Source: Desulfosoma sp. (GTDB lineage: Bacteria; Desulfobacterota; Syntrophobacteria; Syntrophobacterales; DSM-9756). Taken from it: 64,000 nucleotides of DNA. The notes under the pieces were generated by a model. That model saw only the letters and a list, made by a program, of their open reading frames with translations. It searched no databases and was not told the origin of the DNA. The position numbers were made by a program, and so were the translations under genes. Where the stretch lies: NCBI GenBank assembly GCA_037481875.1, contig JBBFKY010000004.1:124001-188000 (forward strand), read 5' to 3'. Positions within the stretch are counted from its first letter, which is position 1, and each line of letters starts with the position of its first letter. This document shows positions 1 to 64,000 of this stretch, one piece after another.

Positions 1-682
1 TCCATGAGGCTGGATAATGAATTTCCACATCCTTCAAATAAACGGCGCGAGATTCTTCGCCGACGAAATCCTGATGCCGTACCACGGAATCCCGGTCAAA
101 AGTGAGTCGTCGCGGCTGGTCCTGGAGCAAGTCTTTGATCTTGGGATAGCCTTCCAGGTAGGCGTGAAGCAGAATAAAGGCGGCACTAGGAGCCCCTCGT
201 TGGGACTGGAGTTCTCTCTGGACCGCAGCCAATTTCTTCAAAAGGTTTTCTCGGTGACCGCTTTTTCTAAGATCCCAGGTTTTTTTTGAAAGAGCTTCGT
301 CTTCGCTCAGGGGCAGCATGGCCACCGCCCCGTTAATTTCCTGATGGATCTCTTCCCAGCTTTTGAATTCAATCCATCCTCCGGGAATGTCCGTGGAACG
401 GATTCGAGTGATAAACGAAGTGATAATGCCGGCACCCCTTTTCAGCAGGTCTCCACCAAGAAGGGCGTTGATCAAAGTGCTTTTACCCGATTTGACGGAT
501 CCGGCGACGGCGATGCGTACCAAGGCTTCCTGCAAGGCGGTGCGGACCAGATTCAGGTGATCCAGCCACAAACTTTCCTGCTGGGCGTCAACCAGCTTTT
601 CCCGGGCAAGCCTCTCCACAGCCTGACGCAGGGTATGCTCTCGAAGTTCAATGCTTTTTTTGAAGGCCAGGTAATCGTTCAT
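1..682 (-). CDS. Dynamin-family GTPase, C-terminus beyond the window edge
   Basis: The reading frame begins at an ATG at 682 and stays open to the window edge, giving 227 residues. A P-loop, GSVKSGKST, lies near residue 48, followed by a threonine-rich stretch (GAGIITSFITRIRS) where dynamin-like GTPases carry their G2 region. This layout fits bacterial dynamin-like proteins, which bind membranes or act in envelope stress; that role is inferred from the family. It is the third gene of a minus-strand set after mutL and miaA, with 76 bases between miaA and this start. The rest of the GTPase domain and any membrane segments are not visible, so the exact subfamily is unknown. Confidence 0.75.
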   Translation of the reverse strand, partial: MNDYLAFKKSIELREHTLRQAVERLAREKLVDAQQESLWLDHLNLVRTALQEALVRIAVAGSVKSGKSTLINALLGGDLLKRGAGIITSFITRIRSTDIPGGWIEFKSWEEIHQEINGAVAMLPLSEDEALSKKTWDLRKSGHRENLLKKLAAVQRELQSQRGAPSAAFILLHAYLEGYPKIKDLLQDQPRRLTFDRDSVVRHQDFVGEESRAVYLKDVEIHYPASW

Positions 683-758
683 GTGTCCCCACGAATCGGT
701 CTGGAAAAATCTCGCTCGAGCCCCTGGCTCAAAACCGCGGTATGCTAGCCCATTTCGC

Positions 759-1724
759 TCACCCCGTAAACCTGCATTCGAGTCGTTTCAGTGCTGAAAG
801 AACGGTATCCACAATTTCCCTCCGGGATTCGGCATGAAACCATTGAAATTCCTGATCTCCTTTGAACCACGTGATCTGTCTTTTGGCATAACGGTGCGTG
901 TCCCTTTGCATGGTTCGAACGGCTTCCTCAAGGGTCATGGTTCCGGCAAGGTAGCGGCATATGTGTCGATACCCCAAGGATTGCATGGGCTTGAGCGTAC
1001 AGGGGTAGCCTCTGCGTAAAAGGCTTTCAACTTCGCCCACAAGGCCTTGGTCAATCATATGAAGCACACGTCGGTCGATGCGGTCATAGAGATCATGACG
1101 GTCTCGAAACAGCGCCACCTTGATGGTTGGATACAAAGCCCGCCGAAAGCCGTGGGCTTTCTGCCAGTGCGAAAGGGGAACCCCGGTGCTGCGAAACACT
1201 TCCAGAGCGCGAAGAATGCGTTGACGGTCATTGGGATGAATCCGTGCCGCACTGGATGGATCCACACGATGCAGTTCGGAATGGAGCCAAGAAAGACCGT
1301 GCCGTTTCAGGTCTTCCAAAAGCCGTTGTCGTATTTCCAGGTTTGCGGAAGGACCAGGGCAAAGGCCTCGTGTAAGCGCCTTCATGTAGAGCCCTGTGCC
1401 TCCCACCACCAAAGGAATTTTGCCTTGAACGTGCAAAGCTTCAATGACCGAACGAGCATCCTGAGCAAAGGCGGCGGCATCATAGGGCTGATCGGGGTTG
1501 ACAATGTCGAGGAGATGATGACGGATGCGAGCACGTTCTTTCGCGGTCGGTTTTGCTGTTCCGATGTCCATGTACCGATAAACCTGCATGGAATCGGCGT
1601 TGACGATTTCCGTTCCCAGCTCTTCGGCAAGCTCCAAGGAAAGATCTGTTTTTCCGACGGCAGTGGGGCCGGCGATGAGAATGATGGGAAGAGTGATGTG
1701 GGATTCCGGGGAACACGTCATCAT
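759..1724 (-). CDS. miaA: tRNA dimethylallyltransferase MiaA
   Basis: MiaA transfers a dimethylallyl group to A37 of tRNAs that read UNN codons. The N-terminal P-loop GPTAVGKT and the following DSMQVY segment are typical of the family, and from the chosen start the protein is 321 residues, close to the usual 310-320. The frame is open further upstream, but the ATG at 1724 overlaps the mutL stop as ATGA, the usual sign of translational coupling, so the longer start is rejected. The pairing with mutL is common in bacteria. MiaB, which acts on the same nucleotide afterwards, is encoded at 35542-36945. Confidence 0.95.
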   Translation of the reverse strand: MMTCSPESHITLPIILIAGPTAVGKTDLSLELAEELGTEIVNADSMQVYRYMDIGTAKPTAKERARIRHHLLDIVNPDQPYDAAAFAQDARSVIEALHVQGKIPLVVGGTGLYMKALTRGLCPGPSANLEIRQRLLEDLKRHGLSWLHSELHRVDPSSAARIHPNDRQRILRALEVFRSTGVPLSHWQKAHGFRRALYPTIKVALFRDRHDLYDRIDRRVLHMIDQGLVGEVESLLRRGYPCTLKPMQSLGYRHICRYLAGTMTLEEAVRTMQRDTHRYAKRQITWFKGDQEFQWFHAESRREIVDTVLSALKRLECRFTG

Positions 1725-3526
1725 CGGTGAAAGAATCGCTGAATTTGATCCAACGTGATTTTCCACCAAAGAGGTCTTCCATGAGGGCATGTGGCGGAAA
1801 GGTGCAAGGCGTCCAGTTCGGTGACAAGACAGCGCATTTCTTCCAGGGTCAACCGTTGTCCTGCGCGCACGGAAGAATGACAGGCGGCGGTATGAGCCAA
1901 GCGCTGGAGAAGATCGAGCTTAGGAGAAGGATCGTCTGCCGGAGTCCTTTCCACAAGACGTCGAAGAAGAAGGCCGGGATCCACCTGCTTAAGCACGGCA
2001 GGCATGGCGTGAATGACAAAGGATCCTCCCCCGAAAGGTTCCACTTCAAAGCCTAGGGATTGTAGGTCGGGAAGCCAGCGGGTGAGAGCGTTTCCTTCCA
2101 AAGGGGGAAGATCCAGAACCACCGGAGGTGCCAGGCGTTGGGATTTGGTGGAAGCGCCCTTTTGCGAAAGACGTTCGTAGCAGATGCGTTCATGGGCGGC
2201 ATGCTGGTCGATAAGAATGAGTCCGTCCGGAGCTTCCAAAAGAATGTAACTGCACGCCAATTGCCCGAGGATTCTCAGGGAAGAAAATTCGGAAGATGTC
2301 GAGGGCTTTGAAGGCCATGGAGCTTGGCAGGTCTCTTCACCCACGGGCGATTCCAAAGAACGGGAGGCCCAAAGCATCGACATTGGCTCCGGGTGAGTAA
2401 GGAGCTGCTCAGCTTTTTCATGTTCAGCGTCTTCAAGAGGTTTCAAAATCGATTGGACTTCACGGGCGGTCACCCGTCGTTCCAAAGGCACTGTGTTTTG
2501 TGACGGCACATAAAAGGGACGTGCCCAGGATGCCTTCATGGCGGAGGTTAGAGACTGTGACACGGCCTGGCGAACCACGTCTATGACTGAGGGAGGATCC
2601 CGAAAACGCACCTCCCTTTTGGTGGGGTGCACATTGACGTCCACATGTCGAGGAGGCAGATCCAGAAAGAGGATAACAAAAGGGTAAGCGCCTTTAGGCA
2701 GCAGCGTATCGTAAGCGCTCAACACCGCGTGGGTCAGCAGCGTATCCTTGACGGGTCTTTTGTTGACAAAGAGAAAAAGGCTTCGTGTGTTGGCACGTTG
2801 CAGTTCCGGTGGTCCGAGAAGTCCGCGAACCACGGTAAATTCTGATTGAAAATCCAAGGGGATAAGCGTCTTGGCCAGAGCGGCTCCAAACACGTGAAAG
2901 GCTCGGTCGTGCACGGAAGCGGCTTTGGGAAAATCGTGCACCGTGCGTTCCTGGTGGACCAGCTGCCAGGATAATTCGGGATGAGCCAAAGCCAGGCGAA
3001 GAAAGATGTCGGAAATATGAGCGGCTTCGGTCTCGACGGCGCGCAAGAATTTCCTTCGTGCCGGCACATTGAAAAAAAGATCGCGCACCGTGATGCTTGT
3101 TCCCGCCGGGCAGCCCACTTCTTCCACCGTGCGAATGGTGCCGCCTTCCACCACAATGCGAACCCCGGAGACCGCCTCCTTTTCCCGCGTCACCAGTTCC
3201 AGACGACTTACCGCCGCGATACTGGGCAGAGCTTCTCCTCGAAATCCCATGGACTGAATACTCTGAAGATCTTCCACCGTCTTGATTTTACTGGTGGCGT
3301 GCCTTTCCAAAGCCAGAAGCGCATCCTCCGGGTTCATGCCTTCCCCGTCGTCCACCACGCGCACCAAGCTGCGACCCCCTTTTTGCACCAGCACGCGAAT
3401 CCGCTGGGCCAAGGCATCCACACTGTTTTCAACCAGTTCCTTGACCACGGCGGCGGGCCGTTCCACCACTTCCCCGGCCGCGATTTGATTACACAATTGA
3501 TCTGAAAGAACTTTAATCTTACCCAT
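1721..3526 (-). CDS. mutL: DNA mismatch repair protein MutL (endonuclease type)
   Basis: This 601-residue MutL has a GHKL ATPase N-terminus with ENSVDA, DDGEGM and GFRGEAL motifs, a variable linker, and a C-terminal dimerisation domain. The C-terminal domain contains DQHAAHERICYE, which fits the DQHA-x2-E-x4-E nicking motif of MutL proteins from bacteria that do not use MutH. Strand discrimination is therefore probably methylation-independent. The gene leads the mutL-miaA-GTPase set. An AAGG sits about nine bases before the ATG. The region between it and the divergent gene at 3644 is only 117 bases and should hold both promoters. Confidence 0.96.
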   Translation of the reverse strand: MGKIKVLSDQLCNQIAAGEVVERPAAVVKELVENSVDALAQRIRVLVQKGGRSLVRVVDDGEGMNPEDALLALERHATSKIKTVEDLQSIQSMGFRGEALPSIAAVSRLELVTREKEAVSGVRIVVEGGTIRTVEEVGCPAGTSITVRDLFFNVPARRKFLRAVETEAAHISDIFLRLALAHPELSWQLVHQERTVHDFPKAASVHDRAFHVFGAALAKTLIPLDFQSEFTVVRGLLGPPELQRANTRSLFLFVNKRPVKDTLLTHAVLSAYDTLLPKGAYPFVILFLDLPPRHVDVNVHPTKREVRFRDPPSVIDVVRQAVSQSLTSAMKASWARPFYVPSQNTVPLERRVTAREVQSILKPLEDAEHEKAEQLLTHPEPMSMLWASRSLESPVGEETCQAPWPSKPSTSSEFSSLRILGQLACSYILLEAPDGLILIDQHAAHERICYERLSQKGASTKSQRLAPPVVLDLPPLEGNALTRWLPDLQSLGFEVEPFGGGSFVIHAMPAVLKQVDPGLLLRRLVERTPADDPSPKLDLLQRLAHTAACHSSVRAGQRLTLEEMRCLVTELDALHLSATCPHGRPLWWKITLDQIQRFFHR

Positions 3527-3643
3527 GGTTATTGCCTTATTGACATCGAAGGAGGGTTTCCTCCACTATGTCGTGCCGACATGAAGGTTCCATGACATGA
3601 ATCTCCAAGCCAAACGTGATTTTCCTGGTGACAAAGGGCCACG

Positions 3644-5119
3644 ATGATGATGCCCACATTCCAATCAATGGTCAACTGGCTGAGCAATGTGCTGGATGCT
3701 TATACCGTAGCGTTTTTCGTTTTCGATCCTTTGAAAAACGGCTTTCGGCTTGTGTCCTACCAGTCTCTCAGTAAACACCTGCAAAGAAGCCTAAGTTTAC
3801 CCAAGGACGGCAGCGGCATTCTTTCTCAAGTGCACAAAGTCGGGCATACGGTCCATCTAGGCAAGGTGGAAGTGGAGAAGTTTGCAGGTTCCCTTCCTTT
3901 TTATCGTGAAGGAGAAGAGGGGATCAAGGGGCTTTTGGTGACCCCTGTGGCCGGAGACCTGGGGCTCCTTTATGTGGACACAAAACGTCACTGGGGCTTT
4001 AACGATAAGCAGCAAAAATGGATTCACGAAACAGCCAGGATTCTGGAACAGCTTTGGGATCAGCATCATCGGCTTCAGGAAAGGGATAGCTTCTCTCGAA
4101 TTCTGACCCTTTGGCATAACCTTGTCGAGGCCTGGACAAAGGCTCAAAGCCGCACCGAAGCGGCTCAGGCCCTGGTGCAAGGCTGCGCGGATTATGTTCG
4201 CGCCGATTACGCCTTTCTCGTGGGACGATCCTGCGCTGAGAAATTTTATCGCCTGGAAGGCGCCGCCGGGAAAGTGCCTCAAAGGCTTCTGCAGACTCCT
4301 GTGCCCAGGGATTCCAGAGGTCTTGTCATCGAGGCCTTGGAAGCTTCAAAAAACCTTTTCATTCCGGCACTCAACCCCGAATCCTCGAATCATTACCTTT
4401 TCGTGGCCGGAGAACATATTCCCCACCAGGGATCCTTGTGGGTTTTGTGTGGAGGGTCCGCGCAATTGGGGCCCCTTGGCTTGGCGTTGCTAAGCAAAAA
4501 GCGGCTGAGCCTCACCCAAGATGATCGCGTGGCGGTGGAAAAAAGTTTTCGTATCTTTGAAGCCTTCTACGAAAGGTGGCACTATCAGGAAACTTACGCC
4601 CAATGGACGTGCCGAGATGGCGCCAGCGGCTTTTTGACGCCTTGGGCCTTTTCGGCACAGGTCAAGGATGCGGTCCAGGCCGCTCTGCAAAGCAGTGAAC
4701 CTCTCAGCGTCATGATCGTCCAGTATGAACCTTGGCAGTACGCTCAAGCCGTTATCCCTCCGTCGGAACTGAATGTTTGGGAAAAAGCCCTGATGGAAAG
4801 CCTTAAGATGATTGTTCCTCCAAGTATTGTGGTAGGGCGGCTGGCCCAAAACAGGTGCGGCCTTTTGGCCCTTGGAGGGGAATTGCGAGACCTTGTCCCG
4901 GTTGTGGAATGCCTCGGTCGGGCCTGTCGAGGCTTAGCCGGTCCAAAGAAAAAGAAGCTGGCCCTGAAAACCTTTCTGGGGGCGGCTCAAATGCCCCAAG
5001 ACGGGGTCACCTATGATGAGCTATGGATGGTGGCGTGTCGAAGGCTCTTTGAAGCGCTTCACGGAGGTCGAAAAGAATCGGTGGAAACACCTGGGGAAGC
5101 GGACAAAATTTCAAATTGA
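3644..5119 (+). CDS. GAF-domain protein with degenerate GGDEF-like C-terminus
   Basis: This 491-residue soluble protein starts at the first of three tandem ATGs behind an AAAGGG. Residues about 15-150 look like a GAF sensor domain (FFVFDPLKNGFRLVSYQS, then GLLVTPV and GLLYVD). A second GAF-like stretch may cover about 165-310. The last 150 residues have the spacing of a GGDEF domain (SGFLTPWAFSAQV near residue 325, then GRLAQNRCGLLAL), but the GG(D/E)EF catalytic loop is missing, so no cyclase activity is expected. It lies directly upstream of mreB on the same strand with 82 bases between, which suggests but does not prove a cell-shape or cell-cycle link. Confidence 0.6.
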   Translation: MMMPTFQSMVNWLSNVLDAYTVAFFVFDPLKNGFRLVSYQSLSKHLQRSLSLPKDGSGILSQVHKVGHTVHLGKVEVEKFAGSLPFYREGEEGIKGLLVTPVAGDLGLLYVDTKRHWGFNDKQQKWIHETARILEQLWDQHHRLQERDSFSRILTLWHNLVEAWTKAQSRTEAAQALVQGCADYVRADYAFLVGRSCAEKFYRLEGAAGKVPQRLLQTPVPRDSRGLVIEALEASKNLFIPALNPESSNHYLFVAGEHIPHQGSLWVLCGGSAQLGPLGLALLSKKRLSLTQDDRVAVEKSFRIFEAFYERWHYQETYAQWTCRDGASGFLTPWAFSAQVKDAVQAALQSSEPLSVMIVQYEPWQYAQAVIPPSELNVWEKALMESLKMIVPPSIVVGRLAQNRCGLLALGGELRDLVPVVECLGRACRGLAGPKKKKLALKTFLGAAQMPQDGVTYDELWMVACRRLFEALHGGRKESVETPGEADKISN

Positions 5120-5201
5120 CCTCCTTCGGCCTTATGACTAGACTCTCTTCAGTTGTTGTCACGTAGAAAAACGGTTCTGCCACACTCGAGAAGGGGCATG
5201 G

Positions 5202-6224
5202 ATGCTGCAACGGTTATTGGGTTTCTTGTCCAAAGACCTGGCCATGGACCTTGGCACCGCCAACACCCTTATCTATCTCAAAGGGAAAGGGATCGTTCTC
5301 AATGAACCTTCCGTGGTCGCCATAGACAGGGACAATCATAGAGTTGTCGCCGTCGGCAAGGAAGCCAAGGGCCTCATGGGGCGAACTTCCGAAAGGGTCG
5401 TGGCTGTTCGTCCTCTGAAAGATGGGGTGATCGCCGATTTTGAAGTCACCAGTGTGATGATCAAGACGTTTCTTGCCCGTGTGTTGTCGCGTCGCCCCTT
5501 GGTCAAGCCTAAGCTTGTGGTGGCTGTTCCCACGGGAATCACGTCCGTGGAAAAAAGAGCTGTCATTGAAGCGGCGGAGCAAGCGGGGGCAAGCCGCGTG
5601 CATTTGGTGGAAGAGCCCATGGCGGCGGCCATCGGTGCCGGTCTTCCAGTGGATCAGCCCATCGGTAGCATGGTGGTGGATATTGGAGGGGGCACGACGG
5701 AAGTGGCCGTGATTTCCATGTTTGCGGTAGCCTACAGTGAATCGGTGCGCGTGGCCGGGGATGAAGCCAACGAGGCCATCATGCGCTATGTTCAAAGAGA
5801 AAGACAAATGATTATCAGCGAAGTGCTGGCCGAAAACATCAAGATGCAGATCGGTTCGGCCATTCCCTTGGACAAGCCCATGAAACTGGAAGTGCCCGGT
5901 AAGGACATCGTCACCGGTATTCCTAAGAATTTCACCTTGAGTGATGAAGAAGTCCGCTTTGCCATTCAAGAGCCGATTCATGTTATTGTGGAATCCGTGC
6001 GCCGCGCGCTGGAAAAGACACCGCCGGAACTTTCCGCGGATATCGGTCAACACGGCATTTGGCTGGCGGGCGGAGGGGCTCTGATCAAAGGGTTGGATCG
6101 TCTCCTGGAACAAGAAACCGGACTCAAAGTGAACATTGCCGATGACCCTCTCACCGCCGTGGTGCGAGGAGCCGGTTCGGTCATTGAACATTTCTCATAT
6201 TTCCGTGATGTCTTCGTGAACTAA
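5202..6224 (+). CDS. mreB: Rod shape-determining protein MreB
   Basis: MreB is the bacterial actin that polymerises under the inner membrane and guides the elongasome. The 340-residue length is typical. The ATP-binding motifs are visible: DLGTANT near residue 17, DIGGGTTEVAV near 160 and a C-terminal AGGGALIKGL. The N-terminal MLQRLLGFLSKDL could form the membrane-binding amphipathic helix known from Gram-negative MreB. AAGGGG stands five bases before the ATG. The usual mreC and mreD do not follow; instead a 66-residue Cys protein begins 14 bases downstream. Confidence 0.95.
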   Translation: MLQRLLGFLSKDLAMDLGTANTLIYLKGKGIVLNEPSVVAIDRDNHRVVAVGKEAKGLMGRTSERVVAVRPLKDGVIADFEVTSVMIKTFLARVLSRRPLVKPKLVVAVPTGITSVEKRAVIEAAEQAGASRVHLVEEPMAAAIGAGLPVDQPIGSMVVDIGGGTTEVAVISMFAVAYSESVRVAGDEANEAIMRYVQRERQMIISEVLAENIKMQIGSAIPLDKPMKLEVPGKDIVTGIPKNFTLSDEEVRFAIQEPIHVIVESVRRALEKTPPELSADIGQHGIWLAGGGALIKGLDRLLEQETGLKVNIADDPLTAVVRGAGSVIEHFSYFRDVFVN

Positions 6225-6238
6225 AAGGAGCGTCCTTC

Positions 6239-6439
6239 ATGGAAAAGGTGTTCACGGCATCGGAAGTTCAAGACAAGATGGATTGTTACGGAGAATTCAA
6301 CCGAAATGACAAGATTTGCGTCGGTCATTGTGCCTTGAACGTCACTTGCGCCATTCTTAAGGCCCGCGGCATAGACACCATCGCCGTGCGATACCTGGAC
6401 GGTGCCCGCATGCCGGCATACCCGTCGGAAGTGCCATAA
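6239..6439 (+). CDS. Small cysteine-containing protein, unknown function
   Basis: A 66-residue reading frame with an excellent AAGGAG ribosome site eight bases before its ATG, only 14 bases after mreB, so it is very likely translated from the same message. It has four cysteines at residues 16, 27, 31 and 37, spaced as C-x10-C-x3-C-x5-C, which could bind a metal or an iron-sulfur cluster. I do not recognise the family. There is no signal peptide or membrane segment. Confidence 0.65.
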   Translation: MEKVFTASEVQDKMDCYGEFNRNDKICVGHCALNVTCAILKARGIDTIAVRYLDGARMPAYPSEVP

Positions 6440-6541
6440 GATTTCATGTTTTCAAAAATGCTTTAAGTGTTTCAGCACCCTGAAATTGGCGCAACCGCTT
6501 CCATCCCCGCTTTACCGGCATCTAAAGCCGCCGCACGATAC

Positions 6542-6949
6542 TCACGAGGTTTTTGAGGGTTCTGAAGGGTGAACAAGGCGAAGGAGGGGTTTTTTTTCTG
6601 CGTCGGCCAGCATTTCAAGAAGATTCCTAATACCCTGTTGAGCTTCCCGAACCGATTCCATATACAGGACTCGTTTTCGCTCGTGTTCGGCTTCTTCCTT
6701 TTTTAGTTCCAAACGCACCCGTCGAAGCTTGTGATAAGGAAGCAGCGTTTTCCAAAATGACGTATTGAGAGGGCGACCGTAGACCTGTTCCAGTTGCAAA
6801 ACCAAGGCCTCGGCGCCTCGATCTTTGAGGAAACGTTCGAGATCGAAAATCTCTTGATCGGGAAGATAGTAAGGGGAAGTCTCCCAAGCCGCCACCTCTT
6901 CCTGCAAGGCTTTAAAAAGAGCGTGTGCTGCATCGTCCTTGCGTGTCAT
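6542..6949 (-). CDS. Conserved hypothetical protein, helical
   Basis: A 135-residue protein rich in charged residues and predicted helical, including a strongly charged stretch near residues 75-105 (RRVRLELKKEEAEHERKR) that may form a coiled coil. The start is placed at the ATG at 6949 because AAAAGGAG lies five bases upstream; the longer form would need a GTG two codons earlier. It is a single minus-strand gene between the mreB group and the CBS-ACT gene. I do not recognise the family. The ribosome site and lack of competing frames support a real gene. Confidence 0.6.
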   Translation of the reverse strand: MTRKDDAAHALFKALQEEVAAWETSPYYLPDQEIFDLERFLKDRGAEALVLQLEQVYGRPLNTSFWKTLLPYHKLRRVRLELKKEEAEHERKRVLYMESVREAQQGIRNLLEMLADAEKKPLLRLVHPSEPSKTS

Positions 6950-7200
6950 GAGCACTCCTTTTCCCCATTGTGATTTTTGTCCTCTTTATCGTTTCAACCT
7001 AGAAAGCCTCTTCCATAAGCTAAGAAACACTGCGACAAAAATCGACCCCGGCATGAAACTGCTCAGATTGGGCGAAAGCTTCAGGCTTCAAAAGATTAGA
7101 TCATTGTTTCAAAAAAGATTATGCTTTTGAGGGCCGAACGCGCGGAGCCGCGGGAAATGGAATCGTTTCGCTTTTCTCTGGAACAAGGGAGGGACAGAAC

Positions 7201-7869
7201 ATGTACGTGGGTTGGCACATGAAGACAAATCTGGTGACGGTTTCTCCGGACACACCCGTGCTGAAAGCGCGCGAAATCATGGATTCGAAAAAGATCTCTC
7301 ACTTGCCGGTGACCGACGGCAGGGCTCGGCTTCTTGGCATTGTCACGGACCGAGACCTCAAGGAAGCCTGGGCCTCCCCGGCAAGCACCCTGAGTGTTTA
7401 TGAACTCACCTATGTGCTTCAAAAACTCAAAGTCGAGGCCATCATGACCAAAAAGGTTCTGACGGCTACTCCCGATATGACCATCGAAAGGGCGGCGAGC
7501 CTCCTGCATGCGCACCGTATCGGGGCTCTCCCCGTGATTCAAAACGATAAAGTGGTCGGCATCATCACTTCAACGGATCTTATGGAAGTGCTCCTCCAGG
7601 CTTTGGGCATGAGTGAAGACAGCGGCCGTCTGACTATTCTGGTGAGGGATCGCATCGGCATCTTGGCGGAAGTGGGACGTGCTATGCAGGAAGCCGGTAT
7701 CAATATTCGAAGCGTGATGACCTTTCCCCTGCAAGGCTTTGAGGATTTGTGGCAGCTGATTTTGCGAGTGAATCTGGCTTCGTTGGAAAGAGCAGCTCAG
7801 GTGTTAAAGGAACGCGGCTTCAAGGTGATCACGAAATACGTGGAAGACTTAACCCCTTTTCTGCCGTAA
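7201..7869 (+). CDS. CBS-pair and ACT domain protein (AcuB-like)
   Basis: This 222-residue protein has two CBS motifs (about residues 1-60 and 75-135; SHLPVTDGRARLLGIVTDRDL and GALPVIQNDKVVGIITSTDL are the key parts) followed by an ACT domain from about 142 (LTILVRDRIGILAEVGRAM, then GINIRSVM). CBS pairs usually bind adenine nucleotides and ACT domains bind amino acids, so it is probably a small-molecule-sensing regulator. AcuB-type proteins have this layout, but their biochemical role is unsettled. An AGGGAGG precedes the ATG by seven bases. Confidence 0.85.
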   Translation: MYVGWHMKTNLVTVSPDTPVLKAREIMDSKKISHLPVTDGRARLLGIVTDRDLKEAWASPASTLSVYELTYVLQKLKVEAIMTKKVLTATPDMTIERAASLLHAHRIGALPVIQNDKVVGIITSTDLMEVLLQALGMSEDSGRLTILVRDRIGILAEVGRAMQEAGINIRSVMTFPLQGFEDLWQLILRVNLASLERAAQVLKERGFKVITKYVEDLTPFLP

Positions 7870-7903
7870 CGGCCTTGTCTATTGAAAAAGGCAGGACGGG
7901 ACC

Positions 7904-8497
7904 ATGGCGGAACTTATCGACTTTTTGGAACGAAAAAAAGGCTCCAGCCTGATTTGCGCCCGCCCTGTGGAATTTCGTTGGGGGGTATGGGCTTCAGGTC
8001 CAGCCTGGTTGTGCGCTCGCAGTGAATCGGCGAAGTTTGAAGCACACCGGATCGAATCCCAACGACTTTTGGGCCATGTGCACCTTCAGTGGCTGCCCAA
8101 CCACGTGAAGCTTGACGGAGGCAGCCACTACACGGTGCAGGCTCTTTTCCGTTATCGAGACGACGAAGATGCCATGCGCCGAGTGTACCGGTTGGCAGGG
8201 CTGATGGAATGCGTGACTCGAGGTGTGTCTCCGGTCCTGCGTTCCGATCTTCTACGCCGTATTTACGAAGCCATCATGGCCGAACGAAAGGCTTTGCAAG
8301 TGGTGTGGCGGGGATCCGTGGACCGTTTTCTTCTTCCCCTCTACCTTCACCACGGCGTCGTCGAACGCTTTCTTACCCTTTTAAAGCCCCTGGAAAGCCT
8401 CCAGGAACTTTTTTCCGTAATAGAACGCGAAACCGCCATCCAGTTTGATCTTTTGTCCACACAGTATGTTATCTATGTGCCTTTGGCTTTTCGATGA
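7904..8497 (+). CDS. Conserved hypothetical protein between CBS-ACT and ROK genes
   Basis: A 197-residue protein that starts 34 bases after the CBS-ACT gene and ends 33 bases before the ROK kinase, in the same direction, so the three are probably one operon. It is rich in aromatic and basic residues, has no membrane segment or signal peptide, and shows no motif I can name. The ATG follows a CAGGACGGG ribosome site. The function is unknown. Confidence 0.6.
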   Translation: MAELIDFLERKKGSSLICARPVEFRWGVWASGPAWLCARSESAKFEAHRIESQRLLGHVHLQWLPNHVKLDGGSHYTVQALFRYRDDEDAMRRVYRLAGLMECVTRGVSPVLRSDLLRRIYEAIMAERKALQVVWRGSVDRFLLPLYLHHGVVERFLTLLKPLESLQELFSVIERETAIQFDLLSTQYVIYVPLAFR

Positions 8498-8530
8498 GGA
8501 ACCTCCTGAAAATCCATAGAAAGAGCACCC

Positions 8531-9538
8531 ATGTTCAACAGGGTCTATTGTATCGGAGTTGATGTCGGCGGGACTTTTATCAAGATGGGCCTCTTTGATG
8601 AGAAAGGGGATCAGCACCGATTTGAGCGCCTTCCGTCCAACGCCTCAGGCCCTCCGGAAGCTCTGCTTCAAAACCTGGCTCAGGCCTGCCGAAATCTGAT
8701 GATCGCCGCTCAAAAAGCGCAGGGCCGTGTTCTGGCTGTCGGGCTCGGTGTCGCTGGAAAACTTGACACAAAGGAAGGGACGGTGGTCTTTTCCCCCAAT
8801 CTTCCCAACATGCAGGGATTCCCCTTGGCACCGCGCCTTCAGCAAGCTTTGGAAATCCCTGTCTTTATGGAAAATGATGCCAATGTGTTCGGTCTTGGCG
8901 AAAGATGGGCCGGGCAGGGCCGAGATGTCTCCAACTGGATCGGCGTGACTTTGGGAACGGGTGTGGGTGGGTGTCTTGTGGCCGATGGGTCGCTCTGGCT
9001 TGGAGATCAGTTGGGTTTTGTCGGGGAGATAGGCCATATGATCATAGACCCCGATGGGCCATTATGTGCCTGTGGACAAACAGGATGCCTGGAAGCCCAT
9101 GCCTCAGGATCCGCCTTGGTTCGTGACATGACGGAAGCTCTCCGGCATGGAACACCGATGCCTACTTCGATCGAGCAGGCCATCCTAGAAAAGTCTCTTA
9201 CCGCGGAACATGTTTTTTATGCCGCCCAGGCAGGAAATCCCCAGGCCCGAGATCTCTTTCGGCGCATGGGCTGGGCCTTGGGTCTCGCATTGGGAAACCT
9301 CTTTACCTTTCTCGGCATTCAAACAGCTATCCTTGGAGGTGGAGTCAGCCAAGCGTGGCCACTGTTTTTTCCTTCCCTTATGGAGACCCTTCACACGCGT
9401 TATCGAATGCTCGACGCCACAAAGATCAAAGTTTACCGTAGCACTCTCGGTGCCCAGGCTCCCCTCTATGGTGCCGCGCATCTGGCCTGGAAAGCATTGA
9501 GGGGAGATTCCAAAACGCCATCCTCTAAGTCGCCTTGA
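8531..9538 (+). CDS. ROK-family sugar kinase (glucokinase-like)
   Basis: ROK kinases phosphorylate glucose or N-acetyl-hexosamines with ATP. The N-terminal ATP-binding loop GVDVGGTFIKMGLFD, the ROK region with ENDANVFGLGE, the GTGVGG loop and the zinc-binding CACGQTGC with GH upstream are all present. The 335-residue length fits a kinase rather than a ROK repressor, because there is no N-terminal helix-turn-helix. The substrate cannot be set from sequence; glucose is the default guess. With fbp nearby at 11120, the area has a sugar-phosphate flavour. Confidence 0.88.
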   Translation: MFNRVYCIGVDVGGTFIKMGLFDEKGDQHRFERLPSNASGPPEALLQNLAQACRNLMIAAQKAQGRVLAVGLGVAGKLDTKEGTVVFSPNLPNMQGFPLAPRLQQALEIPVFMENDANVFGLGERWAGQGRDVSNWIGVTLGTGVGGCLVADGSLWLGDQLGFVGEIGHMIIDPDGPLCACGQTGCLEAHASGSALVRDMTEALRHGTPMPTSIEQAILEKSLTAEHVFYAAQAGNPQARDLFRRMGWALGLALGNLFTFLGIQTAILGGGVSQAWPLFFPSLMETLHTRYRMLDATKIKVYRSTLGAQAPLYGAAHLAWKALRGDSKTPSSKSP

Positions 9539-9697
9539 AAACAAAAACGCATCGCACCAGATCGAAAGGCACACCTGCCATGGTGTCCGCAAAATGCGAT
9601 TGGAGGATGCCAAAACAACGCCACCGTATCCAAGGGCATGGAGTGCGGCGCTGATCTTTTGCCCGGTGATTTCCGGAATACGACACCCTTTTCTTCT

Positions 9698-9722
9698 GGA
9701 GGTGAGGCGGCGCCTCGCCCCA
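9698..9722. repeat. Palindromic extragenic repeat, GCCTCGCCCC type
   Basis: In the 300-base gap between the convergent ROK kinase and moaA genes, a left arm GGTGAGGC and right arm GCCTCGCCCC surround a GGC centre. This is one copy of the GTAGGGGC-armed palindrome family found across the window. The rest of the gap shows no gene I can support. Confidence 0.75.
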
Positions 9723-9839
9723 AGATGCCTCGAACAGGGTTTTTCCGGGGAACGCCAACGGTTCCGGGCGCATGGTGAGGGGGACAACCACCACCGATTC
9801 CAAGAAAAACACCGGGCGCTCCTATTCTTAAACAGGCCG

Positions 9840-10838
9840 TTAGCCTCCGATGGAAGTCATGGGGCGGGCATGGCATTTGCGCCGAGGCACCGAGCCGCCG
9901 CCGCTGAGAGGATGGCTTTTGGGTTTTCTTTGGACGGCTTGCAAAATGATTCCGGCGATCTGTTCGTCGGAAAAACCATGGCGCAAGGGATGACGCAAGT
10001 CCACGTGACCATCGTCAAAGAGGCATGTTCGCAGGGAGCCTTCCGCGGTGATTCGCAGCCGGTTGCACGTGGGACAAGAATGATGGCTCATGGGGCTGAT
10101 CAAACCGATTTTTCCCGGGGCTTTGGGGAACTGAAAATAGCGAGCCGGGCCGTTACCGTTTCCCGAACCGGTAGGAAGCAGAGGACCGATGACCGAAAGA
10201 CGCTGCATCACAAGGTCAGAGGACAGGTAACGCTCTTCGTAGGCGTCCGGGCGAAAGGGCATGAGTTCTATGAATCTTACATGAAATGGATAAGTCAAAG
10301 TGAGTTGAGCCAGCGCTTCGATCTCGTCATCGTTGACACCTTTCATGGCCACCACGTTGATCTTGACAGGGGAAAACCCTAGATCCAGCGCCGCGTGTAA
10401 GCCGCGCCACACACGCCAAAAAGCATCCACTCCAGTAATGGCAGCATATTTGGCCGGTTGCAAAGTATCGAGGCTTACATTAAGCCTGCGGATGCCGGCC
10501 TGCCAAAGCCTTTCGATCAAAGATTCCAGAAGAACCCCATTGGTGGTGAGACTCACATCCTGAATGCCAGGCACCGCGGAAAGATGTGCCAAGAAATCTA
10601 AAATGTCCTTGCGCACGAAGGGTTCCCCCCCGGTAATGCGCACCTTGGAAATACCCAAACCCACGGCAATGCGCACAAGCCGCAACAGCTCTTCGTAACG
10701 CAGGATTTCTTCATGGGGAATAAAACGAAAACCTTCCCGTGGCATACAATAAGTGCACCGAAGATTGCACCGGTCTGTAACGGAAAGCCTCAGGTAATCC
10801 ACGCGTCGAGCGTAGCCGTCCACAAGTTGCGTGCGCAT
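9840..10838 (-). CDS. moaA: GTP 3',8-cyclase MoaA
   Basis: MoaA is the radical-SAM enzyme that starts molybdenum cofactor synthesis by converting GTP to 3',8-cyclo-GTP. The N-terminal cluster motif is C24-x3-C28-x2-C31 (CNLRCTYC), the SAM motif GGEP follows, and the C-terminal cluster has CPTCNRLR with a third Cys 13 residues later. The protein ends in GG, as MoaA needs for activity. At 332 residues it is full length. An AGGA sits nine bases before the ATG and a strong promoter lies at 10887-10915. No other moa genes are in the window. Confidence 0.96.
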   Translation of the reverse strand: MRTQLVDGYARRVDYLRLSVTDRCNLRCTYCMPREGFRFIPHEEILRYEELLRLVRIAVGLGISKVRITGGEPFVRKDILDFLAHLSAVPGIQDVSLTTNGVLLESLIERLWQAGIRRLNVSLDTLQPAKYAAITGVDAFWRVWRGLHAALDLGFSPVKINVVAMKGVNDDEIEALAQLTLTYPFHVRFIELMPFRPDAYEERYLSSDLVMQRLSVIGPLLPTGSGNGNGPARYFQFPKAPGKIGLISPMSHHSCPTCNRLRITAEGSLRTCLFDDGHVDLRHPLRHGFSDEQIAGIILQAVQRKPKSHPLSGGGSVPRRKCHARPMTSIGG

Positions 10839-10886
10839 ATCGCTATCCTTGAACGTCTCTCCGTTGCTCCCAAGTCCTCTTGAAGT

Positions 10887-10915
10887 TATTAAGCGCTTTC
10901 CTCTCGCTATGTCAA
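10887..10915 (-). promoter_or_regulatory. Sigma-70-type promoter of moaA
   Basis: Read on the minus strand, a perfect TTGACA (-35) at 10910-10915 is followed after 17 bases by TTAATA at 10887-10892 (or TAATAA after 18). It stands about 50 bases upstream of the moaA start codon, which fits a short leader. Confidence 0.65.
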
Positions 10916-11119
10916 GGTGAGAATAACGTAAACACGTCTTTTATGCCGTGCGGCTTCAGTGCTATGATGCAGCCGTCCTGAAGTTCAAAGGGGCAGTGGA
11001 TGGGGCGCGCGAGGCCTTTTTCTATGGCCCATGATCGCGTAGTCTGGACGGCAGGACGTTGGAGTCTCCGTAGGTGAGGAGGTCCTTATCACAACAGTCT
11101 GAAAAGGGAGGCAGCGGCC

Positions 11120-12142
11120 ATGCAAGGAAGGAAAGTGGGCGTTACAGTGACCGAGCATCTTTTGCGCCAGCAACGGTTGACGCCTCAGGCGACGGGGGCC
11201 TTCACGCTCCTTTTCAACGAACTGGTGGTTGCGGCGAAACTTATCAACCGAGAACTGAACAAGGCCGGACTGAACGACATTTATGGACTTACGGGAGACG
11301 TCAACGTCTACGGGGAGCAGGTACAGAAGCTCGATGATTTTGCCCACCGAGTCTTGGTCCGACGATTGAGTCAATCGGAGCAATTGTGCTGCATCGCCTC
11401 AGAAGAGGATGCGGATCTCATTGAAATTCCAAGCACAATCCCACGCGGCCCTTATATTTTGCTGATGGATCCTTTGGACGGATCTTCCAACATTGATGTG
11501 AACGTGAGTGTGGGAACGATTTTCTCCATTCGGCGTCGCCTTCGCGACACTGGTCCTGTAACTTTGGATGAAGTATTGCGCCCCGGCACGGAGCAGGTGG
11601 CCGCCGGCTATTTCATTTACGGTTCCAGCACCATGTTGGTTTACACCACAGGTCAGGGAGTGCACGGCTTCACATTGCACCCCGCTTTGGGAGAATTTTT
11701 CTTGAGCCACGAAAATATTCGTATTCCCAAAAGAGGCAAGATCTTCAGCGTCAATGAAGGAAACTACAACTATTGGGACGATTCGGTTCGCCTCTATGTG
11801 GATTACCTGAAGACCCCCGATAGGGAAAAGGGCCGTCCTTACACGGCACGCTATATCGGGTCTTTGGTGAGCGATTTTCATCGAAACCTTATGAAAGGCG
11901 GCATTTTTATGTATCCTGCGGACCGTAAGGATCCCAAGAAGCCCTCAGGAAAACTGCGTCTTATGTTTGAAGCGGCCCCCATGGCCATGGTGGCCGAACA
12001 GGCAGGCGGAGCCGCCACGGACGGGCTGCGACGTATTCTCGACATTGAACCCGAAACCTTGCATGATCGTGTCCCTTTGTTTGTGGGCAGTCAAGAGGAC
12101 GTGGAAGAAGCAGCCCGATTCCTTCGTGGGGAAGCGCCGTAG
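11120..12142 (+). CDS. fbp: Class I fructose-1,6-bisphosphatase
   Basis: The enzyme removes the 1-phosphate from fructose 1,6-bisphosphate in gluconeogenesis. The metal and substrate motif [11 protein letters not shown], the EED upstream of it, and the C-terminal [20 protein letters not shown] mark the class I family. The 340-residue length is normal. GGGAGG lies about ten bases before the ATG. It is followed 25 bases later by tsaD and then rsmA in the same direction. The 280 bases between moaA and this gene hold the moaA promoter and no clear gene. Confidence 0.96.
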
Positions 12143-12167
12143 TTGCGTAAAAGCGTTGAGAAAAACC

Positions 12168-13193
12168 ATGCTTGTTCTCGGTATCGAGACTTCTTGTGAC
12201 GAGACGGCTGCGGCTCTGGTACGAGACGGGCGCATCATCTTATCGGACGTGGTCGCAAGCCAAATCGCGGTGCATAGTCCCTACGGCGGCGTGGTGCCCG
12301 AGTTGGCGTCTCGAAAACACGTGGAAAGCATTCTGCCGGTCATTGCGGAAGCTTTACGATCGGGTGGGGTCACACTTCGAGATGTGGACGCCTTGGCGGT
12401 GACGCAAGGCCCCGGGCTCATAGGAGCCCTTCTAGTAGGCTTGAGCGCCGCCAAGGGATTGGCTTACTCGTTGAAAAAACCCCTTATCGCCGTCAATCAC
12501 TTGGAAGGCCACATGGAAGCAGCTTTCGTGGAAACACCTCGACCGGAAGAGCCTTTTGTGTGCCTGGTGGTTTCCGGCGGCCATACAGCGCTGTATTTCG
12601 TGGATGCCGACGGCACCTCTCGCTGTGTGGGCAATACTCGAGATGACGCGGCGGGAGAAGCCTACGATAAGGTGGCGAAGCTGCTGGGGTTGGGATACCC
12701 TGGCGGCGTTATCATTGATCGGCTTGCTCAAGGCGGAAATCCTACGGCGTTTTCCTTTCCCAAAGCCCACCTGGAAAAGGGATCTATGGATTTCAGTTTC
12801 AGCGGCATTAAGACGGCGCTGGCCTATTTTGTCAAAAAACATGGTTCCCCCCTGGAAAACTCTACCACCCTTCCATACCGGCTCGAAGACGTGGCGGCCA
12901 GTTTTCAAGAAGCCGTCGTGGAGGTTTTGGTGGAAAAAACCATGGCGGCCGTGGAACATTTTCAAGTACGCCATGTGGCTGTTGCGGGCGGCGTGGCGGC
13001 CAACAGCCGACTGCGTGCAAAACTTCAAGAGGAAGCAGCGTATCGCAGGATCCACCTGTATCTTCCCGCGATCCGCTATTGCACCGACAATGCGGTGATG
13101 ATTGCCATGGCCGGGTACCGCCTATGGCAGCGTCGTGGGTTCCTCTGCGATCCTCTGTCATTGGATGCTGTATCCCGATGGGTGGACCTATAA
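12168..13193 (+). CDS. tsaD: tRNA t6A threonylcarbamoyltransferase TsaD
   Basis: TsaD transfers the threonylcarbamoyl group to A37 of ANN-reading tRNAs. The family start MLVLGIETSCDETAAALV, the metal-binding HLEGH, and SGGHTALYFV plus a late glycine-rich AGGVAANSRLR are all visible. The frame is open further upstream into fbp, but family alignment places the start at the ATG at 12168, giving 341 residues. rsmA begins seven bases after its stop. Confidence 0.96.
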   Translation: MLVLGIETSCDETAAALVRDGRIILSDVVASQIAVHSPYGGVVPELASRKHVESILPVIAEALRSGGVTLRDVDALAVTQGPGLIGALLVGLSAAKGLAYSLKKPLIAVNHLEGHMEAAFVETPRPEEPFVCLVVSGGHTALYFVDADGTSRCVGNTRDDAAGEAYDKVAKLLGLGYPGGVIIDRLAQGGNPTAFSFPKAHLEKGSMDFSFSGIKTALAYFVKKHGSPLENSTTLPYRLEDVAASFQEAVVEVLVEKTMAAVEHFQVRHVAVAGGVAANSRLRAKLQEEAAYRRIHLYLPAIRYCTDNAVMIAMAGYRLWQRRGFLCDPLSLDAVSRWVDL

Positions 13194-13200
13194 GGCACGC

Positions 13201-14100
13201 ATGAAGGGTTTTCTTTCTCCGCAGGAATACTTCAAGATCACCGGAAAGCGTCCCAGAAAAGCTCTTGGACAACATTTTCTGAGTCAGCCCAAGACGGCCG
13301 AAAAAATCGTTCGTGCCGCGGGAATTCTTTCCGAAGACGTGGTGGTGGAAGTGGGCCCCGGTCTGGGCATTCTTACCGGCTTTGTCGCAGGCACCTGCCG
13401 TCGTCTTCACCTGGTGGAAGTGGATTCGGACTTGGCCCAGCTCGCGGAGCAAGCCCTTAAAGATAAAGAAGACAGCGTTCGAGTCCACCGCATGGACATC
13501 CTTCATTTTGATTGGAGTCGGCTGGCTGAGGAAACCCAAAGAAGGCTCGTGGTCCTGGGCAATCTTCCCTACCACATTAGCTCCCCTTTGATGTTTCGTC
13601 TTCTCGAACATCGCCGGTCTGTCCATCACGGGGTTTTTATGGTTCAGAGGGAAGTGGGAAGGCGATGGGCCGCAGCCCCGGGATCGAAGGAATATGGGGT
13701 TTTGTCTGTGCTGTTGAGCCTCTATGGTCGTGTTGAGCCTTTGTTTCCGGTAGGGCCCGGCCAATTTTATCCACCCCCGAAAGTGGAGTCTGTCGTTGTT
13801 CGAATCGATTTTCCCGAAGAACAATGCGATTTGAAAGACGTGGACTTTAAGCTGCTGAGAAGCTTGGTGAACGCTGTTTTTCAAAAGCGCCGAAAGACCT
13901 TGGTCAATAGCTTGGTCGGCTTTCATGGGCTTAACGCCGCAAAGGCTCGCAAGGCCCTTGAGGCGGCCGGCATGGATCCTGGAATTCGGCCTGAAGCCGT
14001 TGAGCCCGAAGCCTACGCAACCCTGGCACGAATCCTGAGGACTTTGAATCTCTCTGTCGAGAGGGACTCCACGAGGCATGACAATTCTTTAGATACTTAG
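13201..14100 (+). CDS. rsmA: 16S rRNA dimethyladenosine transferase RsmA (KsgA)
   Basis: RsmA dimethylates A1518 and A1519 of 16S rRNA late in small-subunit assembly. The SAM motif VEVGPGLGILT and catalytic NLPYHISSPL are present, and RKALGQHFL near residue 19 is the usual N-terminal signature. The start is the ATG at 13201, seven bases after tsaD, giving 299 residues; the open frame further upstream overlaps tsaD and is not needed. The C-terminal helical domain is complete. Confidence 0.95.
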   Translation: MKGFLSPQEYFKITGKRPRKALGQHFLSQPKTAEKIVRAAGILSEDVVVEVGPGLGILTGFVAGTCRRLHLVEVDSDLAQLAEQALKDKEDSVRVHRMDILHFDWSRLAEETQRRLVVLGNLPYHISSPLMFRLLEHRRSVHHGVFMVQREVGRRWAAAPGSKEYGVLSVLLSLYGRVEPLFPVGPGQFYPPPKVESVVVRIDFPEEQCDLKDVDFKLLRSLVNAVFQKRRKTLVNSLVGFHGLNAAKARKALEAAGMDPGIRPEAVEPEAYATLARILRTLNLSVERDSTRHDNSLDT

Positions 14101-14190
14101 CCCCCATGGTCTTTCAAGCCACGTTCAGGAGGCTCGCCCAAGAGTTTTTCCGAGAACTGGCAACACCAAGGTTTTTAATGGAAATTGCAG

Positions 14191-14500
14191 GTAGGGGCGA
14201 GGCGGCGCCTCGCCCTTATAAGGCTTCCAGGAAAACCATGGTCTTTTTTCAATGTCGGGCAAGCTTGAAGGTTTCTGCCGGCACCCCAATTGTGGGGGTG
14301 GACCTGTGTGTCCGGCCCAAAGGATTGTCGTGCCTGAACGGCCTAGGGGCGGACACATGGGTCCGCCTCTGGGAAGGCGACCGAAAATTTATCCTTGGGG
14401 CCGGGCACGTCCCGCACACAGAAATGGCAGGTCGGAGGCTCGAGCTCCCAGGAAAACAAGGGTCTTGCGGCGTAGGGGCAAGGCGCCGCCTCGCCGCTAC
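14191..14500. repeat. Cluster of four palindromic extragenic repeats
   Basis: Four copies of the GTAGGGGC-armed palindrome family lie in the 794-base gap between rsmA and panC. Copies at 14191-14216 and 14472-14500 have GAGGC/GCCTC-type cores, and copies at 14292-14318 and 14343-14370 have GGAC/GTCC-type cores. A 170-codon frame across this region is made of the repeats themselves (GRGEAAPRPY-like text) and is not a gene. No real gene is seen from 14101 to 14894. Confidence 0.8.
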
Positions 14501-14812
14501 GTCTCAGCTTGGAATGGCTCATTCGAGGTTCTCGGGGAAGCTCCAAGTGAGAAGCGAAGACCATAGCTTTCCAGAAGGAAAACGCCTCCTTGGCGAGAAG
14601 AAAGCCTTTTCGGCCTAGTCACGTACCGAGATTGCCGGAGTGCCGGATGCTTGCGTGTCAAAGGTTTTTTCAAGGTGATGGTCTTTATTGACTTTAGAGG
14701 CTGAGCTTGATAGGGAAGCTGCGGCATCGTGGGCGATGCCGGCAACGCCGCTTGGATCCTTGAAGGACCGAGACGGACGCGGCCGATGAAGGGCTTGATT
14801 TTACCAGGACAA

Positions 14813-14869
14813 GGGTTGTTTGCAGGGCCTTCTGGGCAGCGGTCTCGGGGGCTTTTTTTGTGAACAACC
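14813..14869 (+). promoter_or_regulatory. Structured leader of panC with competing hairpins
   Basis: Just before the panC ribosome site, GGGTTGTT at 14813-14820 can pair with AACAACCC at 14862-14869, while the overlapping TGCAGGG and CCCTGCA form an alternative stem. A T7 run lies between them. An eight-base-pair hairpin (CGGCATCG/CGATGCCG, TGGG loop) is at 14722-14741. Pantothenate genes in Desulfobacterota can carry the pan RNA motif; I cannot confirm that this is one. Confidence 0.35.
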
Positions 14870-14894
14870 CCTGCAGGCAAAGAAAGGAGAAGCC

Positions 14895-15740
14895 ATGCGC
14901 GTCATCGACACGGTCGGCGAGATGCAGCAGCAGGCGAACCTATGGCGTCGTGAAGGACGGGTCATCGGGTTCGTGCCCACCATGGGCTACCTTCACGAAG
15001 GGCACCTGGCTTTAATGCGGTGTGCCAAGGAAAGAAGCGACCGGCTCGTGGTGAGTGTGTTTGTGAACCCTACTCAATTTGCGCCGGGAGAAGACTTTGA
15101 ACGCTATCCTCGAGATCTGGACCGAGATCTGGCTTTGATGCAATCGGTAGGTGTGGACGTGGTTTTTGCTCCCACGGTGCCCGAGATGTATCCGGACGGA
15201 TTTCAAACCTACGTGGAAGTGCGCGAAGTGACCCAGCCTCTCTGCGGCGCCAAAAGGCCCGGGCACTTTCGTGGGGTCACCACGGTGGTGGCCAAGCTTT
15301 TTCACATCGTCAAACCTCATGTGGCGGTTTTTGGAGAGAAGGATTACCAGCAGTTGTTAACCATTCGACGCATGGTTCACGATTTGGCCATGGACGTGGA
15401 GATCGTGGGGCATTCGATTGTGAGGGAACCCGACGGGTTGGCCATGAGCAGCCGCAATGTGTACCTTTCTTTTGAGGAACGCGGTGAGGCCTTGCTGTTG
15501 TCCAGAGCCCTGGCGGAAGTCACACGACTTGTTCAAGCCGGAGAACGCGACGTTTCCATGCTGGTTTCGGCGGCTCGAAAGATCCTGGAACAGGGAACGC
15601 ATGTGCGCATCGACTATGCGGAACTACGGGATGCTGAAACCTTGGAAGAGATGGCCTCATTGGATCGGCCGGGAGTGTTGGCTCTGGCCGCCTATGTGGG
15701 ACAAGCGCGTCTTATCGACAACGCCGTACTTCGGCCTTGA
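14895..15740 (+). CDS. panC: Pantothenate synthetase
   Basis: PanC joins pantoate and beta-alanine using ATP. The signature [16 protein letters not shown] near residue 25, [16 protein letters not shown] and the KMSKS-like region MSSRNVYLS are all present, and 281 residues is the usual length. The ATG at 14895 follows AAAGGAGA; the frame is open upstream but only non-coding leader lies there. panD, which supplies beta-alanine, follows 34 bases later, so two steps of the pathway are coupled. Confidence 0.96.
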
Positions 15741-15774
15741 AACTTTAAGCCACGTTCATGACGGAGGAGACACC

Positions 15775-16152
15775 ATGCGTCGCACCATGATGAAATCGAA
15801 GTTGCATCGAGCCCGTGTGACCGATGCCAATCTGAACTACGAAGGAAGCCTGACCATCGATGCTCAGCTCATGGAACTGGCTGACATTTTGCCTTACGAA
15901 CAAGTAAGGGTCTACAACGTGAGCACGGGGGCGCGCTTTGAGACCTACGCCATTGAAGGGCCTCGAGGCGGCGGGGATATTTGCCTCAACGGAGCAGCGG
16001 CCCGTATGGGTGCTGCAGGAGATCTTATCATCATCGTCACTTATGCCGACTATGAAGAGGAAGAAGCCAGAAGGCACGCTCCCCGAGTGATCCTTTTGGA
16101 TGATCGAAACAAACCCAAAAAGCCGGAGCTGGTGCAGAGTTGGCGTTCCTGA
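15775..16152 (+). CDS. panD: Aspartate 1-decarboxylase (pyruvoyl-dependent)
   Basis: PanD makes beta-alanine from aspartate. The proenzyme cleaves itself at Gly24-Ser25, and YEGSL places those residues exactly at 24 and 25 when the ATG at 15775 is used, supporting this start. ACGGAGGAG lies just upstream. At 125 residues it is full length. The next gene begins inside its last codons. Confidence 0.96.
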
Positions 16153-16849
16153 AGGGATTGAAACACCGTCTACGAGGCTATTTCATAACGGGACTGCTCG
16201 CCGTGGTCCCGCTTACTTTCACCGTTTACGTGATCAGCATTGTCCTTCGAAATTCCGACAAGATTTTTAATTTGCTTCCCGAGGCTTACAATCCAAGGCG
16301 TTTGATCCCCTTTCCTATTCCGGGATTGGGAATCCTTGTCGTGGTGCTTGTTATTTTTATCATCGGGTTGCTGGTAAAAAACTATGTGGGAAGCCGCATC
16401 ATGGATTTTGGGGAAAGAATCGTTTATCAAATTCCACTGGTGCGCCCCATCTATTCGGCCGTCAAACAACTTCTGGTGGCCATTTTCACCCAAACCGGCG
16501 AAGGGTTTGAAAGGGTTGTGCTTATTCAATATCCACGCCGGGGCATTTATGCCATCGGATTCGTTACCGGCGTTGCCCGCGGTGAAGTGCAGGAAATGAC
16601 GGATCAAAGGGTTCTTAACGTCTTTTTGCCGACAACACCCAATCCCACGTCCGGCTTTTACCTCTTGGTGCCGGAAACAGACGTTATTCCACTCAGAATT
16701 TCCGTGGAAGACGCCTTTAAATTGATCATTTCGGGGGGACTTGTCAGCTCCCAGGAAGGGCTCTTGTGGAACGGTGTCCAGCGTAACTCGACCCCACCAG
16801 GCGAGACGCAGGCATTGAATGCCATTAACAAAGGAAAGGGAGAAGAATC

Positions 16850-16859
<10 letters not shown>
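16140..16859 (+). CDS. DUF502 membrane protein
   Basis: A 239-residue protein with two N-terminal membrane segments (about residues 15-36 and 57-80) and a soluble C-terminal domain, the usual DUF502 layout. Its function is not known. No ATG is near the conserved N-terminus, so a TTG at 16140 is proposed; it overlaps panD by 13 bases with a GGAG about 13 bases upstream. A TTG at 16158 is an alternative. The end overlaps metK by 10 bases, so this gene is coupled to panD and metK. Confidence 0.85.
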
Positions 16860-19344
<2,485 letters not shown>

Positions 19345-19354
19345 CGGATAGGCC

Positions 19355-20620
19355 ATGCCCCCAAGATCGAGAAAGGCTCTCGAAAGGGTGAATCGACAAA
19401 CCTTGTCGAGAAACCAGTGTGGATGGGTGTTATGGCTGCTGGTGACCGTTTTGGTTCTGGGGGGATGCGGCCTATTGAAACTTCGGCCAAAACCCCCGGA
19501 CCGCTTTGAAAAGGTCTCACCGCGCAAGATACCGGAAGTGACCGACGACCTACAGACAGAGGGATTGGAAGCGGCCCTGGAACAGTCGCTGGTGTACCTG
19601 GACCGTGTGCGGGATTATCGCGTCCTTGAAATAAACGGACGCCCGGTCAGTAAGGAATGGGTTCGGGAAACCCTGCTCCTTTTTCGGGAAAGGCTTCGAG
19701 AGGGAAGGCTCAACCGGCGCACTTTGGCTCAGGACTTTGACTGGTATAAGGCGAAGGTCACATCCAAAGACGCTCAGGGCATGCTGATTACCGGCTATTA
19801 TGAACCCATCCTTTCGGCGCGCCGGCATCCGGATGAAAAGTACCGGTATCCCATTTACGAACCGCCCTCGGATTTGATTCGAGTGGCCCTGGAGCGGTTT
19901 TCCGGGGTGAAGCTGGATCCCGGCGGCGTGCGGACCCTTGTGGGGCGTGTGGAGGGTCGCCTGCTTGTGCCCTATTACTCCAGAAAGGAAATCGACGGGG
20001 ACGGAGTCCTTCAGGGAAAGGCGACGGCTTTGGCTTGGTTGGACAATCCCTTTGATGTCTTCAGTTTGCACATTCAGGGTTCCGGCGTTCTTCAGTTTGA
20101 AGACGGCGTGTTGCAACGCGTGGGTTATGCGGCTTCCAACGGTCATCCTTACGTGAGCGTGGGCAAGGTGCTCATTGAAGAGGGAGTGATTCCCAAAGAA
20201 GAGATGTCTTTGCAGAGTCTTCGTCAGTATTTTGCGACCCATCCGGAAAGGACCGCGGAGCTCTTAGGGCGAAACCCCAGTTACATCTTCTTTCGATGGG
20301 TGGATGTGGGGCCCGTGGGAAGCCTCAATGTGCCGCTGACGGTGGGACGATCCGTCGCCTTAGACAGTGAGATTTACCCCAAGGCCCTTTTGGGTTTTCT
20401 TCAAGGGACTCTGCCGGCCCCGCAGGACAACAACTCCACAGCCACGACGCCTTTCACTCGATGGGTGCTGCACCAAGACAGTGGAGGCGCCATTCGAGGC
20501 CCTCATCGGCTGGATCTTTTTTGCGGCACTGGCCTTGAAGCTGAACGGGTTGCCGGTCGCCTTAAATCCCCCGGTACTTTTTACATCATCCTGAAAAAAG
20601 AGGCGCCGCTTTCCAATTAG
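19355..20620 (+). CDS. mltA: Lipoprotein lytic transglycosylase MltA
   Basis: MltA cuts peptidoglycan glycan strands and leaves a 1,6-anhydro end. The N-terminus has a hydrophobic segment ending in a lipobox, VLGGC near residue 38, so it should be anchored to the outer membrane. The MltA domain follows (GYYEP near 148, then HIQGSGVLQF), and the C-terminal 3D domain has HQDSGGAIRGPHRLDLFCGTG with the catalytic aspartate. The 421 residues include a longer N-terminal cytoplasmic stretch than usual, and a shorter start is possible. It begins 10 bases after ahcY. Confidence 0.93.
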   Translation: MPPRSRKALERVNRQTLSRNQCGWVLWLLVTVLVLGGCGLLKLRPKPPDRFEKVSPRKIPEVTDDLQTEGLEAALEQSLVYLDRVRDYRVLEINGRPVSKEWVRETLLLFRERLREGRLNRRTLAQDFDWYKAKVTSKDAQGMLITGYYEPILSARRHPDEKYRYPIYEPPSDLIRVALERFSGVKLDPGGVRTLVGRVEGRLLVPYYSRKEIDGDGVLQGKATALAWLDNPFDVFSLHIQGSGVLQFEDGVLQRVGYAASNGHPYVSVGKVLIEEGVIPKEEMSLQSLRQYFATHPERTAELLGRNPSYIFFRWVDVGPVGSLNVPLTVGRSVALDSEIYPKALLGFLQGTLPAPQDNNSTATTPFTRWVLHQDSGGAIRGPHRLDLFCGTGLEAERVAGRLKSPGTFYIILKKEAPLSN

Positions 20621-20925
20621 GCCGATGGACTTGAGTGATCCGCAAGTTTATGAAACAGCAGAAGCATTTCGTCAAAGCATCGACAAATGGTTCGTGCGGC
20701 TTCCATGGTTTCAGGATCGGGCGATGTTTTTTCAAGGTGTTCAAACAGGACCTGCTGAGCCGCTCGAAACCGGTCGGTCGCCCTTTCTGAAAAAGCTAAA
20801 AGGTGACGAAAAAGCAGGTCAGGGGAAAGTTCGTGTGCCAGCTCATCCAACTGGCGACGTTTCGAGTCGTAATCTTTGGCGAGGGAAACCAGTTCATTCA
20901 GGGCCGATGAGGAAAACTCTGTCAT
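20617..20925 (-). CDS. Small helical hypothetical protein
   Basis: A 102-residue protein convergent with mltA, the two stops overlapping by four bases. A strong GGAGG lies seven bases before the ATG, which supports a real gene. It is rich in Leu, Glu and Arg and looks all-helical, with no motif or membrane segment. I do not recognise it. Confidence 0.6.
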   Translation of the reverse strand: MTEFSSSALNELVSLAKDYDSKRRQLDELAHELSPDLLFRHLLAFSERATDRFRAAQQVLFEHLEKTSPDPETMEAARTICRCFDEMLLLFHKLADHSSPSA

Positions 20926-21051
20926 GGCAGACCTCCAAGCAGCCGCTCACCCCTAAAGACGCCGTGGCGCGTGACAAGGGTCTCGGTCGTGATTAATAAT
21001 ATTTAAAATCCATGATGCAGACACTGGGGGTTTTCCGAGAGCGGGAGTGCC

Positions 21052-21079
21052 TTGCAAATTTAGAGTTTTTTGATATGAG
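21052..21079 (+). promoter_or_regulatory. Possible promoter of the helicase gene
   Basis: TTGCAA at 21052-21057 and TATGAG at 21074-21079 are 16 bases apart in a locally AT-rich stretch, 44 bases before the helicase start. Each matches four of six consensus bases. Confidence 0.4.
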
Positions 21080-21122
21080 AATAAGGTCATCACGTCGACA
21101 TCAAGGAGCTATGGACTGAACG

Positions 21123-22673
21123 ATGCGGAAAATTCATACTTTTCGATATCTTGATCAAGGCTATCGCGGTTATCAGGACTTCCATCAGGGTGCTGAAAGT
21201 CCCATGGCGGCTAAGCTTCTCAAAATTTACGTGGCCGAGCAGGTTCGGTTTCCCGTAAGTGACGTTTCGCCTCAGGTCATGCGAAGGATACAGGATCGGC
21301 TCGTTTTTACCAATCCTGAATATGAGCAGAGGCATCTCAGAGGGGAATGGATCGGAGGGATTCCGCCCCAGATTCATTGTCTAAAAAAATTGGGTTCCAG
21401 CTACGTGGTGCCTCGAGGCTTTTTGGATCAGCTGTTGGATCTGTGCCGCAAGTTTCAGCAGCCATACAAGATTTTTGACAATCGACGATTGTTGGCATCG
21501 GTGCCCATGGAATTTCACGGGCAGTTGAAAGAGTATCAGCTTCAGGCGGCGGAAGAGATTTTGGAACGCGATGCGGCCACCCTTCTCGGCGGCTATAAGA
21601 GCGGCAAGACGGTCATTGCCCTCTATGTGATAGCTCAGCGCAAGCAGCCCACCCTGGTGCTCATTCCTCGTATGGATCTTCTGGAAGGATGGCTCACCAA
21701 GATTGTCAATTTCCTACAGATTCCTTTGGAGGAAATCGGCATTTTTGTTCAGGGTCTGCACAAGATGGGGGAACGCATCACGGTGGCCCATACGGCTGAA
21801 ATGATGAAGGTTTGGAGGAAGGTCAAGGAAAACGTGGGTTTTGTGGTTTTAGACGAATGTCAAAGAAGTCCGGCCAAGGTGCTTACTCAGTTGATTCCCA
21901 ACTTCGATAGTCGTTACCTGCTGGGATTGTGCAACGCCACACAGCGTTATGATTTGCTGTCGCGTTTTGTCTTTCTTTACATGGGTGATGTGGTTTACTC
22001 GATCAATGAGCAGGATGCACGGGAAGGTCGTGGTATTCTTCGAGCCCAGGTGGTGGCTCGCCCCACCGGTTTTGACTATCCGTACCAGAGTCGAGACGAC
22101 TACGTGCCCATGTTGCAGGCCTTGATGAGTGATGAAGAACGTACACGTATCATTGTCAACGATATTGAAGCGGAGCTTGAGGTGGCTGAAGGTCCTCTTG
22201 TGGTGGTTTCCGGAGGAGAAGAGCAGACCGAGACGCTTCGAGCTCAGTTGAACCAACGGGGTATTGAAGTGCATATTCCAGAATGCCGGTGGGAAGAGCG
22301 CAGGGATCATGAGGAAGAGGAACTGGATACAGATGAAGATCAGGCCCGTGGGTGGTTAGAAAATTTTCCTCAGGGTCCGGCCGTCGTGATCATGAAAGCC
22401 GATGATCTTTTACGCTGCTATCGGCATGTGATCATGGAGGTGCTTTTCTTGGCTGTGCCTCTGTTTTTCAAAAAGAACGTGACACAGGCTCTTCGGGCCC
22501 TGTTGATGTCTTGCGGTGGTCATGGAGGCAACGGTTCCGGGGCTTCTTCCAATGGGCGGCGTGTCAAGATCTATGACTACGTGGATCAGAAAATCGGCCT
22601 TTTTGAAAACTATTTCCGCATGCGCAGCTACAATTACGGAGTCCACCCCGACATTCTTCTCAATAACAATTAA
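21123..22673 (+). CDS. Orphan superfamily 2 helicase-like protein, TOTE/XPB-like
   Basis: A 516-residue protein whose first 300 residues follow the order seen in the helicase part of TOTE-type systems and Rad25-like helicases: FTNPEYEQRHLRG at 62-74, VVPRGFLDQLLDL at 95-107, YQLQAAEEIL at 138-147, Walker A GYKSGKT at 157-163, LVLIPRMDLLEGW, DECQ at 244-247 and NATQ at 271-274. It differs from active relatives: motif II is DECQ rather than DECH, motif III is NATQ rather than TATP, and the C-terminal half lacks a clear QxxGRxxR, having TQALRALLMSC near that place. A Gly/Ser-rich linker follows. No primase-polymerase or nuclease gene is adjacent. ATP binding is plausible; unwinding is doubtful. 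Confidence 0.65.
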   Translation: MRKIHTFRYLDQGYRGYQDFHQGAESPMAAKLLKIYVAEQVRFPVSDVSPQVMRRIQDRLVFTNPEYEQRHLRGEWIGGIPPQIHCLKKLGSSYVVPRGFLDQLLDLCRKFQQPYKIFDNRRLLASVPMEFHGQLKEYQLQAAEEILERDAATLLGGYKSGKTVIALYVIAQRKQPTLVLIPRMDLLEGWLTKIVNFLQIPLEEIGIFVQGLHKMGERITVAHTAEMMKVWRKVKENVGFVVLDECQRSPAKVLTQLIPNFDSRYLLGLCNATQRYDLLSRFVFLYMGDVVYSINEQDAREGRGILRAQVVARPTGFDYPYQSRDDYVPMLQALMSDEERTRIIVNDIEAELEVAEGPLVVVSGGEEQTETLRAQLNQRGIEVHIPECRWEERRDHEEEELDTDEDQARGWLENFPQGPAVVIMKADDLLRCYRHVIMEVLFLAVPLFFKKNVTQALRALLMSCGGHGGNGSGASSNGRRVKIYDYVDQKIGLFENYFRMRSYNYGVHPDILLNNN

Positions 22674-22800
22674 TTGCCATTCCGTCCTTTAAAGCCTTGA
22701 CCAAAGGATTCAGGCACAGAAGCCACCACAGGCGGCGGGGCCTCTAGGAAACCCTGAGTCAAGGCGTCTGAGGAGTTGCCTTGAGAACGGATTTTTTCCT

Positions 22801-22905
22801 GGGAGCGCGGGCCTAGGGCCCGCTGTTTGTGCTGGCGGGACGGGTGCGCTTCCAGGGAACGGCCCAATTTCGAGTTTGCGAGGGTGAGACGGCGCCTCGC
22901 CCTAC
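22801..22905. repeat. Two palindromic repeats of different classes
   Basis: At 22801-22853 a two-hairpin element has outer ends GGGAGCGC and GCGCTTCC and a perfect inner palindrome GCGGGCC-TAG-GGCCCGC. At 22882-22905 lies a GTGAGAC/GCCTCGCCCTAC copy of the GTAGGGGC-armed family. The 407-base gap from 22674 to 23080 holds no gene I can support. Confidence 0.7.
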
Positions 22906-23080
22906 CGTAAAAGGGCATCAGAGACCTTGGTATTGGGGATTCTTGAACACCCTTTAGATAAATGGCCATGAATCCAAAATAGATGGATTGAGGCGGGTTC
23001 CACAAACCTTGATGGGCTAGACACGAGGGTTTGCCCTGTGCCGATCGCCGAACAGAGAACGCACGGAGCAGCCAACTTTT

Positions 23081-23893
23081 ATGGTTAGTGACCGAATGCA
23101 GCCTTATTCTTTTGTGGCTTTGGCATCTTTTCTAAGGCACGATTCCCGTGTGTTGACTCTGGGGGTTCGCCCCACCTTGGGGGATTACACTCCTGAAGAG
23201 CGGCGAAAGCTTCGAGAGGCCCATTGTGTGTTGTTTCCCACGATGCGTTTCGCCGAGGTCTTGGAAGCCGGCGGATGCCGATGTTTTCCTTCAGGGCCCA
23301 CTTATCGGTATCAAAGGTGGAGGCCGTTACAGTGGACCCTCGCGTCTTTTTTAGGGCTTCCCATGGTTCGAGCCCGCTTGTGTTATGGAAAAAAAGGAAA
23401 GCGAGACGTTCTTTCAAACTTTAAACTTCCTTTTCGAGCCTTGGGCCCTCGGGCAGGACAAGACCCTATCGTTTTGGTGAAATCTCATGACGCATGGGAG
23501 GCCCTAGCGTCGTTATGGGATCCCGTCCTAGTTTTGGAGCATGCCCCGTACCGCTGGCAAGACGAGGTGTGGGTGGTTTGTGGCATGGTGGTAGCTCACA
23601 GAATCGGGCACTGGAACGGTGTGGACGAGCCCTTGTGGGGTCCATGGGTGTGGGTGTACCAGAAGAACCCTCAGGAGGAGATCTTTCATCTTAGCCGGCA
23701 GGTGTGCTGTATGGCGCACATCGACGAGGCCGTCTTGTGCTGGGGGCGCACGGAAGAAGGGCGTGGTTGTTTCTTTGAAGGCATGCATAGACCCCCGCCG
23801 TTTGTCAGCATGAAAGGTCAAAGACTGGGACGGCATGAGATCGCCTTTGATGCCTTGGTTCAAGGCATGCAGAATGGGGCCGTCACCCCGTGA
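23081..23893 (+). CDS. Degenerate RimK-like ATP-grasp protein
   Basis: A 270-residue protein that matches, in order, a RimK-like ATP-grasp family I recall from Desulfobacterota: LGVRPTLGDYTPEERRKLR near residue 27, LFPTMRFAEVLEAGGCRCFPS near 50, and LPMVRARLCYGKKGKR near 92. The active-site parts are altered. The usual glycine-rich ATP loop after the FPF segment has become LGPRAGQDPI, the QE-RD segment has become VLEHAPYRWQDEVWVV, and the late metal-binding E-x-N is not clear. It may be a non-catalytic relative. GGAG lies 13 bases before the first ATG; a second in-frame ATG at 23096 is possible. The family link is from memory of sequence patterns. Confidence 0.5.
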   Translation: MVSDRMQPYSFVALASFLRHDSRVLTLGVRPTLGDYTPEERRKLREAHCVLFPTMRFAEVLEAGGCRCFPSGPTYRYQRWRPLQWTLASFLGLPMVRARLCYGKKGKRDVLSNFKLPFRALGPRAGQDPIVLVKSHDAWEALASLWDPVLVLEHAPYRWQDEVWVVCGMVVAHRIGHWNGVDEPLWGPWVWVYQKNPQEEIFHLSRQVCCMAHIDEAVLCWGRTEEGRGCFFEGMHRPPPFVSMKGQRLGRHEIAFDALVQGMQNGAVTP

Positions 23894-24044
23894 CATGCTG
23901 AAGGTTTGCCTGAAGAAAAGGACCTTGACTTCGAATCCTGTGGATGCTCACAAAGGCCGCGCACAAAAGTTGTGCTTGAAACAGTTCCAAATCAGGCTCA
24001 AGCCGGTGATGAACTTAGAAAAACGGACGGAGAGGTGAACAGTG

Positions 24045-24266
24045 ATGGTGGATGAATGGGAAAAAGAATATGAAAAATCGGCGCAGTTGGCCCAGCGTCA
24101 TTTTCGAAAGGATGTTTCGGGATTTCGGGAAAGGAGACGGTTCGAACTGGAAGATCTTTTGCGAACCGAACAGGAAAAGCCCGAGGACATGCGGGACGAG
24201 GCAAAGATTCGCTGGATCCTGGAAGAACTTCAAAGCATCGATGGACAGGAGGCCCGGAAGACCTGA
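24045..24266 (+). CDS. Small charged hypothetical protein
   Basis: A 73-residue protein, highly charged and probably helical, with a possible coiled coil. The ATG at 24045 is preferred over the GTG one codon earlier because GAGAGGTG is better spaced for it. It lies between the ATP-grasp-like gene and the M16 protease gene on the same strand. I do not recognise it. Confidence 0.5.
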   Translation: MVDEWEKEYEKSAQLAQRHFRKDVSGFRERRRFELEDLLRTEQEKPEDMRDEAKIRWILEELQSIDGQEARKT

Positions 24267-24366
24267 ACTTTTGTCTTTTACCGCCCAACCCTGGTGATCC
24301 TTCGTGAAACCGGGAGCCCCTTTCTGAACCTTGAAGGCATGAGCCACCCTTATACCGAGGTATCAT

Positions 24367-27117
24367 ATGATGCGACGACTCCGTGAGCGCTTTTTCCGTA
24401 TAATGAGTCTTTCTACCTTGTTCTGTGTGATGGGTTTCCACGGGTGGGTTTCCGGCCTTGAAGCGGCGCCGTCTTCTGTGCCGCAGTCTTTTCTGGACCA
24501 GGTCCTGCCTTCTCAGGGCAAAGATGTTTTTGTCACCCTACGCAATGGACTGACGGTGCTCATTCGTCCTCGTGACGATACCGATGTGGTCGCCGCCAAG
24601 GTTTTTGTTCGAGCTGGATCACTCTATGAAGGGGAGAAAATGGGCGCCGGTTTATCCCATTATCTGGAACATGTGGTGGCTGGCGGAACCACCAAGTCTT
24701 TCACGGAAGAAGAAGCACGACGGCGGCTTGAAAAGTTGGGAGGGGCTTCCAATGCTTATACGAGTCATGATCGAACCGTTTATTACATCACCACTTCGGC
24801 GGATCACTGGCGTGATGCTCTAGATTTGCTGTTGTCGTACGTGACCGAGTGCACTCTGGATGCTTCTCAGGTGGCGCGGGAAAAAGCCGTCATTCAACAG
24901 GAATTCAAAATGGGCGAAAACGATCCTTCAAGGCAGCTCTGGAAGCTCTTCATGAAAACGGCCTATTCCATCCATCCGATACGGCATCCGGTCATCGGTT
25001 ATGAGGATCTTTTTGTTCAAATCACTCGAGACGATCTGGTGTCCTACTACACCCTTCGGTATCAACCTCAGAACATGGTCTTGGCTCTGGTCGGGCATGT
25101 GGATCCCCAGGCGGTCATCGATTTTGTTGGTGAGAAAACGGCTCAAGTCACAAGAACACGTTGGAACACCGATGTTTTGCCAAAGGAACCCTCGCCCATG
25201 GGACGCCGCTGGGCGGAAAAACCTCTACCCTTGGCCCGTATGGTTCAAGCCATGGTAGGATTTCAGTCTGTGTCTCTGAGTCATGAGGACGTCTATGCTC
25301 TGGACGTCTTGGCCATTGTGATGGGCGAAGGACGCACAAGCCGCCTGTATCAGAGGCTTAAAGAACGGGATCAGGCCGTGCTTCAGGTTCAAGCCTTTCA
25401 TTGGACACCCTCCTTTGTTCCGGGTCAGTTTGTGGTTTCCATGACTCTTTCACCGGAGCATTGGCCTCGTGTCTTGAGCAGCCTGAAGCATGAAATCCAA
25501 AAGATTCAGGACAAAGAACTCGCCGACTCCGAAGTGGAAAAGGCGAAAAAGAAGGTGATCGCCGCGCATGTGTTCGGCAAGGAAACCGCCAAGGAGATGG
25601 CCGCATCCTTGGGCTCGTCCTATCTGGACACGGGCGATCCTTACTTTGAGGACCGGTATGTGGAAAGAATTCGGCGGGTGACTAAGGAAGATGTGCGTCG
25701 AGCGGCGAAGCGCTATCTCGTGGAATCAGGAATGACCGTTGCCGCCGTTTTGCCCCTGAAGGCGACCGACGAGGCGGCGTTGGAAGCAACGGCATCAAAG
25801 GCTGTCGGCTCGAAAGCTGATGGTGGCAAAGTTCGGCGCAAGAGATTGGACAACGGCCTTCAGGTGCTTCTCCAAGAAGATCATAGATTTCCTTTTGTGA
25901 CCTTGCAGCTTTACGGCATCGGCGGTGTCCTTTTGGAAGGGCCGGACGAAGAAGGCCACGCCGCCATGACGGCCTCCTTGCTCACGGCTGGAACAAAGAA
26001 GCGAAGCAAACTGGAGATTTCTCAAGCTCTGGAGTCGGTAGGAGGCAGTATCTCCAGTGGATCTCAACACAACACCTATGCGGTGACCGCCAAAGTCCTT
26101 AAAGAAGATCTTCCCTTGGCTCTGGACGTGCTGGCCGATGTGGTGATTCATCCCACCTTTCCAGCTCAGGAAGTGGAAAAGAAGAAGCAGGAAACCTTGT
26201 TGGCCATTAAGAAACAGGATGAGAATTGGCAAACGGAACTGGTGCGGTTCTTCAGGAAGCATTACTTTCACACTCACCCGTATCGGCATGACGTTCTCGG
26301 TACTGAAACCTCTATTCGAGGGATCACGAGGGAGGCTGTGCAGCGTTTTTACACCAAGATGGTGGTACCGCAGAGGGCCGTTTTGGCGATCTATGGGGAT
26401 TTTGACGCGGATAAGCTGATGCCGTTGTTACGAAAGTCTTTTGAATCCTGGCGTCCCTCTGGTGCTTCCTCAATGCCTTCCGTGGTTTCGGATACCCTGG
26501 TGTTTCAGGGCATTCATGTGGTGGAAAAAAACACCGACAAAACGTCCCTAGGGCTTTTCGTGGGGACTCCGGGTCTGGATTTTAAGGATCCGCGTGTCCC
26601 CGTGCTGGATGTTTTGGACGCTGTGCTGTCCGGAGTGGGGTATCCCGGAGGGCGCTTGCACAGCGCTCTACGCGGCGGAGAAAACGATCTGGTGTATGTG
26701 GTGCATGCTTTTCCTTTCAGCGGATACCGTGCGGGATACTTCGGCGTGATCACTCAGACCACGCTGAAAAATGCATCTCAGGTGGAATCCATCATTCATG
26801 AGCACTTGGACCGGATAAGTCGGGAACCCATCGGTGACGAAGAACTGGAGCGAGCCAAGGATATGGTCGTCACCATGCATCTGCTCGGGTTGGAAAGTTT
26901 GGAATCCCGAGCACGAAGCGCCGCCGTGAACGAACTTCTCGGCCTAGGCTATGATTATCCTTTGAGGTATCCCGAACTGGTTCGTGCTGTGACAGCCCAT
27001 GATGTTCAAGCCCTTGCCCAAGAAATACTGAAAGACAGGCTTGTCGTGCGTGCGGTTCCCGAAAATCCTGTGGAAGTTTTGCCGGAACAGATGCCTTCCA
27101 CAAACCACGTGCGCTAA
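24367..27117 (+). CDS. Exported M16-family zinc protease, two-domain
   Basis: A 916-residue protein with an N-terminal signal peptide (basic MMRRLRERFFR then a hydrophobic stretch to about residue 33) and two M16 halves. The first half carries the inverted zinc motif HYLEH at residues 98-102 and a downstream glutamate in EKAVIQQEF near 179, so it should be active. The second half, from about residue 485, lacks HxxEH, as in pitrilysin-type and PqqL-like proteins where it acts as a cradle. It is probably periplasmic and degrades peptides. GAGG lies six bases before the first of two ATGs. Confidence 0.93.
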   Translation: MMRRLRERFFRIMSLSTLFCVMGFHGWVSGLEAAPSSVPQSFLDQVLPSQGKDVFVTLRNGLTVLIRPRDDTDVVAAKVFVRAGSLYEGEKMGAGLSHYLEHVVAGGTTKSFTEEEARRRLEKLGGASNAYTSHDRTVYYITTSADHWRDALDLLLSYVTECTLDASQVAREKAVIQQEFKMGENDPSRQLWKLFMKTAYSIHPIRHPVIGYEDLFVQITRDDLVSYYTLRYQPQNMVLALVGHVDPQAVIDFVGEKTAQVTRTRWNTDVLPKEPSPMGRRWAEKPLPLARMVQAMVGFQSVSLSHEDVYALDVLAIVMGEGRTSRLYQRLKERDQAVLQVQAFHWTPSFVPGQFVVSMTLSPEHWPRVLSSLKHEIQKIQDKELADSEVEKAKKKVIAAHVFGKETAKEMAASLGSSYLDTGDPYFEDRYVERIRRVTKEDVRRAAKRYLVESGMTVAAVLPLKATDEAALEATASKAVGSKADGGKVRRKRLDNGLQVLLQEDHRFPFVTLQLYGIGGVLLEGPDEEGHAAMTASLLTAGTKKRSKLEISQALESVGGSISSGSQHNTYAVTAKVLKEDLPLALDVLADVVIHPTFPAQEVEKKKQETLLAIKKQDENWQTELVRFFRKHYFHTHPYRHDVLGTETSIRGITREAVQRFYTKMVVPQRAVLAIYGDFDADKLMPLLRKSFESWRPSGASSMPSVVSDTLVFQGIHVVEKNTDKTSLGLFVGTPGLDFKDPRVPVLDVLDAVLSGVGYPGGRLHSALRGGENDLVYVVHAFPFSGYRAGYFGVITQTTLKNASQVESIIHEHLDRISREPIGDEELERAKDMVVTMHLLGLESLESRARSAAVNELLGLGYDYPLRYPELVRAVTAHDVQALAQEILKDRLVVRAVPENPVEVLPEQMPSTNHVR

Positions 27118-27265
27118 AAATCCGCCAAGGTATAAGCGCTTTCCAGGTTCCTCTGGATTCGTACGGTGAACACCAAAGGTGCGGCCGCTCCTGCATTTTC
27201 CGCCATAAGGAAGCCTCGTGGCGGCGGCCCTACCTTTACTCCGTGACACACGGGACACATGGTTT

Positions 27266-27513
27266 GTGGGGGCGGAGCGCGTGTCCGTCCAGCAGCAACC
27301 CATTTGTGTGGTCATGCCTGAATGTCCGTCTACGCCTTGGAACTCGTAGGGGCGGACCGACGTGTTCGTCCCTCGAAAAGGCTGTCCGAGAACGTGCCAT
27401 AACATGAAGTAGGGGCGAGACGGCGCCTCGCCCCTACAAGCCTGAAACTGTGTTTTTTTGAAAGCATGGCCTCCGGCCCGCTTATTGTGCGAGCGGGACG
27501 CCAGTACCAGCGC
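27266..27513. repeat. Cluster of four palindromic extragenic repeats
   Basis: In the 514-base gap between the convergent M16 and YcaO genes lie GGCGGA-type copies at 27266-27290 and 27346-27373 and a 29-base GTAGGGGC to GCCCCTAC copy with a GGC centre at 27409-27437, whose arms have one mismatch. At 27471-27513 there is a relative of the two-hairpin element seen at 22801 (shared GGCCCGCT, TTGTGC and GCGGGACG blocks). No gene is supported in the gap. Confidence 0.75.
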
Positions 27514-27631
27514 TTTCGAGGATAAGGTCCTTCTCGAACAAGCCACGTGCTTTCCTGTCTGAATAGTTCCACCATCCGAGATTCCCTGAATTTTTTGCGA
27601 CGTCTCATGACGATGCTGCAGGATACACTCG

Positions 27632-29389
27632 TCATGGCGAAGGGGAAAACGTGGCGGAAAGCCCAGCTCGTAGTCGATGCACATTCTCCCGTGCAAAATC
27701 CAAGGATGGATCCAATTCCAGAGCCATCTCATAGAGTCGCAAAGCTTCCTGAAAGTGGCCTAGCTCCCTCAAGTTGGATCCGATATTGGCATAGTCGATG
27801 GCGGATCCGGGATCGATTTCAATGGCCTTTTCAAAGGCTTCGATGGCTTCATGGTGTTTCTTGAGCCGGTAAAAGCAAAAACCCCTGAGATTGTAGATTT
27901 CCTTAAGGCTCGGGTTCCATTTCTCCGCTTCCTTTAAAGCTTCCAGGGCCGCCTCGTAGCGTTCCAGACTCTTGTGACAGGAAGCGATGTGGACATAGAT
28001 GCTGGCGATTTCCTGCGGGTCTGGCTTTTGGGAGAGCGAACGTTCAAAAAGAGCCAGGGCATCTTCAAAGTGTTCCAGACGTTCCAGGGCGTGAGCGGTG
28101 AAAAAGGTAAGATCGAAACGTGGCCCGAAAAGATCCGTTAGACGTTTAAGTTGCTTGAGCGCTTCATCGGCATCCAAGCTTCGAAGGACTGTTCGAGCCA
28201 TGTGTTGAGGGAAATCCGTGTGACGAGTGTGATCCAAAAAATGTGCTCCGGGAACAATGACGTAAACACTTGGAACCTGCAAAGCTTCATGGGTCACATT
28301 GACCACCAAGACAGGCCAGTCCAAACGGGCAAGACTTTCGACAGCCCGTTGAATTTCCACGTGAAGGTTGTCATGGCTTAGATCCGGCAAAGCCTGAAGG
28401 GGGACGGTGCCCTTGGATTCCATGAGATATCGTGCTTCTTGAAGGGTCTCGTATTTGGGCAGCGTGGGCCTGTAGGTGGTGCGATTTTCAAAATCACCGG
28501 CCAGCTGTGCCACTTCGGTCAGGGCCCGACACAAGGATTTGGCGGGATGCGACGTGGTGCCGGCCGTGAAGACGATTTCACTGCGTTGTGGAAAGGTTTC
28601 GGGATCATAGGCCAGCACGCCCACCGTGGGAATGCCCGTGTCCAAGGAAAAGTCGCGAACGAACAGACGAATCCCGCACCGTTCAAACTTTTCCAGCAGC
28701 TCGGTGGCCGCCTCATCGTGCACGCTTTTAAGATCAATGGCCGGAGTGATAAGACGGTCATGGGAAATCACGGAACCCACGTGTCGCTCCACCACTTCGC
28801 ATAAACCCTGCAACACGGCTTCTTCCAGCGTGTTTCCCGCCGCAGGTCCATTGTATTCGTTGATGAGATAAAACCAGTCGATGGGAATCCATTGATCCTG
28901 ATCATCCGTAAGGTTTCGTCCCGGCACCCATCGCAGAGGGCATGTATCCAGAAAGATTTTGGCACGATCCAAAGGGGTTTTCGTGTCGTGGACGGACTTG
29001 AGAAGCACTTCGAGTGATGTGGCCGGGCCGTGCAATTCTTTCAGGCAGGCCGTGAGGAACTCTTGCCCGTGAATGAAGGAAAAAAAACTGAATCTTTCTA
29101 TGAGTTCCATGAGGGCGCTGGCTTCAGCCTGGGCTGGAGTGGCACCTTTACCCATCTGCTTCTTGGTCCCTGTCAAAGCGGATGCATCGGGCCCGCACAG
29201 ACTGATGTAGACGGGGATGTTGAGACGCCCAGTATCGATACGCATTGTTTTGGCAAGAATACGCATGTTGAGGTTTTCCAACCGTCGGCGAACCCATTGC
29301 ACTGTTTCTTGGGGGGCTCGAGCTTTTTCCTGATCATGGCGAAAGATCTTGAAGCAGTTTTGCAGTTTGATACGGGAATCAAGATGCAT
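27632..29389 (-). CDS. YcaO-domain protein fused to a TPR domain
   Basis: A protein of about 585 residues. Residues about 40-400 form a YcaO domain, with GKGATPAQAEASALMELIER and later LQGLCEVVERH, the glutamate-rich ATP and magnesium site of the family. YcaO proteins activate peptide amide bonds with ATP to make azolines, thioamides or amidines. From about residue 420 there are four to five TPR units (ALERLEHFEDALALFERSL, then NLRGFCFYRLKKHHEAIEAF), likely for protein binding. No TfuA, precursor peptide or maturase gene is nearby. The ATG at 29389 has GGAG seven bases upstream and is preferred over an ATG at 29401 or a TTG at 29410. It lies 71 bases after rnd in the same direction. Confidence 0.85.
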   Translation of the reverse strand: MHLDSRIKLQNCFKIFRHDQEKARAPQETVQWVRRRLENLNMRILAKTMRIDTGRLNIPVYISLCGPDASALTGTKKQMGKGATPAQAEASALMELIERFSFFSFIHGQEFLTACLKELHGPATSLEVLLKSVHDTKTPLDRAKIFLDTCPLRWVPGRNLTDDQDQWIPIDWFYLINEYNGPAAGNTLEEAVLQGLCEVVERHVGSVISHDRLITPAIDLKSVHDEAATELLEKFERCGIRLFVRDFSLDTGIPTVGVLAYDPETFPQRSEIVFTAGTTSHPAKSLCRALTEVAQLAGDFENRTTYRPTLPKYETLQEARYLMESKGTVPLQALPDLSHDNLHVEIQRAVESLARLDWPVLVVNVTHEALQVPSVYVIVPGAHFLDHTRHTDFPQHMARTVLRSLDADEALKQLKRLTDLFGPRFDLTFFTAHALERLEHFEDALALFERSLSQKPDPQEIASIYVHIASCHKSLERYEAALEALKEAEKWNPSLKEIYNLRGFCFYRLKKHHEAIEAFEKAIEIDPGSAIDYANIGSNLRELGHFQEALRLYEMALELDPSLDFARENVHRLRAGLSATFSPSP

Positions 29390-29460
29390 GGCAAACTCCA
29401 TGAGTCTCAAATGTTTTTTTGGAATCGGCCAACCGGCGTTGAAAAACGAGCCTCAGAATA

Positions 29461-30372
29461 TCAAGCGCTGCCTTCACGAGGACATTCTTTGGGGGAAGTA
29501 CTGTCGTGGGTTTGCAGAGCTTCATGAATCACGTCCAAGAGCTGGCGAGCTTGAAGGCCGGTTTTAAAGGACTGAGGCAACCCTTTGATCGTGCGAAGTT
29601 CTTCCATGGTTTTGGGCATGCGTTGCGCCAACCGAATCAGAGCTTCGTTGGGGAGCACACGAAATGGAGCTCGGTCCAACCTTCTGGCGGTGGCATCTCG
29701 AAAGGCATACACTTCACGAAGGACGGCTCTGGCTCTACGAGAAAGGCTTCGAGAGCCCTGCAGTCGCTCATAGCCGTTGGAGGGAAAGCGTTCTCGGGGA
29801 GGAGCCTGGTCACAGACTTTGGCGAACGCTTCTTGGGCTTGAGCCCATAAATTACGGCGAACCAAAGCGTCATGGAGTTTGTCCCGTAAGGGAATGAGGT
29901 AGTGGGTATCCAATCGAGCGTAATGGAGTTGGGAATCCTTCAAGGGGCGTATACCCCAGTCGCAACGTTGCCATTTTTTGTCAAGCTGCACCTGAAAATG
30001 AGCTTCAAGAACATGGGAAAGGCCCAAGCGTTTTTCCCCTAAGAGCTTACAAGCTATGGCGGTGTCAAAAACATGGCGAAAGGTGAACTGAAAATCCCTT
30101 TTAAGGGCCCCGATATCGTTGGACGCCGCATGAAAAATCTTTTCCACGGCCGGATCGGCAAAAAGATTTGACAAGCAATCCGGGCGGGTGATGCTTAGAA
30201 TGTCGATGATGTAATCGTCCTGATCCGTGGAAATCTGGATTAAGCACACCCTTTCGTGATAGGCATGATAGCCGTTGGATTCTGTATCCACAGCGATACG
30301 AGGGCACGCAAGGAGTTTATGGATCGTTTCATGGAGCTTCGGGTCCGATTCAATGAGAATATAAGGACGCAT
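29461..30372 (-). CDS. rnd: Ribonuclease D
   Basis: RNase D is a 3'-5' exonuclease that trims tRNA precursors. The DEDD residues are visible in AVDTESNGYH, ASNDIG and YARLDTHYLI, and an HRDC domain follows (from about residue 205, with NEALIRLAQRMP). The chosen ATG at 30372 gives 303 residues and has AGGA a short distance upstream. A longer open frame overlaps the divergent Smr gene and is not needed. It is followed by the YcaO-TPR gene. Confidence 0.88.
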   Translation of the reverse strand: MRPYILIESDPKLHETIHKLLACPRIAVDTESNGYHAYHERVCLIQISTDQDDYIIDILSITRPDCLSNLFADPAVEKIFHAASNDIGALKRDFQFTFRHVFDTAIACKLLGEKRLGLSHVLEAHFQVQLDKKWQRCDWGIRPLKDSQLHYARLDTHYLIPLRDKLHDALVRRNLWAQAQEAFAKVCDQAPPRERFPSNGYERLQGSRSLSRRARAVLREVYAFRDATARRLDRAPFRVLPNEALIRLAQRMPKTMEELRTIKGLPQSFKTGLQARQLLDVIHEALQTHDSTSPKECPREGSA

Positions 30373-30430
30373 GCAAAAGGTCCTGGATTTTACCCCTTTG
30401 GTGTTGATTGGAAACCCATGGAGAGCGGCC

Positions 30431-31201
30431 ATGAGCCGAAGATTCAAAAAAAACAGCAGTTCGTTAGCGTCGACAAAGGATAAAGCATCGACCGCCAAAG
30501 AGCATGGCTTCTATACTCCTTTCTCCTGCCTGAAGCAATATGTGAAACACAAGAAGGGTCGATGGAATGCTCAGGACGACTTTCCTGAGACGCCCCCAAA
30601 GGCCGCAGAGCCGATCAAGGAACCGGAAAGTGAAGAGACTCTTTTCCTGAAAGCCGTTTCAGATGTGAAGCCTTGGCCTAAGGAACACCGGGAACGTATT
30701 CCTCCTCAAGGGCCGACACACGGTTTTCCGCGTTTTGCCATGCATGAAGACTGGGAGGTGCTGGCCCATCTGGCGGATCTTGTCAGTGGAGAAAGCAAAT
30801 TTTCCGTGCATTACTCGGACGAGTACATGGACGGAGCGGTGATCGGCTTAAACCCGAGTATTCTTAAAAGGCTTCGTAACGGGGATTTCAGCTACCAAGA
30901 TCATGTGGACCTGCACGGACTCACTCGCCAAGAAGCTCAGATGACCGTAACCGATTTCATCCTGCGCAGCCACACTCAAGGCGCCCGATGCGTGCTCATC
31001 ATTTGCGGCCGTGGGCTGAATTCCAAGGATAAAGAACCCGTCTTGAAACGAGAACTGGTGGTGTGGTTGACTCGAGCTCCGCTCAAACGCCTAGTGCTGG
31101 CCTTTGCCAGTGCGAGAACATGGGATGGCGGGGCTGGAGCCGTCTACGTGTTGTTGCGACGTCACAAGGGAAAAACACCCGTACGCACCCCGGCTCTTTG
31201 A
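30431..31201 (+). CDS. Smr/MutS2-domain protein
   Basis: A 256-residue protein with a disordered charged N-terminus and a C-terminal Smr domain from about residue 155. DLHGLTRQEA, then VLIICGRGLNSKD and ARTWDGGAGAVYVLLRR are the family motifs (LDLHG and HGxG types). Smr domains are nucleases or ribosome-rescue nucleases in other bacteria; which applies here cannot be told. GGAGAG lies seven bases before the ATG at 30431. Its last 111 bases overlap the end of the convergent EamA gene. Confidence 0.87.
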   Translation: MSRRFKKNSSSLASTKDKASTAKEHGFYTPFSCLKQYVKHKKGRWNAQDDFPETPPKAAEPIKEPESEETLFLKAVSDVKPWPKEHRERIPPQGPTHGFPRFAMHEDWEVLAHLADLVSGESKFSVHYSDEYMDGAVIGLNPSILKRLRNGDFSYQDHVDLHGLTRQEAQMTVTDFILRSHTQGARCVLIICGRGLNSKDKEPVLKRELVVWLTRAPLKRLVLAFASARTWDGGAGAVYVLLRRHKGKTPVRTPAL

Positions 31202-32125
31202 AACCCATGCTTGCAGTTTCTTGGAAAGGGCTCCGCTCACGGATCCCTGTTCCGACAACGTGCTGACGCGCACACCCATGAGGATGAAAAGGGCGCCCAC
31301 CAGCTGAGCCCAAGCCAAGGTTTCGTTCAGGATTACGCGAGCACATAGCACCGTGACCAGCGGAATGAGGTTGATCATCACGGCCACCTGAGATGCCGGA
31401 AGGATACTCAAAGAAAAATTGTAAAGCCAAAAAGCTCCTAGGGTGGCAAACACCCCCAAGAACAGAACACTGATGACCGCAGGAACCATAAGGGGTCCGG
31501 TCACAGGCTGGGAGTCGTCGAGAAGAGTCAACAAAGTGAAAAAGGTTGTGGCGAAGGTCGCCTGAATGGTTGTCAAGGTCATGGGCCGATACCGTGCACT
31601 CAAGGATCGGCTGACAATAGTGTAGATCGAAGCGCACAGAGCCGCACCCAGGATAAGAAGATTGCCTTGAAGGGGGGCCGGTCCTACCGACGAAGCATCC
31701 AAATCTTTATGCACAAGAAAGGCGATTCCTAAAAGGGTCATGGCGATACCGAAACCCGTTTTGGCATGCACGGGTTCTTTTAAGAAAATGGAGGCCAAAA
31801 GCATCACAAAAACGGGAATGGAGCCGATAATGAGTGAAGCCACGGAAGCGGTCGTGTAAAGGAGTCCTCGAGTTTCACAAAGATAGTACAAACCAGGTTC
31901 CATGAGACCTAAAAGGCAAAAGAGTCCCAGGTCACGCAGACACAGTTTTTCCCTTCGAAAAAACATGAAAGTTGGCACCAGAAACGAGGCCGCCATGGCA
32001 AAACGCAGAGCGAGTAACAGGTGAGGTGTAAAGGTGAGCAGAGCCACCTTGGTGGCCACAAAGGAACCTCCCCAAATCACGCATGCCGTTGCTGCCGCTA
32101 AATAACCTTTCGTGTTCTGATCCAT
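31091..32125 (-). CDS. EamA-family (DMT) transporter
   Basis: A transporter with ten predicted membrane segments in two EamA halves, starting MDQNTKGYLAAATACVIWGGSF. The substrate is unknown; the family exports amino acids and other metabolites. The start at 32125 is chosen because the longer frame begins inside a transcription terminator. The coding region continues about 35 residues past the normal end and through the antisense of the Smr domain, so the tail is probably a read-through extension after loss of the original stop. Confidence 0.87.
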   Translation of the reverse strand: MDQNTKGYLAAATACVIWGGSFVATKVALLTFTPHLLLALRFAMAASFLVPTFMFFRREKLCLRDLGLFCLLGLMEPGLYYLCETRGLLYTTASVASLIIGSIPVFVMLLASIFLKEPVHAKTGFGIAMTLLGIAFLVHKDLDASSVGPAPLQGNLLILGAALCASIYTIVSRSLSARYRPMTLTTIQATFATTFFTLLTLLDDSQPVTGPLMVPAVISVLFLGVFATLGAFWLYNFSLSILPASQVAVMINLIPLVTVLCARVILNETLAWAQLVGALFILMGVRVSTLSEQGSVSGALSKKLQAWVSKSRGAYGCFSLVTSQQHVDGSSPAIPCSRTGKGQH

Positions 32126-32144
32126 TGTTTTTCTCGAGGGTACC

Positions 32145-32187
32145 AAAAAAAGAGAGAACCCGCTCAAGGGCCTCGACGGGTTCTCTC
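32145..32187 (-). terminator. Intrinsic terminator after the ferritin-like gene
   Basis: On the minus strand a perfect 11-base-pair stem (GAGAGAACCCG with CGGGTTCTCTC, 14-base loop that can pair further) is followed by seven T residues. It lies 22 bases after the ferritin-like stop and just before the EamA gene, so it separates the two. Confidence 0.85.
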
Positions 32188-32209
32188 CTCAAAAATAGGC
32201 AATCCGCCA

Positions 32210-32671
32210 TCAATCCCAGCTGAGAATCTGGTCGTCGTAAATTTCCTCGATCTTTCTCTTGTGTTTGATTTCTTCCTGCGCCAGCATCTCAAAAACTTTG
32301 GCCGTTTTCTCGTGCATGCACTTTTCTTTCCAAGCACTGTAAAAGGCATGCGCCTTTTCTTCTTTTTTCATGGCCAGCGTGAGGGCTTCCTGGTAGGTCA
32401 TATCCTCTCGAAAAGGCACATCCATGAGATAGTCGCTGATCTTGAGATCTTCGACCTTATCCAGCTTGAAATCTTCCAACCCGGCAGGATCCAGCCCTTT
32501 CAGGAGTTCGCGATGCCTTTTTTCTTCTTCGACCATTTCAAGAAAAAATTCTTTGATGCCCGGATTTTTAGCCTTTTCGGCGCACTTTTGATAAAAATCC
32601 ATGGCCAATTCTTCTTTTTTGATCGCGAAGTTTACCACGTCATCAAAGGATCGACAGGTCAAGACGGACAT
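32210..32671 (-). CDS. Ferritin-like (rubrerythrin-type) di-iron protein
   Basis: A 153-residue four-helix protein with di-iron motifs in each helix pair: EELAMDFYQK and EEEKRHRELL, then EEKAHAFYSAW and QEEIKHKRKIEEIY. It lacks the C-terminal rubredoxin domain. Relatives work in peroxide or oxygen defence or iron handling in anaerobes. The ATG at 32671 has GAGGAGG close upstream, so the longer frame is rejected. A strong terminator follows. Confidence 0.88.
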   Translation of the reverse strand: MSVLTCRSFDDVVNFAIKKEELAMDFYQKCAEKAKNPGIKEFFLEMVEEEKRHRELLKGLDPAGLEDFKLDKVEDLKISDYLMDVPFREDMTYQEALTLAMKKEEKAHAFYSAWKEKCMHEKTAKVFEMLAQEEIKHKRKIEEIYDDQILSWD

Positions 32672-32840
32672 GATGGCCTCCTCTTTCGGTCGTTGTTGGA
32701 AATTTTTCCTTTGAAGCGTCAAGCCGCAAACCTGAATTCTCATAACAGAACCGTCAGGCTCGAAGCAACCGCTTTCCTAACTCATCGTCACTCTCGGCCT
32801 CGGGGCAGTCCCATAGGCTATGGGTCATCATAGACACCCA

Positions 32841-33117
32841 GGAGGGGCGGACCCATGGGTCCGCCCCAAAACATGCCACCAGGATCGCCCTATCAGGGCG
32901 CACACACCGGTGCCCCCTACAGGATCATGCCCATCCGTGCGGATTCACCGATTTCGGGGTGGTGCCCGTTTTTGCCTGCCATGACCGAGGAAACCCGGTG
33001 GACCTTCGGGTTTGCATTCCGACACACCATCCTGCCTGTAGGGGCGGACCCATGTGTCGGCCCCAAACCACGCCACCAGGGTCGCCCTATCGGGGCGCAC
33101 ACACCGGTACGCCCCTC
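32841..33117. repeat. Two copies of a composite palindromic unit of about 80 bases
   Basis: The units are 32841-32920 and 33038-33117. Each has a GGAC-type palindrome (arms GGGGCGGACC and GTCCGCCCC), a linker with GCCACCAGG and a small inner palindrome (CGCCCT-ATC-AGGGCG in the first), then a GGGGCGCACACACCGG half-palindrome ending GCCCC. The ends are GTAGGGGC or GGAGGGGC and CCCCTAC or CCCCTCC. The 480-base gap from 32744 to 33225 holds no gene I can support. Confidence 0.8.
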
Positions 33118-33225
33118 CAGGCTTGTGCCCTCCATAGAGACAATCTCAGCGCTTCGACCCACTACGGAATGTGAAACTTCCTACCTTTGCGAACACCGCA
33201 TACGGACATGACGGGAGCCATCGCT

Positions 33226-34986
33226 TTACTCAAACAAAGGAACCACTTCAAACCTTTCCACATCCACCAAACCTTGGGAACTCATCTTGAGTGCCGGAAT
33301 AACCGGCAGTGCGAGGAAAGACAAGGCCATAAAGGGATGTTTTAGGGGGCAGCCCAAAGCCTGGGCCGCCTTTGTGACATTTTCCAGAGCTCCACACACT
33401 TCTTTTAGGGGCTCCAAGCTCATAAGCCCGGCAAGAGGCAAGGGCATGTGCGCGACGACACCCTGACCATCGCTGACGGTTAATCCTCCACGGCTTTTCA
33501 CCACAGCCCGCACCGCATGGGTTATGGCTTCATCGCTGGCTCCCACGGCGATCAAATGATGAGCATCGTGAGCTACCGTCGCGGCCAAGGCCCCCTCTCT
33601 TAACCCAAATCCTTTCACAAAACCTATGGCGGGCTGAGCGGCTCCTTCGTAAGCGACGTAACGGTTGTAGACCACAATCTTCAAAAGATCCCGTGTGGGG
33701 TCACAGACTGCCACTCCGTTTTCTATGGTGGCTGGAAGATGCAGGTGATCCGTGATGAGACTATCTTCGCGCAATCCGATGACTCGCAGATTTTTTCCTG
33801 TAGCGGGAACGCGAAGCCGGCTTGGATCCACGTCTTGAACGGCCATGGGGCTGGGCATGGCTTGGAGCAGCTTGTCTTTGGGGGGTTTTTGAGGGTGGCA
33901 CAAGCATCCGTTACGAGACACAAGAAGGCCCTCTTTAAAAACCATTGTAGGTTGCCAAGGATTCAAGGTCGGACTTACCGAAAAATCGGCGATGTACCCA
34001 GGCGCCAGGGCTCCTCGTCGTCGAAGGCCGAAAAGATGGGCGGGATTCCATGAAGCCAGAGCGATGGCTCGAATAGGGCTTAGGCCCAGGGCCATGGCAC
34101 GGTTCACGATGGCGTCCATGTGTCCCTGGTGCAAGAGATCCGTGGGATGTCGGTCGTCGGACACGAAAAGGCAACGAGGCCAGGAGCTGTCGGTCACGGC
34201 GTCCAGCAGAGCGGCCATATCCTTGGACTGGCTGCCTTCTCGAATCATAAGGATCATACCCTTGGAAAGCTTTTCCTGAGCTTCCTTGAGCGCCGTGGTT
34301 TCATGATCCGAATGAATGCCGCAGGCAAGATAAGCGTTAAGATCTCGATCCGTCAGGCCCGGGCAATGACCGTCCATGAGGGTGTCCTGGAAAAGGACGA
34401 TCTTTTCCAGAACATCGGGATCGCGGGCGAGCACTCCGGGAAAATTCATCATTTCCGCCAAGCCCAAGACCCTTGGATGGCCTCGAAGGGTGTGCAGGTC
34501 GCTTCCTCGTAGAACGGCTCCCGAAGGATCCAATGGCGCTGCCGGAACACAGCTTGGAAGCATGAAAAAAAAATCCAAAGGCAATCCTTCACACGCCTGC
34601 ATAAGAGCACGAACACCCCTAAGACCTAAAACGTTGGCGATTTCATGAGGATCCAGCACAACGGCCGTCGTGCCGTGAGGCACCACGGCGGCAGCAAATT
34701 CATGGGGGCAGAGAAGTGTGCTTTCCAAGTGCAGATGAGCGTCGATGAAGCCGGGCGCCACATAAGCCCCGTCCAGGGGTATCTCCTGAACGCCTTGGTA
34801 TTTGCCCCAGCCTGCTATCCGTCCTCGATGCACGGCGAGATCTCCGCACAGAACTTCACTCGCCCAGACATTGACGATTTGGACGTTTTTCAAACACAGT
34901 TCGGCTGGTTTCTGACCACGGGCGACGGCGATGAATTCGGTCAGGGTTTCCCCATCCACCATGGTGGCATGATTCCCGAAAGGCAT
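33226..34986 (-). CDS. ade: Adenine deaminase
   Basis: The enzyme converts adenine to hypoxanthine in purine salvage. The amidohydrolase metal motif GFIDAHLHLESTL, the LDPHEIANVLG segment and the C-terminal VAHDAHHLIAVG are typical of the adenine deaminase family, and 586 residues fits. It starts 9 bases after the DUF151 nuclease stop; no strong ribosome site is seen, so coupling is likely. A start eight codons later (MVDGETLTEF) is possible. Confidence 0.92.
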   Translation of the reverse strand: MPFGNHATMVDGETLTEFIAVARGQKPAELCLKNVQIVNVWASEVLCGDLAVHRGRIAGWGKYQGVQEIPLDGAYVAPGFIDAHLHLESTLLCPHEFAAAVVPHGTTAVVLDPHEIANVLGLRGVRALMQACEGLPLDFFFMLPSCVPAAPLDPSGAVLRGSDLHTLRGHPRVLGLAEMMNFPGVLARDPDVLEKIVLFQDTLMDGHCPGLTDRDLNAYLACGIHSDHETTALKEAQEKLSKGMILMIREGSQSKDMAALLDAVTDSSWPRCLFVSDDRHPTDLLHQGHMDAIVNRAMALGLSPIRAIALASWNPAHLFGLRRRGALAPGYIADFSVSPTLNPWQPTMVFKEGLLVSRNGCLCHPQKPPKDKLLQAMPSPMAVQDVDPSRLRVPATGKNLRVIGLREDSLITDHLHLPATIENGVAVCDPTRDLLKIVVYNRYVAYEGAAQPAIGFVKGFGLREGALAATVAHDAHHLIAVGASDEAITHAVRAVVKSRGGLTVSDGQGVVAHMPLPLAGLMSLEPLKEVCGALENVTKAAQALGCPLKHPFMALSFLALPVIPALKMSSQGLVDVERFEVVPLFE

Positions 34987-34995
34987 GGTGAAGGC

Positions 34996-35496
34996 TCACA
35001 TTTTGTATTTACCGAAGTCTTCGGGATCCAGTTTTTCCAGCAGTTCTTCCAGATTGTCCTTGTCTTCCTGGCGAAATACAGGGTGGGTTTCCTTTTCGGA
35101 CACCTTGTGGGAACGCCGCAGGACTTCTTCCTTCACGTAAATGGGGGCGTTGGTGCGCAAGGCAATGGCAATGGCATCACTGGGACGTGAATCGATGGGA
35201 CTGACTCCCATTTCCGTACGCAGATAGATCAAGGCATAATAAGTGTTTTCTCTCAGGTCGCAGACCTCGATCTTTTCTACCTGGACATGGAGGTAATCCA
35301 AAAGGTTCTTCATCAGATCGTGAGTCATGGGCCGAGGAAACTTGATATTTTCTAATTCTGTGGCAATGGATGTCGCTTCCAGCAGACCGATCCAGATGGG
35401 CAGATGCTCGTCTCCCTCAGGATCATTCAAAATAACGATGGGCGTGTTGGTCTGCGGGTCCATAACCAAACCGGCGACCTTCATCAATCGATACAT
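34996..35496 (-). CDS. Bifunctional nuclease family protein (DUF151)
   Basis: A 166-residue protein with the DUF151 pattern (VVILNDPEGDEHLPIWIG near residue 20, later SRPSDAIAIALRTNAPIYV). Distant relatives in plants have RNase and DNase activity; the bacterial role is not known. AAGGAG stands five bases before the ATG. It sits between miaB and ade in a minus-strand operon, an arrangement with miaB that is common in Desulfobacterota. Confidence 0.88.
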   Translation of the reverse strand: MYRLMKVAGLVMDPQTNTPIVILNDPEGDEHLPIWIGLLEATSIATELENIKFPRPMTHDLMKNLLDYLHVQVEKIEVCDLRENTYYALIYLRTEMGVSPIDSRPSDAIAIALRTNAPIYVKEEVLRRSHKVSEKETHPVFRQEDKDNLEELLEKLDPEDFGKYKM

Positions 35497-35541
35497 GGGG
35501 TCTCCTTGTATGAAAGAAGCGAAGACGGTGCCCTGGCGGCC

Positions 35542-36945
35542 TCAAAGCTTCCCGAAATTCAAGGAAGTCTCACCGTTGTCTTCCTGAAGCGAGCAAGCCG
35601 GCCCTCCCTTGAGCGAATGTGCATAGGCTTCGATAATTCTTACCGGGATGATGCAACCTTTCAATGTTTCAGGACCTGGAAAATTGACGATGCGGTTCTG
35701 CGGGGTGCGCCCACTCATTTCTCCTTGCCCGGCCTTGCTCGTGGATTCCACAAGCACCTCGCGGGTTCTGCCGACTTCTTGCGAGTTCTTTTTCAAGGTG
35801 ATGGCCGCTTGCAGCGCTTGCAGTTGCGTGAGTCGGTAGGCTTTTTCTTCCTCGCTGATCTTGTCGGGAAAGAGCCGTGCCGCTGTCAAGGGACGGTCGG
35901 AGTAGCGAAAGGAAAACAAGCTATCGAACTGCACGGTGCGAATAAGTTCCAGAGTGTCCTCAAAATCTTGTCGAGTTTCTCCGGGAAAACCCACCATGAC
36001 ATCTGCAGAAATGGCGATCTCCGGGCATGCGGCTCGAAGGAGCTCCACTTTTCTCAAGTAATCCTGCCGCTTGTACCCTCGGTTCATTTTCTCAAGAATG
36101 CGATCGGATCCCGCCTGAAAGGGTAAGTGTATGTGCGGGCACAACTTTCGCACATCCACAAAGCATTGGATCAAATCTTCCGTCAGGTCCTTGGGATGGG
36201 ACGTAGTGAAACGGATACGAAGCGCGTCTGTTTCTTGAGCGATCAGGCGTAACAGATCGGAAAAGCGTGTTTTTTCGTGCAATCCCTTGCCGTAGCTGTT
36301 GACATTTTGGCCCAAAAGAAGAACTTCGCGGGCTCCTTTTTCCACCAAAATCTGAACCTCTCGAAGAATTTCCCGTACCGGACGACTTCGTTCCCTACCG
36401 CGCACATAAGGCACGATACAGTAGGTGCAAAAGTTGTCACAACCCTGCATGACCGTGACCGGGGCGACTACATCCGTTGCCCACGCTTCTGTTTGGCCAA
36501 AAAGTTCCCGCCAGCCTTCTTCATCCTCATTCGGCACATGGGCCACTCTGGAACCGCCAACACGGACGGAACGAAGAATGTCCGGCAAAGATCCCAAAGC
36601 TCGAGTTCCCAGAACGACATCCACATAAGGGAAGCGTTCCAGAAGGGAAGTTCCCAGCTGTTGAGCCACGCAACCGCCGACCACAATCACCAGGGAAGGC
36701 GTGCGATATTTCAAACGCCGCAGTCGTCCGAGAAGGGAATACACCTTTTGTTCGGCTTTTTCCCGTACGGAACATGTGTTGATGAAAATAACGTCCGCAT
36801 CGGCTGCGCTTGAGGTGAGCGTGTAGCCGTCTTGAGCCAGCAACCGCTGCACACGTAGGGAATCATAAACATTCATCTGGCAGCCGAAGGTGTGGATATA
36901 AAGCCTCAGAGGTTGCGCTGCTGAATCTAAACAAAGTCCTTCCAT
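35542..36945 (-). CDS. miaB: tRNA-2-methylthio-N6-dimethylallyladenosine synthase MiaB
   Basis: MiaB is a radical-SAM methylthiotransferase acting on i6A37. It has the N-terminal cluster domain (TFGCQMN, INTCSVRE and GGCVAQ supply three Cys), the radical-SAM motif CDNFCTYC near residue 170 and a C-terminal TRAM domain (NRIVNFPG). At 467 residues it is full length. Its start lies inside the end of the cNMP-binding gene with 19 bases of overlap. Its substrate is made by MiaA, encoded at the start of this window. Confidence 0.95.
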   Translation of the reverse strand: MEGLCLDSAAQPLRLYIHTFGCQMNVYDSLRVQRLLAQDGYTLTSSAADADVIFINTCSVREKAEQKVYSLLGRLRRLKYRTPSLVIVVGGCVAQQLGTSLLERFPYVDVVLGTRALGSLPDILRSVRVGGSRVAHVPNEDEEGWRELFGQTEAWATDVVAPVTVMQGCDNFCTYCIVPYVRGRERSRPVREILREVQILVEKGAREVLLLGQNVNSYGKGLHEKTRFSDLLRLIAQETDALRIRFTTSHPKDLTEDLIQCFVDVRKLCPHIHLPFQAGSDRILEKMNRGYKRQDYLRKVELLRAACPEIAISADVMVGFPGETRQDFEDTLELIRTVQFDSLFSFRYSDRPLTAARLFPDKISEEEKAYRLTQLQALQAAITLKKNSQEVGRTREVLVESTSKAGQGEMSGRTPQNRIVNFPGPETLKGCIIPVRIIEAYAHSLKGGPACSLQEDNGETSLNFGKL

Positions 36946-37730
36946 TCTTTTGATCTTATGTCCTTTTCGGTCAATAGGATGTTGGCGGAAGCAAGCCTTC
37001 GAGCCAGTGTGCCGATAAGCTTCATGGCCAGTTTGGGGTTTTCGCTTATGATTTCTTCCAGCTGTTGTGGGCGAAAGACTTGCACGAGACTGTCTCCCAT
37101 GCTGGTGACCGTAGCTTGGCGTGGTGCCTTGAGCAGGCAGGCCATTTCCCCAAAAAAATCTCCCGGACGATCGATGCGGCCTATTTCCATCCCTCTAAGG
37201 GTTACGCGAAGGCCGGCGTCGGAAGAAATCAAGCGATAAAACTCCTGGCTGAGCTCACCTTCCACGACGATGTTTTCCCCGTCCCGATAGTGACGAACTT
37301 CCACGTCACTTGGGAGCACCAAAGATTCTTCTCCATTGGCGGAAAACGAGGCGTCCGTGAGTTGTCGCAACAATGAAAGCACCAGTTCTCGGAAGGCTCG
37401 AGGGCGTGAGTACAAAAAGTCGTCAAAGGCTTCGGTCTCATAGACCATGAGCCGACATGGGGTTTGCGCTCTTGCCGTATAGGGAGACTTTCTTTTGAAC
37501 ACCATGGCTTCCAGGCCGAACACGTCCCTTTCTCCAAGGACACGGATCTTTCGATCCCCTCTGGAAAGGCGCACTCTACCGTCAAGGATGACAAAAAAAC
37601 CTTGCGTAGGCTCATCCTCCACCACGATCAGCTCACCTTCCTGGTAGGTGCGAGCTTCCACCGAATAAGGCTGCGATTCCTCTTGAGCGTAAGAGCCATT
37701 GTCTATCGGGGGGGAGCTTTGGTCATTCAT
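36927..37730 (-). CDS. Protein with two cyclic-nucleotide-binding-like domains
   Basis: A 267-residue protein with two Crp-like effector domains in tandem (about 25-135 and 145-255). The first has EDEPTQGFFVILDGRVRLSR and the second VEGELSQEFYRLISSDAGLRV followed by GDFFGEMACLLKAPRQATV. The second has the FGE and RQAT positions of the phosphate-binding cassette, so it may bind a cyclic nucleotide. There is no DNA-binding helix-turn-helix, so it is not a normal Crp regulator. It overlaps miaB and follows the DUF4911-like gene by 99 bases. Confidence 0.8.
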   Translation of the reverse strand: MNDQSSPPIDNGSYAQEESQPYSVEARTYQEGELIVVEDEPTQGFFVILDGRVRLSRGDRKIRVLGERDVFGLEAMVFKRKSPYTARAQTPCRLMVYETEAFDDFLYSRPRAFRELVLSLLRQLTDASFSANGEESLVLPSDVEVRHYRDGENIVVEGELSQEFYRLISSDAGLRVTLRGMEIGRIDRPGDFFGEMACLLKAPRQATVTSMGDSLVQVFRPQQLEEIISENPKLAMKLIGTLARRLASANILLTEKDIRSKEWKDFV

Positions 37731-37829
37731 GGAATGTCGCCTTGTAGGGGTTTATGGTCTCCACGACCGCACTTTTTCCAGTTGCACGATGATCTTCAGG
37801 ATCCTGTTCCTCTTAGTCCAACACACACC

Positions 37830-38069
37830 TTATTTCAAGGGACCGCTCTCCGTAAAGGATCGAATGCCCAGACGATCCTTTTCTTGTTGAAGAATTTTTT
37901 GCAGTTCCGGTTCGCAGCCCGGTGCCACGGCGATGCGTACCAGAGCTAGTCGAGGATCCTCCGTCGTCACAACGCCCAAACCTTCATAGGCTTCGACAAT
38001 GGAGGTCAGCAGGTGAATGTTACGCGGGTGTATCCACACTTCAAAAACCTTGCATCGATCCATGTTCAT
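37830..38069 (-). CDS. Small DUF4911-like protein
   Basis: A 79-residue protein with alternating hydrophobic strands (KVFEVWIHPRNIHLLTSIVEAYEGLGVVTTEDP) that fits the small DUF4911 family seen in Desulfobacterota; the function is unknown. Start choice is uncertain: a TTG at 38078, ATG at 38069 and ATG at 38063 are all in frame, and AGGA is about ten bases before 38069. It heads the minus-strand gene set leading to miaB. Confidence 0.6.
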   Translation of the reverse strand: MNMDRCKVFEVWIHPRNIHLLTSIVEAYEGLGVVTTEDPRLALVRIAVAPGCEPELQKILQQEKDRLGIRSFTESGPLK

Positions 38070-38215
38070 GGAGTCCAAGTCCTGCCACTTTGAACTTTGA
38101 GTTGAGAATCAGCTTATGATAGCAATGAAAGGGTGGTAGAGGAAAGGATCGATGTTCGTGAGAGAGGACCCAAGTGTGTTTGCAGAGGATGGCGTGCGGA
38201 AAGGGTGAGGGGCTC

Positions 38216-39556
38216 ATGGGAAAAAGTCTCGGTATCCGATGTGCTCTTGGGTTTCTATGCATCATTCTAGGGCTTGAAGGAGGGGCGCCATGGGCCGCTC
38301 AAGACCTGAGCCAGACATTTGTAGCCCAGGGAACATCCCCTTTGCAACCGGCTAATCGCGCTCAATCCCGCACCCAAGCTCTTGAAGATCTTCTTCGGCA
38401 GGCGGTGCTTCAAGCCGTAGGAACTTTGGTTCCAGGACAAGAACTGGCTCAAAAAAACAAAGAAATTCGAAATGGCATTGTCTCTCAGGCGGAACGCTAT
38501 GCCCAAAGCTTTAAAATTCTAGCCGAATACACGGACGGGGATCTCTACCGCGTCCAAGGGGCTGTGGATGTGGCTTTGGGGACGCTGCGAGCCGATCTAG
38601 AAAAAATGGGAATTGCATTGCAGTCCGCACCCTCCTTAGGGGAAGGACTTCAGACGACGGGTTCCGAGGCTGCGGCGCGGGAAGAGGCTGGCTCGGCGTC
38701 GGCTCCCGTGGTTCCTGAAGTTCAGCCGCCGTTTTCCAAGGACCATGAGGCGCCTAAGGGACGCCTTCTTTGGGCTGTGACGGAAAACTGGGACCCGCCG
38801 AGCACGTCGACTCTCCAAGAGGGTTCCGTGACCCAGGGAGAACTGGGTGTGTGGTTTGCCGACGAAGCCCGGGATTATGGATGGCAGGTGACTTTTCCTA
38901 AAGAATCACCACAAGGAGTTCCTTCAACCGCGGAACAGCTGGTTCCATGGCTTGAGGAAGCTCGACGGCGAGGAGTGTCCCACCTGATCATGGGAACTGC
39001 CGGCAAAGCAGGAGATGCTTTGGAGGTTCGGCTTGAAGTGGTGGACGCGGGTTCGGGGCAATCCGTCGCTCGTTTGGACGAACGGGTTTCCGGTTTTAGC
39101 CATGAATCCAGTGAAGGCATGATCCTTTTAGCGGAGGTCCTGGCTTCCAAACTGGAACCGGTTCTTTCCAAGGGGACTTTTGCCGCGCAGGAACCAAGTC
39201 AGGTTCAGGCGGCACCGTCCCCAAGCCCTGCGCCCGTAGCCGGCCCAGGATCTTGGGAAGTGGTCCTCAAGGGTGATGCTTCCTACGCCGCGTGGTTGTC
39301 CATGGAAAAACGCCTCAAAGAAACGAACAAAGACTTTGCGGTGGATTCGGTGATCCTGGAAACCGAGGGTGTGGCTGCTCGAGCCAAAAACGTGGATCCT
39401 GAAGCGCTCAAGGGATTGGATGGCATGCCTGTGGGCATACAAATGGTGTTAAGGATGGAAGGAATCGATCCGGCGGCTCGAAGGATCACCTTCAGTGTGG
39501 TTCCTGTTGCCGAGGAATCCCAAGCTTCCCCAGCCCAGAAATCAGAAACTCCATGA
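38216..39556 (+). CDS. Exported protein with FlgT/LPP20-like N-terminal domain
   Basis: A 446-residue protein with a signal peptide (MGKSLGIRCALGFLCIILGL, cut likely near APWAAQ). The next 120 residues (SRTQALEDLLRQAVLQAVG, then LKIL-E-type GDLYRVQGAVDVALGTLRADL) resemble the N-terminal domain of FlgT and LPP20-like proteins. A Pro/Ala/Ser-rich linker near residue 345 leads to a second folded part. The ATG at 38216 has GAGGGG upstream and fits the signal peptide; the longer frame does not. Its end overlaps pgsA by four bases. The domain call is from pattern similarity only. Confidence 0.6.
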   Translation: MGKSLGIRCALGFLCIILGLEGGAPWAAQDLSQTFVAQGTSPLQPANRAQSRTQALEDLLRQAVLQAVGTLVPGQELAQKNKEIRNGIVSQAERYAQSFKILAEYTDGDLYRVQGAVDVALGTLRADLEKMGIALQSAPSLGEGLQTTGSEAAAREEAGSASAPVVPEVQPPFSKDHEAPKGRLLWAVTENWDPPSTSTLQEGSVTQGELGVWFADEARDYGWQVTFPKESPQGVPSTAEQLVPWLEEARRRGVSHLIMGTAGKAGDALEVRLEVVDAGSGQSVARLDERVSGFSHESSEGMILLAEVLASKLEPVLSKGTFAAQEPSQVQAAPSPSPAPVAGPGSWEVVLKGDASYAAWLSMEKRLKETNKDFAVDSVILETEGVAARAKNVDPEALKGLDGMPVGIQMVLRMEGIDPAARRITFSVVPVAEESQASPAQKSETP

Positions 39557-40110
39557 CCATACCGAACCTTCTGACACTTCTACGAATCCTGCTGACACCT
39601 CTGCTTGTCTGGCTTCTTTTGAACGAAAGGCTCACGGGAGCCTTGACGGTTTTCTTCTTGGCAGGCATCACCGACGGGCTGGACGGATTCATTGCTCGAG
39701 TCTTTCATCAAAAGAGCCGGCTGGGCGCCTACTTAGACCCTTTGGCGGATAAGATTCTCTTGGTGACCAGCTTTATTTTGCTAGGGCATTTGACACTGGT
39801 GCCCAATGCTTTGGTGATTGTGGCTGTGAGCCGAGACTTGTTGATTCTTACCGGAGTCATGACTTTTTGGTTTTTTCAGATACCTTTGGAGATTCGCCCC
39901 AGCCTTTTAAGCAAATTAACTACACTGGCCCAAATTGTTACCGTGCTCCTCACCTTGTCGCAACCCCTGATGGGTTGGTCACCGACGGTTCGTAAGATTT
40001 TGTACGCTTTGACAGGGCTCATCACCGTCGCCAGTGGATTGCACTACACTGTTCTGGGGTTTCGCATTTGGGAAAGAGGACGGCCTGCGGGAACGGATGG
40101 ATTGGCATGA
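39553..40110 (+). CDS. pgsA: CDP-alcohol phosphatidyltransferase (PgsA-like)
   Basis: An integral membrane enzyme of 185 residues that makes phosphatidylglycerol phosphate or a related lipid from CDP-diacylglycerol. The CDP-alcohol motif is complete as DGLDGFIAR followed by G-x3-D-x3-D in LGAYLDPLAD. Several membrane segments are visible. It starts at an ATGA overlap with the preceding exported protein gene, so the two are co-translated. The exact alcohol substrate is inferred from the family. Confidence 0.88.
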   Translation: MTIPNLLTLLRILLTPLLVWLLLNERLTGALTVFFLAGITDGLDGFIARVFHQKSRLGAYLDPLADKILLVTSFILLGHLTLVPNALVIVAVSRDLLILTGVMTFWFFQIPLEIRPSLLSKLTTLAQIVTVLLTLSQPLMGWSPTVRKILYALTGLITVASGLHYTVLGFRIWERGRPAGTDGLA

Positions 40111-40138
40111 CAGAGTCGAGAAGCATGCAGCTTTTGCC

Positions 40139-40166
40139 TTGACACGATCGGCTCACATTGGCTAAT
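40139..40166 (+). promoter_or_regulatory. Promoter of tRNA-Val
   Basis: A perfect TTGACA at 40139-40144 is followed after 16 bases by GCTAAT at 40161-40166. The tRNA begins 17 bases after the -10 element, which is the expected distance with a short leader. Confidence 0.7.
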
Positions 40167-40183
40167 AGGAAGGCCAACTTCGT

Positions 40184-40258
40184 AGGCACGTAGCTCAGTG
40201 GGAGAGCGCTACCTTGACGCGGTAGAAGTCGGCGGTTCAATCCCGCCCGTGCCTACCA
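40184..40258 (+). tRNA. tRNA-Val (anticodon GAC)
   Basis: A full cloverleaf can be folded: acceptor AGGCACG with CGTGCCT, D arm GCTC/GAGC, anticodon stem CTACC/GGTAG with loop TTGACGC (anticodon GAC), T arm GGCGG/CCGCC with TTCAATC loop, discriminator A and an encoded CCA end. It reads GUC and GUU codons. It stands between pgsA and thrS. Confidence 0.93.
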
Positions 40259-40398
40259 TGAGAACCACCTGACGGGGTTCATGGAATGAGGATCCTGCTC
40301 AGAACAACGTATTCAAGAATGGTTTAAGGCTCGCGGGTGGAACAGCACGCTGTACGGGTTTTTCCTTCCAGCGCCCAGGCAGGTTGAACGGAGCCCAA

Positions 40399-40436
40399 AG
40401 CATCAGATCCGTCTTGAGGCGGCTGATGCTTTTTTT
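40399..40436 (+). terminator. Intrinsic terminator or attenuator before thrS
   Basis: AGCATCAG at 40399-40406 pairs with CTGATGCT at 40423-40430, with an inner CCGTC/GGCGG stem and TTGA loop, followed by T7. It lies 65 bases before the thrS start and 140 bases after tRNA-Val, so it either ends the tRNA transcript or attenuates thrS. Confidence 0.8.
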
Positions 40437-40500
40437 ATGGATGCGGCAGATCCCTCAGGACCTTCAAGGTCTGCACGAGAAAACGAGGAAGAAAACAAAC

Positions 40501-42441
40501 ATGGTCGAAGAAACGGTTCGAGTCGAGTTTTCGGATGGAACCTCCCTGGAACTCCCTAAAGGAGCCACCATTAAAGAGGCTTTGGCGCAGTGGAAAAAAT
40601 CCAAGAACGGTTGGGTGGCTGCGCGACTGAATGGAAAGCTTAAAGATCTTCGAGCACCCATTGAGGAAAGTGGCACCCTGGAGCCTCTGAACCCAGAGAC
40701 GCCGGAAGGGTTGGAAATCCTTCGCCACAGCACATCCCACATCATGGCTCAAGCGGTCCAAGAGCTGTTCCCCGGCACCAGAATTGCCATCGGTCCTGCC
40801 ATTGAAAACGGTTTTTACTACGATTTTGATGTGCCTGAATCCTTCAGCCCGGAAGATCTGGAAAAGATTGAAGCCAAAATGGCGGAAATCATCGCGGCGG
40901 GTTTGCCTTTTGAACGTCAGGAACTGCCCCGTGAAGAGGCCATCGAACTCTTTCGAGATCGCGGCGAAACCTATAAGGTGGAACTGCTCGAAGAACTGGC
41001 GGAACCCACGGTGTCCGTGTACCGTCAGGGAAATTTCGTGGATCTATGCCGCGGCCCTCACATTCCCGACACCAGTTATGTAAAGGCCTACAAACTGTTG
41101 TCCTTGGCCGGAGCCTACTGGCGCGGGGATGAACGCAATGCCATGCTGCAGCGTATTTACGGGACTGTTTTTCCGGACAAAAAAGGGCTCAAGAAGTACC
41201 TGGACTTTCTTGCCGAAGCGCAACGACGGGATCACCGTCGGCTGGGTCGGGAACTGGATCTGTTCAGTTTTTCCGACGAGGTGGGTGCCGGAATGGTCAT
41301 TTATCATCCCAAAGGCGCCCTTTTAAGGCATATCCTGGAAACCTTTGAAAAGAAAGAGCATTTACGTCGAGGTTACCAGATTGTCATGGGGCCGACCCTG
41401 CTTAAGACCGATCTATGGAAGCGCTCCGGCCATTTCGACAATTACCGTGAAAACATGTACTTTACGGAAATCGAAGGGCAGTCCTACGGAATCAAGCCCA
41501 TGAACTGTCTTGCGCATATGCTTATCTACAAGTCCAAGGTGCGCAGCTATAGGGATTTGCCCATTCGCTATTTCGAACTAGGGACAGTGCATCGACATGA
41601 AAAATCGGGTGTGCTCCACGGACTTCTGCGTGTTCGTCAGTTCACCCAAGACGATGCTCACATTCTTTGCACCCCGGAACAGTTGCATTCCGAAATTCAA
41701 GGCATTGTGGATTTCGTGATCGAGGTGATGGGGCTTTTTGGCTTTTCCTACGAAATGGAGATCAGTACACGGCCGGCAAAATCCATTGGAACCGATGAAG
41801 ATTGGGAGCGGGCCACCAAAGCGCTTATGGCCGCTTTGGAAGACAAGGGGATTCCTTATCAAATCTGTGAAGGCGAAGGCGCCTTTTACGGGCCCAAGAT
41901 TGATGTGAAGCTTCGAGACGCTTTGGAACGCAAATGGCAATGTGCGACGATTCAATGCGACTTTACCCTGCCCGAACGCTTTGACCTCACCTATGTGGGC
42001 CCGGACGGGCAAAAACACCGCCCGGTCATGCTTCATCGTGTGATTCTCGGCGCCATTGAACGCTTCCTTGGTGTCCTTATTGAACATTATGCCGGCGCTT
42101 TCCCCACGTGGCTGGCTCCCGTGCAGGCCATCATTGTCACAGTGACGGACAAGCAGCTCCCCTTTGCCCGTTCTGTGTATGCACAAATGAGGGATGCCGG
42201 GGTGCGAGTGGAACTGGATGAACGCAATGAAAAGTTAGGCTTTAAGATCCGTGAAGCGCAGATGCAAAAGATACCCTACATGTTGGTGATCGGGGACAGT
42301 GAAGTGGAGGCCGGAGCGGTGCGACCCAGAAAAAGGGACGGGCAGCAGTTGGAACTGATGCGGCCTGAGCAAGTGATTGAACTCCTTCGCAACGAATGCC
42401 TGGAAGGTTCCGGTGGAAGGATAGGGTTAGGCGCGGTGTAG
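40501..42441 (+). CDS. thrS: Threonyl-tRNA synthetase
   Basis: ThrRS charges tRNA-Thr. The protein has an N-terminal TGS domain (1-60), an editing domain with [11 protein letters not shown], a class II catalytic core ([20 protein letters not shown] and CRGPHIPDT) and an anticodon-binding C-terminus. The start is the ATG at 40501 (646 residues) with GAGGA upstream, because the longer frame begins in the leader before the attenuator. It leads the thrS-infC-rpmI-rplT-pheS-pheT set known from many bacteria. Confidence 0.96.
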
Positions 42442-42495
42442 CGGCCCCAGGGATGAAGCGCAACCTTGAACCTTGAGGAAAGGGAGGATTGGACT

Positions 42496-43008
42496 CTGAA
42501 AAAAGAACAAGAAAACATCAATGAAAAGATCCGCGCACGACAGGTGCGCGTCATTGGTGCGGACGGAAGCCAGCTGGGCATCATGTCCATCGATGAGGCC
42601 TTGAACGCGGCTCGAGAAGAAGGGCTGGACCTGGTGGAGGTGGCCCCCAATGCGGACCCTCCGGTCTGCAAGATCATGGATTACGGAAAATTCCGGTATC
42701 AGCAGAGCAAGCGTTCCCAGGAAGCCAAAAAGAAACAAACCGTCATTCAGGTCAAGGAAGTCAAACTCAGGCCCAAGACGGACGAGCACGACATCCAGAC
42801 CAAACTGCGCCATATTCGCCGTTTTTTAGCTCAGAAGGACAAGGCGAAGGTGACGGTGATCTTTCGAGGCCGTGAAATCGCCTTCAAGGAACGAGGGGAG
42901 ATGGTTCTTCAAAGGGTGCTGGATGAACTCAAGGACGAGGTTGTCGTGGAAATGCCACCCAAGATGGAAGGCCGAAACCTGGTCATGATCCTGGCCCCTA
43001 AATCTTAG
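42496..43008 (+). CDS. infC: Translation initiation factor IF-3, probable CTG start
   Basis: IF-3 prevents early subunit joining and checks start codons. The N-domain ([14 protein letters not shown], then [29 protein letters not shown]) and C-domain ([20 protein letters not shown]) are complete. There is no in-frame ATG. A strong GGGAGG at 42482-42487 is eight bases before an in-frame CTG at 42496, giving 170 residues. A TTG at 42466 is in frame but has a poorer ribosome site. A rare start codon in infC fits the known autoregulation by IF-3 through AUU in E. coli; here this is inferred. Confidence 0.92.
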
Positions 43009-43016
43009 GTTTTTTT
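42997..43016 (+). terminator. Weak intrinsic terminator overlapping the infC stop
   Basis: CCTAA and TTAGG form a five-base-pair stem with a three-base loop, followed directly by T7. The stem includes the infC stop codon. It could separate infC from the promoter of rpmI. Confidence 0.4.
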
Positions 43017-43053
43017 CACATCCGTGAAGGGCTGGTCTCGTCCGATAAAACGC

Positions 43054-43082
43054 TTGACACCCTAGGGACCTGTCAATAGATT
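43054..43082 (+). promoter_or_regulatory. Promoter of rpmI-rplT-pheS-pheT
   Basis: A perfect TTGACA at 43054-43059 is followed after 17 bases by TAGATT at 43077-43082. It leaves a leader of about 85-90 bases before rpmI. Confidence 0.65.
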
Positions 43083-43105
43083 ACACGCTTCGATTGCCGG
43101 GAGAC

Positions 43106-43136
43106 TCGGGCACAGGGCGACGTGCGTCGAGCCCGA
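43106..43136 (+). promoter_or_regulatory. Hairpin in the rpmI leader
   Basis: TCGGGC at 43106-43111 pairs with GCCCGA at 43131-43136, with an inner CGAC/GTCG stem and GTGC loop. Ribosomal protein L20 often represses its own operon through such leaders; that link is inference. Confidence 0.4.
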
Positions 43137-43176
43137 AGTGTTGTGACTTACTGAGAAAAAGATTGCGGAGGAATTC

Positions 43177-43374
43177 ATGCCCAAGTTGAAAACGAAACGA
43201 GGGGCCGCCAAGCGCTTTCATCGCACAGGCGGCGGTTTATTTGCGCGGGCCAAGGCGGGCAAGAGCCATATTCTGACCAAGAAAAGTGCGAAGAGAAAAA
43301 GAGCTCTACGTCAATCCGCCCTTGTGGACTCCGCCAATTTCAGAGCTGTCTCGCGCATGCTTCCCTACGCCTAG
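43177..43374 (+). CDS. rpmI: 50S ribosomal protein L35
   Basis: A 65-residue basic protein with the family start [18 protein letters not shown] and the [12 protein letters not shown] segment. GGAGG precedes the ATG. It is followed 68 bases later by rplT. Confidence 0.97.
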
Positions 43375-43442
43375 GACGAGCCTGAAAGGAAGACGCCGTC
43401 TTTTGAGCGGCGAGCACCATGAACAAGTGAAGGAGTCGGAAC

Positions 43443-43796
43443 ATGCCTCGAGTGAAGAAAGCGGTGAAATCGCGCCAGCGGCGCAAAAAAATCCTCCATA
43501 TGGCCAAGGGGTATCGAGGGGGTAGAAGCAAACTGCTGCGAACGGCCAAAGAGACGGTGCAGAGAGCTTTGGTGTACGCCTACCGGGATCGAAGGGCTCG
43601 AAAGCGCGATTTTCGTAGCCTTTGGATTATGCGAATCAACGCCGCCGCCCGTCAGCACGGCATGAGTTACAGCCGTTTCATGGATGGACTGAAGAAGGCC
43701 GATGTGAATTTGGACCGAAAAGTTTTGGCGAGCCTCGCGGTCCATGACCCCAACGCTTTTGCCAAGCTTGTGGCCCTAGCCAAAGAAGCCGCATAG
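43443..43796 (+). CDS. rplT: 50S ribosomal protein L20
   Basis: A 117-residue L20 with [18 protein letters not shown] and [20 protein letters not shown]20 binds 23S rRNA early in assembly and in several bacteria represses its own operon. GGAG lies shortly before the ATG. pheS begins five bases after its stop. Confidence 0.97.
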
Positions 43797-43801
43797 AATC
43801 C

Positions 43802-44812
43802 ATGGAAGACACAGCACGTGCTCTGCTCGTTCAGGCGGAAAAGGCCATCACCGACGCCCGAGACGACCTCAAGGCGTTGGAAGCGCTTCGAGTCCGTTTT
43901 CTGGGACGAAAAGGCGAACTGACGGCTTTGTTTAAAAATCTTGGCCAGGTGGATTCGAACCAGCGTCCCGTTGTGGGGAAAGTGCTGAACGAGGTGAAAG
44001 CCCGCCTGGAGATGCTTCTGGAAGAAGCGATTCAAGGAGCTAAGGAACGGGCCGCCCGTCAGGGTGAAGCAGTGGACATTACGGCACCGGGTCGGCGTCC
44101 TCTTCGAGGTCGTCTGCATCCCATCACCCAGACGGCCATGGAGATCGCCTCCATTTTTAATCGACTGGGTTTTGAAACCGTGGAAGGCCCGGAAGTGGAG
44201 CTGGATTATTATAATTTCGAAGCCCTGAACATCCCCAAGGATCATCCGGCTCGGGATATGCAAGACACTTTTTATGTGTCTGAAGACGTGGTCTTGCGCA
44301 CACATACTTCCCCGCTTCAGGTGCGCACCATGGAACGTAAAAAACCTCCCATCAAGATCATCGCCCCGGGCAAGGCTTATCGTTGCGATTCCGATGTGAC
44401 CCATTCCCCGATGTTTCATCAGGTGGAAGGCCTTATGGTGGGCAAGGGGGTCTCCTTCGGGGATCTTAAAGGTGTCCTTACGGTCTTTGTGCACCAGATG
44501 TTCGGGCCGGATGTGGGGTTGCGGTTTCGTCCCAGCTTCTTTCCCTTTACGGAGCCCAGCGCCGAAGTGGATATTCAGTGTGTGATCTGCAAAGGGGCCG
44601 GATGCCGTGTGTGCTCTCAGAGCGGCTGGCTGGAAATCCTCGGCTCCGGAATGGTGGACCCTGAAGTGTTCAAGATGGTGGGCTATGATCCCGAGGAAGT
44701 CACCGGGTTTGCCTTTGGCATGGGCATTGAGCGTATCGCTATGCTCAAATACGGCATCAATGATCTCAGACTCTTTTTTGAAAACGACCTAAGGTTCTTG
44801 CGCCAGTTTTGA
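43802..44812 (+). CDS. pheS: Phenylalanyl-tRNA synthetase alpha subunit
   Basis: The catalytic subunit of the (alpha-beta)2 enzyme. It has an N-terminal coiled coil ([16 protein letters not shown]) and a class II core with motif 2 in [16 protein letters not shown] and motif 3 in [14 protein letters not shown]. At 336 residues it is full length. It is followed by a strong hairpin and then pheT. Confidence 0.97.
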
Positions 44813-44852
44813 CGGAACCAAGACCGGGTTAGGGCGGCGACTAAGGTTTGCG

Positions 44853-44891
44853 GGCAAAGGGCACGACGGAAAAGAGGTCGTGCCCTTTGCC
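44853..44891 (+). promoter_or_regulatory. Long hairpin between pheS and pheT
   Basis: A perfect 15-base-pair stem (GGCAAAGGGCACGAC with its complement) and a nine-base loop lie in the 131-base gap between pheS and pheT. No T run follows, so it is not a standard terminator. It may set RNA stability, processing or the ratio of the two subunits. Confidence 0.6.
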
Positions 44892-44943
44892 GTAGAAAGA
44901 CCAAGAGTGACCGCCCGTTAAGGTTGTGACGAGGGGAGAATCC

Positions 44944-47355
44944 ATGATTGTCAGTGGTGCGTGGCTTCGAGATTACGTCAATCTCACCATGGACATGGAA
45001 GAGCTGGCGGAAAGGTTGACCATGGTGGGGCTCGAAGTGGAAGCCGTGGAAAAACCTTACGCCTACTTGAAGACTGTGGTGGTGGGGCGTGTGACGGCTG
45101 TGGAGGCGCATCCCGAGGCCGACAAGCTGAAAATCTGTCGTGTCGAAGACGGAGTCGGCGAACGGCGCATCGTTTGCGGTGCGCCCAATGTGGCCGTGGG
45201 GCAACATGTTCCCCTGGCTCTTCCCGGCACGGTTTTGCCCTCAGGCATGGTGCTTCAGGAAACGACCATTCGCGGGCAATTGTCTCAGGGCATGCTCTGT
45301 TCCCAAAAAGAACTGCAGCTGGGCGAAGACGCTTCCGGGATCTGGATCTTGCCTCAAGATACACCTGTGGGCCGATCTCTTGCCGAAGTTTTCGACCTGG
45401 ACGATGTGCGCCTGGATGTGTCCATTACGCCCAACCGTGGAGACTGTTTGTCCATGGTGGGAATCGCTCGAGAAGCGGCGGCTATTTGCGGAACATCCGT
45501 GCGTTATCCGACCATCACGGTCCAGGAAACAGGCCCGAAGATAGAATCGCTGGCTTCCGTGACTCTGGAAGATTCTGTGGGTTGTCCACGATATGCGGCG
45601 CGCCTTATTCAAGGGGTCACCGTGGGCCCCTCCCCGGAATGGATGAAACGCCGTCTGGAATCGGCAGGCATTCGTTCCATTAACAATATCGTGGATGTGA
45701 CCAACTACGTCCTGCTGGAACTGGGACAACCCCTGCATGCCTTTGATTACGACCGGTTGCACGAAGGACGTATAGTGGTGCGTCGTGCCTATGCCGGAGA
45801 AAAATTCGTGACTTTGGACGGTGTGGAACGCACCCTTTTTGACGACACATTGCTCATTTGCGACGGGCGAGGTCCTGTGGCCATTGCCGGTATTATGGGA
45901 GGACTGGAGTCGGAAATCACTCCGTCCACGACACGGGTTCTCATTGAAAGCGCTTATTTTCAGCCGGAATGTATTCGTAGAAGCAGCCGAAAACTCGGAT
46001 TGCGCACCGAATCCAGTTATCGTTTTGAACGTGGTGTAGACCCCGAAGGGGTGCTGCGTGCCGCCGACCGTGCCGCACAGCTCATGCTGGAACTGGCTGG
46101 AGGATCCATCGCGCAAGGGTGCCTGGATGCGTATCCCGTTCCTATAGCTCGCCCTCGCATTACGCTTCGTGTCCCCAAGGTGAACCAATTCCTGGGCATG
46201 GATCTGAGCGCCCAGAAAATGGCGGATGTGTTACGGTCCCTTGAGATGGATGTTGAAGCTGTGGATGCCGACACCCTTCAGGTGACACCCCCGTCTTTTC
46301 GCCTGGATGTCACTCGAGAAGTGGATCTGGCCGAAGAAGTGGCTCGGTTGGTGGGCTACGATCAAGTGCCCGTGACCCACGCCCAGGTGCCTCTTTACAG
46401 CGATCCCGTGGATCCCCATGCACAGACTCGGTGGGAAATTAAAAGACTTTTGGAAGCCGCCGGCTACCATGAAGTGCTCACTTTTTCTTTCACGTCTGAA
46501 AAAGCTTTGCGATCTCTCGGGTTTTCCGAAGACGATTTCAGGCTTCAGCCAGTTCGGCTGCTCAATCCGCTGAGCGAAGAGCAGGCTGTTATGCGCACAT
46601 CACTTCTGGCGGGATTGCTTCAGACAGCCCGCCTGAACCTGGATCGCGGGAACTTGGATGTGCGTCTTTTTGAGTTGAGTAAGGTCTTCCTGCCGCAACC
46701 TGGGCAGTTATTGCCTCGAGAAGACCATCACCTGGCTGGGGTGATGGTGGGACGCCGGGATCCTCGCGCGGTTTATGGGGCCGAGGATACGGTGGATTAC
46801 ACGGATGTCAAAGGCGTGGTGGAAGAGGTTCTGGCAGCGTTGTATTTGGATGAATCCCAGGTCAGGTTTACTCGAGAGAAGATTCCACCTTACAGTGATC
46901 CAAGGTTTTCGGCAACACTTGAGGTCAAGGGTGTTCCGGTAGGTTCTTTGGGGCGTCTTCATCCTGATGTGCAGGAGGCTTTTGACCTGAAGCGGGAAGT
47001 GTACTACTTCGAACTGGATTTCGAAGCTCTTTTTGCTTTGAGAAATCCACATCCTGGATTTACGCCGCTTCCTAAGTTTCCTTCGGTGATCCGGGATATG
47101 GCATTGATTGTGGAAGCAAAACTTCCAGTGGCCGAGCCCTTGTCTTTTATTCGCTCGCTTTCGGAACCTCTTGTGGAATCTGTTTTCATTTTTGATTTGT
47201 ACCGAGGAAAACCATTGGCCGATCATCAAAAAGGTGTGGGGTACCGAATCGTGTATCGTGCCGCCGATCGGAACCTCACCGACGAAGAAGTGAATGCCGT
47301 GCATCGGCGCATCACGGACCAGGTCTTGGATCGCTTTCAGGCCACCCTCCGCTAA
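44944..47355 (+). CDS. pheT: Phenylalanyl-tRNA synthetase beta subunit
   Basis: PheT carries the tRNA-binding and editing parts of PheRS. An EMAP-type tRNA-binding domain (VVVGRVTAVEAHPEADKLKICRV) is followed by the B3/B4 editing region, the B5 domain and a C-terminal anticodon-binding FDX domain (PSVIRDMALIV). The ATG at 44944 gives 803 residues and has GAGGGGAGA upstream; a start six codons earlier is less likely. Confidence 0.96.
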   Translation: MIVSGAWLRDYVNLTMDMEELAERLTMVGLEVEAVEKPYAYLKTVVVGRVTAVEAHPEADKLKICRVEDGVGERRIVCGAPNVAVGQHVPLALPGTVLPSGMVLQETTIRGQLSQGMLCSQKELQLGEDASGIWILPQDTPVGRSLAEVFDLDDVRLDVSITPNRGDCLSMVGIAREAAAICGTSVRYPTITVQETGPKIESLASVTLEDSVGCPRYAARLIQGVTVGPSPEWMKRRLESAGIRSINNIVDVTNYVLLELGQPLHAFDYDRLHEGRIVVRRAYAGEKFVTLDGVERTLFDDTLLICDGRGPVAIAGIMGGLESEITPSTTRVLIESAYFQPECIRRSSRKLGLRTESSYRFERGVDPEGVLRAADRAAQLMLELAGGSIAQGCLDAYPVPIARPRITLRVPKVNQFLGMDLSAQKMADVLRSLEMDVEAVDADTLQVTPPSFRLDVTREVDLAEEVARLVGYDQVPVTHAQVPLYSDPVDPHAQTRWEIKRLLEAAGYHEVLTFSFTSEKALRSLGFSEDDFRLQPVRLLNPLSEEQAVMRTSLLAGLLQTARLNLDRGNLDVRLFELSKVFLPQPGQLLPREDHHLAGVMVGRRDPRAVYGAEDTVDYTDVKGVVEEVLAALYLDESQVRFTREKIPPYSDPRFSATLEVKGVPVGSLGRLHPDVQEAFDLKREVYYFELDFEALFALRNPHPGFTPLPKFPSVIRDMALIVEAKLPVAEPLSFIRSLSEPLVESVFIFDLYRGKPLADHQKGVGYRIVYRAADRNLTDEEVNAVHRRITDQVLDRFQATLR

Positions 47356-47370
47356 GAAAAACAGGGACAC

Positions 47371-47751
47371 ATGTTTGGAAACGGTCTTATCCAGGACAAG
47401 GGGGAAGGGGATCGCCCCAAAGCAGTTCAGGTGACCTTTGTTCACGAATCCCATAAGGGCATGGGCCGTTCCATTCACTTCAACGAAATCGGCATGCTGG
47501 TGCTCTGTCAAGATCCGGCGCCGTTGCAGGCTCGTTTACGCCTGAGCCTTCATTTTCCCGGCTTGAAACATCCCATTGATGTCGAAGGCGAGGTGGTGTG
47601 GACCAATCCATACGGAGCCGATGACACCGTGACACCTCGGGGCATGGGTGTGAAATTCCTGGAGCTGGATCCGGCCAAGGCGAGGCTTTTAGCCGATTTC
47701 TCGGAGCGCTACAGGGTCTACGGGAATCTGTACGAAATCTTTTACACTTAG
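47371..47751 (+). CDS. PilZ-domain protein
   Basis: A 126-residue single-domain protein with the PilZ fold pattern (IHFNEIGMLVLCQDP, then LHFPGLKHPIDVEGEVVW and RGMGVKFLELDP). The RxxxR loop normally needed to bind c-di-GMP is not present at the N-terminus, and the (D/N)xSxxG motif reads NEIG without serine, so binding is doubtful. It follows pheT by 15 bases and may be read from the same message. Confidence 0.78.
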   Translation: MFGNGLIQDKGEGDRPKAVQVTFVHESHKGMGRSIHFNEIGMLVLCQDPAPLQARLRLSLHFPGLKHPIDVEGEVVWTNPYGADDTVTPRGMGVKFLELDPAKARLLADFSERYRVYGNLYEIFYT

Positions 47752-47848
47752 AACGTGCGGGAATCGATGTCTCCAGCGATCCATTTCGTCTACCCCATAC
47801 TCAAGGCCTAATGAGATGATCTGGAGTATCGGCCTCGCAGCAAGATCC

Positions 47849-48156
47849 GGCAGGGGAGGCCCCATGTGTCCGCCCATAAACAGAGCCCATGGGAAAACGA
47901 TTCCGTAAGCCCGTTCATCAAGAACACTGTAAGCGCGAACCCATGGGACTGTCCCGAACATACCAAAGGGTATGGGCAAGCCCATGGCTTGATGGGAGAA
48001 TGTTGAACTGACAATTTTCTTTTCAAGGCAGAGACCTTATGCGTATTTCTTTCGATTGCCGAAAGTCCAGATACCATCTCCATGAAACCGAAACCATCCG
48101 CGTACCAAAGGAATGTCCTCCACCATCTTTGGGCGGACACAACGGTCCGTCCCTGC
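47849..48156. repeat. Two diverged palindromic repeats
   Basis: Diverged GGCGGAC-type copies lie at 47849-47875 (with CCCATGTGTCCGCCC) and at 48131-48156 (with CGGACACAACGGTCCG). The 482-base gap between the PilZ gene and mntP has no gene I can support. No manganese riboswitch pattern was recognised ahead of mntP. Confidence 0.65.
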
Positions 48157-48233
48157 AGGTCTCTGGAAATTTGACGCGCGGCGTCAATAATTGATTCAAG
48201 CCTTTCGAACACTCTCTTGAAAAAATTTATTCC

Positions 48234-48779
48234 ATGACCCCTCTGGAAACCTTTCTTCTTGCCGTAGCTTTAGGTTGTGACGCTTTTGCCGTGGGCTTGG
48301 GTGTGGGCACTCGATTTTGTGCGCCGCGACAGGTCTTTCGTCTCTCCTTTCATTTCGGGCTGTTTCAGTTTCTGATGCCCCTTGTGGGTTGGGCTCTGGG
48401 TCTGTACCTTGTGGGCCTGGTCCAAAGGTGGGGACCATGGTTGGCTTTTTTTCTTCTTGTTTTCATTGGTGGGAAAATGGCTTATGAAAGCCTTCAGGGT
48501 GAAGAATCCCGAGAAGTGTGTGCGGATCCCACTCGGGGCCTCAGCCTGGTGGTGCTCTCTGTGGCTACCAGCATGGATGCTTTGGGGGTAGGATTCAGTT
48601 TGGGCATTTTGGGTCGGGACCTGCTGGCAGCGGCGGTGTGCATCGGCATTACCGCCGGGCTGATGACCTGGGCGGCCATGCGCGTCGGTAACCGACTTTC
48701 CATTTTGTGGGGGCGTCGCATGGGCGTTTTCGGAGGCGTGGTCCTGATCGCTATTGCTTTTAAGCTCTTGCTAGGCTGA
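48234..48779 (+). CDS. mntP: Manganese efflux pump MntP
   Basis: A 181-residue membrane protein with six predicted segments. The two acidic motifs of MntP are visible as VALGCDAFAVGLGVG near residue 12 and SVATSMDALGVGFSLG near residue 110. It exports Mn(II). It starts in an AT-rich stretch with little ribosome-site signal. purL begins 26 bases after its stop. Confidence 0.9.
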   Translation: MTPLETFLLAVALGCDAFAVGLGVGTRFCAPRQVFRLSFHFGLFQFLMPLVGWALGLYLVGLVQRWGPWLAFFLLVFIGGKMAYESLQGEESREVCADPTRGLSLVVLSVATSMDALGVGFSLGILGRDLLAAAVCIGITAGLMTWAAMRVGNRLSILWGRRMGVFGGVVLIAIAFKLLLG

Positions 48780-48805
48780 ATGCTGAACAAACCGGTGGGA
48801 AGACT

Positions 48806-51800
48806 ATGGCGGTTCGACTGGAAATTGCTTTAAAGCCTCACCTTTTTGATGCCGAAGGTTCCGAGCTGTGCCGCAAAATCGCCGATTATTTCGGCTGGCA
48901 TGTGGGGAAGGCTCGAGTCATTCGCGTCATCATGCTGGAAACAAGTTTGAGCGCGGAGGAACTGGAGGCGGTGCGCACGGAGATTTTTACCAATCCCGTC
49001 ACCCAAGTCTCTTCCTTTCGTCCTCTGGCCACGGCCCTGGGTTTTCAGTGGGCCGTTTGGGTCGGCTTTCGACCCGGTGTTAGAGACACGGCGGGCAGTG
49101 TGGCTTTGGAAGCCATCGCTGACTATCTCAGGCGTCCTCTACCTCGAGGCGATGCTGCCTATACCTCCAAGCTCTACCTCCTTCAAGAAGCCAACCTGGA
49201 TCGCTTTCAGGTGGAAACCATTGCACGGGAACTTCTGGCCAACGACATCATTCAGCAATGGCGCATTTTCGCTCAAAATGATTGGAATCCCGAAGAGGGG
49301 ATCGGGATTGTTTTACCCAAGGTGGCTTTGCGACACACTCCAACCGTGGAAAATATCGCCATTGGAAGCGATGAGGAACTCAAGGCCCTGAGCGATGCGC
49401 GTAATCTGGCCTTGAATCCTCGGGATATTCCCGTTATTCGCCGCTATTTTCTGCGACCGGATGTGCTGGAACAAAGAGCACGCGTGGGTTTAAGTCTGCC
49501 GACTGATGTGGAGTTGGAAGCCATCGGTCAGGCTCGAAGCGACCACTGCAACCACAACACTTTTCGCGGCCTTTTCCTTTATAGAGACATGGATACGGGT
49601 CGTGAAACCATCGTGGACAATCTTTTCAAGACCTGTATCGAAGCTCCCACATTAGCCGTGCAGGCCCAAAAGGACTGGGTTGTTTCGGTGCTTTGGGATA
49701 ATGCCGGAGCCGCCCGGTTCGATGAAGAACATCTCTACGTGATCACAGGAGAGACCCACAACAGTCCGTCCAATATGGAAGCCTATGGCGGCGCCTTGAC
49801 TGGCATTGTGGGCGTGTATCGTGATCCCATGGGCACCGGCAAGGGATCACGACTGATCGCCGGCCTTTATGGTTACTGCGTGGGGCCGAGGGATTATGCG
49901 GGACCTCTTCGACCCCATTTGCATCCACGACGGCTCTTGGATGGGGTCGTGGAAGGGGTTCGGGACGGCGGCAATAAGCACGGGGTGCCCACTGTGTTCG
50001 GGAATCTGTTGTACCATCCGTCTTATCTTGGGAAATGTCTTGTTTTTGTCGCCGCCATCGGCCTCATGCCTCGAACCATTCATGGCGAACCTGCAGAACG
50101 GAAGAAACCCAATCCTGGGGATATAATCATCATGGCCGGAGGCCGTGTGGGTAAGGACGGGATTCACGGAGTGACGGCTTCCAGTGAAAGCTACAGTGAA
50201 CACACCCCCGCAGGCCATGTTCAAATCGGCGATCCGTACACACAGAAAAAAATGCACGATTTTCTGTTGGAAGCTCGGGATGAGGGACTGATCACCTTTA
50301 TTACCGACAATGGGGGGGGTGGTTTGTCCTCGTCCATCGGGGAATCGGCCCAGCTGGCAGGAGGAGCCCATGTGGCTTTGGACCGAGTGCCGCTCAAATA
50401 CGAAGGTCTCGATGTCTGGGAAATCTGGGTTTCAGAATCCCAGGAACGTATGACCGTGGCGGTTCGGCCGGACCATCTGGACCGTTTCATGGAACTGGCG
50501 GCCTTGCACGAAGTGGAATGCACCGCCATTGGCCGGTATGAAGCTACGGGAAAATTGCATCTTACATATCACGGAAAAACCTGCGCTTACCTGGACCTCA
50601 GCTTTTTCCGAGAAGAGTTCCCTCAATGGGAATTCGAGGCCCATTGGCGTTCCCCTGAATCCCGCGGCTTGACGGAACCCGTGATAAGTGAACCCAAGGC
50701 ATACGGTCGGCTTTTGACTGAGTTGCTGGCGTCCGCCAACCTGTGTAGCCGCGAGTGGATTCAACGTCAATACGACCATGAGGTTCAGGGAACCAGCGTG
50801 GTCAAGTTCCTGGTGGGCCGCCGACGCGATGTGCCGAACGATGCTGCGGTCCTGAGACCTGTGCTCACATCGCGACGCGGCCTTACTGTCACCCAAGCCC
50901 TTCATCCTACCTATGGCCAGATCGACACCTACCATATGGTGGAAGCTTCCATTGATGAATGTGTGCGCCGACTGGTGGCGGTCGGAGGACTTTTGGACGA
51001 AATCGGCGGTGTGGACAACTTCTGCTGGCCTTCCATTCAATACGACCCAGAACGAAATCCCGATGGACGCTACAAAGCCGCGCAGCTTGTGCGGGCCAAC
51101 TGGGCCCTTAAAGACATGTGTCTTGCCTACGGCATTCCCCTTCTTTCAGGAAAAGACAGCATGTATGTGGATGGGCACTTGCCGGGAGCTTACGGGGAAC
51201 GCCATAAAGTGTCGGGATTACCGACCATGCAGTTTACGGCCACAACCATTGTGGAAGACATTGAACGCTGCCTTACCATGGACGTGAAGATGCCCGAAGA
51301 TTGGGTCTATGTGGTGGGGATGACCCGGCACGAGTTGGGAGGCTCAGAATATTACGAAAAGTTCGGTTACGTGGGCCTGACTGTTCCCAAAGCCCATCCG
51401 GAATCGTTTTTGAACCTATACCGTGCCATGGAGGCCGCCGTGCAGGAAGGGCTTGTGGCGTCGTGTCACGCCGTGGGTCGAGGCGGTTTGGCAGTGCACG
51501 GAGCCCTTATGGCCATCGCCGGAGAATTGGGAATGGAGTGGCATCTCGGTGCTGTTCCGGCGGATGGAAATCTTTCCACAGCTGCCGTGCTTTTCAGTGA
51601 ATCTTTAGGGCGTTTTTTGGTCACCGTGGCTTCGGATCGTCGGGAAGCCTTTGAAGCCCATTGTCGCGGCCTTCCGATGGGATGTCTCGGCAGAGTCACC
51701 GCCGAGCCCGTGTTCAAGGTTCGGAATGCTTCGGGACACATAGTGTTTGAGGAGCCCGTAGAAACTCTGGACAAAGCCTGGCGTTATCGCCAACTCATGA

Positions 51801-51808
51801 AATCGTGA
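48806..51808 (+). CDS. purL: FGAM synthase, PurSL-type large subunit
   Basis: This 1000-residue subunit makes formylglycinamidine ribonucleotide in purine synthesis. Residues about 1-165 look like PurS material (EGSELCRKIADYFGWHVGKARVIRV, then LLANDIIQQWRIF), and from about 180 the AIR-synthase-like core follows (GQARSDHCNHNTFRG, TGETHNSPSNMEAYGGALTG). It lacks the C-terminal glutaminase of large proteobacterial PurL, and a separate PurQ follows. The fused PurS part explains why no purS gene is present. A 220-base spacer with inverted repeats separates it from purQ. Confidence 0.93.
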   Translation: MAVRLEIALKPHLFDAEGSELCRKIADYFGWHVGKARVIRVIMLETSLSAEELEAVRTEIFTNPVTQVSSFRPLATALGFQWAVWVGFRPGVRDTAGSVALEAIADYLRRPLPRGDAAYTSKLYLLQEANLDRFQVETIARELLANDIIQQWRIFAQNDWNPEEGIGIVLPKVALRHTPTVENIAIGSDEELKALSDARNLALNPRDIPVIRRYFLRPDVLEQRARVGLSLPTDVELEAIGQARSDHCNHNTFRGLFLYRDMDTGRETIVDNLFKTCIEAPTLAVQAQKDWVVSVLWDNAGAARFDEEHLYVITGETHNSPSNMEAYGGALTGIVGVYRDPMGTGKGSRLIAGLYGYCVGPRDYAGPLRPHLHPRRLLDGVVEGVRDGGNKHGVPTVFGNLLYHPSYLGKCLVFVAAIGLMPRTIHGEPAERKKPNPGDIIIMAGGRVGKDGIHGVTASSESYSEHTPAGHVQIGDPYTQKKMHDFLLEARDEGLITFITDNGGGGLSSSIGESAQLAGGAHVALDRVPLKYEGLDVWEIWVSESQERMTVAVRPDHLDRFMELAALHEVECTAIGRYEATGKLHLTYHGKTCAYLDLSFFREEFPQWEFEAHWRSPESRGLTEPVISEPKAYGRLLTELLASANLCSREWIQRQYDHEVQGTSVVKFLVGRRRDVPNDAAVLRPVLTSRRGLTVTQALHPTYGQIDTYHMVEASIDECVRRLVAVGGLLDEIGGVDNFCWPSIQYDPERNPDGRYKAAQLVRANWALKDMCLAYGIPLLSGKDSMYVDGHLPGAYGERHKVSGLPTMQFTATTIVEDIERCLTMDVKMPEDWVYVVGMTRHELGGSEYYEKFGYVGLTVPKAHPESFLNLYRAMEAAVQEGLVASCHAVGRGGLAVHGALMAIAGELGMEWHLGAVPADGNLSTAAVLFSESLGRFLVTVASDRREAFEAHCRGLPMGCLGRVTAEPVFKVRNASGHIVFEEPVETLDKAWRYRQLMKS

Positions 51809-51814
51809 AGTCGT

Positions 51815-52014
51815 GAATTATGAAGTGATGGCTTGTGAAGTTGTAAGAGATCGTAGGTTGTGAGTCGGGAAATCGTGGATACGGCAATTGGAAAGGGGCG
51901 AATGGTCCAAGGCTGAATCCAACGAACTGTGCCGCAATCTTCTAACCATTCCAAGCCCTCACGCCTCCACGATTTTCGATTTCGCGATTTACGAGTTTCA
52001 AGACTTCATGATTC
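51815..52014. repeat. Nested inverted-repeat element between purL and purQ
   Basis: Outer arms GAATTATGAAGT (51815-51826) and ACTTCATGATTC (52003-52014) match 11 of 12, and inner arms AAATCGTGGA (51870-51879) and TCCACGATTT (51966-51975) match fully. The left half also has degenerate direct repeats of TCGTGAA and TTGTGAA, the first starting at the purL stop. No gene lies inside. Confidence 0.65.
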
Positions 52015-52029
52015 CTAGTGGAGGTTTTC

Positions 52030-52854
52030 ATGGCAGAGGTTCGAGCGTTGGTACTGACCGGGTTCGGACTTAATTGCGACTGGGAAACGGCGCACATCCT
52101 GACATTGGCCGGGGCGCATGCCGAACGTGTGCACCTGAATCAGCTCATATCGGGCGTGAAACGTCTCGACGATTACCACATCTTTGTCATCGGCGGCGGA
52201 TTTTCCTGGGCGGACGATCATGGAGCAGGTGTCATTCTCGCCGTTCGCCTGAAGTATCGGCTTCGGGACGCTTTGCTTTCCTTCGTGGAAAGGGGAGGCT
52301 TGGTTCTGGGTATTTGCAATGGTTTTCAGGTCCTGGTCAATACGGGGCTCCTTCCTGGGTTTGAGCCGGGAAGCCTATCCCGCCAGGTGGCCTTAATTGA
52401 CAATGACTGTGGCAGGTTTCGGGATCAGTGGGTCCATTGCGTCTTTGAAGCCTCATCGCCCTGTGTTTTCACTTACGGCTTGCAATCTATGGACCTTCCT
52501 GTTCGACATGGGGAAGGCAAGTTTTTCGCCGAACCTGAAGTCCTTGATCAGTTGGAAAGAAATCATCAGGTGGTTTTGCGTTATGCCTTTTCTGACGGTC
52601 GGCCGGCAGGTGGCGCCTTTCCTGAAAACCCCAACGGATCTCTTCATGACATCGCTGGGATCTGTGATGCCACCGGTCGTGTTTTTGGACTGATGCCTCA
52701 CCCGGAAGCCTTTCATCATTGGACCAACCATCCTGACTGGACATGGGAAAAGGAGCGTCGACGGCGTCTCGGGCTGCCTCTGCCCCGTGAAGGCGACGGC
52801 GTACGCCTTTTTCGAAATGCCGTGGACTATGTGAGAAATCAAGGAGCCCGCTAA
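52030..52854 (+). CDS. purQ: FGAM synthase glutaminase subunit PurQ
   Basis: PurQ releases ammonia from glutamine for PurL. The nucleophile region LGICNGFQ and the His-Glu pair in MPHPEAFHHW are present. At 274 residues it is longer than the Bacillus form (about 227) and nearer the size of PurQ proteins that work with PurSL. The ATG at 52030 has GGAGG seven bases upstream. Its stop overlaps the purN start by one base (TAATG). Confidence 0.93.
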   Translation: MAEVRALVLTGFGLNCDWETAHILTLAGAHAERVHLNQLISGVKRLDDYHIFVIGGGFSWADDHGAGVILAVRLKYRLRDALLSFVERGGLVLGICNGFQVLVNTGLLPGFEPGSLSRQVALIDNDCGRFRDQWVHCVFEASSPCVFTYGLQSMDLPVRHGEGKFFAEPEVLDQLERNHQVVLRYAFSDGRPAGGAFPENPNGSLHDIAGICDATGRVFGLMPHPEAFHHWTNHPDWTWEKERRRRLGLPLPREGDGVRLFRNAVDYVRNQGAR

Positions 52855-53744
52855 TGGCATCACATGTTGCCCATCCTGGAGAAAAAGGCGCCGGATTTGA
52901 GAATGCGTCCTCAAGGGGGTCAAACCGGTTGCGGGTTGCCGTTTTGATCTCCGGCGGCGGCACAAACCTTCAGGCTTTGATCGATCGCGCTCAGGAAGGA
53001 AAGCTGGAGGCCGATATTGTGTGTGTGGGCAGTGATCGAGCGTCCGCGCAGGGGTTGGTGCGCGCCCAAAAAGCGGGGATTCCCACCTTTGTGGTTTCCT
53101 ATGAAAAATATTTGAAAGCAGACAAGATCGAACCGATGGATGATGCTTTGGTGGCGGCGGTGGATGCACGTCAGAGAATCCTCCATGACCAGGATGATGA
53201 GGCACGCCGGGACCGCCTCGTTCGCCTTATGGCGGCGGAAAAGGAAATCATGGCTCATGTGGAATCCCATGGGGCTCGACTGGTGTGTCTTGCGGGTTTC
53301 ATGAGGTTGCTGACGCCTTATTTTCTTAACCGTTTTCGTCAAGGGGACCGTCCTGGTGTGGTCAATATTCACCCGGCTCTTCTACCGGCTTTTCCCGGAC
53401 AACATGGGTATCGAGACACGTACCGTTACGGATGCAAGTGGGGCGGCATCAGCATCCATTTTGTGGATGAAGGCGAAGATACCGGCCCGGTGATCGCTCA
53501 GGCCGTGTATCCCATTTGGGACGAAGATTCTTACGAAGAGGTGCAACAGCGTGGTCTGCACCTGGAACACATGATGTACGCTCAAGTGGTCAACTGGATT
53601 GCCAGGGATCAGGTGCGTGTGGTGGCCCGTTCCGGAGGGCGTCCGAGGGTGTGCATTGAGGATCCGGCTTATCGGGAAGTGGTTGGATCATGGGTTGAAG
53701 CGGCTTTTCGAGATCGCCCCGACGTGGTGTACCGTCGAACATAA
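52854..53744 (+). CDS. purN: Phosphoribosylglycinamide formyltransferase PurN, with insertion
   Basis: PurN adds a formyl group to GAR using 10-formyl-THF. LISGGGTNLQALID, the catalytic NIHPALLPAFPG and the aspartate in GEDTGPVI are conserved. At 296 residues it is about 80 longer than E. coli PurN: there is a 25-residue N-terminal extension and an insertion of about 40 residues near 85-125 (VDARQRILHDQDDEARRDR). It completes a purL-purQ-purN group. Confidence 0.92.
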   Translation: MASHVAHPGEKGAGFENASSRGSNRLRVAVLISGGGTNLQALIDRAQEGKLEADIVCVGSDRASAQGLVRAQKAGIPTFVVSYEKYLKADKIEPMDDALVAAVDARQRILHDQDDEARRDRLVRLMAAEKEIMAHVESHGARLVCLAGFMRLLTPYFLNRFRQGDRPGVVNIHPALLPAFPGQHGYRDTYRYGCKWGGISIHFVDEGEDTGPVIAQAVYPIWDEDSYEEVQQRGLHLEHMMYAQVVNWIARDQVRVVARSGGRPRVCIEDPAYREVVGSWVEAAFRDRPDVVYRRT

Positions 53745-53752
53745 ATAATTCT

Positions 53753-54904
53753 TCAAAGACTCATGACAATCCGCTCCTGCACCTCGGGTTCCAGGTACGG
53801 ATGCATGGGAAGACTGACGATACGATTGGCCAGCTCTTCGCTGACGGGAAAATCTCCTGCCTTATAGCCCAAATAGGCGAAAGCCGGTTGCAGGTGCAAA
53901 GGTATGGGATAGTAGACGGCGGTGGGAATTCCCGCCCTGCGGAGTCGTTCCCGAATGGCATCTCGTTCCTGCATTGATGGAGCCAGAAGAGAAAATTGTG
54001 CCCAGACCGAGGTCACGCCTTCGGGAACTTTTTGGACCGTCAAATCCGGCCGAGCATCTTCCAAGAGCTTAAGGTACCGGGCCGCCACATCCTGACGAAG
54101 CCGACACTCTTCACTAAAAATCGTCCACTTGGCCAAGACGATGGCGGCTTGAAGCGTGTCCAGCCGCCCGTTGATTCCCAGCCGCACGTGTTCGTAACGG
54201 TGGCTTCCCTGTCCGTGGACACGTATGGAGATGAGTTTTTGAGCCAAGGTATCGTCGTCGGTAAAACACATGCCACCGTCACCGTAACCTCCCAAAGGTT
54301 TGGCAGGGAAAAAGGATGTGGCGGCGGCATGCCCGAAACGGCACGCGGGAACTCCGTGAAGAGTGGCCCCAAAGGATTGGGCCGCATCTTCCAGCAGGAA
54401 GATTCCTTCCTCTTCGGTGATGCTCTCCAATTCCGCGTAGTCGGCCGGAACACCGAAAAGATCCACGGCGATCACACCGCGCACAGAAGCCTTTCGGGCG
54501 GTGTTGGGGAAAGGATGGAGGGATTGATCCCCTCTTTTCAGAGCTTCCAAAGCCAGCCGAAGCTTGTCGGGATCGAGATTGAAAGTTTCCGGATCCACAT
54601 CCACAAAAACGGGGATGGCGCCGAGCATGGCGATCACTTCCGCGGTTGCGATGAAGGTGAAAGGGGTGGTGAGAATCACATCGCCTGGACCTACGTCCAG
54701 AGCCATGAGGAGCATCAGAAGGGCATCGGTGCCCGAAGCGCAGCCCACGGCATGACGGGTGCCCACGTACCGAGAAAGGGTGATTTCCAGTTCCTGAACT
54801 TCGGGGCCGAGGATATACTGGCCGTGGTTCAAAACCGCACCGATACGTTCCTCAAGAAGGGAACGTAGGCGTTTTTGCTGGGTCTTAAGGTCGATAAAGT
54901 CCAT
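53753..54904 (-). CDS. DegT/DnrJ/EryC1-family sugar aminotransferase (WbpE-like)
   Basis: A 383-residue PLP enzyme that aminates keto-sugars for surface polysaccharides or modified sugars. The PLP lysine lies in FFPAKPLGGYGDGG, a text very close to WbpE-type enzymes that act on UDP-3-keto-GlcNAcA; GCASGTDALLMLL and DAAQSFGA are further family motifs. The sugar substrate is inferred. No other polysaccharide gene is adjacent, so it is an orphan here. It converges with purN, with 8 bases between the ends. Confidence 0.9.
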   Translation of the reverse strand: MDFIDLKTQQKRLRSLLEERIGAVLNHGQYILGPEVQELEITLSRYVGTRHAVGCASGTDALLMLLMALDVGPGDVILTTPFTFIATAEVIAMLGAIPVFVDVDPETFNLDPDKLRLALEALKRGDQSLHPFPNTARKASVRGVIAVDLFGVPADYAELESITEEEGIFLLEDAAQSFGATLHGVPACRFGHAAATSFFPAKPLGGYGDGGMCFTDDDTLAQKLISIRVHGQGSHRYEHVRLGINGRLDTLQAAIVLAKWTIFSEECRLRQDVAARYLKLLEDARPDLTVQKVPEGVTSVWAQFSLLAPSMQERDAIRERLRRAGIPTAVYYPIPLHLQPAFAYLGYKAGDFPVSEELANRIVSLPMHPYLEPEVQERIVMSL

Positions 54905-55070
54905 AGGCTCAGCTCTTTTTTTTCCGGGTTCTTATCGATGAAAGCTTGCCGTGAAAAAGATCGTTGTCCAAGGGCAAGCTGGTTTCCCCTTATGGGAGAA
55001 ACCCGAAAACATGTCAACGGTTTCTCCTGGGACGAGGTCAAAAGATTCACTATCAATCAAGGAGGTACCG

Positions 55071-55847
55071 ATGCCTGCTGTGTACGTGGAAAAGAGCGGT
55101 CCTGTAGCTCATTTGGTACTCAACAGCCCGGAAACACGAAATGCCCTGTCGCTTCCGGTGATTCACAGCCTCATGGAACATCTGCACGCTTTGGCTCGAG
55201 ACGTGAATGTTCGGGCGGTGATTCTGCGCGGGGAAGGCCCGGCCTTTTGTGCAGGTCATAACCTTAAGGACATGGTGGCGGAAGGAGCCGATATTCACAC
55301 CTATCGTGAACTGTTTTCCACCTGTTCCCAAATGATGTTGCAAATCCATACTTTGCCGCAGCCCGTTATCGCTCAGGTGCATGGCATTGCTACCGCCGCC
55401 GGCTGCCAATTGGTGGCCGCTTGTGATTTGGCTGTTGCGGAGACCGAAGCTCAATTCGCCACGCCGGGTGTCAAAATCGGTTTGTTTTGCTCCACGCCCA
55501 TGGTTCCTTTAGTGCGCCTTATCGGTCGGCGTCGAGCCCTTGAAATGCTTATGACCGGTCGGTTCGTTTCCGCCCAGGAAGCTCTGGAATGGGGCTTGGT
55601 GAATCGGGTGGTCCCCAAGGACCAGCTGGCTGAAACCACCATTCAACTGGCCGAAGAGATTGCGCGATTCAGCCGATTTACCCTTGCCTTTGGAAAGGAC
55701 GCCTTCTACCGGCAGGTGGATTTGGACGAAAGAGCGGCCTACAGCTTTGCCAAGGAAGCCATCGCCATCAACTGTCTTGCCGAGGATGCCCAAGAAGGGA
55801 TGCGCGCCTTTGTGGAAAAACGTGCTCCCGTCTGGCGCCATACGTGA
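55071..55847 (+). CDS. Enoyl-CoA hydratase/isomerase family protein
   Basis: A 258-residue crotonase-fold protein. The oxyanion-hole regions are FCAGHNLKDM near residue 60 and IATAAGCQLVAACDLAVA near 105. The second catalytic position has few acidic residues (GVKIGLFCSTPMVPL), which is the pattern of ECHDC3-type proteins rather than classical hydratases, so activity on enoyl-CoA is uncertain. The ATG at 55071 has AAGGAGG upstream. The flavoenzyme gene follows 94 bases later. Confidence 0.85.
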   Translation: MPAVYVEKSGPVAHLVLNSPETRNALSLPVIHSLMEHLHALARDVNVRAVILRGEGPAFCAGHNLKDMVAEGADIHTYRELFSTCSQMMLQIHTLPQPVIAQVHGIATAAGCQLVAACDLAVAETEAQFATPGVKIGLFCSTPMVPLVRLIGRRRALEMLMTGRFVSAQEALEWGLVNRVVPKDQLAETTIQLAEEIARFSRFTLAFGKDAFYRQVDLDERAAYSFAKEAIAINCLAEDAQEGMRAFVEKRAPVWRHT

Positions 55848-55941
55848 TACGTGAAAGGATGCCGAGCTGGGGAAGGAGGGGTCTCGGCGCTCATCCAAGC
55901 CATTTCTAGACATTGTTATGCCTTCAAAGGAGGGGACGATC

Positions 55942-57945
55942 ATGAAGGATCCACTGTTTCAACCTGTTGTAATCAACAAGATGGAAGTTCCCAACCGCAT
56001 CGTCATGCCTGCCATGCATCTCAACATGGCCAAGAAGTTCCAAGTCACCGACCGCCTCGTAGATTTCTATGCCGAACGGGCTCGAGGCGGCGCCGGCCTC
56101 ATTTGCGTGGGCTATGCGACGGTAGACGAACTGTCGGGAAGCCCTGGAAACATCGGCGCCCATGATGATGTTTTTATCGAAGGACTTGCGAGGCTTTCGG
56201 CAGCCATCAAAGAAAACGGTTCTCTCAGTGCCGTGCAGCTGAACCATGCGGGTCGATACAATCCTAGTATTCTCATGGGTGGAAAACAACCGGTGGCACC
56301 GTCTGCCGTTCCATCCAGGCTTACCGGAGAGACGCCCCGAGAGCTCACGGTGGAAGAGATTCAGGGCATTGTGGATCGCTTCGCCCAGGCGGCTCGCCGA
56401 GTCAAACAGGCCGGGTTCGATGCGGTGGAGATTCTGTGTGGAACGGGCTATCTCATCAGCGAATTTCTTTCGCCGCTGACCAACAAACGTACCGACCAAT
56501 ACGGAGGAGATCTCAACGGACGCATGCGTTTCGGCCTGGAGGTGATCTGTGCGGTTCGGGATGCTGTGGGCCCGGATTTTCCCATTTTGGTGCGGACCAA
56601 CGGCAACGATTTCATGCCGGGCGGCGTAGGCCGAAAGGAATTGGCGATTTTTGCGCAAGCCCTGGTCGGGCATGGTGCCGATGCCTTGAACATCAATGTG
56701 GGATGGCATGAAGCCAGAGTGCCCCAGATCATATCGGACGTGCCTCGAGGAGCCTTCGCTTACCTGGCCCGAAGTATCAAGGAAAGGGTTTCCGTTCCCG
56801 TGATCGCCGGGCACCGAATCAATGATCCCCGCGTGGCCAGAGAACTCATTGCCGACGATCTTTGCGACATGGTCGCCATGGGTCGAAGTCTCATCGCCGA
56901 CCCTCGACTTCCCGAAAAAGCACGCACAGGTCGAGAACATGAAATCGTCCATTGCATTGCATGCGCTCAAGGCTGTTTTGACAACCTCTTTGAGATGAAG
57001 TCCGTGGAGTGCCTTTGTAATCCCTTGGCGGGGCATGAAAGGGACCGCCAAGTGGTCAAGGCGCCTGCACGCAAGAAAGTTCTGGTGGCAGGAGGCGGCC
57101 CGGCAGGCATGAGCGCTGCCCTGGCGGCTCACGATCGCGGCCACGACGTGGTGCTCTACGAAAAATCGGACCGATTGGGCGGACAGCTTTGGTTGGCGGC
57201 GGCGCCACCGGGACGGTTTGAATTTTCCGAACTTGCCAGGGACCTGGCAACGCAGCTGGCCGTGCGCGGTGTTCGTGTGGTGCTCAATACGGAGGTGACG
57301 GAAGCCGTCATTCGAGAGGAAAAACCGGATGAGGTTGTTCTGGCGACCGGAGCGGAACCCATTACGCCGCCCGTTCCGGGAAGCCATCTTTCCCATGTGG
57401 TCCAGGCCTGGGACATATTGGCAGGAAGAGCTTTCGCAGGACGCCGCGTGGTTGTTATCGGAGGTGGTGCCGTAGGCGTGGAGACCGCGCTCTATCTGGC
57501 CCAACGGGGAACACTTTCCGGGGAAGCCCTTAAGTTTCTGGCTTTAGCTCAGGCCGAAGATCCCCAAGAACTCTTTCGGCTTGCTGTTCGCGGCACCAAA
57601 GAAATCATCTTGGTGGAAATGCTCGATGCCGTGGGCAAAGACCTCGGCCGAAGCACCCGCTGGGCCATGCTTCAAAACATCGCCGTGCACGGCGTGAAAG
57701 TCTACAAGTCAACAAAAGCCTTGGAGATCACGCCCGAAGGGGTTCAGGTTCAGACCCCGGAAGGGGAAACGCGGTATGTGCCATGTGATACAGTGGTGCT
57801 GGCAGCCGGATCCCGTTCGTATAATCCCTTGGAAGAAAAGCTTCGGGAAAAAGGCCTTTCCGTTCATGTGGTGGGGGACGCCGCCCGTGTGGGTAAGGCC
57901 TTTGACGCCGTCCATCAGGGCTTCCAAGTTGGCCGTGCCCTGTGA
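55942..57945 (+). CDS. OYE/2,4-dienoyl-CoA reductase-like iron-sulfur flavoenzyme
   Basis: A 667-residue enzyme with an N-terminal FMN-binding TIM barrel (about 1-330; QLNHAGRYN and YLISEFLSPLTNKRTDQYGG), a [4Fe-4S] motif CIACAQGCF with a distant Cys in ECLCNP, and a C-terminal FAD/NAD(P) domain (VLVAGGGPAGMSAALAA and VVVIGGGAVGVETALYL). This is the layout of FadH, 2-enoate reductase and trimethylamine dehydrogenase. With the crotonase gene before it, a role in unsaturated acyl-CoA or enoate reduction is likely. AAAGGAGGGG precedes the ATG. Confidence 0.88.
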   Translation: MKDPLFQPVVINKMEVPNRIVMPAMHLNMAKKFQVTDRLVDFYAERARGGAGLICVGYATVDELSGSPGNIGAHDDVFIEGLARLSAAIKENGSLSAVQLNHAGRYNPSILMGGKQPVAPSAVPSRLTGETPRELTVEEIQGIVDRFAQAARRVKQAGFDAVEILCGTGYLISEFLSPLTNKRTDQYGGDLNGRMRFGLEVICAVRDAVGPDFPILVRTNGNDFMPGGVGRKELAIFAQALVGHGADALNINVGWHEARVPQIISDVPRGAFAYLARSIKERVSVPVIAGHRINDPRVARELIADDLCDMVAMGRSLIADPRLPEKARTGREHEIVHCIACAQGCFDNLFEMKSVECLCNPLAGHERDRQVVKAPARKKVLVAGGGPAGMSAALAAHDRGHDVVLYEKSDRLGGQLWLAAAPPGRFEFSELARDLATQLAVRGVRVVLNTEVTEAVIREEKPDEVVLATGAEPITPPVPGSHLSHVVQAWDILAGRAFAGRRVVVIGGGAVGVETALYLAQRGTLSGEALKFLALAQAEDPQELFRLAVRGTKEIILVEMLDAVGKDLGRSTRWAMLQNIAVHGVKVYKSTKALEITPEGVQVQTPEGETRYVPCDTVVLAAGSRSYNPLEEKLREKGLSVHVVGDAARVGKAFDAVHQGFQVGRAL

Positions 57946-58032
57946 AACGTTTTCCCTCGGATGCCCTTGATTCCTCAGCGGTGGAACACTCAAGAGGGCT
58001 CATGGCGCTGAAAGCCCTGTACAAGGCCGTGG

Positions 58033-59931
58033 CTATGAGCCCTGGACCTGAGGAGCCCGATTTCTTAAGCTCAAGGGCGTGGCGGACCGCCATGGAAAGA
58101 TCCACCCGTCATGGAAAGATCCACGGATGTGTACGGCTTTTTTTAGAAATGACGCGAAGCCTTTTATAAGCCCTTTCTTTTGCAAAAGACCTTCGCCGTA
58201 TCGCGAAGTCAGCACCACAGGCAGATCCGGCCGAAGTTCCCAAACGGCTTCGGCCAGTTTTTCGACTGTGAGCTTAGGCATGGTGAGGTCAGTGATAAGA
58301 AGGTCCGTGTGGAAAACGTTTTCTTTCAGGTACTTCAGAGCTTCTTCCGCATCGGAAAAACCTTTGACGGTATAGCCAAGGTTTTCCAAAAGGTTTTTGG
58401 TCAAGTGAACCAACATGACCGCATCGTCCACCACCACGAGGCGTTCCGTGCCGCGCATGAGCGTCCCCACGGTTCTGTCCGTACTGCAGACGGCTCGATC
58501 CTGTGGTGATGCAGGAAGAAAAACGCGAAAAAGGCTTCCCAGCCCGGGGCGGCTTTCTACGTTGATGGTACGTCCTAGGCTACGAACGATGCCGTGCACC
58601 ACCGAAAGGCCTAGACCGGTGCCTTCGCCTACTTCTTTGGTGGTGAAGTATGGTTCAGAAATTCGCTCCATGACCTCGGGGCTCATGCCGTGCCCCGTAT
58701 CCCTTACCGACAAAATCACATGATCTCCTGGTTCCAACCCCAAAGTCTTTTCTTCACCGTGTTTGTCCAGCCGCACGTTTTCAGCCTTAAGTTCAGCGTG
58801 CCTCCATGGTCCTTCATGGCATGAAAAGCGTTGGTGCACAGGTTCATAATCATCTGCTGCATTTGCGTTGGATCCGCCATGACCGTGGGAACAAAATCGG
58901 CGTAGTGCTCCCGAACCTCAATGGTAAATGGCAAGGTCGATCGAAGCATTTTGACCGTCTCACGCATCCGGGAACTCATGGCTCGAGCCGGAATGTTAAC
59001 TCGGTCGCATTGCAGAAGAATTTTATGCGGCTCTTCATCAAAGGCGTACATGACCGTGCGTTCTCCACGGCCGGCCGCTTCCTTGGCAAACGCCATGGCC
59101 AGAGTGCTTTTGCCCACTCCTGTAGGACCGACAATGGACGTGGTGGTGCATCGCTGAAGACCTTCACCAAGCAGCTGGTCCAGTTCCGGAATACGGCAGG
59201 ACAGCATCTCCGCTGAGCGTTCCACACTCATCTCCCCGGTTCGTACTTTGGGATAAACTACGACACCCCGGGGAGTGATTTCGAATTCATGGCTGCCATG
59301 TCGGAACCGGGAACCTCGAAACTTGGTCACTTGAATAGTGCGAAGATCTTTGGACAAATGGAGACGAATGATCCCGTCGCAGAGAAACTGCAGGTCCTCG
59401 TCGGGTGTCTCCGGACTGGATTGCGACGAAAACAGAACCGTGGCTCCTTGTTCCACAAGAAACGGATGAAGGACAAGGATTGTTTCCAAAACATGAAAGG
59501 GTCACTGGAGAGATACCGAAACTGAGTCATGGAATCGATAAAAACCCGTCCAGGCTTGATTTATTGCACGGTTTCCACGATGCGCTGTGTGGTTCCCGCT
59601 CCACTTCAGCTGGAGCGAAGATGTCGTAAGACTCAATCTTGCCAAAGAATTCCGGTCCCGGACTCAAGTCCAGTATGTGGACACGAGAAAAATCAAAGCC
59701 CATGGCGACCCCGATGCGGCGAATCTTTTCGGCGGGTTCGCTGAGGGTAATGAATAAAGAGGTTTCGGAGTCGATTTGCGGGGCTGTAAGAAAGTGGAGT
59801 CCAAAGGTTGTCTTCCCGGTGCCACGGCCCCCTCGAATGAGATAAGAAAAAGTGCTGACAAAACCCCCGTAAAGCACGGTGTCCGTGCCCGGGATGCCTG
59901 TGGAAATCCTTGAAGGGGTCTCAAAGTTCAT
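58033..59931 (-). pseudogene. Broken KaiC-like ATPase / histidine kinase / receiver gene
   Basis: Remnants lie in order on the minus strand in several frames. 59931 to about 59590 encodes a KaiC-like N-terminal ATPase (LIRGGRGTGKTTFGLHFL). A frame change near 59590 and a TAA at 59561-59563 interrupt it; the frame resumes as QRIVETVQ and KPGRVFIDSMTQFRY, then shifts again near 59460. From 59489 a second ATPase region follows (VGPTGVGKSTLAMAFAKEA), which jumps near 58960 straight into a histidine-kinase ATPase domain (MADPTQMQQMIMNLCTNAFHAM). Another shift near 58772 leads to GTGLGLSVVHGIV and a receiver domain (VVVDDAV, TDLTMPK). A 15-base direct repeat at 58091-58105 and 58110-58124 marks the decayed end. 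At least three shifts, one stop and one deletion make this a pseudogene. Confidence 0.85.
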
Positions 59932-60426
59932 CCTCTGCCCTTTCCTTACAGCGCGAACCAAACCCATGCTAGCTATCAGCGATTCTTATCTGTCCAGGCT
60001 TTTGCACAAACTGAAGACACCCTAAGGCGGATAGCTCCTTTCCATGTACCCCTCGAGCGCTGCGAACAGAGCCAAGAAACAAACGATGTGCGTGGCCCCT
60101 TGTTCAAAGAGACATGACAGAAGTGGCCGCGGATCTGTTTGGGCGCAGGTTGCGTTGGCTGCAGCCATGGGAAACGTGAAAAGAGGGGGAACGATAACCT
60201 TAAAGAGGTCTCGACTTAATGAGCAGAGACGGAAAGAGCATGCGATCATGCATGGCGTTGCAGGAGGTTGCAGAGACAACGTTCCTTTTGACTAAGCATT
60301 ACCCACAGACTTCGCGCACACTCTTTGTAACAGCGGATTCAGGCTTTTCGAGCAGATTTTCCCGTCTGCTAGAACGCCAAAAGAAAGAGTAGGAGCTTGT
60401 CCGAGAAGCATTTCTTCCTGTGAGTG

Positions 60427-60600
60427 CAGGCGGTCCGCCCCCACAAATGACGAGCCGAAGGTCCGCGCTTTCAGAAACAGTTTCAGGTTTGAAGGGGCGA
60501 GGCGGCCTTGTCCCTCCATTGAAATGACATTAAAGACCTTGGTGTTTCGAGTACTCAGGCGCGCTCCTAGGCTTTTGTAGGGACGAGACGGACGTGGTTT
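60427..60600. repeat. Diverged palindromic repeats in a gene-poor stretch
   Basis: Partial copies of the GTAGGGGC-armed family are at 60427-60443, 60491-60517 (GAAGGGGCGAGGC with TTGTCCCTCC) and 60577-60600. The 668 bases from 59932 to 60599 contain only weak, repeat-derived or atypical frames; I see no gene there. A short frame at 60044-60295 has no ribosome site and odd composition. Confidence 0.55.
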
Positions 60601-61412
60601 CAGAACCCAGTGTCGGTAAAGCTGCGGGGAATTGTGGGGGCGGCGAGGCTATTGGAAGGCGTCAGTGTCGAAGGACTAGGGTCAAAGATGGATTGGTGCA
60701 GGGAGCCGTTACGGCGTCGAGCGCGGCAGTCCTCGGCATCAAAGGCCTGGCATGGAAGGGGTTTGATGGGATGAATGGAGCAAAAATGGTGTTTGGAACC
60801 CGGAGACTGAAAGAGAAAGGGGCAAAGCTGCTGGTTGTCCAAGCGCGTGCCTTCCAGAAGGGCTCGCCAATGGGAAGGGTAGGTCACGCCTGGAGGAGCA
60901 ACAGCGGGCACACCGCCGATTTCACAGCATGTGCCGCACATGTGGCACCACTGGCCTGAAGGCACAGGATGCGGGCGACTGTCCGTTGAAAGAAGCAAAG
61001 AAGCAAAAGAGGGCAGCCGTGCCAAATCATGGCGTATTTCTAAAAAAGCTTCGGCGAATCGGGTCAGGTCTCTCAGGAGCAGCGGCTGCATTTCTGGACG
61101 GTCTTTGTCGATATAAAAGCGCATGCCGGTGACATGGGAAAAGATTGTCCCTTGAATCATTTCCGCTGGAAAGTAAGGGTCGAGAAGGGCTTGAGTGAGG
61201 GTAACCTTGTCGGCCGAAGCCCCGGGCCATTGAAGCAAACGATCCAGTGCCTGAAGAAGGCCTTTCGGGACACCGCTTTCCAAGCCCTGTGATGAAGTCT
61301 TCTGAGCGTAAAGAAGAGCAGCGCTGAAACCCGACGAATCTTTGCAGGCGGCAAAGCTTTGCCGGCGTATAGCCGCAAAATCCAAAAAGAGCTGTCGAAA
61401 AGAAGGTGGCAT
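60600..61412 (-). CDS. CxxCxxCC (YkgJ-like) metal-binding protein
   Basis: A 270-residue protein with a cysteine cluster WCHMCGTCCEIGG near residue 155, then LCPFL, HFCSIHPIKPLPCQAF and EDC. This is the CxxCxxCC family (YkgJ-like), thought to bind zinc or an iron-sulfur cluster; the function is not known. The last 20 or so residues look atypical and run to the edge of a repeat, so the original end may have been earlier. The gene stands alone between two repeat-bearing gaps. Confidence 0.75.
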   Translation of the reverse strand: MPPSFRQLFLDFAAIRRQSFAACKDSSGFSAALLYAQKTSSQGLESGVPKGLLQALDRLLQWPGASADKVTLTQALLDPYFPAEMIQGTIFSHVTGMRFYIDKDRPEMQPLLLRDLTRFAEAFLEIRHDLARLPSFASLLLSTDSRPHPVPSGQWCHMCGTCCEIGGVPAVAPPGVTYPSHWRALLEGTRLDNQQLCPFLFQSPGSKHHFCSIHPIKPLPCQAFDAEDCRARRRNGSLHQSIFDPSPSTLTPSNSLAAPTIPRSFTDTGF

Positions 61413-61521
61413 GGGGATCTCCGAAGCGCCTATCGCGCAAGTCAGCTAACCGAACCCTTTTTATCACACAAGCGCCCAAGGCACCAACCCTGCCTGCAGG
61501 CCTCTTCCCCAGACCCAAATC

Positions 61522-61769
61522 CTACAGGGGTGGCTCCCTATGTCCGCCCCGATCACCACCGCTTCGTATCCACCGGCCCCATATTTTTGGACCTCCCCAA
61601 ACATGGTGGAGCCGCACCTATGGGGTCTCCCCGATCCCTATCAACCCGTATATGCAGCTCCGTATGTTCGAACAACCACTAAACATCGTAGGAACGGACC
61701 TATGTATCCGCCCGCAGATTATCGGGTCGCAGGGAATGGGACGGGGCGCATACACCGGTGCGCCCCCAC
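61522..61769. repeat. Three diverged palindromic repeats before the ABC transporter
   Basis: A diverged GGCGGAC-type copy is at 61522-61550. A composite unit like those at 32841 and 33038 lies at 61688-61769: GTAGGAACGGACC, TATCCGCCC, a linker of about 29 bases, then GGGGCGCATACACCGG ending in GCGCCCCCAC. No gene is supported from 61413 to 61896. Confidence 0.7.
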
Positions 61770-61896
61770 AGCAAAAGGTTTTTCGCCCATCCGAACGACC
61801 CTTCCATAAACCTTGGTCATTGACGCCAATGCCCGCCTGTGGCAGCTTTCCTGCGAATGTTCCCAAGAAACAGGCATCATAAGGGAGGACAGAACC

Positions 61897-62901
61897 ATGA
61901 CGTTTCTGTGTGTGGACGAAAACGCCTTTTGCCCCGCGCCTAAGCAACGTCCTCAAGCATTCTACCGCAGGCTGCCTTCAATCATCTTGCTTGGAATTCT
62001 GGTTCTTGGAATTCTTGGGCGACCTTCGCACGCCTCTCAAAAGCCTTTGCGTGTGGGAATTCTTCCGGTCTTGGACACTCTGCCCCTTCAGATCGCTTTC
62101 ACAGAAGGCTATTTTGCCAAACATGGTCTGAACGTTCAGCTGATCTCCTTTGACAGCGCTCTGGAACGGGATGCGGCCATGCAGGCCGGGCAACTGGAAG
62201 GTTATTTCGGGGATATGGTGAATACGGTGCTCATGGTACGCAGCGGGGTTCCCATGCGCATCGTCACCGTGGCTTACGCCAGTCGCCCTGGCCAAAGGCA
62301 GTTCGCGTTACTGGGACGACCAGGCTTGGAAGCAACGTCCTTGGACGCTCTTCCCTCCGGAACCGTCGGACTTTCCAATGCCACCATCATGGAATACCTT
62401 TTGGACCTCATGGAAGAACAGGGTCTTGTACCACGCGGCCGTTTGGAACGTCTGGAAGTGAAAAAGATTCCCGTCCGCATGCAGATGCTTCTTGGAGGCC
62501 GTCTCGATGCAGCCATTCTTCCCGAACCCTTGGTGACCCTTGCGGAATCGCAAGGGGCACGCGTTTATGTTACCGACGAAAATCTTCAGGTGACACTCAC
62601 TGTCGTAGGCTTATTGGATCGACTTTTGACCGATGATACCCAAACGGGAGAAAAGTTTTTAAATGCTTACAGGGAGGCCCTCTCCGCTCTGGCTGCAAAT
62701 CCCGAAAAATACCGCTCTCTCATGGTAGCTTCCTGCCGCATTCCAGAACAACTGGCAGCCACTTTCCAGATGCCCGTATTTCCAGAAGCGGGGTTACCGC
62801 CCTATGCGGACGTGGAACGGCTCGTGAGTTGGATGCGGGCTCGAGGCCTTGTCACGGAGGCTATAAAAGTTGCGGATCTCACGTGGAGTGGCAGGCCGTG
62901 A
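61897..62901 (+). CDS. ABC transporter substrate-binding protein, NitT/TauT (NMT1) family
   Basis: A 334-residue exported protein. A hydrophobic segment (LPSIILLGILVLGILG near residue 27) ends in a signal-peptidase-like PSHASQ. The mature part starts PLRVGILPVLDTLPLQIAFTEGYFAKHGL, the usual NMT1/THI5-like opening. Family ligands include nitrate, sulfonates, and thiamine precursors; the ligand here is unknown. The ATG at 61897 has GGGAGGA upstream, so the longer frame is rejected. The ATPase gene starts inside its stop codon. Confidence 0.88.
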   Translation: MTFLCVDENAFCPAPKQRPQAFYRRLPSIILLGILVLGILGRPSHASQKPLRVGILPVLDTLPLQIAFTEGYFAKHGLNVQLISFDSALERDAAMQAGQLEGYFGDMVNTVLMVRSGVPMRIVTVAYASRPGQRQFALLGRPGLEATSLDALPSGTVGLSNATIMEYLLDLMEEQGLVPRGRLERLEVKKIPVRMQMLLGGRLDAAILPEPLVTLAESQGARVYVTDENLQVTLTVVGLLDRLLTDDTQTGEKFLNAYREALSALAANPEKYRSLMVASCRIPEQLAATFQMPVFPEAGLPPYADVERLVSWMRARGLVTEAIKVADLTWSGRP

Positions 62902-63668
62902 GCCACGGCGTGGTTTTGGAAGCCCGGAATTTGGTGAAGAGCTACCCTCATCGAGGCATGGTGCTGTCCGAGGTGTCCCTCCGTCTGGGAAGAGACGATA
63001 CCTATGCCGTGGTGGGACCGTCCGGGTGCGGCAAGAGCACCTTGCTGTATTTGCTATGCGGCCTGACGCGTCCCGATGCGGGTACGGTCATGTATGAGGG
63101 ACATCCGGTGGATCGCCCGAGGCGGGATATTGCCGTGGTGCTTCAAGATTATGGCCTTCTACCGTGGAAGACGGTCTGGGACAATGTGATTTTGGGCTTG
63201 ACCATTCAGGGAGTGTCAAGGGCTGAACGAACTCGGCGTGCTTCGGTTTGGTTACAAATACTGGGCCTCAAAGGTCGGGAACGCTGTTTTCCGGCACAGC
63301 TTAGTGGCGGGGAACAACAGCGCGTGGCGTTGGCTCGTGCGCTTGCCGCGGAACCGGGAGTGTTGCTTCTGGATGAGCCTTTTTCCTCCCTGGATGCCAT
63401 CACTCGAGAACGTTTGCAGCACACACTCTTGGACATGTGGCAAAGTGTGCGCGTTCCCTACGTCCTTGTGACGCATAGCGTGGATGAAGCGGTTTTTCTT
63501 GGGCGAAAGATTTGTGTCATGGCAGGAAATCCGGCTCGGTTCGTCACCGTCGTAGACAATCCCTATTTCGGGAATGCTCGGGGTCGAAAGAATCCGGCCT
63601 TTTACAGTCTGGTCCAGCAGGTTCGTGCCGCCTTGGATCACGCCGTGCCGGGAGATGGGGCTTCATGA
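62898..63668 (+). CDS. ABC transporter ATP-binding protein, NitT/TauT family
   Basis: A 256-residue ATPase with Walker A GPSGCGKST, Q-loop VLQDYGLLPWKTV, signature LSGGEQQRVALARALA, Walker B LLLDEPFSSLD and H-loop VTHSVDEAV. The PWKTV text is typical of SsuB/TauB/NrtD-type ATPases. The start is a GTG at 62898 that overlaps the previous stop (GTGA); the longer frame runs within the upstream gene. The permease starts in an ATGA overlap at its end. Confidence 0.92.
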   Translation: MSHGVVLEARNLVKSYPHRGMVLSEVSLRLGRDDTYAVVGPSGCGKSTLLYLLCGLTRPDAGTVMYEGHPVDRPRRDIAVVLQDYGLLPWKTVWDNVILGLTIQGVSRAERTRRASVWLQILGLKGRERCFPAQLSGGEQQRVALARALAAEPGVLLLDEPFSSLDAITRERLQHTLLDMWQSVRVPYVLVTHSVDEAVFLGRKICVMAGNPARFVTVVDNPYFGNARGRKNPAFYSLVQQVRAALDHAVPGDGAS

Positions 63669-64000
63669 AAAATGATGCTGACACTTTCCTGCCACGCCTT
63701 TTTCGTTTCGGTGCGGCTCTGGCTTTTCTGGCTTTGATCTGGTGGATTCTCGCCCAAGGGTATCGAGGAGGCCAGGTTCTTCCGGGACCGGGTAAGGCCG
63801 CTACGGCGTTCCTGCAGGCTCTGGTGACCAAAAGCTTTTGGGAACACTTTCATGCCAGCACACGGCGCGTGGTTTTCTCCATGCTTGCGGCTTGGAGCGT
63901 CGGGTTTCCCCTGGGAATCCTCATGGGTAGTCACAAGAAAGTGGATGCCTGGCTTGCTCCTCTGGTTTTCCTCACCTATCCCGTTCCCAAGATCGTCCTT
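63665..64000 (+). CDS. ABC transporter permease, NitT/TauT family, partial
   Basis: The first 112 residues of a permease, running off the window edge. An N-terminal membrane segment (FGAALAFLALIWWILAQG) and the start of the permease core (HFHASTRRVVFSMLAAWSVGFPLGILMG) match SsuC-type proteins. The ATG overlaps the ATPase stop. With the two genes before it, it forms a three-part importer. Confidence 0.9.
   Translation, partial: MKNDADTFLPRLFRFGAALAFLALIWWILAQGYRGGQVLPGPGKAATAFLQALVTKSFWEHFHASTRRVVFSMLAAWSVGFPLGILMGSHKKVDAWLAPLVFLTYPVPKIVL

Follow-up and report, generated by a model that had tools for sequence, protein, structure and literature searches.

The YcaO-TPR protein encoded in the 64,000-nt stretch of Desulfosoma DNA analysed here (the window) is very likely linked in function to the Dsr system, and it probably thioamidates DsrC at Gly89, the site and chemistry being predicted from the evidence below. 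DsrC is a small sulfur carrier that acts in the final step of dissimilatory sulfate reduction, and has long been studied and crystallised. Dissimilatory sulfate reduction is itself one of the main processes in sulfur cycling worldwide.

The features of the locus are listed in Table 1. The longest reading frame (27632-29410, minus strand, 592 aa) begins at a TTG, but the start shared by the family is probably the ATG at 29389, giving a protein of about 585 aa. The PF02624 match is full-length, covering residues 86-389 with 243 bits against a gathering score of 25.7. TPR repeats match residues ~435-570 by Pfam, and the helices of the tail extend over residues 409-582 in the AF2 model (pLDDT 93.4 for the protein). 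The complete YcaO domain and TPR tail described in an earlier note on this DNA were thus recovered by Pfam, and the glutamate-rich ATP site it pointed out is intact. The N, E, Q, E, E and R of the second ATP/Mg motif are located in GNTLEEAVLQGLCEVVER, and a third element, RALTEVAQ, contributes an E and a Q. Across 32 diverse orthologues, down to 36% identity, every residue of the site is invariant, the glutamates included. This is the sole YcaO protein of the 3.4-Mb Desulfosoma genome.

Table 1. Coordinates of the ycaO-TPR locus in the window, and of related proteins at other loci (L numbers).
Feature	Position	Strand	Remarks
ycaO-TPR gene	27632-29389	-	Start picked by orthologue alignment
ycaO-TPR alternative starts	ATG 29401, TTG 29410	-	
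YcaO catalytic domain PF02624	28244-29155	-	Pfam E 5.8e-72
ATP/Mg site motif 1, SALMELIER	29093-29119	-	S, E, E, R invariant
ATP/Mg site motif 2, NTLEEAVLQGLCEVVER	28784-28834	-	N, E, Q, E, E, R invariant
C-terminal TPR tail, proposed substrate-docking part	27701-28108	-	Pfam and AF2 model
rnd (RNase D: DNA_pol_A_exo1 + HRDC)	29461-30372	-	Pfam; upstream of ycaO-TPR
Second TPR-tail protein	L115:4253-5998, L116:5950-7740, L117:5536-7284, L118:5956-7701, L121:4198-5916, L114:6186-7970, L119:1823-3766		
Shorter YcaO paralogue	L099-L106, L108		e.g., L108:6740-8197

Full-length YcaO-TPR proteins (E below 1e-100) occur in 71 of the 198 genomes of the phylum that were surveyed. The dsrA gene, counted as present above its curated cut-off, is found in 69 of these 71, compared with 100 of the 198 overall (Fisher 4.5e-26, a value that treats lineages as independent and so overstates the certainty), and the only two genomes carrying YcaO-TPR without it (G078 and G113) have completeness values of 62% and 76%. 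Within 300 bp of YcaO-TPR, on the same strand, lies dsrC (PF04358) in 13 of the 71 genomes, drawn from seven families (naive binomial 9e-27, overstated for the same reason); the pattern itself is plain in both cases. One group has dsrC upstream of YcaO-TPR and others have it downstream, showing that the arrangement arose more than once. Outside Syntrophobacteria, the neighbours of YcaO-TPR are sulfur genes, of which dsrC is the commonest, and recurring sulfur-handling neighbours include genes for a LarE-like protein, a NIL-domain ferredoxin, Thi4 and MnmA. DsrD was considered as a better predictor than dsrA and set aside, since the f9 and f53 genomes have YcaO-TPR and no DsrD. The 80 records kept from a contig scan carry names that are Desulfobacterota-type or undefined proteobacterial.

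The LarE-like gene lies within 500 bp of YcaO-TPR in 17 loci, its identity as LarE being judged by eye, as Pfam gives the PP-loop superfamily only. In many Desulfobacterales it immediately precedes YcaO-TPR (L057:1272-2090 plus 16 further loci). The encoded PP-loop sulfur transferase may supply sulfur to YcaO-TPR.

The presence of YcaO-TPR is matched by a single residue of DsrC. In D. vulgaris numbering this is residue 89, which in the GPGK motif is the second Gly and lies four positions ahead of Cys93. In YcaO-TPR genomes DsrC reads LFPSGPGKGACKMAGL.KPTGCV, and D. vulgaris DsrC carries Gly89; a GPA motif is seen in the DsrC of most other dsr genomes and in the archaeal DsrC structures 1SAU and 1JI8. 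Across 326 genomes, residue 89 is Gly in all 111 scorable genomes with YcaO-TPR and Ala in none, and the 45 genomes without it have Gly in 8 cases and Ala in 37. These counts include G298 as YcaO-TPR present, its gene being cut by a contig end. In five YcaO-TPR genomes no DsrC matches the Gly or the Ala pattern, and the four that were re-examined have only divergent copies or no DsrC.

Family f40 is split, with two genomes (G074, G107) having YcaO-TPR and Gly, and two (G038, G136) being losses of the enzyme, with Ala. The DsrC of the latter pair has Ala89, yet the remainder of the sequence is Gly-type. In a DsrC tree built without column 89, the residue changes twice, each time along with YcaO-TPR; a tree-corrected sign test has two informative pairs, both concordant, which is too few for power. 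Position 89 is the sole DsrC column, of 105, that separates the two groups and also reverts in f40. DsrA and DsrB were rejected as targets, as none of their 820 positions (439 in DsrA and 381 in DsrB; 27 genomes) follows YcaO-TPR.

Seven genomes from three lineages have Gly89 without YcaO-TPR and with no YcaO detected, and these may be recent losses of YcaO-TPR. A further genome with Gly89 and no YcaO-TPR, G186, has a divergent YcaO of 550 aa with an extra N-terminal region (L291:13420-15072, equivalent to G186:C4:69419-71071), encoded about 8 kb from dsrAB.

By profile and by structure, YcaO-TPR is closest to the YcaO proteins that thioamidate a glycine of McrA. Its best NCBIfam model is TIGR03266 (McrA-glycine thioamidation), at 138.5 bits compared with a cut-off of 365, and the closest solved structures are the YcaO proteins of M. 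jannaschii (Z 38) and M. kandleri (Z 35), ahead of EcYcaO (29.5). The fold shared with the McrA thioglycine enzymes extends over ~335-340 aligned residues with an rmsd of ~3. In M. jannaschii and M. kandleri the McrA thioglycine is made without TfuA (PMC5589413). These enzymes (MJ1094 and its M. kandleri counterpart) act on a glycine and are tied to an enzyme central to anaerobic energy metabolism, as is proposed for YcaO-TPR; they differ in lacking a TPR tail and in having McrA as their target.

The cell produces sulfide, the glycine follows the presence of the enzyme and the catalytic domain is of the thioglycine-forming type; together these point to a thioglycine at DsrC Gly89. In the proposed reaction, the TPR tail would bind folded DsrC and the YcaO domain, with ATP and Mg, would phosphorylate the amide oxygen in the backbone at Gly89, which sulfide would then replace to give thioglycine. 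The C-terminal redox arm of DsrC, with Gly89 at its base, moves sulfur from DsrAB to DsrMKJOP, and the thioglycine would stiffen or tune the hinge of this arm. A natural read-through chain, DsrC-linker-YcaO-TPR, was modelled by AF2 with a pLDDT of ~90 for each part and a pTM of 0.76 for the whole. The earlier note had proposed that a core protein is modified and that the TPR part helps to choose it, which is probably correct; it did not name DsrC, the likely target.

A published mass is consistent with this chemistry. The D. vulgaris DsrC peptide LKEVYELFPSGPGK was reported with 'Trimethylation+Oxidation' in three pull-downs, written as LK*EVYELFPSGPGK (PMC3125180). The peptide ends at Gly89-Lys90 and has no Met, Cys or Trp, making an addition of 16 Da odd. 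A thioamide adds 15.977 Da, which would fit, but trimethylation plus a thioamide (+58.024) is nearly equal to carbamidomethylation plus one 13C (+58.025), so the match is ambiguous and only suggestive. No paper joining YcaO with DsrC, or DsrC with a thioamide or thioglycine, was found among the open-access papers searched.

DsrC could instead be the sulfur donor, with YcaO-TPR taking sulfur from a DsrC persulfide or trisulfide and thioamidating some other protein that takes part in sulfate respiration. Members of the DsrC family carry sulfur, and other sulfur-transfer proteins are found among the neighbours, but this would leave unexplained why a glycine outside both redox cysteines tracks the enzyme. 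Nor does any DsrA or DsrB column do so, and EcYcaO is active in vitro with Na2S, ATP and Mg (PMC13063428); a donor role is accordingly considered unlikely. Less likely again is a modification of DsrC near residue 89 that is not a thioamide but an amidine, azoline or cyclisation. Several YcaO product types exist (PMC13063428) and the tracking of residue 89 locates the site only, but an azoline or amidine means a loss of 17-18 Da and engages Cys93 or Lys90, while the sole published peptide mass points to +16 and the nearest relatives are thioglycine makers.

Thioamidation of DsrC Gly89, the preferred reading, has a partial parallel in EcYcaO, which thioamidates Met82 of uL16. Like YcaO-TPR it bears a C-terminal TPR domain, and it thioamidates its target, a folded core protein, in vitro with Na2S, ATP and Mg (PMC13063428). 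The earlier note had allowed for a ribosomal protein as target, and YcaO-TPR might by analogy be the counterpart of EcYcaO acting on uL16, but this is very improbable. The sequences are far apart, YcaO-TPR scoring 55.6 bits with NF040716 (the E. coli uL16-type model) against a cut-off of 700. EcYcaO, from Pseudomonadota, is very acidic (pI 4.4), matching the basic uL16 (PMC13063428), and YcaO-TPR has a pI of 5.86 (mean of 61 members, 5.5). The placement of the TPR also appears to differ (Foldseek rmsd 9-13 over the whole chain), and ribosomes are universal whereas YcaO-TPR is confined to dsrA genomes.

DVU2210 of D. vulgaris Hildenborough is a YcaO-like TPR protein that has been deleted and studied genetically (PMC7774982), so the remark in the earlier note that such chemistry is little explored in Desulfobacterota was too strong. 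Its ATP motif SAGNTEEESILQGSCELVER (PMC7774982) is near-identical to that of YcaO-TPR, the two domains are the same, and D. vulgaris belongs to the phylum; from domain make-up and ATP motif, DVU2210 is very likely the YcaO-TPR orthologue. It differs in being known by genetics alone (molybdate sensitivity, fermentation yield). Deletion of DVU2210 together with sat gives molybdate resistance, and the single deletion reaches a higher fermentation density without slowing sulfate respiration (PMC7774982), which rules out an essential role for the modification. DVU2210, dsrC, sat and apr were all among the genes hit during sulfate-free syntrophic evolution, and in one coculture line kept without sulfate, mutations in DVU2210 and in sat/apr arose in separate sub-communities (PMC8319347). 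These genetics fit a costly, non-essential accessory of sulfate respiration. It has been proposed for DVU2210 that the protein acts directly on oxyanions, such as molybdate, and thereby wastes ATP (PMC7774982), and the molybdate resistance that follows its loss in a sat-minus background is in keeping with this. Such an activity would be a side activity, accounting for neither the dsrC link nor residue 89, and the authors themselves give the native target as unknown (PMC7774982); as the explanation of YcaO-TPR its probability is very slight.

In the window, ycaO follows rnd by 71 bases in the same direction, as the earlier note had stated, given the ATG at 29389 and the rnd stop at 29461. Among 160 YcaO-TPR loci, 28 have rnd immediately upstream in the same orientation (gap 2-1019 bp), and those with names include Desulfacinum, Desulforhabdus, Desulfoferrobacter and Syntrophobacteraceae. 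Conservation of the pair therefore holds in these 28 Syntrophobacteria-type loci and fails elsewhere: being confined to Syntrophobacteria, the pairing is real in the class and does not define function, and rnd probably does not belong to the YcaO-TPR system. The link to RNA that the earlier note hinted at from this neighbour is not supported: the partners found phylum-wide are dsrC and sulfur-transfer genes, and the presence of YcaO-TPR follows dsrA. A functional partnership with RNase D in RNA processing, suggested by those 28 loci, is scarcely credible, as rnd is adjacent nowhere else among the 160 and reflects local gene order only.

Other genes near it in the window are unremarkable and encode an M16 peptidase, an Smr protein, an EamA transporter, rubrerythrin, adenine deaminase, a bifunctional nuclease and a MiaB-type radical SAM protein. 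About 500 non-coding bases (27118-27631) with repeated GTAGGGGCG-like stretches separate the M16 peptidase gene from ycaO, the two being convergent. A scan of the window genes found no precursor peptide, TfuA or dehydrogenase next to ycaO-TPR, in agreement with the earlier note, and no profile, motif or neighbour supports a peptide-product cluster. YcaO-TPR shares its fold and ATP site with the azoline-forming enzymes (TruD, LynD, SagD), but it lacks a precursor, a partner and a PxPxP end, the C-termini of 32 aligned orthologues showing no conserved PxPxP or other conservation, and it falls below the cut-off of their family (TIGR03604, the SagD TOMM/azoline cyclodehydratase model; 110 bits vs 219). 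With a distribution that follows dsrA, a role as RiPP (peptide natural product) maturase can be dismissed almost entirely despite the common fold and ATP site.

A second type of protein, ~580-600 aa in length, ends in a TPR tail that shares 34-50% identity with the tail of YcaO-TPR (110-139 bits, compared with ~50 bits or less for unrelated TPR proteins), joined to an N-terminal half that is not YcaO and has no Pfam match. Several genomes that have dsrA but lack YcaO-TPR encode it. At several of its loci a gene for a B12-binding radical SAM protein comes before it, and in one genome (G020, L114) its own gene lies just ahead of dsrAB. The tail is common to two unrelated catalytic systems, both following Dsr, and this suggests a role in docking a protein of the Dsr system.

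Taken across Desulfobacterota sulfate reducers, the balance tips slightly towards a general scheme in which DsrC would carry a thioglycine made by YcaO-TPR, and lineages without the enzyme would use Ala89, several of them having the pair of B12-radical-SAM and TPR-tail proteins. If so, the Dsr machinery would be tailored post-translationally much like methyl-coenzyme M reductase, adding a previously undescribed layer to sulfate respiration, and confirmation would show that a core protein in a metabolism of global importance bears an unreported modification. Two core proteins, McrA and uL16, are established carriers of backbone thioamides installed by YcaO enzymes (PMC5589413, PMC13063428), and DsrC would be the third. 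DVU2210 would gain a function, its puzzling molybdate and syntrophy phenotypes would become easier to approach, and the inferences possible from recombinant DsrC, which is unmodified, would change.

Some YcaO-TPR-type genomes also carry a shorter YcaO paralogue (~480-515 aa, 30-39% identical, with a higher pI). It adjoins dsrC in G100 and G120, and is near Era in L099 and L105. Genomes with the shorter paralogue only (G038, G136) have DsrC Ala89. In family f20 (L051, L054, L056, L106), a second, divergent DsrC (ELFPTTSERAICKIAGLPKPTGCI) is encoded close to the YcaO genes, and is adjoined by a B12-binding radical SAM gene of ~790 aa.
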